A stretch of DNA of 33,383 nucleotides from an uncultured Pelagibacteraceae bacterium. GTDB lineage: Bacteria > Pseudomonadota > Alphaproteobacteria > Pelagibacterales > Pelagibacteraceae. Made by a program: the position numbers and the translations under genes. Position 1 is the stretch's first letter, and each line of letters opens with the position of its first letter. The stretch lies in assembly GCA_902540785.1 (NCBI GenBank), contig CACBOA010000008.1:1-33383 (forward strand), written 5' to 3'. This document shows positions 1 through 33,383 of the stretch, in pieces. The notes beneath the pieces are model-generated. The model was not told the origin of the DNA, made no database searches, and saw only the letters and a list, made by a program, of their open reading frames with translations.

Positions 1-482
1 GAGCTATCTCCTGAATTCATTTTATTTTTATAAAGCTTTAAATTTTGATTGTTTAAACCTAGACCAAAATTATATAAATTTACCTCTTTATTTAATGATA
101 AATTGAGTTTAAGACACTCAAAGCTATTCTTATTTGGTTCAAAACATAAAAATTTATTAATTTTAACATTAGACTCAATTAATTGTTTTGAAACTAGACC
201 TATATTTGAACCTATATCTAAAAAAACATTATTTTCTTTAATTTTGTATTTTTTAATAAACTTGATTATTTCATAATCCCAATGTTTATTTTTTAGAACG
301 AAAGGTGTCATTATTTCGTCGGGTATTAGGTAAATCTTTTCTGTATTTTTTCCTAATCTGCAATTTTTTTTTAACTCTATTTCTAGTTTATTTATTGACA
401 AGTATTTTGATTCAGATTCTACTAATGACTTAAAAATAGTTTTGTAATGATTTTTTATAAATTTTGATAAATATTTCTTCAT
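1..482 (-). CDS. FkbM-family SAM-dependent methyltransferase (partial, C-terminus beyond left edge)
   Basis: The minus strand is open from an ATG at 482-480 to the window edge, giving the first 160 residues. Residues 84-95 contain the SAM-binding glycine-rich loop (FLDIGSNIG, with D89, G91, N93, G95). Residues 114-130 (FEPNKNSFECLKLNL) match the post-motif-II region typical of FkbM methyltransferases. These enzymes O-methylate sugars or small acceptors, and many lie in surface polysaccharide loci, as here. The gene is transcribed divergently from the neighbouring sugar operon, with 70 bases between the two starts. The acceptor cannot be told from sequence. The fold call is firm; a glycan substrate is inferred from context. 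Confidence 0.8.
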   Translation of the reverse strand, partial: MKKYLSKFIKNHYKTIFKSLVESESKYLSINKLEIELKKNCRLGKNTEKIYLIPDEIMTPFVLKNKHWDYEIIKFIKKYKIKENNVFLDIGSNIGLVSKQLIESNVKINKFLCFEPNKNSFECLKLNLSLNKEVNLYNFGLGLNNQNLKLYKNKMNSGDS

Positions 483-520
483 TTATAATGTTCTAATTTA
501 TTGCTTTCAATATACACAAC

Positions 521-536
521 TTATTGTATACATTAA
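521..536. promoter_or_regulatory. Imperfect palindrome in divergent intergenic region (possible operator)
   Basis: TTATTGTATACATTAA reads the same on both strands except for one mismatched pair of positions, and its core TGTATACA (525-532) is a perfect palindrome. It lies in the 70-base gap between the divergent methyltransferase and the ThDP-enzyme operon, 17 bases before the start at 553. The placement would suit a transcription factor site. AT-rich DNA produces such palindromes by chance, so this is only a candidate. No convincing -35/-10 pair was found in the gap. Confidence 0.25.
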
Positions 537-552
537 CAACAATTTTATCCAT

Positions 553-1152
553 ATGAACAAATCAAAACTAATTCAATTTGAAAATAATATTGCTCAACTT
601 TTTAATAATGCCAAGATAAAAGCGCCAATCCATCTTTATAGCAACAACGAGGATAATTTAATAAAAATTTTCAAAAAAATAAAAAAAAATGATTGGGTTT
701 TTTGTTCTTGGAGATCTCACTATCAATGTTTGCTTAAAGGAGTGCCGCCAAAAATCGTTGAAAAAGAGATATTAAATGGCAAATCTATTTCTTTATGTTT
801 TCCAGAATACAATATTTATTCTTCTGCTATAGTTGGTGGAGTAATTCCAATTGCTACTGGAGTAGCCTTATCAAATAAACTTAAAAAAAAGAAATCTAAA
901 GTTTATTGCTTTGTTGGTGAAATGACTGCTGAAACTGGAATTATGCATGAATGTCTAAAGTTTTCTATAAACAAAAATCTTCCTATTCATTTTATTGTTG
1001 AGGATAATGGTAAATCAGTTTGCACTGACACTAGAAAAGCATGGTCTAAAAAAAAATTAACATTTGATGGTATAAAAACTAAATTTGTTAGTTATTACAA
1101 ATATAAACTTAAATATCCTCATGCTGGCGCTGGAAAGAGAGTGCAGTTTTAA
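553..1152 (+). CDS. ThDP-dependent enzyme, E1-alpha-like (PP-domain) subunit
   Basis: A 199-residue protein resembling the ThDP-binding core of 2-oxoacid dehydrogenase E1-alpha subunits. Recognisable pieces are WRSHYQCLLKG (53-63), VGGVIPIATGVALSNK (94-109) and the cofactor loop from 122 to 152. In E1-alpha that loop begins GDG and ends NN. Here it begins G122-E123-M124 and ends E150-D151-N152, so the terminal Asn metal ligand is kept but the Asp ligand is Glu. The protein is much shorter than E1-alpha (about 330-400 residues). The next gene, which supplies the partner pyrimidine-binding domain, starts inside this stop codon (TAATG). No lipoyl E2 or E3 gene is near, which argues for a decarboxylase or carboligase in sugar synthesis rather than a dehydrogenase complex. 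The substrate is unknown. Confidence 0.7.
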   Translation: MNKSKLIQFENNIAQLFNNAKIKAPIHLYSNNEDNLIKIFKKIKKNDWVFCSWRSHYQCLLKGVPPKIVEKEILNGKSISLCFPEYNIYSSAIVGGVIPIATGVALSNKLKKKKSKVYCFVGEMTAETGIMHECLKFSINKNLPIHFIVEDNGKSVCTDTRKAWSKKKLTFDGIKTKFVSYYKYKLKYPHAGAGKRVQF

Positions 1153-1688
1153 TGAAATATTTTAATGAACTTAAAAAATCGATGGAATTTTTGGATAAAA
1201 GTAAAAAGACATTATTTATTGGTCAAGCCGTTGAAGTTCCTGGTACAGCTATGTCAAACACACTTAAGAATGTTAAAAAAAGCAAAAGAATTGAATTACC
1301 AGTCGCTGAGGAAATGCAAATGGGAATGACTATTGGAATGTTAATGTCCGGATATGTACCTATTAGTATCTATCCAAGATGGAATTTCTTACTATTAGCA
1401 ATGAATCAATTGGTTAATCATTTAGATAAACTATCAACAATGACTGATAATAAATATAAGTCTAAAGCGATTATTAGAACAAGCATAGGATCCGAGAGAC
1501 CTCTGCACCCACAGTATCAACATATAGGAGATTACAGTTCTCAAATAAAAAAAATGTGCAAAAATATAAATGTCGTAAGGCTCTCAAATCCTAATCAGAT
1601 TTTAAAAGAATATAAAAAAGCTTTTAATAGAAAAGATGGAGTAAGTACAATCTTGGTAGAGTATGGTGATTATTACAACGAAAAATAA
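1152..1688 (+). CDS. ThDP-dependent enzyme, E1-beta-like (pyrimidine-domain) subunit, lacking the C-terminal domain
   Basis: A 178-residue protein resembling the N-terminal half of E1-beta/transketolase. ELPVAEEMQMGMTIGMLMSG (48-67) corresponds to the segment that carries the catalytic Glu contacting the ThDP aminopyrimidine, most likely E53. FLLLAMNQLVNHLDKL, about residues 78-93, matches the family helix that follows. E1-beta is normally about 330 residues and ends in a transketolase C-terminal domain. Here the protein stops after the pyrimidine domain and the domain is not encoded downstream. Overlap with the preceding stop implies translational coupling and 1:1 expression of an alpha/beta pair. 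The pair could act as a C2 carboligase or decarboxylase in nucleotide-sugar modification, which is inference. Confidence 0.7.
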   Translation: MKYFNELKKSMEFLDKSKKTLFIGQAVEVPGTAMSNTLKNVKKSKRIELPVAEEMQMGMTIGMLMSGYVPISIYPRWNFLLLAMNQLVNHLDKLSTMTDNKYKSKAIIRTSIGSERPLHPQYQHIGDYSSQIKKMCKNINVVRLSNPNQILKEYKKAFNRKDGVSTILVEYGDYYNEK

Positions 1689-1691
1689 AAT

Positions 1692-2672
1692 ATGATAATA
1701 ACAAAAACACCCTATCGTATTTCATTTTTTGGTGGTGGTTCTGATTATCCTGAATGGTTTAATAAATATTATGGTGAGGTTATTTCAACTACAATAAATA
1801 AATATTTATATATATCTTGTAGAGAATTGCCGCATTTTTTTAAACATAAATTTAGAATTGTTTATTCCAAAATTGAAAATGTTAAAACAATAAACAAAAT
1901 AAAACATAACGGTGTGAAGCAATTACTCAATTATTTAAAAGTAAAAAATGGATTAGAAATTCATTATGATGGTGACCTCCCATCAAGAAGTGGCATGGGA
2001 TCTAGTTCTTGTTTTATTGTTGGTTTACTAAACGCGTTATCAAAAGATCAAAATATAAACTTAAATAAAAAAAAACTTGCAAATATGAGTATAGAAATAG
2101 AGAGAAATATAATGAAAGAAAATGTAGGATTGCAGGACCAAATAGCTGCAAGTTATGGTGGATTTAATAGAATTAGATTTGAAAAAAATAATTATACTGT
2201 AAATAAAATAATATGTAAAAAATCATTTAGAGATGATTTAAATAAAAAACTATTTTTGCTATACACAGGAAAATCTAGAACAGCAGAAAAAATTACAAGA
2301 TCATATACAAATAAACTTAGTCAAAATAAAAAAAAAAATATCAAAAAAATTCTAGATTTTGTTGATCAAGCAAAAAAAATCATTAAACAAAATAATTCAG
2401 ATGATTTTGGATATTTATTAAATGAAACCTGGCATCAAAAAAGAGAATTAAGTAAATTAGTCTCAAACAATAAAATTGACTATTTATATAAAAAAGGCAT
2501 ATCCAGTGGTGCCCTAGGAGGAAAATTATTGGGTGCTGGAGGTGGAGGTTTTTTAATGTTTTATGTAAATCTGAATAAAAAAAAAGATTTTTTAAAATCT
2601 TTCGAAAATAATGTTATTGTTCCAATTCAGTTGTCAAATGTAGGATCAGAAATTATATTTTATGAGAAGTAA
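1692..2672 (+). CDS. hddA: D-glycero-D-manno-heptose 7-phosphate kinase (GHMP family)
   Basis: A 326-residue GHMP kinase. The N-terminus (TPYRISFFGGGSDYPEW, 6-22) is characteristic of HddA-type sugar kinases. The ATP-binding GHMP motif is LPSRSGMGSSS (96-106). The C-terminal glycine-rich motif GGKLLGAGGGGF lies at about 275-287. HddA phosphorylates D-glycero-D-manno-heptose 7-phosphate at C1 in the cytoplasm, giving the 1,7-bisphosphate. The partner enzymes GmhA, GmhB and HddC are all encoded on the opposite strand in this window, which supports the assignment over a fucokinase or other GHMP enzyme. The gene begins 3 bases after the preceding stop and overlaps the next gene by 11 bases. It contains an unusually long run of 11 A at 2328-2338, read in frame. 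Confidence 0.82.
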   Translation: MIITKTPYRISFFGGGSDYPEWFNKYYGEVISTTINKYLYISCRELPHFFKHKFRIVYSKIENVKTINKIKHNGVKQLLNYLKVKNGLEIHYDGDLPSRSGMGSSSCFIVGLLNALSKDQNINLNKKKLANMSIEIERNIMKENVGLQDQIAASYGGFNRIRFEKNNYTVNKIICKKSFRDDLNKKLFLLYTGKSRTAEKITRSYTNKLSQNKKKNIKKILDFVDQAKKIIKQNNSDDFGYLLNETWHQKRELSKLVSNNKIDYLYKKGISSGALGGKLLGAGGGGFLMFYVNLNKKKDFLKSFENNVIVPIQLSNVGSEIIFYEK

Positions 2673-3837
2673 ATTTAATCATCCATTAATGTACGACAAT
2701 ATTACTATCGAGGATAGAAAAATTGCTGCAAATTATATTAGAAACAGTAATATTTTTACTCAATCAAAAAAAGTTAAAGAGTTTGAACAAAAATGGTCTA
2801 AATGGCTTGGAGTAAAATATAGTATTTTTGTAAACTCTGGTTCATCTGCGAATTATCTAACTTTTTTAGCAATTAAAATAATTTACGGGACAGGCGAGGT
2901 AATTGTACCACCTTTAACTTGGAATTCAGATATAAACGCAGTTATTCAAAATGACTTTAAAGCAAAGTTTGTTGATATAAGTCTCAATACTTTATCAATG
3001 GATCCAAATAAGATTCTAAAAAATCTGAACAAAAATACAAAAGCAGTTTTTCTCACACACGCCCAAGGTTTTAATGGACTAACTGATAAACTTATTAAAT
3101 CTTTAAATAAAAAAAAAATATTGTTGATAGAAGATGTTTGTGAATCTCATGGTGCAACTTTTAAAAACAAAAAATTAGGATCATTTGGAAAAATTTCAAA
3201 TTTTTCTTTTTACTACGCTCATCATCTGTCTACAATTGAAGGAGGTATGATTTGTACAAATGATAAAAAAATTTATGAAACAATAAGAATTTTAAGAGGT
3301 CATGGCCTTCTAAGAGAATCAGGAAATAAGAAATTCGAGAATAAAATAAAAAAAAAATATAATAAACTTTCTCCAAACTTTATTTTTTTATATCCAGGTT
3401 TCAATATGAGAAATAATGAAATTCAGGCAATAATAGGCATAAATCAGCTTAAAAGACTTGATGCAAATAACAAACTTAGGGCTAAAAATTTTCAATTTTT
3501 TTTAAGTAAGTTAGATAAAAATAAATTTTTTACAGACTATCTGATCAAAGGTAATTCAAATTATGCATTTCCTTTAATACTAAAAACAAAATCTTTTAGG
3601 AACAGAGATAGATTTGAAAAACATTTAACAAAAAATAGGGTTGAATTTAGAAGAGGTAATGCAGGAGGTGGTAATCAGATGCGACAGCCATATTTAAAAA
3701 AAGTTATTAAAGTAAAAAATTTTAATAATTTCCAAAACGTAGAGCGTGTACATCATTTTGGATACTACATAGGTAACTTCCCTCAATTGTCCAAAAAAAA
3801 TATTATAAAATTGGTTAATATAATAAACAATTATTAA
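2662..3837 (+). CDS. DegT/DnrJ/EryC1-fold PLP enzyme lacking the PLP lysine; ColD-like sugar 3-dehydratase candidate
   Basis: A 391-residue sugar aminotransferase-fold protein. NSGSSANYL (58-66) is the PLP phosphate loop, EDVCESHGA (157-165) carries the Asp that contacts the PLP pyridine nitrogen, and FYYAHHLSTIEGGM (183-196) is the segment that normally holds the Schiff-base lysine. Here the lysine position is His187. A His at this place is the hallmark of the 3-deoxygenating enzymes ColD (GDP-4-keto-6-deoxymannose 3-dehydratase) and RfbH/E1. The only cysteines are C160 and C198, so the RfbH-type iron-sulfur cluster is absent and ColD chemistry fits better. NAGGGNQMRQPY lies near 333-344. 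The likely role is removal of the C3 hydroxyl from a 4-keto nucleotide sugar, possibly GDP-linked. The precise substrate is not visible. Confidence 0.75.
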   Translation: MRSKFNHPLMYDNITIEDRKIAANYIRNSNIFTQSKKVKEFEQKWSKWLGVKYSIFVNSGSSANYLTFLAIKIIYGTGEVIVPPLTWNSDINAVIQNDFKAKFVDISLNTLSMDPNKILKNLNKNTKAVFLTHAQGFNGLTDKLIKSLNKKKILLIEDVCESHGATFKNKKLGSFGKISNFSFYYAHHLSTIEGGMICTNDKKIYETIRILRGHGLLRESGNKKFENKIKKKYNKLSPNFIFLYPGFNMRNNEIQAIIGINQLKRLDANNKLRAKNFQFFLSKLDKNKFFTDYLIKGNSNYAFPLILKTKSFRNRDRFEKHLTKNRVEFRRGNAGGGNQMRQPYLKKVIKVKNFNNFQNVERVHHFGYYIGNFPQLSKKNIIKLVNIINNY

Positions 3838-3840
3838 TGT

Positions 3841-4314
3841 ATGTTAAAAGTAAAAACTTTTAAATCTACAATATTTAAAGATCACAGAGGTCTTTATTGG
3901 ACATCTTGGGAGAGGAAAAAAAATAGTTTAAATTTCAATCACGATAAATTCTCTATATCTAAAAAAAATACTTTAAGAGGTTTACATGGGGATTCAAAAA
4001 CTTGGAAACTTGTAAGTTGTGTTTTTGGAAAAGTATTTTTTGTTATTGTTAATTATGATAAAAAATCCCAAGATTATCTTAAGTTTAAAACAATGATACT
4101 TAAACAAGGTGAAAATATGCAAGTACTAATACCACCTTTGCATTTAAATGGTTTCTTGTGTTTATCGAATAGTTGCGTTTTTCATTATAAGTTATTTTAT
4201 AAGGGCAAATATTTTGATGTTGGTAAACAGATTTCATTAAAATGGAATGATAAATCACTAAAAATTAAATGGCCGAAGAAAAAAAAACTAATATTAAGCA
4301 AACGAGATAGATGA
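3841..4314 (+). CDS. RmlC-like nucleotide-sugar 3,5-epimerase (cupin)
   Basis: A 157-residue protein of the dTDP-4-dehydrorhamnose 3,5-epimerase fold. HDKFSISKKNTLRGLHGD (34-51) contains the family RGLH motif with the catalytic His at 49. PPLHLNGFLCL (98-108) is the second cupin motif, and ISLKWNDKSLKIKWP, near 131-145, matches the conserved C-terminal strand. It is somewhat short beside RmlC (about 180 residues). RmlC-like epimerases also act on GDP-4-keto-6-deoxyheptose in heptose modification pathways, and that role would suit this locus. It starts 3 bases after the preceding stop and overlaps the next gene by 4 bases (ATGA). Epimerase activity on a 4-keto sugar is likely; the sugar is inferred. 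Confidence 0.72.
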   Translation: MLKVKTFKSTIFKDHRGLYWTSWERKKNSLNFNHDKFSISKKNTLRGLHGDSKTWKLVSCVFGKVFFVIVNYDKKSQDYLKFKTMILKQGENMQVLIPPLHLNGFLCLSNSCVFHYKLFYKGKYFDVGKQISLKWNDKSLKIKWPKKKKLILSKRDR

Positions 4315-5249
4315 AAAATTATAAAATTTTAATTACAGGTGGCGCCGGATATATAGGTTCAATGTTATCAACAAAGCTTATTGATCTTGGTAATCAAGTT
4401 ACAGTTATAGATATTTTGGAGTATGACACTCGTTCATTAAGTCATTTATATTTAAATAAAAATTTTACCTTTTATAAAAAAGATGTAAGGGACAAAAAAT
4501 TTCTAAAAAAAATAATAAATAAATTTGACTGTGTGATCCCCTTAGCAGGTTTGGTAGGTGCTCCATTGTGTGAAAAAAGAAAAAAGGATGCAATCGAAAT
4601 AAATTTAAATGCAGTGAAAGATTTAGTTTCAATGTTATCAAAAAAACAAAAAATTATATTTACGAACTCAAATTCAGGTTATGGTATTGGAAGTAAACAA
4701 AAATTTTGTGATGAAAATTCTTCATTAAATCCAATTTCACTTTATGGCAGAACAAAAGTTGATGCTGAGAAAATTGTAATGAAATTTAAAAATGCAATAA
4801 GTTTTAGGCTCGCAACTGTTTTTGGTTATTCTTATAGAATGCGAACAGACTTATTGTTAAATAATTTAGTTCTCCTTTCCATGAGAGATAAAAAACTAGA
4901 TATATTTGAGTCTAATTTTAGAAGAAATTTTATTCACGTGAGAGATGTTTGTGACGGAATAATTTATGCAATCTATAATTTTAATAAATTGAAATCTAAT
5001 GTTTACAATTTAGGTATGTCAAAAGCAAATATTACAAAATTTGAAATGGTAAAAAAAATAAAGAAGCATATTGGAAAATTAAAAATAAAAAAAATTCATA
5101 ATGTTAAAGATCCAGACAAAAGAGATTATTTTGTAAGCAATAAAAAAATTGAAAAAAAAGGATTTAAAGCAAAAATTGATATTGATAAAGGAATTAAAGA
5201 ACTAATTGAGGTTTACAAAGCTCATAAAGATTTTATCAACAACTATTAA
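4311..5249 (+). CDS. NAD(P)-dependent sugar epimerase/dehydratase (extended SDR, GalE-like)
   Basis: A 312-residue extended short-chain dehydrogenase. The Rossmann motif TGGAGYIGS is at 9-17, acidic D34 at the end of the second strand favours NAD, and the catalytic YGRTK has Y145 and K149. The upstream catalytic Ser/Thr probably lies in TNSNSGYG (118-125). RRNFIHVRDVCDGI, near 204-217, is the usual substrate-domain motif. It could be a C4 epimerase, a 4,6-dehydratase or a 4-keto reductase; these cannot be separated by eye. No separate GMD-type GDP-sugar 4,6-dehydratase is present, so either this enzyme does that step or the dehydratase lies beyond the left edge. The final base of its stop region overlaps the stop of the convergent gene. 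Confidence 0.75.
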   Translation: MKNYKILITGGAGYIGSMLSTKLIDLGNQVTVIDILEYDTRSLSHLYLNKNFTFYKKDVRDKKFLKKIINKFDCVIPLAGLVGAPLCEKRKKDAIEINLNAVKDLVSMLSKKQKIIFTNSNSGYGIGSKQKFCDENSSLNPISLYGRTKVDAEKIVMKFKNAISFRLATVFGYSYRMRTDLLLNNLVLLSMRDKKLDIFESNFRRNFIHVRDVCDGIIYAIYNFNKLKSNVYNLGMSKANITKFEMVKKIKKHIGKLKIKKIHNVKDPDKRDYFVSNKKIEKKGFKAKIDIDKGIKELIEVYKAHKDFINNY

Positions 5250-6430
5250 TTTAATATTTTGTTTAACTTTTTTAAATTTATATTATTAATATTCATGAAT
5301 TTAACACCTGTTTTGTTTGCACAAATCTCATCAGATATTTGATCTCCTATCATTATAGATTTTTTTTTAATTAAAGACCAATTTTGAAAAAGATTTAATA
5401 ACATTCCATTTCCAGGTTTACGAAGATTTGTTTTTTTTCTATAAATTTTTAATTTTGCATCTTCATGAAATGGACAAAATTGAACATCGTCTATAAAAAT
5501 ATCTAACGAACATAATCTCTTTTTCAATTCTAATTGAAAATTAAAAAATTGTTTTTCAGTAAAAATTCCTTTTCCTATACCTGATTGATTTGTAACTATA
5601 AAAATATAAATGTTTTTTTTATTTATGTTTCTTAAAGTATTTACAAAGTTTTTTTTAATTTTTAATTCATTAATATTATGGATATAACCTTTGTCATTTA
5701 TAATTGTGTTATCTCTATCAAGGAATAATGCGGGTCTTGTTAAATAATTAATGAGGTTTTTTTTAGCACTATTTAAATTTTTTGGGGTACCAATATCTAT
5801 AAAGAAATCGTTAAAAACTATTCCTTTTACTTTTTTTGTCTCAATCAATTTTGGTATAATATCGTTTTCTAAAGAATAATTTTTTCTTTTAATTTGTTTT
5901 AAAAAAAATTTATTAAATTTATAAATACCACCGTTAATTAAAATAGACTTTTTATGATAGGAAATTTGATTATATTTATTAATCTTTAAAAAAGTTAACT
6001 TCTTATTTGATTTATAATTATGATTTTTTACTAAAGATAGAAAAATTTCATTTTTCTTTAGTTTATAATTTATGACTTCTGATAAATTTATATCAAAAAA
6101 AGTATCACCATTAATAACAATAAATTCATTATTTATTTTATTATGAAGCTGCGAAAGTGATCCTGCAGTGCCAAGGGGCTTTTTTTCAATTATCACCTCT
6201 GTTTCAACAAAATTAAAATTTTTTTTATGATATTTCTTTTTAATTTGAGAACCTCTGTAACCAGCAAGAATATATAATTTATTAAAGTTATATTTACATA
6301 TCTTTTTTATTAATAAATCTAAAAATATAAAATTATTAATTTTAATTAATGGCTTTGGTTTTTTATTCAAATAATTCTTGATTCTTGAGCCTCTGCCCCC
6401 AGCCAAAATAATTATATCTGTTTTATTCAA
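5246..6430 (-). CDS. hddC-gmhB: Fusion of heptose 1-phosphate guanylyltransferase (HddC-like) and heptose 1,7-bisphosphate phosphatase (GmhB-like)
   Basis: A 394-residue two-domain protein. Residues 1 to about 228 are a sugar-nucleotidyltransferase: LAGGRGSRI (9-17), KPKPLIKI (24-31) and metal-binding NGDT with D109. Residues 232-394 are a HAD phosphatase of GmhB type: DRDNT (nucleophile D238, acid/base D240), VTNQSGIGKG (279-288), RKP (337-339) and GDQISDE (362-368). The pair would remove the 7-phosphate of heptose 1,7-bisphosphate and then load GMP on C1, consecutive steps to GDP-heptose. The GmhB zinc loop (CxH...CxC in E. coli GmhB) is degenerate: C319 remains, the His position is F321, and the CxC is T334-N-L336. 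It is last in the gmhA operon. Its stop codon overlaps that of the convergent SDR gene. Confidence 0.82.
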   Translation of the reverse strand: MNKTDIIILAGGRGSRIKNYLNKKPKPLIKINNFIFLDLLIKKICKYNFNKLYILAGYRGSQIKKKYHKKNFNFVETEVIIEKKPLGTAGSLSQLHNKINNEFIVINGDTFFDINLSEVINYKLKKNEIFLSLVKNHNYKSNKKLTFLKINKYNQISYHKKSILINGGIYKFNKFFLKQIKRKNYSLENDIIPKLIETKKVKGIVFNDFFIDIGTPKNLNSAKKNLINYLTRPALFLDRDNTIINDKGYIHNINELKIKKNFVNTLRNINKKNIYIFIVTNQSGIGKGIFTEKQFFNFQLELKKRLCSLDIFIDDVQFCPFHEDAKLKIYRKKTNLRKPGNGMLLNLFQNWSLIKKKSIMIGDQISDEICANKTGVKFMNINNINLKKLNKILN

Positions 6431-6435
6431 TTTTT

Positions 6436-7596
6436 TTACCTTTTAAACTTATTAATTAAAATTTTTATAATTATAAAAGGAAATTTAACTAAATTTTCCA
6501 AAATAATTGGTATTTGAGATAATTTATTTTTATTAAGATTAAGTAATAATGCTTCACAAATTTCTTTAACGTAGACTAATAAATTTGATCGTTTTGAAAT
6601 ATTTCTAATTTTCTGGTTAAAAAAAACTCTGATATACCAATAAGGCATAGTGTAAGTTATGTTATTTTTATGAACAACTTTTTTTATAATTTTTTGTAAA
6701 ATATTTCTAAAATACTCATGATCTTCATATTCAAAACATTTTTTAACAAATATATCTTTTTTCGTCTTATATTGATCTTCATCATTTAAAAAAAATTTAC
6801 ATAGTTTTAAAAGTTCCTGTTTATTATTAAAAGTTGGTAGATCCTGATCAAATAAAATTTGATTTGCCGGTGAAAATTCTGATAAGCACAATGAATTACA
6901 TAAACCAACCATTATTGGTCTACCTTTAAATGAAAAAAAATTATGAGGGATTGTAGGGTGTGAGTAAAATTTGTTTTTGTTACCTGTATTTGAAAAATTT
7001 AATACGATTTTTGACTGAGATATAAATTTGCTCAGATTATCCCAATTATAATCAGGTGGAATGTTATAGCCCATAAGATTTACATTTATATTATTTTCAT
7101 TTAGATATTTTAAATATTCATCTCTTGTTGATTTTTTGGCACCAAAAAAAGAAATATCATATTTTTTTTTTGTATCGATTTTTTTGAATAGATTTTTGTT
7201 TGCCTCTAATGGAACAAAATAACTATCAAATCCTTTTTCCAAATATCTATAATTAGAAATTGGACACGCTGTAAAAATAAAGTTAAATGCTTTGGCAGAA
7301 ATAAAATTGACTTCATGCATATCATAATCATCAGTTAGAAATAAAATTTTTTTGTTACAATTTATTTTTGAAATAAAATCATAATTAATCAACGATAAGT
7401 AGTCACCTTCTGCAACTAAATAATTTATTTTATCCTTATATATTAAATTGTTTATTTCTTTAATAATATTTTTTTCTGGCTTATTTAAATTTTCGTTTAA
7501 ATAAAAGTTAATTACCTCGAATTCTATTTTAAATTTATAATTAAGAACCTCTGAATAGAAACCATTAGTTTTATTGATTATAATTATTTTTTCCAT
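6436..7596 (-). CDS. Glycosyltransferase, CgeB-like (GT-B type)
   Basis: About 386 residues, starting at the Met of MEKIIIINKTNG. An in-frame ATG at 7614 would add six residues but lies inside the gmhA coding region. The pattern LFLTDDYDMHEVNFI..., then TACPISNYRYLEKGFDSYFVPLEAN, DISFFGAKKSTRDEYLKYL and a C-terminal half with KGRPIMVGLCNSL, resembles CgeB/Glyco_trans_1_2 glycosyltransferases that use a nucleotide-sugar donor at the cytoplasmic face. Family similarity is only moderate, so the fold call is probable and donor and acceptor are unknown. The C-terminal ~80 residues are basic and hydrophobic, which may help membrane association. It sits between gmhA and hddC-gmhB, so it may transfer the heptose made here. 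Confidence 0.6.
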   Translation of the reverse strand: MEKIIIINKTNGFYSEVLNYKFKIEFEVINFYLNENLNKPEKNIIKEINNLIYKDKINYLVAEGDYLSLINYDFISKINCNKKILFLTDDYDMHEVNFISAKAFNFIFTACPISNYRYLEKGFDSYFVPLEANKNLFKKIDTKKKYDISFFGAKKSTRDEYLKYLNENNINVNLMGYNIPPDYNWDNLSKFISQSKIVLNFSNTGNKNKFYSHPTIPHNFFSFKGRPIMVGLCNSLCLSEFSPANQILFDQDLPTFNNKQELLKLCKFFLNDEDQYKTKKDIFVKKCFEYEDHEYFRNILQKIIKKVVHKNNITYTMPYWYIRVFFNQKIRNISKRSNLLVYVKEICEALLLNLNKNKLSQIPIILENLVKFPFIIIKILINKFKR

Positions 7597-7600
7597 AAAA

Positions 7601-8209
7601 CTATTTAGATGCAAAAGTCTCTAAATAATCACAAAGTATTTGCCCTAAAAATATTTCAATTACTTGAATTTGAGAAGTGGTTTTAGATGGTATCAATATT
7701 AAATTCTTAGTATATCGCTTTAATTTCCCACCATTGTTCCCCGAAAAAGCATGAAAATTTATCCCCATTTTTTTTGAAAGTTTAGCAGCTTCAATTAAAT
7801 TTTGACTATTTCCTGAGGTAGTGATTGCTAAACATAAATCTCCCTTATTTCCTAATGCTTCAAGCTGTCTTGAAAATATATACTTGAATCCAAAATCATT
7901 TCCAATTGCAGTGAGTGCAGATGTATCTGTTGCTAGTGAAATTGCTGATATCGCTTTTCTATTTTTTTTATATCTTACTGTAAGTTCAGTAGCTAAATGT
8001 TGAGCATCAGATGCACTACCTCCATTTCCAAAAAAAATAATTTTTTTTCTATTTTTAATTGCCTTTTGAGCCTGATTACATAAATTCAAAAATGAGGGTA
8101 AATTAATAAAATTTAGTTTGTTTAATAAGTTTAAAACTCCTTTTTTCTCATTATTGAAAATTTTGTAAAGTTTAGTATTTTTTGGCATTGAATTATTTTG
8201 ATTAGACAT
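7601..8209 (-). CDS. gmhA: Sedoheptulose 7-phosphate isomerase (phosphoheptose isomerase)
   Basis: A 202-residue SIS-domain protein. FGNGGSASDAQHLATEL (60-76), SALTAIGNDFGF (98-109) and TTSGNSQNLIEAAK (130-143) are strongly GmhA-like. GmhA converts sedoheptulose 7-phosphate to D-glycero-D-manno-heptose 7-phosphate, the first committed step to heptose in the outer polysaccharide. The usual zinc ligands map to H71, E75, Q182 and a fourth position. That position is His in E. coli GmhA (H180) but Gln190 here (LGQILCD). DiaA is the main alternative SIS family, but the flanking heptose genes favour GmhA. It is first in a minus-strand operon with the glycosyltransferase and hddC-gmhB. A second in-frame ATG at codon 8 is possible, but the first is kept. 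Confidence 0.85.
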   Translation of the reverse strand: MSNQNNSMPKNTKLYKIFNNEKKGVLNLLNKLNFINLPSFLNLCNQAQKAIKNRKKIIFFGNGGSASDAQHLATELTVRYKKNRKAISAISLATDTSALTAIGNDFGFKYIFSRQLEALGNKGDLCLAITTSGNSQNLIEAAKLSKKMGINFHAFSGNNGGKLKRYTKNLILIPSKTTSQIQVIEIFLGQILCDYLETFASK

Positions 8210-8256
8210 TGCTTAACATACATTTTTATACTTATTTATTTATTTTTATAGAGAAA

Positions 8257-8286
8257 TTTATGCTTCTAATTAATTTGATTTATCAA
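8257..8286 (-). promoter_or_regulatory. Candidate sigma70 promoter of the gmhA operon
   Basis: On the minus strand TTGATA (8286-8281) and CATAAA (8262-8257) are separated by 18 bases, 48 bases before the gmhA start at 8209. The -35 matches five of six consensus bases and the -10 four of six. In AT-rich DNA this is suggestive only. Confidence 0.3.
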
Positions 8287-8290
8287 CGAT

Positions 8291-8296
8291 TATAAT
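8291..8296 (+). promoter_or_regulatory. Candidate -10 box for the tRNA-Val/tRNA-Asp unit
   Basis: A perfect TATAAT lies 19 bases before the mature 5' end of tRNA-Val, which suits a start near 8303. TTGATT at 8275-8280 is too close (10 bases) to be its -35, so no good -35 is assigned. Confidence 0.4.
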
Positions 8297-8315
8297 GTAC
8301 TAAACAAGCGTTTTG

Positions 8316-8391
8316 GGGCGGTTAGCTCAGTTGGTAGAGCATCTCGTTTACACCGAGGGGGTCAAAGGTTCGAGTCCTTTACTGCCCACCA
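8316..8391 (+). tRNA. tRNA-Val (anticodon UAC)
   Basis: A 76-base cloverleaf. The acceptor stem GGGCGGT pairs with ACTGCCC (8381-8387) with one G-U pair. The D arm is GCTC/GAGC, the anticodon stem TCTCG/CGAGG holds loop TTTACAC with anticodon TAC, and the T arm contains GGTTCGAGTCC. Discriminator A and a genome-encoded CCA end at 8391. It is followed 15 bases later by tRNA-Asp, probably in one transcript. Confidence 0.96.
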
Positions 8392-8406
8392 AAATGTATC
8401 ATAAGT

Positions 8407-8483
8407 GGGGGTGTAGCTCAGTTGGTTAGAGCGATCGCCTGTCACGCGATAGGTCGAGGGTTCGAGTCCCTTCACTCCCGCCA
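8407..8483 (+). tRNA. tRNA-Asp (anticodon GUC)
   Basis: A 77-base cloverleaf. The acceptor GGGGGTG pairs with CACTCCC (8473-8479) with one G-U pair. The anticodon stem ATCGC/GCGAT holds loop CTGTCAC with anticodon GTC. The T arm contains GGGTTCGAGTCCC, discriminator G is at 8480 and CCA is encoded at 8481-8483. It lies between tRNA-Val and the nuo promoter region. Confidence 0.96.
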
Positions 8484-8500
8484 CTTAAACAAATTAATAC

Positions 8501-8515
8501 TGATAATCGTTATCA
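8501..8515. promoter_or_regulatory. Iron-responsive-type operator candidate upstream of nuoA
   Basis: TGATAATCGTTATCA is a near-perfect 7-1-7 inverted repeat (one mismatched pair). It fits both the Fur-box half-site layout (TGATAAT-n-ATTATCA) and the alphaproteobacterial RirA-type pattern TGA-N9-TCA. It sits 75 bases before nuoA and overlaps the candidate -35 box at 8510-8515, where a bound repressor would block transcription. Complex I needs many iron-sulfur clusters, so iron control would make sense. Which regulator binds, if any, is unknown. Confidence 0.4.
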
Positions 8516-8539
8516 TTTAGACCATATTTTCTAAATAAT
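8510..8539 (+). promoter_or_regulatory. Candidate promoter of the nuo operon
   Basis: TTATCA (8510-8515, four of six -35 bases) and AATAAT (8534-8539, five of six -10 bases) are 18 bases apart, giving a start near 8546 and a leader of about 44 bases. It is the best pair in the 106-base gap after tRNA-Asp; read-through from the tRNA promoter is also possible. Confidence 0.35.
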
Positions 8540-8589
8540 GTGACCTAACACCACTTCATCTACTCACAAAAAATGATATATATTCCCTC

Positions 8590-8958
8590 ATGACTGCGGA
8601 ATTTTTAAATGATTATTTACCTATAATTTTATTTTTAGTAATTGCACTTGGTTTGAGTTGTGCATTTATAGTAATCAATTTTATATTATCTCCAAAAAAC
8701 CCAGATCCTGAAAAACTTTCGGCTTATGAGTGTGGATTTGAACCTTTTCAAGATTCAAGAATGGAATTTGACGTACGTTTTTATTTAGTTGCAATACTCT
8801 TTATAATTTTTGATTTAGAAATTGCATTTCTTTTCCCGTGGGCAATATCGCTAGGTAATATTGGTTTATTAGGTTTTACATCAATGATGATTTTTTTATT
8901 CATATTAACTATTGGTTTTATTTATGAATGGAAAAAAGGTGCATTAGACTGGGAATAA
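8590..8958 (+). CDS. nuoA: NADH-quinone oxidoreductase subunit A
   Basis: A 122-residue membrane subunit of complex I, of normal length. Three hydrophobic helices lie at about 9-31, 63-84 and 91-113. The loop between the first two carries the conserved [10 protein letters not shown] segment (43-52), which lies near the quinone-entry region in complex I structures. NuoA helps join the membrane arm to the peripheral arm in the cytoplasmic membrane. It is the first gene of a complete nuoA-N set and follows a 106-base gap with promoter and operator candidates. No Shine-Dalgarno sequence precedes the ATG. Confidence 0.95.
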
Positions 8959-8970
8959 TATTTTTATCAA

Positions 8971-9486
8971 ATGAATAATAAGTTAGATCAAGTACCCGAG
9001 GAATTCAAACAACTTGCTAAAGATTTTAGCGATAATGGATTTATAACTACTTCATTAGAAAATTTAGTAAACTGGTCAAGATCTGGATCATTGCATTGGA
9101 TGACATTTGGTTTAGCTTGCTGTGCTGTTGAAATGATGCAGACTGCAATGCCAAGATATGATCTTGAAAGATTTGGAGCAGCCCCAAGAGGATCACCTAG
9201 ACAGTCCGATGTTATGATTGTAGCAGGAACGTTAACAAATAAAATGGCTCCAGCACTAAGAAAAGTATATGATCAAATGCCAGAACCACGATATGTGATA
9301 TCGATGGGTAGTTGCGCAAATGGCGGTGGTTATTATCATTACTCATACTCAGTTGTTAGAGGTTGTGATCGCATTGTACCAGTTGACGTTTATGTACCAG
9401 GCTGCCCACCTTCTGCAGAAGCACTGTTATATGGGATAATGCAATTACAAAAAAAAATTAGAAATAAAGGGTCTTTTAATAGATAA
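8971..9486 (+). CDS. nuoB: NADH-quinone oxidoreductase subunit B
   Basis: A 171-residue peripheral-arm subunit that binds the terminal [4Fe-4S] cluster N2, the direct electron donor to quinone. The ligands are visible as the adjacent pair C50-C51 in FGLACCAVE, then C115 in MGSCANGGG and C145 in [24 protein letters not shown] (67-81) is also typical. Length is normal. The 12-base gap after nuoA is the largest between genes in the whole nuo-to-dnaE run. The start is supported by the usual short N-terminal extension before the GFITTSLE region. Confidence 0.97.
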
Positions 9487-9487
9487 G

Positions 9488-10093
9488 ATGAGAAATTTAA
9501 TTGATTTAGAAAAAAAAATTAATTCAGAACTAACTACAAAAATAAATAAGACGAAAATTAGGCATAACCAAATTTATATTGAAATCGATAAAGAAGATTT
9601 GATTGATGTTTTACTTTTCATTAAGACTAATAAAGATACAAAATTTAGACAATTAATAGATATAACAGTAGTAGATTACCCAGAGGAATCACAAAGATTT
9701 AAGATTGTATATTTGCTTTTAAGCCATGAGTTTAATCAAAGATTAATTATAAGTTATTTTATAAATGAAAATGAGGTTATTTCCTCTATAACATCTATTT
9801 TTCCTTCAGCAAACTGGATGGAAAGAGAAGTTTTTGATATGTATGGAGTAAATTTCAAAGATCATCCTGATTTAAGAAGAATACTTACAGATTATGGTTT
9901 TGAAGGTCATCCCTTAAGAAAAGATTTTCCTTTAACTGGTCATATAGAGTCGAGGTATAGTGAGGAACAAAAAAAAGTAATAAACGAGCCAGTAAAGCTA
10001 GAGCAAAATTATAGAAACTTTGACTACGAAAGTCCATGGGAGGGAACAAAATATATCAAAGAACAGACAAAGACAGATGACAAAAAAAATTAA
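9488..10093 (+). CDS. nuoC: NADH-quinone oxidoreductase subunit C
   Basis: A 201-residue peripheral subunit (30-kDa family). The signature lies in residues 111-149: [19 protein letters not shown], and [11 protein letters not shown]. It stabilises the quinone-reducing module together with NuoB and NuoD. NuoC is a separate protein here, not fused to NuoD as in E. coli, which is the usual alphaproteobacterial arrangement. It begins one base after nuoB and its 3' end overlaps nuoD by 17 bases. A run of 9 A occurs near its start (9510-9518), in frame. Confidence 0.95.
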
Positions 10094-11252
10094 AAATTTG
10101 AATCTAAATTTTGGTCCTCAGCATCCAGCGGCTCATGGTGTATTAAGACTTATACTTGAGTTAGATGGTGAAGTAGTAGAAAAAGCTGATCCACATATTG
10201 GATTATTACATAGAGGAACTGAAAAACTCATAGAAAATAAAACTTATATGCAAGCTGTACCATATTTTGATCGTCTCGATTATGTTGCTCCAATGAATCA
10301 AGAACATGCTTTTGCATTAGCAGTTGAAAAAATCTTAGGAATTGATGTGCCTATAAGAGCCCAATATATAAGAGTAATGTTTTGTGAGATTGGTAGAATT
10401 TTAAGTCATATTCTAAATGTTACAACTCAGGCATTAGATGTTGGTGCTTTAACTCCATCTCTATGGGGATTCGAAGAAAGAGAAACTTTAATGACATTTT
10501 ATGAGCGAGCTTCTGGATCTAGATTACATGCAAATTATTTTAGAGCTGGGGGTGTACATCAAGATTTACCAGTCGGATTAGAGAGGGACATCTTAAAGTT
10601 TTGTGAAACTTTCCCAAAAGTCATTGATGATTTAGAAAACCTATTGACTGATAATAGAATATTTAAACAAAGAAATGTTGATATTGGAGTCGTAACAAAA
10701 GAGGATGCTCTTGATTACTCATTTAGTGGCGTAATGATAAGGGGCTCAGGCGTTCCATGGGATTTAAGAAAATCACAACCATACGATTGTTATGATCAAT
10801 TAGAGTTTAAAATACCTGTTGGTAAGAATGGAGATTGCTACGATCGATATTTGTGCCGAATAGAAGAAATGAAAGAAAGTGTTTTTATAATTAAACAATG
10901 TTTAGCAAAGATGGAAAAAGGTCCAATTAAAACTTTTGATGGTAAAATTTCACCACCATCAAAAAAAGAGATTAAGCAATCAATGGAAGCTTTAATACAT
11001 CATTTTAAATTGTTTACAGAGGGATATAGGGTTCCCGAAGATGAAATATATACAGCAGTAGAAGCTCCAAAAGGTGAGTTTGGGGTATACCTGATTTCTG
11101 ATGGTTCGAGCAAACCTTACAAATGTAAAATTAGAGCGCCAGGATTTTCACATCTTCAATCGATGGATTATTTAATAAAAGGTCATATGTTGGCTGATGT
11201 ACCAGCTGTGCTTGGATCTTTAGACATAGTTTTTGGTGAGGTTGATAGATGA
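10077..11252 (+). CDS. nuoD: NADH-quinone oxidoreductase subunit D
   Basis: A 391-residue 49-kDa-family subunit that forms the quinone pocket with NuoB and NuoH. The N-terminus [13 protein letters not shown] holds the quinone-site histidine loop. RLDYV has Y69 aligned with the quinone-binding tyrosine known from Thermus complex I, and [20 protein letters not shown] is a family signature. The frame stays open upstream to an ATG at 10020, but homologous sequence begins with the NFGPQHP region, so the ATG at 10077 is chosen. This leaves a 17-base overlap with nuoC. The stop overlaps the nuoE start (ATGA). Confidence 0.96.
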
Positions 11253-11857
11253 GTTTAAAAAGACCTTCAAAAGAACAACCTGAAAGCTTCGAATTTAATT
11301 CTTCGTCTTTAGATGCTGCAAATAAGATTATTGCCAAATATCCAAAGGGTAAACAACAAAGTGCTGTGATGGCTTTACTCTATATAGCACAAAGACAAAA
11401 TAATAATTGGATACCTCTTGCTGCCATGAAATACATAGCAAAAATTTTAGACATGCCTTATATAAAAGTCTATGAGGTTGCAACATTTTACAGTATGTAT
11501 AATTTATCACCGGTTGGTAAATATTTTGTTCAAGTATGTACAACAACTCCTTGTATGATAAGGGGAGCAAATAAATTAGTAGAGGCATGTAAAGAAAAGA
11601 TATCTGAAAATGAGTCTGAGCTTTCACCAGATAAAAACTGTTCTTGGATGGAAGTTGAGTGTTTGGGTGCTTGTGTTAATGCACCAATGATGCAAATTAA
11701 CGATGAGTATTATGAAGATTTAAATAAAGAAAAAACACTAGAGATTTTAGATACGATTTTAAAAGGCGACACACCAAAGCCTGGATCATACAGAGGAAGA
11801 GTGAACAATGAGCCAGAAAATAATAGAAAAACTCTAATGGAATTTAAAAATGCTTAA
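11249..11857 (+). CDS. nuoE: NADH-quinone oxidoreductase subunit E
   Basis: A 202-residue 24-kDa-family subunit of the NADH-oxidising module, which binds the off-path [2Fe-2S] cluster N1a in a thioredoxin-like domain. The ligands are C97 and C102 (QVCTTTPC) and C138 and C142 (VECLGAC). The N-terminal helical bundle includes [17 protein letters not shown] and [11 protein letters not shown]. The C-terminal tail [12 protein letters not shown] is usual in alphaproteobacteria. The start overlaps the nuoD stop by 4 bases, and its last 8 bases overlap nuoF. Confidence 0.96.
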
Positions 11858-13178
11858 GGATAAAGATAGAATTTTTCAAAACTTATATAACGATTTGGGT
11901 TCTGATATAATTTCAGCTCAAAAAAGGGGAGACTGGATTAATACTAAAGAAATTATAAGTAAAGGAAGAGATTGGATCATTAATGAGGTTAAAGAGTCTC
12001 AACTAAGAGGAAGAGGTGGTGCGGGATTTCCAACAGGTTTAAAATGGTCCTTTGCACCCAAGGAAGTTGGATCACGGCCACATTATTTAGTGATTAATGC
12101 TGATGAGTCAGAACCAGGAACTTGTAAGGATAGAGATATTTTAAGATTTGAACCGCACAAATTAATTGAAGGTTGTTTGATTGCATCCTATGCAGTTCAA
12201 GCACATGTTTGCTATATTTATATTAGAGGAGAATATTTTCTTGATGGACAAAAACTTCAAGCTGCTATTGATGATGCTTATGAAAAGAAATTGATTGGAA
12301 AAAATGCTTCTGGAACTGGATGGGATCTTGACATCTATATTCATTATGGTGCAGGAGCTTATATTTGTGGTGAAGAGACTGCACTACTAGAAAGCATTGA
12401 AGGAAACAAAGGTCAGCCAAGATTAAAGCCACCTTTCCCTGCATTAATAGGACTTTATGGTTGCCCAACAATAATTAACAATGTTGAAACAATAGCTGTA
12501 GTTCCTACAATACTTAGAAGAGGTGGAAAATGGTTTGCATCGTTAGGAAGAGAAAAAAATACAGGTACAAAAATTTTCTGTATATCTGGAAACGTTAATT
12601 CTCCATGTAATGTTGAAGAGGAAATGAATATTTCTCTTAAGGAATTGATAGAAGTACATGCTGGTGGTGTAGTTGGAGGATGGGATAATTTACAAGCAGT
12701 AATACCAGGTGGGTCATCAATGCCTCTTATACCTAAAGATAAATGTGAAACTTTGACAATGGATTTTGACTCTTTAGTGGCTGAAAAAAGTGGATTAGGA
12801 ACTGCAGGTGTGGTCGTTATCAATAAGGATCAAGATATTATTAAATGTATGGCCAGAATAGCAAGGTTTTATAAACATGAGAGCTGTGGCCAGTGTACAC
12901 CATGTAGAGAGGGATCTGGCTGGATGTGGAGAATGCTAGAAAGAATGGCAAACGGAGAGGCATCAAAAGATGAAATAGAAATGTTAGGTGATGTAACAAA
13001 ACAAATAGAGGGACATACTATATGTGCTTTTGGTGAAGGTTCTTCATGGCCAGTTCAAGGGTTACTAAGACATTTTAAAGATGAAATTAAGAAGAGAAAT
13101 AAATTTGACCCAATTGTAAAAGAAAACAAAAACATTCCTTATTTGGTCGATCAACATTTACTGGATAAAAATGCTTAA
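11850..13178 (+). CDS. nuoF: NADH-quinone oxidoreductase subunit F (NADH- and FMN-binding)
   Basis: A 442-residue 51-kDa-family subunit, the site of NADH oxidation. It holds FMN and the [4Fe-4S] cluster N3. The FMN/NADH loop [15 protein letters not shown] is at 52-66. [15 protein letters not shown] (171-185) is a conserved NADH-site segment, and the N3 ligands are C346, C349, C352 ([11 protein letters not shown]) and C392 (HTICAFGE). Length and all key residues are intact. It overlaps nuoE by 8 bases at the start and nuoG by 8 bases at the end, and both junctions share the 12-base sequence AAAAATGCTTAA. Confidence 0.97.
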
Positions 13179-15204
13179 ATTAAAAGTAAACGATATAGAA
13201 GTTGAGGTTGAGGAGGGTTTAACTGTTCTTCAGGCTTGTGAAAAAGCTGGCGCTGAAATTCCAAGATTTTGCTATCATGAGAAACTATCAATAGCTGGTA
13301 ACTGTAGAATGTGTTTAGTTGAAATGGAAAAATCACCTAAGCCGGTAGCCTCATGCGCAATGCCAGCAACTGATGGAATGGTTATAAGAACAAATACACC
13401 AAAAATAGAAAAATCAAGAAAAGGTGTAATGGAATTCTTGTTAGCAAATCATCCACTAGACTGTCCAGTTTGTGATCAGGGAGGAGAATGTGATCTTCAG
13501 GATCAATCAATGTTTTATGGTATTGATAAGTCGCGATTTAAGGAAAATAAAAGAGCAGTTCCAGATAAAAATATGGGTCCATTAATAAAGACTCAAATGA
13601 CAAGATGCATTCATTGTACAAGGTGTGTGAGATTCGCAACAGAAATCGCAGGTGTTCCTGAATTAGGTGCTATAGGAAGAGGAGAAGATATGCAGATAAC
13701 AACCTACTTAGAGCAGTCTGTACAATCAGAATTATCAGGAAATGTTATAGATCTTTGTCCGGTTGGAGCGCTTACTTCCAAACCTTATGTTTTTGAAGCA
13801 AGACCATGGGAACTAAAAAAAACTGAAACAATAGATGTGATGGATGCAGTTGGATCTAATATAAGAGTTGATACATATGATTGGGAAGTGAAAAGAATAT
13901 TACCAATAATAAATGAAGACATAAATGAGGAATGGATTTCAGATAAAACAAGATACGCGTGTGATGGGTTATTAAATCAAAGACTAGATACTCCATATAT
14001 AAAATATAATAATAAGTTTGAAAAAGCTACTTGGGATGAAGTTTATAAAATCATTAAATCAAAAATTGAAAATACAGATAACAGAAAAATATGTGGTTTT
14101 GTTGGAGACCTTTCCAATATGGAAGCAAGTTTTATTTTTAAAGAATTTTTAGAAAGAACAATAAATACAAAAAATTATGAGTCTCGATCCATCAAAACTT
14201 TTATTGATAGTTCAAAAAGAGAAAATTACATATTTAATTCAAGAATAAATGGAATTGAGGAAGCAGATTTAATCTTAATGATTGGAACCAATCCGAGATA
14301 TGAAGCAACAATGGTAAATGCAAGAATTAGAAAAGCATTTTTAAATAATAATACAAAAATTATCTCTTTGAATAATGTTGGAGATCTCACTTATCCATAT
14401 GAAAGTTTAGATGGGAATACGCAAACGATAAAAGATATTTTTGATAATGATAACGAATTGTCCAAAAAAATAATTAATTCAAAAAAACCATTAATTATAA
14501 TTGGTGAGTCCTTTCTGAGAATTAGATCTTCTGAATACTTATTAAATTCACTTAAGGATTTTTTGAAAAAAAATGAAAAAATTTCAAATGAGTGGTATCC
14601 ACTTAATGTATTGTCAGTAGATGCGGGAACAGTTGGTAATTTGGATTTAGATATAATTGATAAGGATAATAAATTGCTTGATGAAGTGAAAGAAAACAAA
14701 TTTGAAATTATTTATCTGCTTGGACAGGATAACTTAAATTTTAATAAGAAAAATGAATTTATCATTTATCAAGGTAGTCACGGCGACAGGGGTGCAGAGA
14801 TAGCAGACATTATTTTACCTGGTGCTGCTTACACGGAGCAATCGGGTCATTTTACAAACTTAGAAGGAAAAATTCAAAAAGCTTACAAGGCATCATACCC
14901 ACCTGGTGATGCAAAAGAAGATTGGCAAATAATAAATGACCTTGCAGAAGTAATGAATAATAGGAAGCTTTTTAATGATAAAGAGGAACTCGAAAGTAGT
15001 ATGTTTAATTATTTAAAAATGAAACAAGAGCAAAAAAATTCTGAATTTATCGATAAGATTGAACAAAAAACTTTTGAAAAAGAAAAAATAAAAGTTGAAT
15101 TTAAAGATTACTATTTTTCCAATGTAGTTGCCCGTGCATCAAAAACAATGTTTGAATGTAATAATTCAAAGTTAGTTTTAAAAAAAACAGGGACAGAGGG
15201 ATAA
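13171..15204 (+). CDS. nuoG: NADH-quinone oxidoreductase subunit G
   Basis: A 677-residue 75-kDa-family subunit that carries electrons from NuoF towards NuoB. The N-terminal ferredoxin domain binds N1b through C34, C45, C48 and C62. H94, C98, C101 and C107 bind N5, and C146, C149, C152 and C196 bind N4. The remainder, from about 215, is the molybdopterin-oxidoreductase-like domain, which is structural in complex I. The extra N7 cluster of some bacteria is not evident. Length matches alphaproteobacterial and mitochondrial homologues (about 690) rather than the larger E. coli form. nuoH follows after 3 bases. Confidence 0.97.
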
Positions 15205-15207
15205 TAA

Positions 15208-16206
15208 ATGGAATATTTAGATTTAATTTTTCAGGAAACATATAAGATTTTATTTTTACTGGTGCCAGTTTTAGTATCTGTCGCGATGATTGTTTGGTTA
15301 GATAGAAGAGTTTGGGCTTTTGTTCAAAAAAGACAAGGTCCAAATGTAGTCGGTCCGTTTGGCTTACTGCAATCTTTGGCTGATGCACTTAAATATATTT
15401 TTAAAGAAATAATTATACCCGCTAGCTCAAATAAGATAATTTTCATTTTAGCACCAATTATTACAATGACCCTTGCTTTGATAGCTTGGGCTGTGATTCC
15501 TTTTGGTGTTGACCAAGTTCTAGCTGATATTAACGTAGGAATTTTATATATATTCGCTGTTTCATCATTAGGTGTCTATGGAATAATAATGGGTGGATGG
15601 GCGTCAAATTCTAAATACCCATTTCTAGGTTCAATAAGATCAGCGGCACAAATGGTTTCTTATGAGGTATCAATAGGTATAATAATTATAAATGTCTTAT
15701 TGTGTGTAGGCTCATTAAATTTAAGTGACATAGTACTTGCTCAGAAGGACATGTGGTTTGTTATCCCATTGTTTCCAATGTTTGTAATTTTTTTTATATC
15801 AGCATTAGCTGAAACAAATAGACCACCTTTTGATTTACCTGAAGCTGAGGCAGAATTAGTTGCTGGATATCAAACAGAGTATTCTGGTATGATGTACGCA
15901 ATGTTTTGGTTAGGAGAGTACGCAAATATTCTACTAATGTGTGCTTTAGGATCAATCTTATTTTTAGGAGGGTGGCTGTCTCCGATTGAGCTCTATCCAT
16001 TTAACTTAATTCCAGGAGCTCTTTGGCTAATTTTTAAGATATTATTTTTATTTATACTTTTTGCGTTGGTAAAAGCTATTGTACCAAGATATAGATATGA
16101 TCAGCTTATGAGACTAGGTTGGAAAATATTTTTACCATTATCTTTAACTTACGTTGTTCTGACTGCTAGTTATCTTTTTTATTTTAACCTTTTACCTACT
16201 AATTAA
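15208..16206 (+). CDS. nuoH: NADH-quinone oxidoreductase subunit H
   Basis: A 332-residue membrane subunit (ND1 family) at the junction of the two arms, lining the quinone tunnel. It has about eight transmembrane helices. [19 protein letters not shown] (32-50) and the highly conserved loop [20 protein letters not shown], near 200-220, with its acidic residues linked to proton coupling, are both present. Length is normal. The stop of nuoH is followed immediately by the nuoI start with no spacer. Confidence 0.97.
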
Positions 16207-16692
16207 ATGAAAATTTCTAGATTTTTAAAAACGATATTTATGACAGATTTTATTGGAGGGCTTTTTATTGCGACAAAAGAATTATTTAAATCAAAAAAAA
16301 CAATAAATTATCCATTTGAAAAAGGTAAAATAAGTCCAAGATTTAGAGGCGAACATGCTTTAAGAAGATACCCGAATGGTGAAGAGAGATGTATTGCGTG
16401 TAAATTATGTGAGGCTGTTTGTCCTGCTCAAGCAATTACTATTGAGTCTTCTCAAAGATCAGATGGAAGTAGAAAAACGACTCGTTATGACATCGATATG
16501 ATGAAATGTATTTATTGTGGATTATGTGAAGAGTCTTGCCCTGTAGATGCAATAGTTCAAGGACCAAATTTTGAATTCTCCACAGAAACTCGTGAAGAGC
16601 TTTATTATACTAAAGAAAAACTTCTTGATAATGGAGATAGATGGGAAAATATTTTGGCAGCTAATATTAAGTCAGATAATCCTTATAGATAA
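16207..16692 (+). CDS. nuoI: NADH-quinone oxidoreductase subunit I
   Basis: A 161-residue 23-kDa-family ferredoxin-like subunit bearing clusters N6a and N6b, the last relays before N2. Two CxxCxxCxxxCP motifs are complete: C62, C65, C68, C72 and C101, C104, C107, C111. The fourth Cys of each motif belongs to the other cluster, as usual for 8Fe ferredoxins. [15 protein letters not shown] (48-62) is family-typical. The amphipathic N-terminus (1-25) lies along the membrane surface. nuoJ follows after 3 bases. Confidence 0.97.
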
Positions 16693-16695
16693 TTT

Positions 16696-17328
16696 ATGAT
16701 TGCGCATGCAATATTTTTTTACGTATTCTCTATAATTGCAGTTGTCTCAGCGGTCATGGTTACAGTATCAAAAAATACAGTCCATTCTGTTTTTTTTTTA
16801 ATTTTAGATTTTATAAGTATATCCTGTCTTTTTATTATGATTGGTGCTGAATTTTTAGGAATGATAATGCTAATTGTTTATGTAGGGGCTGTGGCAGTAT
16901 TGTTTTTATTTGTTGTAATGATGCTGAATGTTGCTCAACAAAAAAATCAATGGTTTATATCTAAAGAAAACTCCAATCACATACCAATTGGATTATTAAT
17001 AAGCGTTATAATCTTTTTTGAACTTATAATTGTTATAGGTGGATGGAAATACAAACCCGACTTATTTGACCAAGGTAATCTATCAATAGTAAACGATGTT
17101 AGTAATACACATTCATTAGGAATGGTTTTATACACAGACTATATTCACATCTTTCAAATTAGTGGAATGATACTTCTAATAGCAATGATAGGAGCTATTG
17201 TTCTTACTTTTAGACAAAGAGAGGGTGTAAAAAAACAAAGTTATTTGAAACAAATTTCTAGAGAAAGAGCTGAGGGTGTAGAGGTTGTAGAAGTTGCTTC
17301 TAATAAAGGAGTTAAAATAGATGATTGA
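16696..17328 (+). CDS. nuoJ: NADH-quinone oxidoreductase subunit J
   Basis: A 210-residue ND6-family membrane subunit with about five transmembrane helices in the first 175 residues. The third helix contains [22 protein letters not shown] (about 51-72), with the pi-bulge tyrosine-glycine region characteristic of NuoJ. The C-terminal tail, from about 176, is hydrophilic and charged (RQREGVKKQ onward), consistent with alphaproteobacterial homologues. It overlaps nuoK by 8 bases, suggesting coupled translation of the two small membrane subunits. Confidence 0.95.
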
Positions 17329-17632
17329 AATAGGCTTAGGACATTATTTAACATTAGGTGCAGTCATTTTTAGTATTGGAATAATTGGAATTTTTTTAAA
17401 TAGAAAAAATATTATTGTCATACTTATGAGTATAGAGCTTATATTGTTAGCTGTTAATATTAACCTAGTTTCGTTCTCAATGTATTTGGGTGATTTGACT
17501 GGACAAGTATTCACTCTATTTATATTAACTGTTGCTGCTGCTGAGGCAGCAATCGGCCTTGCAATCATTGTTGTTTATTACAGAAATTCAGGAACAATTC
17601 GTGTTGAGGAAATTGATAAATTAAAAGGGTAA
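17321..17632 (+). CDS. nuoK: NADH-quinone oxidoreductase subunit K
   Basis: A 103-residue ND4L-family subunit with three transmembrane helices. The conserved membrane-embedded acidic residues lie in [11 protein letters not shown] (about 36-46) and in [12 protein letters not shown] (about 71-82), which form part of the proton pathway next to NuoN. Length is exactly as expected. It begins within the last codons of nuoJ, and nuoL follows after one base. Confidence 0.96.
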
Positions 17633-17633
17633 A

Positions 17634-19547
17634 ATGGAAATTTCAATAATAGCTTTACCTTTGATAGCCTCAATAATATCTGGATTTTTTGGAAAATTTA
17701 TCGGTGATCGAAATTCTGAAATAGTCACAAGTTTATTGGTATCGATATCGGCTATTTTATCAGCTTTAGTTTTATACGAGGTAATTGTTAATCAATATCA
17801 AGATAACATCACAATAGCTACATGGATAAGCTCAGGATCTTTGAATGTTAATTGGTCGATGAAGATTGATGCGTTATCAGCTGTAATGTTGGTTGTAGTA
17901 ACATCTGTTTCTGCACTTGTTCATATTTATTCAATTGGTTATATGTCTCATGATCCTCATAAGCCAAGGTTCATGGCTTATTTATCATTATTTACTTTTG
18001 CGATGTTAATGTTGGTAACTTCAGACAATTTCATTCAATTATTTTTTGGTTGGGAGGGAGTTGGGTTATGTTCTTATTTCCTAATAGGCTTTTGGTTTAA
18101 AAAAGAGTCTGCAAATAAAGCTGCAATTAAAGCATTTGTTGTTAATCGAGTTGGAGATTTCGGATTTGCTCTAGGTATTTTTTTAATATTTTATTTATTC
18201 GGAACAGTAAATTATTCTGAGGTTTTTCAGCAAATTCCAAACATTACAGAAAAAAATCTAGTTTTTTTAGGTATTGAAATTAATGCAATAGATTTGATTT
18301 GCTTACTTTTATTTATTGGCGCCATGGGTAAATCAGCTCAAATTTTACTTCATACGTGGTTGCCAGATGCTATGGAGGGTCCAACACCTGTGTCAGCCTT
18401 AATTCATGCTGCAACTATGGTTACAGCAGGTGTTTTTCTTGTTGTTAGATGTTCACCTATTTACGAATATTCTGAATTTGTACTAAATATAATTACTGTA
18501 ATTGGTATGAGCACAGCTTTTTTTGCTGCAACTGTTGCTTTGGTTCAAAATGATATAAAAAAGATAATAGCCTATTCTACATGTAGTCAATTAGGTTATA
18601 TGTTTTTTGCTACTGGAGTGGGTGCTTATAACGTAGCAATGTTTCATTTATTTACTCATGCTTTCTTTAAAGCTTTATTATTTTTGGGATCTGGTTCAGT
18701 CATCCATGCATTTAAAGATGAGCAAGATATAAATAATATGGGAGGAGTATGGAAAAAGTTACCTTACACTTATTCATTAATGATTATTGGAACGTTGGCA
18801 TTAACTGGTTTTCCTTTGCTATCAGGTTTTTATTCTAAAGATGCAATAATAGAATTCGCATATTTAAGAGGTAATACAACAGGTTATTATGCTGCTGGAA
18901 TTGGGATTTTTACGGCATTTTTAACTTCCATTTATTCTTGGAGGCTAATATTTAAAACTTTTCACGGTGATTATAACAATAAAGAGATAAAAATTGAGGA
19001 CACTCATGAGTCTCCTATAGTAATGTTGATACCTTTAGTCCTACTTTCTTTGGGTGCAATATTTGCTGGATTTATTTTTAAGGATTTGTTTATTGGTAAT
19101 TATGGTTTGAATAATTTTTGGAAAGACTCAATATTTTTTCTAAAACCATTAAGTACGGAACACCCACCATTATGGTTTTTATTATTGACCCCAATACTAG
19201 TAATTTTATCTATACCAACAGCATATTATCTATTTGTTAAAAATAAAAATTTACCAGAACAAATTGTAAAAAATAACAAACCCTTGTACCTATTTTTATT
19301 AAATAAGTGGTATTTTGACGAATTATATGATGCATTATTTGTAAAACCATCAAAAAAATTCGGATTATTTTTGTGGAAGTTTTTTGATTTAAAGATAATT
19401 GATGGTTTTGGACCCGATGGTATCACTGCTATTATTAAAAGATTTTCAGTTAAAGCAAATAAATTTCAAAGTGGATTTATTTATCAATACGCGTTTGTTA
19501 TGCTTCTTGGATTTTCTGCTTTATTAACTTTTCTAATTGTTAAATAA
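17634..19547 (+). CDS. nuoL: NADH-quinone oxidoreductase subunit L (antiporter-like)
   Basis: A 637-residue ND5-family subunit, the distal proton-pumping module. GWEGVGLCSYFLIGFW (about 139-154) contains the conserved Glu of the proton channel. MGKSAQILLHTWLPDAMEGP, near 233-252, carries the conserved channel lysine in the broken-helix region. The segment from about 530 to the C-terminus should form the long lateral helix and the final anchoring helix. Length is normal for alphaproteobacteria. Its stop codon overlaps the nuoM start (TAATG). Confidence 0.97.
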   Translation: MEISIIALPLIASIISGFFGKFIGDRNSEIVTSLLVSISAILSALVLYEVIVNQYQDNITIATWISSGSLNVNWSMKIDALSAVMLVVVTSVSALVHIYSIGYMSHDPHKPRFMAYLSLFTFAMLMLVTSDNFIQLFFGWEGVGLCSYFLIGFWFKKESANKAAIKAFVVNRVGDFGFALGIFLIFYLFGTVNYSEVFQQIPNITEKNLVFLGIEINAIDLICLLLFIGAMGKSAQILLHTWLPDAMEGPTPVSALIHAATMVTAGVFLVVRCSPIYEYSEFVLNIITVIGMSTAFFAATVALVQNDIKKIIAYSTCSQLGYMFFATGVGAYNVAMFHLFTHAFFKALLFLGSGSVIHAFKDEQDINNMGGVWKKLPYTYSLMIIGTLALTGFPLLSGFYSKDAIIEFAYLRGNTTGYYAAGIGIFTAFLTSIYSWRLIFKTFHGDYNNKEIKIEDTHESPIVMLIPLVLLSLGAIFAGFIFKDLFIGNYGLNNFWKDSIFFLKPLSTEHPPLWFLLLTPILVILSIPTAYYLFVKNKNLPEQIVKNNKPLYLFLLNKWYFDELYDALFVKPSKKFGLFLWKFFDLKIIDGFGPDGITAIIKRFSVKANKFQSGFIYQYAFVMLLGFSALLTFLIVK

Positions 19548-21031
19548 TGAACTTTCCTATCCTCTCTTCATTAATTTTATTACCAACAGTAGGTGCTTTT
19601 TTCTTATTTTTTACAAGAAGTAACAAGCAAAATAATTTTACTGTGAAATACGTTGCATTATTTACTTCTTTTGTAAATTTTCTTTTATCAATATATTTGT
19701 GGATACTTTTCGATCATACGACCTCAGAGTTTCAATTTGTAGAACAAAGAATTTGGATTGAGGATTTTATAAATTATAAAGTAGGTGTTGACGGAATTTC
19801 AATTTTATTTATTTTACTGACAACATTTATTACCCCACTTTGTATCTTGTCAGTAAATAATTCCATTAAAGAAAGATTAAGTGAATTTTTAATTGCTGTA
19901 TTAATTATGGAGTCTTTCATGATAGGAGTATTTTGTTCTCTAGATCTTGTAATTTTTTACTTATTTTTTGAGGCTGGTCTGATACCAATGTTTTTAATTA
20001 TTGGAATATGGGGAGGGGCTAGAAGAGTTTATTCTGCGTTTAAATTTTTTCTTTATACTTTACTTGGGTCAGTATTAATGTTGGTTGCCATAATTACTAT
20101 ATATTGGTTAACCGGGACAACAGACGTAATTGAACTTTATAGTTTAGGCATCGAGACTAAATATCAAAATTTGTTATGGCTTGCTTTTTTTAGTTCTTTT
20201 GCAGTCAAAACTCCAATGTGGCCAGTCCACACTTGGTTACCAGATGCTCATGTTGAAGCTCCAACAGCAGGATCAGTTTTATTAGCTGCAATTTTATTAA
20301 AAATGGCAGGTTATGGATTTATAAGATTTTCATTAGGACTATTTCCTGTTGCATCAGAAGTTTTTACTCCACTGATATATACATTGAGCGTTATCGCAAT
20401 TATTTTCACATCTTTTATCGCTTTAATGCAAGAGGATATGAAAAAACTAATTGCGTATTCTTCTGTTGCTCACATGGGATATGTTACCTTAGGTATTTTT
20501 ACCATCCAACAACAGGGAATTGAGGGAAGTATAATTCAAATGATAAGTCATGGATTAGTTTCGGCTGCATTGTTTTTATGTGTTGGTGTTGTTTACGATC
20601 GGATGCATTCAAGACTAATTAATACTTATGGTGGAATTGTAAGTATTATCCCAAAGTACTCTGTTTTATTCATGTTGTTTACTTTGGCAGCCTTAGGTCT
20701 TCCAGGCACCAGTGGTTTTGTAGGAGAATTCTTAATATTGATGGGAGCTTTTAAAGATAACTTTTTAGTTGCTGTTATTGCTAGCATTGGAGTAATTATT
20801 GGCGCAGCTTATATGCTTTGGTTATACAAAAGAGTGATATTTGGAAAATTAATTAATAATGACTTAAAAAAAATGATAGATTTGAATAGATCGGAGTCAA
20901 TTATATTAACTTCTTTGGCTATACCAACTTTGTTTTTTGGTTTTTATCCAGATCCTTTGATTAATACAATAGAGGTATCTATTTCAGATTTGATAGAAAC
21001 ATACAACTTTAGATTAGCGAGCAAGATATAA
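19547..21031 (+). CDS. nuoM: NADH-quinone oxidoreductase subunit M (antiporter-like)
   Basis: A 494-residue ND4-family proton-pumping subunit with about fourteen transmembrane helices. YLFFEAGLIPMFLIIG (about 138-153) holds the conserved Glu of the antiporter family. FAVKTPMWPVHTWLPDAHVE (218-237) holds the channel lysine region, and MKKLIAYSSVAHMGYV, near 299-314, the next signature. All are intact. Start and stop overlap the neighbours by one base each, in the TAATG arrangement, so nuoL, nuoM and nuoN are tightly coupled. Confidence 0.97.
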   Translation: MNFPILSSLILLPTVGAFFLFFTRSNKQNNFTVKYVALFTSFVNFLLSIYLWILFDHTTSEFQFVEQRIWIEDFINYKVGVDGISILFILLTTFITPLCILSVNNSIKERLSEFLIAVLIMESFMIGVFCSLDLVIFYLFFEAGLIPMFLIIGIWGGARRVYSAFKFFLYTLLGSVLMLVAIITIYWLTGTTDVIELYSLGIETKYQNLLWLAFFSSFAVKTPMWPVHTWLPDAHVEAPTAGSVLLAAILLKMAGYGFIRFSLGLFPVASEVFTPLIYTLSVIAIIFTSFIALMQEDMKKLIAYSSVAHMGYVTLGIFTIQQQGIEGSIIQMISHGLVSAALFLCVGVVYDRMHSRLINTYGGIVSIIPKYSVLFMLFTLAALGLPGTSGFVGEFLILMGAFKDNFLVAVIASIGVIIGAAYMLWLYKRVIFGKLINNDLKKMIDLNRSESIILTSLAIPTLFFGFYPDPLINTIEVSISDLIETYNFRLASKI

Positions 21032-22449
21032 TGACAAACCTGCAATTAGTTTTTCCAGAGATTTTTTTATCCTTATCAATAATGTTTCTACTTATATTAG
21101 GTGTTTTTAAAAAAAATAGCTCAAAAATAATCCAAAATCTTTCTTTAGCTGTTTTACTTATCACTGCCGTCATAACATTTAATGAAACAATTAGTATTAA
21201 AGAAGTTAAATTATTTAATAATAGTATAATTATAGACTATTTATCGTCATTGATGAAAATTGTTACGCTGCTAGCCACTTTTTTAGTTTTAATCATTTCA
21301 TCAAATTATTTAAGAACTTTTAAAATTTTTAAGATTGAATATCCAATTTTAATATTAAGCTCTGTTTTGGGAATGATGATTATGATTAATTCTAATGACT
21401 TGATTGTATTCTATATGGGATTAGAGCTTCAATCTTTAGCATTATATGTTTTGGCCACTTTTAATAGAGATCAAATGAAATCTTCAGAAGCTGGACTAAA
21501 ATATTTTGTGCTAAGCGCCTTATCTTCCGGATTACTTTTGTATGGATGTTCACTAATATATGGTTTTACTGGATCAACCAATTTCAATGTTATTGCAAAT
21601 CAACTAGGTTCTAGTGAATATGCTATTACCTTTGGAATAGTTTTCATCTTAGTTGGGTTAGCGTTTAAAATCTCTGCTGTTCCGTTTCATATGTGGGCCC
21701 CAGATGTTTATGAAGGCTCACCAACTTCTGTAACTTTGTTTTTCACAATGGTACCAAAAGTTGCAGCTTTAACTGTATTTATTAGATTTTTATATGTACC
21801 TTTTTTAAATTTAATTGATCAGTGGCAAATGATATTGATATTTCTCTCTATTGCTTCAATGCTTTTTGGAGCAATTGCTGCAATAGGTCAAACCAATTTA
21901 AAAAGACTAGTAGCTTACAGTTCTATAGGACACGTGGGTTATGCTTTAGCAGGTGTTGCAACGGGCACAAATGAAGGAATGCAAAGTTCAGTAATATATA
22001 TAATTATTTATATAATAATGAATTTAGGATTATTTTCTTGTTTGCTAATGATGAAAAGAGAAAATCAATACTACGAAAAAATAGAGGATTTATCGGGATT
22101 ATCTAAAAATCATCCGATGTTAGCTTTATCACTGATGATTATATTGTTTTCACTGGCAGGCATACCACCCTTAGCTGGATTTTTTGCTAAATTTTATGTT
22201 TTCAAATCAGTAATAGAACAATCAATGTATTTTTTAGCAATCGTGGGTTTATTATCAACAGTGGTTGCTGCTTTTTATTACTTAAGATTAATTAAAATTA
22301 TGTATTTTGATAAAGAAAAAGAAAAATATGACACAGATCATGGATTGTGGTTGAAATTTTCATTAACATTTTCAACATTATTAATTTTAGTTTACTTCAT
22401 ATTCCCAAGCCAACTTATTGAGGTAGTTTCTAGAATTAATATTATTTGA
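21031..22449 (+). CDS. nuoN: NADH-quinone oxidoreductase subunit N (antiporter-like)
   Basis: A 472-residue ND2-family proton-pumping subunit with about fourteen transmembrane helices. FYMGLELQSLALYVL (about 128-142) holds the conserved membrane Glu. FKISAVPFHMWAPDVYEGSP (212-231) holds the channel lysine and the family signature, and LKRLVAYSSIGHVGYALAG, near 290-308, follows. The gene closes the nuo set. Its TGA stop overlaps the birA ATG (TGATG), so expression continues directly into the following housekeeping genes. Confidence 0.96.
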   Translation: MTNLQLVFPEIFLSLSIMFLLILGVFKKNSSKIIQNLSLAVLLITAVITFNETISIKEVKLFNNSIIIDYLSSLMKIVTLLATFLVLIISSNYLRTFKIFKIEYPILILSSVLGMMIMINSNDLIVFYMGLELQSLALYVLATFNRDQMKSSEAGLKYFVLSALSSGLLLYGCSLIYGFTGSTNFNVIANQLGSSEYAITFGIVFILVGLAFKISAVPFHMWAPDVYEGSPTSVTLFFTMVPKVAALTVFIRFLYVPFLNLIDQWQMILIFLSIASMLFGAIAAIGQTNLKRLVAYSSIGHVGYALAGVATGTNEGMQSSVIYIIIYIIMNLGLFSCLLMMKRENQYYEKIEDLSGLSKNHPMLALSLMIILFSLAGIPPLAGFFAKFYVFKSVIEQSMYFLAIVGLLSTVVAAFYYLRLIKIMYFDKEKEKYDTDHGLWLKFSLTFSTLLILVYFIFPSQLIEVVSRINII

Positions 22450-22985
22450 TGAAGTTTAAAGTTTTCAGATATAAAAAAGTTAAGAGTACAAACAATACAG
22501 CAATAAGAATAATAAGAAAAACAAATCATAATTTTGGAATGATAATATCCGAAATACAAACTGGTGGTAAAGGTCAGTATGGGAGAAAATGGATTTCATA
22601 TAAAGGAAATATTTTAATATCCTTTTTTTATAAATTAAAAAAGATAAATTTATCAATGAAACAACTATCTAAAAAAAATTGTTTTTTTGTTAAAGATGTA
22701 ATTTCAAAATTTTACAAACGCAAAATAGTTTATAAATCACCAAATGATTTATTGATTAATAAAAAAAAGATTTGTGGCATTTTGCAAGAAAAAATTAATA
22801 AATCAGGGAATGATTATCTAATTGTTGGTATTGGATTTAATTTGGTTAAAAGTCCTATAATCCCCAATTATCCTACAACTAATTTATTTGAAATTACTAA
22901 AAAAAAAATAAAAACTGAAATATTTATGAATCAATTAAAAATATCCTTTGGTAAGTTTTTGTCAAAATATTATACAACTAAATAG
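22449..22985 (+). CDS. birA: Biotin-[acetyl-CoA-carboxylase] ligase, minimal catalytic domain
   Basis: A 178-residue biotin protein ligase that activates biotin with ATP and attaches it to carboxylase carrier proteins. Visible motifs are KSTNNTAIR (the STN motif), GGKGQYGRKW (biotinyl-AMP loop, GRGRRGRKW in E. coli), KSPNDLL (normally KWPNDLL), KKICGILQE and VGIGFN. Both the N-terminal DNA-binding domain and the C-terminal SH3-like domain are missing; family members with the C-terminal domain usually reach about 240 residues or more. The ATG at 22449 overlaps the nuoN stop; an in-frame TTG just before it is less likely. The nuoN-birA-coaX order is conserved in alphaproteobacteria. The degenerate loop and W-to-S change suggest altered kinetics, not loss. 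Confidence 0.85.
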   Translation: MKFKVFRYKKVKSTNNTAIRIIRKTNHNFGMIISEIQTGGKGQYGRKWISYKGNILISFFYKLKKINLSMKQLSKKNCFFVKDVISKFYKRKIVYKSPNDLLINKKKICGILQEKINKSGNDYLIVGIGFNLVKSPIIPNYPTTNLFEITKKKIKTEIFMNQLKISFGKFLSKYYTTK

Positions 22986-23726
22986 ATGATTATTTTAGGT
23001 GACATAGGAAATACTGAGACAAAAATTTGTTTGGTTAATAACTATGACAAAATCATAAAAAAAATTGTAATTCCTTCAAAAGGTAAAAAACTAAATTTAT
23101 TGAACAAATATTTTAAAAAACTAAATTTTTCCTCAATAGATAAAATTTTATTTTGTAGTGTTGTACCATCAACCTACAAGAAACTAAAAAGATATTTCTA
23201 TAACAAAACAAAAGTTAGGTGTTACGAATTAAAAGAGCTTGATTTGAAAAAAATTTTAAAAATTGATGTGAATTATAACCAAGTAGGGTCAGATAGATTG
23301 GCAAATGCAATTAGTGTTACGAAAAAAAATAAAAATTTTATTATTTTAGATTTTGGTACCGCAACAACATTTGATGTTCTAATTGGCAATAATTATAAAG
23401 GTGGAATTATATCTCCAGGTATTCAAATTTCTCTTAACACACTTTCAGATAAAGCATCTTTAATTCCAAAGATTGATTTAAAGAAAATAACAAAAGTGAT
23501 TGGAAAAGATACAACATCAGCTGTCCGCTCAGGCTTTTTCTGGGGATATGCTGGATTAATTGACAATGTTGTAAATTTAATTAAGAAAGAGACAAAAAAG
23601 TCTTTTAATATAATTACTACTGGAGGTTTTTCTAAATTGTTTAAAAACTCTATTAGTACAAAAGTTAAAAGAAATAATGATATAACAATTAAAGGCTTAA
23701 TTAAGGCTTCAAAATTAATTAAATAA
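22986..23726 (+). CDS. coaX: Type III pantothenate kinase
   Basis: A 246-residue kinase of the ASKHA fold catalysing the first step of coenzyme A synthesis, phosphorylation of pantothenate. LGDIGNTETKICLV (4-17) is the phosphate-binding motif with the catalytic Asp. VGSDRLANAISV lies near 99-110. DFGTATTFDVL (about 123-133), GGIISPGIQISLNTLS and TTSAVRSGFFWGYAGLID follow in family order. Length is slightly short but complete. It starts directly after the birA stop. Type III enzymes are insensitive to CoA feedback in characterised cases. Confidence 0.93.
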   Translation: MIILGDIGNTETKICLVNNYDKIIKKIVIPSKGKKLNLLNKYFKKLNFSSIDKILFCSVVPSTYKKLKRYFYNKTKVRCYELKELDLKKILKIDVNYNQVGSDRLANAISVTKKNKNFIILDFGTATTFDVLIGNNYKGGIISPGIQISLNTLSDKASLIPKIDLKKITKVIGKDTTSAVRSGFFWGYAGLIDNVVNLIKKETKKSFNIITTGGFSKLFKNSISTKVKRNNDITIKGLIKASKLIK

Positions 23727-23727
23727 T

Positions 23728-25386
23728 ATGAAAGATGAATTTTTATTTTGTCCATTAGGTGGTTCTGGTGAGATAGGGATGAATATGAATTTATTTGGCT
23801 ATGGTCAACCAGGAGACCATAAATGGATTATGGTTGATATAGGTGTTACTTTTGCTGATGACACAGTTCCAGGTATTGATATTATTTATCCGGATCCAGG
23901 GTTTATTCAGGAAAGAAAAGATAATCTATTAGGAATTGTCTTAACACATGCTCACGAAGATCACATAGGTGCAGTAGCTCATTTATGGCCAAAATTTAAA
24001 TGCAAACTTTATGCTACTCCTTTCACAGCTGTTTTAATAAGAGAAAAATTTAGAGAAAAAAATATCGATATTACTAATGACTTGCAAATTGTAGAACTAA
24101 ACGGAAAGGTAAGTTTAAATCCTTTTGAGATTGAATACATAACTTTAACCCATTCTATTTTAGAACCTAACGGCCTTAGAATTCAAACACCAGCAGGTAT
24201 TGTTTTACATACTGGTGACTGGAAAGTTGACCCAAATCCCCTGATAGGTGCCGAGATTAATTCAAAGAGATTAAAAGAAATTGGTGATGAGGGTGTTCTT
24301 GCAATGATTTGTGACTCTACTAATGTTTTTAGTGCTGGGCGCTCAGGTTCTGAATTAGATGTAAGAAAAAGTATGTTGAACATAATGAGTAGGTTGAAAA
24401 AAAGAATTATAATAACCTCATTTGCATCAAACGTTGCAAGAATGGAGTCAGCTTTTTATTGCGCAGAAAAAACAGGAAGACAAATTTCTCTTGTTGGTAG
24501 ATCTATGTACAGAATATACAAAGCAGCTAGACAATGTGGATATCTTAAAAATACCATAGAACCAATAGATCCAAGAGAAGCAAAAAACTTTGCTAGAGAA
24601 AAAATTGTATATCTTTGTACAGGTAGCCAGGGTGAACCGATGGGAGCAATGATGAGAATTTCAAATTATACACATCCCGATGTATTTATTGAGAAAGGAG
24701 ATGCAGTAATTTTTTCCTCAAAAATAATACCAGGAAATGAAAAAAAACTTTACAAACTTCACAATCAATTAGTCAAGGACGGAATAGAAGTAATTTCAGA
24801 AGAGAGTGAATTTATCCATGTTTCTGGGCATCCAAACAGAGAAGATTTAAAAGATATGTATGACTGGGTTAAACCAAAATGTATAATTCCTGTACACGGA
24901 GAACACAGACATATGATTGAGCATATTGCTTTTGCTAAGGAAATGCAGGTACCTTATCCTGTTAGAGTAGAAAATGGTGATATAGTAAAATTAGCTCCAG
25001 GAGACTATCCAGAAGTCTATGATAAAGCTCCCAGTGGAAGACTATATTTGGATGGCAATATAAGTGTTGAGGAAAACTCTCAATCTATAAAAGATAGAAA
25101 GAACTTAGGATCTAACGGTTATCTCGAAATAACTATTTTAATCACAACTAAAGGGAATATTCACAACAATCCAATAATAAACTTTAGAGGATTACCAATT
25201 TATGAAACAGATGAATTTATTTACTTGTTAGAAGAAGAAATAGAGAAAACGGCAAAAACATTTAATATTGGAAATAAAAGTCAAAGACACAATCTTATAG
25301 ATGCACTTAAAATTGCAGCTAGGAAATTTACGAAAGAAAAAACAGGCAAAAGACCTTTCACCAATATTAATTTAGTTGATATTTAA
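23728..25386 (+). CDS. rnj: Ribonuclease J
   Basis: A 552-residue metallo-beta-lactamase/beta-CASP ribonuclease that processes and degrades RNA, with 5'-exonuclease and endonuclease activity in characterised members. The metal-binding motif THAHEDHIGA has H74, H76, D78 and H79. The beta-CASP region contains ICDSTNVFSAGRSGSE (189-204). GSQGEPMGAMMRI (near 299-311) and VSGHPNREDLKDMYDWVKP with VHGEHRHM (about 369-399) complete the active site. It lies between coaX and the DUF1467 gene, as in many alphaproteobacteria. The stop overlaps the next start (TAATG). Confidence 0.95.
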   Translation: MKDEFLFCPLGGSGEIGMNMNLFGYGQPGDHKWIMVDIGVTFADDTVPGIDIIYPDPGFIQERKDNLLGIVLTHAHEDHIGAVAHLWPKFKCKLYATPFTAVLIREKFREKNIDITNDLQIVELNGKVSLNPFEIEYITLTHSILEPNGLRIQTPAGIVLHTGDWKVDPNPLIGAEINSKRLKEIGDEGVLAMICDSTNVFSAGRSGSELDVRKSMLNIMSRLKKRIIITSFASNVARMESAFYCAEKTGRQISLVGRSMYRIYKAARQCGYLKNTIEPIDPREAKNFAREKIVYLCTGSQGEPMGAMMRISNYTHPDVFIEKGDAVIFSSKIIPGNEKKLYKLHNQLVKDGIEVISEESEFIHVSGHPNREDLKDMYDWVKPKCIIPVHGEHRHMIEHIAFAKEMQVPYPVRVENGDIVKLAPGDYPEVYDKAPSGRLYLDGNISVEENSQSIKDRKNLGSNGYLEITILITTKGNIHNNPIINFRGLPIYETDEFIYLLEEEIEKTAKTFNIGNKSQRHNLIDALKIAARKFTKEKTGKRPFTNINLVDI

Positions 25387-25631
25387 TGAGTGCTACCGGA
25401 CTTGCTATAATATATATAATCATTTGGTGGATTGTTTTTTTTGCGATTTTACCTATTGATGTTGATAGAATAAAGATTAAAAAAATTGAAGGTGAGGATC
25501 CTGGATCACCAGAAAATCCAAAGATTTTAAAAAAATTCATTTATTGCACTGGAATAACAACTATTTTATTCACAATTATATATTTGTTAATGAGGTTTGA
25601 ATATTTAAACTTAAGAAATATAATCATCTAA
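25386..25631 (+). CDS. DUF1467 family small membrane protein
   Basis: An 81-residue protein with two predicted transmembrane helices (about 4-24 and 49-70), separated by a charged loop containing EGEDPGSPENP (35-45). The pattern YIIIWWIVFFAILPI followed by a Pro/Gly-rich loop is typical of DUF1467, a family of unknown function often found beside rnj and proS in alphaproteobacteria. Its start overlaps the rnj stop and proS follows after one base. No function is known or proposed. Confidence 0.8.
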   Translation: MSATGLAIIYIIIWWIVFFAILPIDVDRIKIKKIEGEDPGSPENPKILKKFIYCTGITTILFTIIYLLMRFEYLNLRNIII

Positions 25632-25632
25632 C

Positions 25633-26967
25633 ATGCATATTTCAAAATCTTTTATTCCAATTTTAAAAAATAATCCCTCAGAGGCTAAAATTAAATCCCA
25701 CCAATTAATGTTAAGGGTGGGTATGATAAAACAATCATCAGCAGGTATATACTCCTGGTTACCTCTTGGCTTTAAAGTTATGAAGAAAATTGAACAAATT
25801 GTAAGGGAAGAACAAGATGGGATTGGAGTTCAAGAAATTTTAATGCCAACAATACAATCCAGTGAAATTTGGAAAGAAAGCGGAAGATATAAAGATTACG
25901 GTGAGGAAATGCTAAGAATAAAAGATCGTCAAAATCGTGAAATGTTGTATGGCCCTACAAATGAGGAATTGATAACAGATATATTCAGAACCTCGATTAA
26001 ATCTTATAAATCTCTTCCACAACTTTTATATCATATTCAATGGAAATTTAGAGATGAAATTAGACCAAGGTTTGGTATAATGAGATGTAGAGAGTTCTAC
26101 ATGAAAGATGCTTATTCTTTCGATATATCTGACGAAGAAGCACTTTTTTCTTATAATAAATTTTTCTTATCATATCTTAAAACATTTAAAAAATTAAATT
26201 TAAAAGCTATACCAATGGCAGCAGATACAGGTCCAATTGGGGGAAGTCTATCTCATGAATTCATTATTTTAGCTGAAACTGGTGAAAGTAAAATTTTTAC
26301 TGACAAAAGAATTTTTGATTTAAGTATAGACAATGCAAAATTAGAGAAAGAATCTCTAGGGAATATGAGAAAAGAATATGAACAATATTATTCAGTTACC
26401 GATGAAAAATTTGATAAGACTGAATTTGAGAAGAAAGTTTCTGAAAAAAATAGATTAATAACAAAAGGAATTGAAGTTGGTCATATATTCTATTTTGGAG
26501 ATAAATATTCTAAACCAATGGGTGCGTCAGTTGATTTACCAGGTGGAAAAAAAGATTTTGTTAAAATGGGTTCTTACGGCATAGGGGTTTCTAGATTAGT
26601 GGGCGCAATAATAGAGGCCAAATATGATGAAAAAAATGAAGTCATGAAATGGCCGATTTCTATTGCTCCCTATCATGTTGCGATAATTCCAATGATCAAC
26701 AAAAATGACAATTCACAATTAGATAAAGCAAATAATATTTTACTAGAACTTGAAAAAAATAATATTGAGGCAATAATTGATGATACTGATGAAAATATCT
26801 CATCAAAAATTAAAAAGATGAATTTAATAGGTGCACCTTTTCAAATTATAATTGGTAAACAGGTTGAAGGCGATAAATTGGAGTTTAAAGAAGTTGATGG
26901 AGCATCTCAAAAAATTGAATTAAAAGATATCATTAAGATAATTAATAAACAAAAAGTAAACAATTGA
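25633..26967 (+). CDS. proS: Prolyl-tRNA synthetase (short alphaproteobacterial type, no editing insertion)
   Basis: A 444-residue class II aminoacyl-tRNA synthetase charging tRNA-Pro. Motif 1 lies near 30-60. GPTNEE (107-112) binds ATP and proline, motif 2 is WKFRDEIRPRFGIMRCREF (137-155), and motif 3 is MGSYGIGVSRLVGA (312-325). The anticodon-binding domain occupies about 340-440. The roughly 180-residue INS editing domain of the common bacterial enzyme, usually between motifs 2 and 3, is absent, as in other alphaproteobacteria. Proofreading of misacylated Ala-tRNA-Pro would then depend on a separate protein, not seen here. The stop overlaps the lolC start. Confidence 0.95.
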   Translation: MHISKSFIPILKNNPSEAKIKSHQLMLRVGMIKQSSAGIYSWLPLGFKVMKKIEQIVREEQDGIGVQEILMPTIQSSEIWKESGRYKDYGEEMLRIKDRQNREMLYGPTNEELITDIFRTSIKSYKSLPQLLYHIQWKFRDEIRPRFGIMRCREFYMKDAYSFDISDEEALFSYNKFFLSYLKTFKKLNLKAIPMAADTGPIGGSLSHEFIILAETGESKIFTDKRIFDLSIDNAKLEKESLGNMRKEYEQYYSVTDEKFDKTEFEKKVSEKNRLITKGIEVGHIFYFGDKYSKPMGASVDLPGGKKDFVKMGSYGIGVSRLVGAIIEAKYDEKNEVMKWPISIAPYHVAIIPMINKNDNSQLDKANNILLELEKNNIEAIIDDTDENISSKIKKMNLIGAPFQIIIGKQVEGDKLEFKEVDGASQKIELKDIIKIINKQKVNN

Positions 26968-28196
26968 TTTCTCGATTAGAAAAAGAGATTACATTTAGAT
27001 TTTTAAAAGCCAGAAAAAAAGATGGTTTTCTAAATATTATTTCAATTTTTTCATTTATTGGAATTGGGCTTGGTGTTGCTGTCTTAATAGTTGTTATGTC
27101 CGTTATGAATGGTTTTAGAACAGAATTGGTAAATAAGATTATTGGTTTTAATGCCCATATGACAGTGAAGCCTTATGAAAACAAAATTGAAAAAGAAAAA
27201 TTAGATAACCAAAACTTAAAATCAATTTCTGAAAGTTTAATTTTTAGTAATTCAGGTGAGGGAATTATGATCAAAAAAGATATTACTAAAGGTATTCTTT
27301 TAAGAGGATATTTTGCAAAAGATTTTTCTAAATTAGACATTGTTAACAATGGAAATTTTTTAGGCGGTAAAAATAAATTATCAAATAATTTTATATCTAT
27401 AAGTAAAGAATTAAGTTTTTCTCTAAACCTAGAGATTGGTGATGAAATTACATTGATGTCTTCATCTGGTGTACAAACAATTATTGGTAATCTTCCTAAG
27501 CAAAAAAAATTTACAGTAATTTCACTTTTTGATAGTGGTGTGATTGATTTTGATAATAATGTTGCTTTTATAAATCTGGTCACACTCGAGGAGTTTTTTA
27601 ATTTAAAACCCAAAGACCGTAATTTAGAGATTTATTTAAATAACCCTAAAAATATAGAATATCAAAAAACTTTAGTTCAAAAAATTTTTAATAATGAATT
27701 TATTTATACCTGGTCTGATATGAATAGATCTTTGTTTTCAGCATTAAAAGTTGAACGAAATGTTATGTTTATAATTTTAACATTAATTATAATCGTTGCA
27801 GCTTTTAATATAATTTCTGGTTTAACAATATTAGTAAAAAATAAAACAAAAGAAATTGCTATATTAAAATCCATTGGTGTTCTTAATAAATCAATTATAA
27901 AAATTTTTTTCTTAATTGGTGTAATTATTGGAACTTCAGCAACAATCTTTGGTATAATCTTAGGGGTTACTTTTTCAATGTATGTAGAAAATTTGAGACA
28001 ATTTCTAAGTGAATTTTTTAACATTAGCTTATTTCCTGAGGAAATATATTTTTTAAGCTCCATGCCTTCAGAAATTAATCCAATTTCAATATTAATTATT
28101 TCTGCTTGTTCAATTATGATAACTATTTTGGTATCAATATTTCCAGCATTTAAAGCCGCAAAACTTGATCCAATAAAATCCCTTAAATATGAGTAA
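26964..28196 (+). CDS. lolC: Lipoprotein-releasing ABC transporter permease (LolC/LolE family)
   Basis: A 410-residue inner-membrane permease that extracts outer-membrane lipoproteins for hand-over to LolA. It has four transmembrane helices, one near 25-48 and three after a large periplasmic domain (about 266-290, 313-345, 372-398). The N-terminus RLEKEITFRFLKARKKDGF and SFIGIGLGVAVLIVVMSVMNGFR are strongly LolC/E-like, which supports the TTG start at 26964 overlapping the proS TGA. Alphaproteobacteria usually have a single LolC/E protein that presumably works as a homodimer with LolD. The lolD start lies inside its last codons. Confidence 0.92.
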   Translation: MISRLEKEITFRFLKARKKDGFLNIISIFSFIGIGLGVAVLIVVMSVMNGFRTELVNKIIGFNAHMTVKPYENKIEKEKLDNQNLKSISESLIFSNSGEGIMIKKDITKGILLRGYFAKDFSKLDIVNNGNFLGGKNKLSNNFISISKELSFSLNLEIGDEITLMSSSGVQTIIGNLPKQKKFTVISLFDSGVIDFDNNVAFINLVTLEEFFNLKPKDRNLEIYLNNPKNIEYQKTLVQKIFNNEFIYTWSDMNRSLFSALKVERNVMFIILTLIIIVAAFNIISGLTILVKNKTKEIAILKSIGVLNKSIIKIFFLIGVIIGTSATIFGIILGVTFSMYVENLRQFLSEFFNISLFPEEIYFLSSMPSEINPISILIISACSIMITILVSIFPAFKAAKLDPIKSLKYE

Positions 28197-28872
28197 TATA
28201 ATTAAAATTTCAAAATTAAATAAATCTTTTGAAGGTATTAAAAAAATTAATGTTCTAAAAAGTATTTCTTATAGTTTTAAAAGAGGTAAGATTTATTCTT
28301 TAATGGGCCCATCAGGCTCAGGTAAATCAACATTATTAAATTTGCTATCTTTAATTGATAGACCTAGTTCAGGTTCAATTATATTTGAAAATAAAAAGAT
28401 AAATTACAACAATACTGATAAAAATGATATTTTAAGAGCAGATAAGATTGGAATTATCTACCAACAAGACAATTTACTTCCAGATTTTACTTCACTGGAG
28501 AATATTTATTTAGCTGCTTTGGCTGGTGGAAATGATGAGAAAGTTGCAATTAATAAGGCAAAAAATTTATTGAAAAAAGTTGGGTTGACTAATAGATCAG
28601 AACATTTTCCTTCACAATTATCTGGCGGTGAAAAACAGAGGATTGCAATTGCAAGAGCAGTTGTCAATAATCCGCAAGTAATTTTAGCCGATGAGCCAAC
28701 TGGTAGCTTAGATATACAAACAGCAAAAGAAACTTTTGGACTTTTAAAAAATCAAATAAATAAAGAAAGATTAATAATATTTGCAACTCATAATAGATTT
28801 TTTGCAAATAAGGCTGATTGCTTATTGGAAATAACTAATGGTAATATAAAAACCATTAATGCTCGAATCTAA
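28189..28872 (+). CDS. lolD: Lipoprotein-releasing system ATP-binding protein
   Basis: A 227-residue ABC ATPase powering the Lol permease on the cytoplasmic side. The Walker A motif is GPSGSGKST (40-48), the Q-loop is near IYQQDNLLPD (91-100), the signature is LSGGEKQRIAIARA (145-158), Walker B is VILADEPTGSLD (165-176) and the switch His is in ATHNRF (200-205). NLLPDFTSLENI is typical of the LolD/MacB branch. It overlaps lolC by 8 bases and dnaE by 14 bases. Adjacency to the permease makes the assignment secure. Confidence 0.94.
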   Translation: MSNIIKISKLNKSFEGIKKINVLKSISYSFKRGKIYSLMGPSGSGKSTLLNLLSLIDRPSSGSIIFENKKINYNNTDKNDILRADKIGIIYQQDNLLPDFTSLENIYLAALAGGNDEKVAINKAKNLLKKVGLTNRSEHFPSQLSGGEKQRIAIARAVVNNPQVILADEPTGSLDIQTAKETFGLLKNQINKERLIIFATHNRFFANKADCLLEITNGNIKTINARI

Positions 28873-31800
28873 ATTTCAAAAGTTTAATCATTTAAAACTC
28901 CATACACAATATTCTATTTGTGAAGGCGCAATAAAAATAGATGAGATTAAAGAATCTTCAAAAGAAAATAAGATTAAGTCTTTGGGTATATGCGATACAT
29001 CAAATTTATGTGGTGCATTAGAATTTTCAGATAAACTATCCAAGATTGGCACTCAGCCAATAATAGGAACTCAAATTAATTTTAAGTATGAGGAAACTAT
29101 AGGCTTACTACCACTTTTTGCTATGAATGAGAAAGGTTATAAAAGAATTATTGAACTATCTTCTTTATCTTATTTGGATAATAATAAGTTATCAGAGCCA
29201 AATGTTCCTTTTAGTGAACTATTAAAAAAAGATGAGGGTGTTGCTATATTTTCTGGAACTGTATTTGGTTTATTTGGGAATTTATTTGATAAAGGTAAAT
29301 ATTCAGATATTGAAAAATTATATTCAAAACTCAAACTAATTTATAAAGATAGATTTTATATTGAATTACAAAGACATGGAGATCGTAATGAAGATAGTTT
29401 TGAAAAAATGAATTTAAAAAAATCTTATGATTTAGAAATTCCTTTGATTGCAACAAACGAGACTTTTTATATTGATAAAGATATGCACGAAGCGCATGAT
29501 GCACTAATTTGTATTAAGAATAAGACATATATACAGGAAAAAAATAGAGTAAGATTTAGTAACAAGCATTATTTAAGAGATGATAAAGAAATGTATGAAT
29601 TATTTTCTGATATTCCTGAGGCACTTGAAAATAATTATAATTTTCCTTATAGATGCAGCTACAAACCCTCATTCTCAAAACCTATTTTACCCAATATTAG
29701 TTCTGAAAAAGATGGAAACGCAGATGATATTCTCAAAAAAAATTCACTCATTGGGTTAAAAGACAAATTCATCAAAGTTTTTAAAAAAGATATTAATGAT
29801 TTTACTTCAGACAATAATTATCAAAAATATCTTGATAGACTTAATCATGAATTGAATATTATTACTGAAATGAAATATTCAAGTTATTTTTTGATTGTAT
29901 CTGATTACATTAAATGGGCAAAAACAAACAATATACCTGTGGGTCCTGGAAGAGGATCGGGTGCTGGATCATTAGTTGCTTGGTGTCTTTCAATCACAGA
30001 TGTTGACCCAATTAAATTTAATTTGATATTTGAAAGATTTTTAAATCCTGATCGTATATCTATGCCTGATTTTGATATTGATTTTTGCGAGGAAAAAAGA
30101 GATCTGGTTTTTGAGTATCTTACAAAAAAATATAAAGACAGCGTTGCACATATTATTACTTTTGGAAAATTAAAAGCTAGAATGGTAATACGAGATGTGG
30201 GTCGTGTAATGGGTTTGTCATATGGTTTCGTTGATAGTATCTCAAAAATGATACCATTTGATCCTTCAAGACCACAAAATTTAACAGAATGCATAGCTGG
30301 AGAGCCAAGACTTCAAAAATTAATAAATGAAGATCCCAGAGTTAAAAAATTAATTGATTTATCTTTGAATCTAGAGGGACTAAATAGAAATGTCGCTACT
30401 CATGCGGCGGGTGTTGTTATAGCTGATAAAAAATTAACAGATGTAGTACCATTATATAAAGATAATACAGCAGATTTACTTCTGCCTTCAACACAATTTG
30501 ATATGTATTCGGCTGAAAACGCTGGATTAATAAAATTTGATTTTTTAGGTCTAAAAACTTTGACAGTAATAAATAATACTCAAAATATTATAAGGAAAAA
30601 AAATAAAGATTTTGACATAGAAAATATTAATTATGATGACCAAAAAGTTTTTGAGCTATTATCTTCAGGTAAAACTGTTGGATTGTTCCAAATTGAAAGT
30701 GCCGGAATGAGAGAGGCTCTTATTCAAATGAAACCAAACCACATTGAGGATATTATAGCACTAGTAGCACTCTACAGACCTGGTCCAATGAGCAATATAC
30801 CAATTTATAATGATTGTAAGCATGGAAAACAAAAACCAGACTATCTTCATCCATTATTAGAGGAAATCCTTAAGCCAACTTATGGTGTTATAATATATCA
30901 GGAACAAGTTATGCAAATAGCACAAAAATTATCAGGCTATACTGCGGGCCAAGCAGATATATTAAGAAGAGCGATGGGCAAGAAAAAAAGGGCCGAACTA
31001 GAAAGACAAAAACAAAGTTTTATCTCTGGTGCAGTAAAAAACGGTATTAGCAAAGAAGTTGCAGCTGGTATATTTTTAAAGATAGAACCTTTTGCAGAAT
31101 ATGGATTTAACAAAAGTCATGCTGCGGCGTATGCAATAATTTCTTACCAAACAGCTTATTTAAAAACATATTTTCCTAAAGAATTTATAGCTGCTTCAAT
31201 GACAATGGATATTTCAAATCAAAACAAACTAAGTGAGTTTTATGAAGAACTCAAAAGACTTGATATAGAGATTAAAAGGCCAAATATAAATGAGTGTTTT
31301 GCAGATTTTAGAAATGATGAACAAAAATTTTATTATGCACTAGGAGGTATTAAAGCAGTTGGTTATGAAGCAGTTTCAAATATTGTTAAAGAAAGAACAA
31401 AGAATGGAAAGTTTAAATCAATTAATGATTTTTTAAACAGAATAAACCCTAAAGATATAAATAAACTACAGTTAGAGGGATTGGTAAAAGCTGGTGCTTT
31501 TGATTGCTTAAATGAGAACAGACAGTCCTTATTTAATTCTATTCCCAATTTTATAACAAAATCTAAAAATATTTATGAGAATAAATCAGCAAATCAGATT
31601 GATCTTTTTGGAGAAAGTGAAAATAAAAACGATGATTTTATATCTAATACAAAAGATTGGAAATTTGAAGAAAGATTATCGAGAGAATTTGAGGCAGTCG
31701 GTTTTTTTATATCCGATCATCCATTGAACCAATTTAAAGAAATTTTTAATGATTATAACATAATTAATTATCAAAAATTTAATAATAAAGATGAGACAAA

Positions 31801-32275
31801 TGACGCAAACATAGCTGCAACTTTGCTTAAAGTTCAGGAAAGAAAGACATCCAAAGGTAATGCTTATGCAATATTGAAATTAACTGATCTTTCAAGTGTA
31901 TTTGAATTATTTGTATTTTCTGAAACTCTTGAATCTAATCGGAATATTTTAAAGGAAGGGAATTCATTAATAATAACTGTTATCAAATCTTCATCGGATG
32001 AGGGCAATAGATTTAAAAGAATAAATGTAAAAAAAATTGTCTCTCTTAAAGACTTATTAAATAACCCGATAAAGAATATTACTTTTACTCTTAATTCTTT
32101 AAAAGACTTAAACGAATTATCAAAATTTTTAGTTGATCCTGGAGAGACAAAAATAAAAATTAAAATACAAGAAAATGATAAAAGTTTAGATTTTCATTTA
32201 CAAAATGGTAGAAAATTAGATAGAAAAACGGTTAATCTTTTAAAAAATAAGCAAATATCTTCAATAATTCACTAA
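28859..32275 (+). CDS. dnaE: DNA polymerase III subunit alpha
   Basis: A 1138-residue replicative C-family polymerase. The N-terminal PHP domain begins HLKLHTQYS. The polymerase core includes PVGPGRGSGAGSLVAW (about 361-376), the catalytic pair in MPDFDIDF (about 402-409) and the third catalytic acidic residue in KFDFLGLKTL (about 560). NRNVATHAAGVVI and YGVIIYQEQVMQIAQKLSGY are further signatures. A helix-hairpin-helix region (about 830-880) and an OB domain (about 985-1060) follow. Length is close to that of E. coli DnaE (1160). It overlaps lolD by 14 bases; the ATG fits the family N-terminus. It ends the 22-gene run and is followed by a 127-base gap. Confidence 0.97.
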   Translation: MLESKFQKFNHLKLHTQYSICEGAIKIDEIKESSKENKIKSLGICDTSNLCGALEFSDKLSKIGTQPIIGTQINFKYEETIGLLPLFAMNEKGYKRIIELSSLSYLDNNKLSEPNVPFSELLKKDEGVAIFSGTVFGLFGNLFDKGKYSDIEKLYSKLKLIYKDRFYIELQRHGDRNEDSFEKMNLKKSYDLEIPLIATNETFYIDKDMHEAHDALICIKNKTYIQEKNRVRFSNKHYLRDDKEMYELFSDIPEALENNYNFPYRCSYKPSFSKPILPNISSEKDGNADDILKKNSLIGLKDKFIKVFKKDINDFTSDNNYQKYLDRLNHELNIITEMKYSSYFLIVSDYIKWAKTNNIPVGPGRGSGAGSLVAWCLSITDVDPIKFNLIFERFLNPDRISMPDFDIDFCEEKRDLVFEYLTKKYKDSVAHIITFGKLKARMVIRDVGRVMGLSYGFVDSISKMIPFDPSRPQNLTECIAGEPRLQKLINEDPRVKKLIDLSLNLEGLNRNVATHAAGVVIADKKLTDVVPLYKDNTADLLLPSTQFDMYSAENAGLIKFDFLGLKTLTVINNTQNIIRKKNKDFDIENINYDDQKVFELLSSGKTVGLFQIESAGMREALIQMKPNHIEDIIALVALYRPGPMSNIPIYNDCKHGKQKPDYLHPLLEEILKPTYGVIIYQEQVMQIAQKLSGYTAGQADILRRAMGKKKRAELERQKQSFISGAVKNGISKEVAAGIFLKIEPFAEYGFNKSHAAAYAIISYQTAYLKTYFPKEFIAASMTMDISNQNKLSEFYEELKRLDIEIKRPNINECFADFRNDEQKFYYALGGIKAVGYEAVSNIVKERTKNGKFKSINDFLNRINPKDINKLQLEGLVKAGAFDCLNENRQSLFNSIPNFITKSKNIYENKSANQIDLFGESENKNDDFISNTKDWKFEERLSREFEAVGFFISDHPLNQFKEIFNDYNIINYQKFNNKDETNDANIAATLLKVQERKTSKGNAYAILKLTDLSSVFELFVFSETLESNRNILKEGNSLIITVIKSSSDEGNRFKRINVKKIVSLKDLLNNPIKNITFTLNSLKDLNELSKFLVDPGETKIKIKIQENDKSLDFHLQNGRKLDRKTVNLLKNKQISSIIH

Positions 32276-32302
32276 ATTAAGCTTGTTTAATATAAAAAAT
32301 AT

Positions 32303-32330
32303 TTGTAAACATTCGCAAATTAATTAATAC
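32303..32330 (+). promoter_or_regulatory. Weak promoter candidate for rpsB-tsf
   Basis: TTGTAA (32303-32308) and TAATAC (32325-32330) are 16 bases apart, which would start transcription near 32337 and leave a leader of about 66 bases. The -10 matches the consensus poorly. The assignment rests mainly on the need for a start in the only sizeable gap after dnaE. Confidence 0.25.
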
Positions 32331-32351
32331 GCACACAGTTTTTGGTTTTAT

Positions 32352-32402
32352 ACCTCCGGTCCTTAATTGGAAATTACTGTGGTGGCATAACCGGGAAAAA
32401 AT
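32352..32402 (+). promoter_or_regulatory. Structured rpsB leader (ribosomal protein S2 autoregulatory RNA candidate)
   Basis: This is a G+C-richer patch in the AT-rich gap. An outer stem CCGGT (32356-32360) pairs with ACCGG (32390-32394). An inner hairpin TAATT (32364-32368) pairs with AATTA (32372-32376) around loop GGA. The 3' side of the outer stem runs into GGGA (32393-32396), well spaced from the ATG at 32403, so the stem would partly hide the ribosome binding site. Comparative work on Candidatus Pelagibacter described a candidate cis-regulatory RNA before rpsB, and this position matches. Feedback by S2 is inferred. Confidence 0.6.
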
Positions 32403-33218
32403 ATGAAGATACCTAACGTTACAATACAACAATTGCTAGAGGCTGGAGTCCATTTAGGCCATAAAACTTTAAGATGGAATCCAAAAATGAAGAAATATAT
32501 TTTTGGAAAAAGAGATTCGATACACATAATTGATCTAACTCAAACATTACAACTTACTAAAATTGCTCTTGAAAAAGTTTATGAAACGATTTCAAATAAT
32601 GGAAAAATTCTATTTGTTTCAACGAAAAAACAGGCTTCTGAAGCAATTGCTGAAGTGGCAAAAGAAACTGATCAATATTTCGTAAATTATAGATGGCTTG
32701 GGGGAATGCTTACCAATTGGGGAACTATATCAAACTCAATAAAAAAATTAAAAAAATTAGAAATTGATCTAACATCAGAAAATAGAGGTTTTACAAAGAA
32801 AGAACTTTTAAAAATGAGCGTTAAAAAAGATAAATTGCAAAGATCTTTAGGCGGAATTTCTGAAATGAAAAAAATTCCTGACCTCGTTTTTATTATAGAT
32901 ACTAATTATGAGTCTTTAGCAATTCAAGAGTCATCAAAATTAGGAATTCCAATTATAGCTATTCTTGACAGTAATTCAAATCCTGATGGTATCGATTTTC
33001 CTATACCTGGAAATGATGATGCTAGAAGATCAATTGATCTTTACTGCTCTCTCATAAAAGAAACGATTATTAGTGCTAAGAAAAATGTTCCTGTTACAGA
33101 GGTTAAAAAGTCTGTTGATAAAAGTAATGAAGAAAAATCAGATAAAACAAGACAAGAACTTGATAGAGAGAAACTCGATAAAAAATTTTCTAAAAAAGAT
33201 AAAGAAAAATTGAATTAA
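32403..33218 (+). CDS. rpsB: 30S ribosomal protein S2
   Basis: A 271-residue S2 protein of the small ribosomal subunit. The N-terminus [21 protein letters not shown] is the S2 signature. [23 protein letters not shown] and [26 protein letters not shown] follow in the expected order. The last ~40 residues form a Lys/Glu/Asp-rich, low-complexity tail that extends past the conserved domain; such tails occur in other alphaproteobacteria. tsf follows after one base, the usual rpsB-tsf pairing. Regulation through the leader hairpin just upstream is likely. Confidence 0.97.
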
Positions 33219-33219
33219 A

Positions 33220-33383
33220 ATGAGCGATATTGAGAAAGTAAAAAAACTTAGAGAGGCAACAGGAGCTGGATTTAAAGATTGTAATTTAGCTATCAAAGAA
33301 TCTAAGGGAAATTTAGATAAAGCAGTCGAAATTTTAAGGGTTAAAGGAATTTCAAAAGCATCAAAAAAAATGTCAAGAGAGGC
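33220..33383 (+). CDS. tsf: Elongation factor Ts (partial, truncated by the right edge)
   Basis: An ATG one base after the rpsB stop opens a frame of 54 codons to the window end. The N-terminal UBA-like domain of EF-Ts is clear: [18 protein letters not shown] (7-24), then [15 protein letters not shown] and a Lys-rich segment. EF-Ts recycles EF-Tu from GDP to GTP form. Position after rpsB and the N-terminal match make the call firm although most of the protein is missing. Confidence 0.95.

Follow-up and report, generated by a model that had tools for sequence, protein, structure and literature searches.

Organization of the locus

The window, i.e. the whole stretch of 33,383 nucleotides of uncultured Pelagibacteraceae DNA that we analysed, contains a close array of plus-strand genes (positions 553 to 5249), several of which start within the stop of the preceding gene. 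The first two encode a two-subunit ThDP enzyme of the E1-alpha plus E1-beta types: ThA, a truncated PDH-E1-alpha-type subunit of 199 aa (positions 553 to 1152; Pfam E1_dh, 6.9e-17), and ThB, a beta subunit of 178 aa with the pyrimidine-binding domain only (positions 1152 to 1688; Pfam Transket_pyr, 2.4e-7). They are followed by hddA, for D-glycero-D-manno-heptose 7-phosphate kinase (positions 1692 to 2672; NF049969, 5e-44, below cut-off), whose top solved relatives are the putative HddA 4n3o (1.4e-38) and 3k85 (1.2e-36), by a ColD-type PLP/PMP 3-dehydratase gene (positions 2662 to 3837), by a gene for an RmlC-like epimerase of the GDP-4-keto-heptose type, predicted to act at C5 or at C3/C5 (positions 3841 to 4314), and by an SDR gene (positions 4311 to 5249). 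Three genes follow on the minus strand: an hddC-gmhB fusion for a guanylyltransferase and heptose bisphosphate phosphatase (positions 5246 to 6430; NF049965, 4.8e-31, and TIGR00213, 4e-31, both below cut-off), with GmhB (3l8e/2gmw) and a 6-deoxy-D-mannoheptose pathway protein (5xhw/6jq8) as top PDB matches; a glycosyltransferase-like gene (positions 6436 to 7614; PF13524 at 7.1e-5, under the Pfam gathering score); and gmhA, for sedoheptulose 7-phosphate isomerase (positions 7601 to 8209; TIGR00441, 4.1e-49, below cut-off). At the contig end lies the 5' part of an FkbM-family methyltransferase gene (positions 3 to 482, minus strand; TIGR01444, 3.7e-10). The C-terminus of its product falls beyond the contig, and the remainder matches at 47% residues 40-199 of the 314-aa methyltransferase of L048, a close relative locus.

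None of the window proteins scored above the cut-off of an NCBIfam equivalog model, so the gene names given here are based on the best relatives and on context. All genes that the first-pass annotation had listed are present as open reading frames with the expected family matches (that of the glycosyltransferase being the weak one given above) and keep the catalytic residues that we checked. The complete GDP-heptose supply that it had read from gmhA, hddA and the fusion is supported.

A further contig of the same genome, C36, carries an ORF without a Pfam match, a radical-SAM gene and lon. This separate contig is placed to the left of the window by its synteny with L048 and by two flanking genes that are broken; no end overlap of 15-399 bases was found, and the portions lacking from these two genes suggest that about 0.6 kb separates the contigs. 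The radical-SAM gene of C36, like the kinship of the SDR described below, had been overlooked by the first-pass annotation.

Predicted activities of the sugar-modifying enzymes

When compared with solved structures by profile, the SDR matched 6vo6/6vo8 at 1.1e-87 and the second-ranked chain at only 8.4e-22. We take 6vo6/6vo8 to be Campylobacter Cj1427. Enzymes of this type oxidize C4 of GDP-heptose with 2-oxoglutarate recycling. The catalytic pair Tyr145-xxx-Lys149 is kept in all 123 aligned rows, and the SDR, far nearer to Cj1427 than to other SDRs, is a predicted Cj1427-type GDP-heptose C4-dehydrogenase (the Cj1427 structure paper is cited in PMC10680097). The first-pass annotation had expected a GMD-type 4,6-dehydratase to the left of the window, but none was found in the window or on C36, on either side of the 0.6-kb gap; the only strong PF16363 matches of the genome lie on two other contigs, C10 (2.6e-140) and C28 (3.4e-80), which carry GMD-type and further SDR genes. 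Because the nearest relative of the SDR is the Campylobacter C4-dehydrogenase, the route would need no 4,6-dehydratase.

The PLP enzyme is closer to ColD (1.8e-56) than to the best aminotransferase-type chain (2.5e-33). His187, which replaces the Schiff-base lysine, is present in 131 of 131 aligned rows (two of which are the window protein) and also in every row (17 of 17) of another alignment of more distant sequences; it occupies the site of the catalytic histidine of ColD, which we take to be His188. The 3-deoxygenation proposed by the first-pass annotation is supported. As for the RmlC-like protein, it matched 8dco and 8dcl at about 1e-32 and dTDP-sugar RmlC at 1.1e-16, and its residues His49, Lys56, Asn103, Tyr116 and Asp156 correspond, by alignment and numbering offset, to H67, K74, N121, Y134 and D173 of the Campylobacter epimerases, so that by sequence its nearest relatives are GDP-4-keto-heptose epimerases. 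C4 oxidation, 3-dehydration and epimerization all have in vitro precedent with Campylobacter enzymes: Cj1427 and the HS:5 C3-dehydratase give GDP-3-deoxy-4-keto-heptose (compound 33), which an epimerase then converts into compound 36 (PMC10680097).

The ThDP enzyme is more unusual. ThA has a fold nearest to human PDH E1-alpha at half the length, and its Mg site G-[D/E]-M...N, together with Arg54, His56 and His190, is found in 172 of 172 aligned rows. ThB is a PDH E1-beta by profile, with Glu53 in 169 of 169 rows; Transket_pyr is its sole Pfam match and no Transketolase_C domain was detected. In the cyanophages S-SM2 and P-TIM68, ThA and ThB form a single ORF. The usual ThDP/Mg motif is GDG...N plus a catalytic Glu, and GEM or GDM in ThA thus alters its third residue. 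With this change, with only half of E1-alpha present and with no Transketolase_C domain, ThA/ThB may be no ordinary acyl-anion transferases. The half-length ThA and a ThB without a Transketolase_C match rule out ordinary PDH complex subunits, and two short E1-type subunits rule out a YerE-type enzyme, which is a single-chain flavoprotein of the decarboxylase superfamily. In plasmid records the relatives were all less than 60% identical (213 of 213), with ordinary E1-alpha-type annotations among the matches listed (30).

Recurrence in bacteria and phages

Loci were gathered with ThA alone as the query and scored for six core genes (ThA, ThB, hddA, PLP, SDR and radical SAM). At the blastp thresholds chosen, with reference proteins coming partly from the same loci and near-copies included (the tree was built without them), at least five of the six were called in 70 of the best 80 of 148 bacterial loci, from several phyla, and in 56 of the best 80 of at least 590 viral loci; all six were called in 47 and 37 of these same sets, respectively. 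The gene combination is not a chance assembly, since it is found again in unrelated genomes. Nor, in the loci gathered, are the ThDP pair and the PLP enzyme widespread apart from heptose genes, a possibility that the first-pass annotation had raised against its own proposal: hddA, SDR or gmhA was called in 75 of the best 80 of 148 bacterial loci and 74 of the best 80 of at least 590 viral ones, and the 11 ThA loci lacking these calls are eight stretches under 12 kb and three of about 20 kb. In L039 (20 kb), ThA/ThB, hddA and RmlC were called, with no radical-SAM, SDR or PLP call. RmlC was called in only 11 of the best 80 of 148 bacterial loci, every one of them from Pelagibacteraceae, and in 23 of the best 80 of at least 590 viral loci; C5 inversion is therefore not general.

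Within the order, ThA and the radical-SAM gene occur together in 6 of 297 genomes (0.30 expected, p 1.9e-8). A short ThA was assigned to nine genomes at a minimum of 47% identity, out of 93 with a ThA match, and 16 genomes under 1e-100, of 85 among the matches listed, were taken as PLP-positive; twelve SAR11-order genomes have both SDR and PLP, and short ThA is missing from eight of them. The radical-SAM gene mostly lies close to a ThDP subunit, even where the ThDP type differs, as near the split transketolase of L238, L241, L244, L228 and L304. As it lies near a different split ThDP pair in these other loci, the ThDP and radical-SAM tandem looks like the core of the guild. No ThDP subunit was found in 15 of the best 80 of 152 viral radical-SAM loci, including four whose stretches measure 17 kb or more. 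In L238, L241 and L244, which are viral loci with a split transketolase, neither SDR nor PLP was called.

A T4-like phage origin is clear for some of the viral contigs (L128, L174 and L144): a T4-type major capsid protein Gp23 is encoded in each stretch, which rules out misfiled contigs. When pooled, the 75 ORFs flanking five viral loci (17 in L128, 4 in L174, 21 in L184, 14 in L164 and 19 in L195) yielded additional matches to scaffold and prohead protease proteins and weak ones to terminase.

A proposed route to a branched heptose

We propose, with a probability of about 60% and on the strength of sequence relationships, that the locus makes a GDP-activated 3-deoxyheptose with a two-carbon branch at C4, destined for a surface polysaccharide. 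The SDR would oxidize C4 of GDP-heptose with O6 retained, the His-type PLP enzyme would remove O3, and the RmlC-like enzyme would invert C5. The split ThDP enzyme would then decarboxylate a 2-oxo acid, with pyruvate the most likely one, and add the acyl anion onto the ketone at C4. The product would be a 4-C-acetyl tertiary alcohol, and this addition would replace the usual C4-reductase. The radical-SAM enzyme with its B12-binding domain, encoded just outside the window, would tailor the branched product before the glycosyltransferase and methyltransferase act. Genes, families and co-occurrence are established by the sequence itself; by analogy we infer the substrate, donor and addition site of the ThDP step, as well as the whole radical-SAM step. 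The first-pass annotation had already suggested ThDP branching, and this part is supported; it had placed the branch at C2, whereas on chemical grounds we expect it at C4, the position of the ketone.

Two-subunit PDH-like ThDP enzymes put C2 branches on keto sugars of antibiotics; pyruvate is the donor of the tested aldgamycin and kibdelomycin enzymes and the donor proposed for AviB1/B2 (PMC12247030, PMC4425429, PMC4753412). The alpha-KADH2 pairs AviB1/AviB2, Pau11/Pau12 and kibdelomycin KbDH share with our locus a C2 branch at a ketone, as proposed here, and the proximity of keto-sugar genes (PMC12247030, PMC4425429). They serve antibiotics, whereas ThA/ThB lie among GDP-heptose genes in surface-glycan-type loci of Gram-negative bacteria and phages; Pau11/Pau12 are also longer (325 + 345 aa), and ThB departs from the full-length beta subunit with Transketolase_C that is inferred from the length of Pau12 and from PDH E1-beta. 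In miharamycin and amipurimycin, nucleoside antibiotics of Streptomyces, branching of a keto sugar by split-gene transketolases is likewise a proposal (PMC12247030). The locus shares with the Campylobacter jejuni GDP-D-glycero-heptose and GDP-3,6-dideoxyheptose pathways the GDP-heptose supply, the C4-dehydrogenase, the kind of His-type 3-dehydratase and the RmlC-like epimerase; the natural 3-deoxy route there, however, employs a 4,6-dehydratase and ends with a C4-reductase (PMC10680097). In the SAR11 locus, in contrast, C4-dehydrogenase and 3-dehydratase naturally occur together, and a ThDP pair stands in the reductase's stead, with a radical-SAM enzyme in addition. The proposed route also follows the logic of yersiniose synthesis, i.e. 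a 3-deoxy-4-keto nucleotide sugar followed by ThDP addition at C4. Yersiniose is made from CDP-3,6-dideoxy-4-keto-glucose by YerE, a single flavoprotein acting on a CDP-hexose where we expect a GDP-heptose.

For the tailoring step, a methylcobalamin-dependent C-methyltransferase acting on the branched heptose is a tentative candidate. The Radical_SAM and B12-binding domains score above the Pfam cut-offs, all three Cys of CxxxCxxC are kept in at least 150 of 151 aligned rows, and the fold is near those of TsrM, OxsB, CysS and TokK. However, the radical-SAM protein is the sole PF02310 protein above cut-off in its own genome and in five other SAR11 carriers (four further carriers have additional ones), a cobalamin riboswitch was absent from all ten SAR11 carriers searched, and SAR11 is described as being without MetH (PMC12478193). 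Moreover, its closest solved chain by profile is AprD4 (6fd2, 5.9e-16), a sugar diol-dehydratase whose substrate in that structure, paromamine, is a sugar derivative. AprD4 also ranks among the best fold matches (TM 0.69, normalized by query length); yet the identity is a mere 16-17% and HpnJ and BchE rank ahead of it in NCBIfam, so that an AprD4-like radical dehydratase removing a further side-chain hydroxyl is rather doubtful.

It is unlikely that the product is an unbranched 3-deoxyheptose, with the ThDP pair serving elsewhere, e.g. in making an acyl donor for a substituent, and a C4-reductase encoded elsewhere. C4-reductases have yielded such GDP-3-deoxyheptoses in vitro (PMC10680097), contigs C10 and C28 offer SDR genes, and Fcl-like SDRs, which where present could reduce C4 or the branch, were called in 36 of the best 80 of 148 bacterial loci and in the SAR11 loci L041 and L042. 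However, no Fcl-type reductase was called in the window, nor in 24 of the 50 bacterial loci (among the best 80 of 148) that span 17 kb or more, and the compact phage cassettes L128 and L174 hold ThA, ThB, hddA, PLP and SDR tightly together with no reductase call. A detached ThDP role would also fail to explain why the enzyme is often accompanied by the 3-dehydratase and the C4-dehydrogenase.

The boldest reading, and an improbable one, is that the tandem builds a carbocycle, a cyclopentane-fused nonose of the caryose type, in which a ThDP-derived acetyl (C8, C9) would be added onto C4 of GDP-3-deoxy-4-keto-heptose, after which the radical-SAM enzyme would generate a radical at C7 that closes onto the C8 carbonyl. 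Caryose, known from one plant bacterium, has the skeleton of the predicted product, a 3-deoxyheptose with a C2 unit on C4, and differs from the 4-C-acetyl product by one extra C7-C8 bond; the three stereocentres that it would inherit (C2, C5 and C6) have the configuration of compound 36, the predicted intermediate. No record title among the best 80 of 148 bacterial ThA loci names Trinickia. If true, caryose-like sugars would occur in SAR11, with stereo-variants in Nitrospira, Verrucomicrobia and T4-like phages, and the reaction would be a new enzymatic carbocyclization. For another sugar, bradyrhizose, the genes are stated to be unknown, and the proposed 11-gene cluster includes a dTDP-glucose 4,6-dehydratase (PMC4743980).

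The first-pass annotation did not recognize the gene combination, and in the open PMC literature, as far as its accessible text goes, we found no paper joining GDP-heptose, the ThDP pair and the radical-SAM enzyme either, although the survey of Krug et al. (2024) may list some of the loci. The branched 3-deoxyheptose route thus appears to be an undescribed surface-sugar pathway in a very abundant group of ocean bacteria and in T4-like phages. If it is correct, ThDP sugar branching would reach GDP-heptoses, the recurrent ThDP and radical-SAM tandem would be new to sugar biochemistry, and phages would carry a six-gene cassette, presumably for altering host or virion glycans. The gene set also offers a testable candidate for how bacteria make branched or carbocyclic sugars whose origin is unexplained.

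A putative heptose-modifying operon in a SAR11 genome

The window corresponds to contig C8 in a 933-kb genome (51 contigs, 80.9% complete), and its nearest named relatives are Pelagibacteraceae (SAR11 group). The gene list of the first-pass annotation held: its ORFs were present and family matches were found. Lying on the + strand are ThA (553-1152) and ThB (1152-1688), the subunits of a split ThDP enzyme, hddA (1692-2672), a His-type ColD-like PLP 3-dehydratase (2662-3837), an RmlC-like gene (3841-4314) and an SDR that is a candidate C4-dehydrogenase (4311-5249). This run is densely packed, several start codons lying inside the end of the preceding gene. Opposed to it, on the − strand, are hddC-gmhB, gmhA and, between them, a glycosyltransferase-like gene. 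The right border of the island is formed by tRNA-Val and tRNA-Asp (8316-8483), followed by NADH dehydrogenase genes from 8590.

For the left side we looked at contig C36 of the same genome, where a start-truncated ORF lacking any Pfam match is accompanied by a radical-SAM gene and lon. In the close relative L048 the order is radical SAM, a 370-aa ORF without Pfam match, a methyltransferase and ThA. The first ORF of C36 aligned to residues 85-366 of this 370-aa ORF (40%), and the methyltransferase of the window to residues 40-199 of its 314-aa counterpart. Because of this gene order and the match of both broken ORFs, it is very probable that C36 adjoins the window on its left side, across a gap of about 0.6 kb, with lon beyond it, probably as the left border. 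Away from the heptose island, strong GDP-mannose 4,6-dehydratase-family genes were observed on C10 (10444-11427), which carries additional SDR matches, and on C28 (1890-2810).

The top solved relative of the SDR was 6vo6/6vo8 (1.1e-87, the runner-up being at 8.4e-22), which we take to be Cj1427. The solved entries nearest to the RmlC-like protein are named GDP-D-glycero-4-keto-D-lyxo-heptose epimerases (about 1e-32, compared with 1.1e-16 for dTDP-sugar RmlC), the PLP enzyme was nearest to ColD, and hddA and hddC-gmhB were nearest to heptose-pathway proteins. The natural Campylobacter 3-deoxy route begins with a 4,6-dehydratase (PMC10680097, which also cites a Cj1427 structure paper), whereas the SAR11 locus has relatives of the three Campylobacter enzymes that make and epimerise GDP-3-deoxy-4-keto-heptose in vitro (C4-dehydrogenase, 3-dehydratase, epimerase) together in one natural operon. 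A 4,6-dehydratase, missing from the window and earlier suggested to lie perhaps to the left, is therefore not needed.

The split ThDP enzyme and its probable radical-SAM partner

ThA is a half-length PDH E1-alpha; human PDH E1-alpha was matched by profile (3.4e-16) and was nearest to the predicted fold (pLDDT 92.0). ThB consists of the pyrimidine-binding domain only. With the window counted twice, Arg54, His56, Gly122, Met124, Glu150, Asn152 and His190 of ThA were present in 172/172 rows and Glu53 of ThB in 169/169. In cyanophages S-SM2 and P-TIM68 both subunits form a single 402-aa ORF near genes annotated as phosphoheptose isomerase, a fusion suggesting that ThA and ThB act as one enzyme. 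These copies are only 35-38% identical, and radical-SAM or PLP relatives were not found in the fetched stretches. According to PMC12247030, PMC4425429 and PMC4753412, PDH-like two-subunit ThDP enzymes perform known or proposed C2 additions to antibiotic keto sugars, and YerE an equivalent addition for yersiniose.

Other arrangements were also seen. Eight loci (L036, L059, L061, L067, L072, L074, L085, L103) carry an additional split ThDP pair immediately upstream of ThA/ThB, after a radical-SAM gene; its subunits are longer, measuring about 280 and 310 aa in L036. Viral contigs L188 and L189 have two ThA/ThB pairs per locus, the ThA being about 64% and 50% identical to that of the window, and a 735-kb phage without deposited annotation (L209, LR756501.1) has separate, diverged ThA (36%) and ThB (34%).

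A radical-SAM gene encoding some 510-525 aa and matching a B12-binding domain lay in or beside the cluster in five of the eight fetched SAR11-order relatives (L035, L036, L037, L041, L042); L038 and L040 lacked it, but their contigs are under 4 kb, and none was found across the 20 kb of L039. Its predicted fold (pLDDT 94.8) was nearest to TsrM, AprD4, MgmA and OxsB, with AprD4 the top profile match. When it served as query against viruses (best 80 of 152 kept), the nearest ThDP subunit was of ThA type in 37 cases, belonged to a long E1 pair in another 15 and to a split transketolase in 13 more; the remaining 15 had no ThDP subunit, and among the 46 of these stretches of at least 17 kb, four had none. 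Of the viral loci with a split transketolase, L238, L241 and L244 retained RmlC and gave no SDR or PLP call. Among Alphaproteobacteria the gene was found in 16/385 genomes, our own included. Twelve neighbourhoods from the 15 others had an alpha-type ThDP subunit (9), a beta-type only (1) or neither (2), together with His-type PLP (10), SDR (9) and hddA (9). Thus, in bacteria the ThDP type varies, with radical SAM, 3-dehydratase, C4-dehydrogenase and heptose genes mostly retained. The most likely substrate of the radical-SAM enzyme is the product of the ThDP step. In the alphaproteobacterium L304 (8.0-Mb single contig) a split transketolase replaces ThA/ThB, the genes being radical SAM, hddA, TK-N, TK-C, His-type PLP, gmhA and SDR.

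Proposed pathway and possible relation to caryose

All enzymes of the guild are members of known families. The pathway would start with C4 oxidation and 3-deoxygenation; in SAR11 and some viruses, which have RmlC, C5 would then be inverted. The ThDP enzyme would add its unit to the C4 ketone, with no need of a reductase, and the radical-SAM enzyme would tailor the product. We decoded the carbocyclic nonose caryose in Fischer projection (C2 left, C5 left, C6 right); this configuration is that of compound 36, the epimerised GDP-3-deoxy-4-keto-heptose made in vitro (PMC10680097), with its D-glycero C6, a match of three stereocentres with a random chance of one in eight. On a purely structural argument, attaching a C2 unit to C4 of compound 36 and joining C7 to C8 would give caryose, although RmlC, on which C5 depends, was called in only 11 of 80 bacterial and 23 of 80 viral loci. 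In the open-access literature searched we found no description of the pathway, of a GDP-heptose substrate with ThDP branching, of the ThDP and radical-SAM tandem or of its carriage by T4-like phages; for the variable regions of pelagimyophages, the portion of PMC7029224 consulted mentions LPS genes as well as radical-SAM gene cassettes, there without pathway assignment.

The final radical-SAM step is puzzling in SAR11, described as B12 auxotrophs (PMC9296465) that lack MetH (PMC12478193). The C36 protein (L046) was the only PF02310 (B12-binding) protein above the family cut-off in its genome, as in five other SAR11 carriers; four more (G186, G252, G280, G282) have additional ones, and no cobalamin riboswitch was found in 10/10 carriers. 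Either B12 is imported for few enzymes, or the domain has lost B12 binding.

Distribution in the order, in bacteria and in phages

Among 297 genomes that were taken from a larger group and belong to the order, carriers numbered 9 for short ThA (at least 47% identity), 10 for radical SAM, 21 for SDR and 16 for PLP (E <1e-100). ThA occurred with radical SAM in 6 genomes (0.30 expected, p 1.9e-8), with SDR in 5 (p 1.1e-4) and with PLP in 5 (p 2.6e-5); radical SAM occurred with SDR in 9/10 (p 6.5e-11) and SDR with PLP in 12 (p 6e-13), these p values being optimistic since related genomes are not independent. Short ThA was absent from 8 of the 12 SDR+PLP genomes, six of which (G094, G154, G186, G230, G252, G278) had a weak ThA match within about 10 kb of the SDR on its contig, the frame being longer there (277-289 aa).

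The ThA alignment alone retrieved 148 relatives from genome contigs, of which the best 80 were kept; their titles included Pelagibacteraceae, Nitrospira, Betaproteobacteria, Verrucomicrobia, Planctomycetaceae, Cyanobacteria and others. Within these fetched stretches we counted ThB in 80/80, hddA in 73, PLP in 71, radical SAM in 66, SDR in 60, hddC in 63, Fcl-like in 36, gmhB in 19, gmhA in 18, GMD in 3 and RmlC, needed for the C5 of caryose, in 11, all Pelagibacteraceae. The best 80 of at least 590 IMG/VR stretches encoding a ThA relative held radical SAM (78/80), ThB (77), SDR (60), PLP (58), hddA (51), RmlC (23), GMD (9), Fcl-like (7) and gmhA (1). Among those of at least 17 kb, the bacterial counts were hddA 48/50, radical SAM 46/50, PLP 45/50 and SDR 42/50, and the viral ones SDR 41/42, radical SAM 41/42, PLP 32/42 and hddA 25/42. 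All six core genes were present in 47 of the best 80 bacterial and 37 of the best 80 viral stretches.

The compact phage cassette consists of six contiguous same-strand genes, radical SAM-ThA-ThB-hddA-PLP-SDR (L128, L174), and the T4-type capsid gene Gp23 lies on the contigs of L128, L174 and L144. In a quick-method tree of 108 ThA+ThB pairs the viral label had to change six times, and well-supported branches forced at least three of these changes; its topology therefore indicates several transfers between bacteria and phages.
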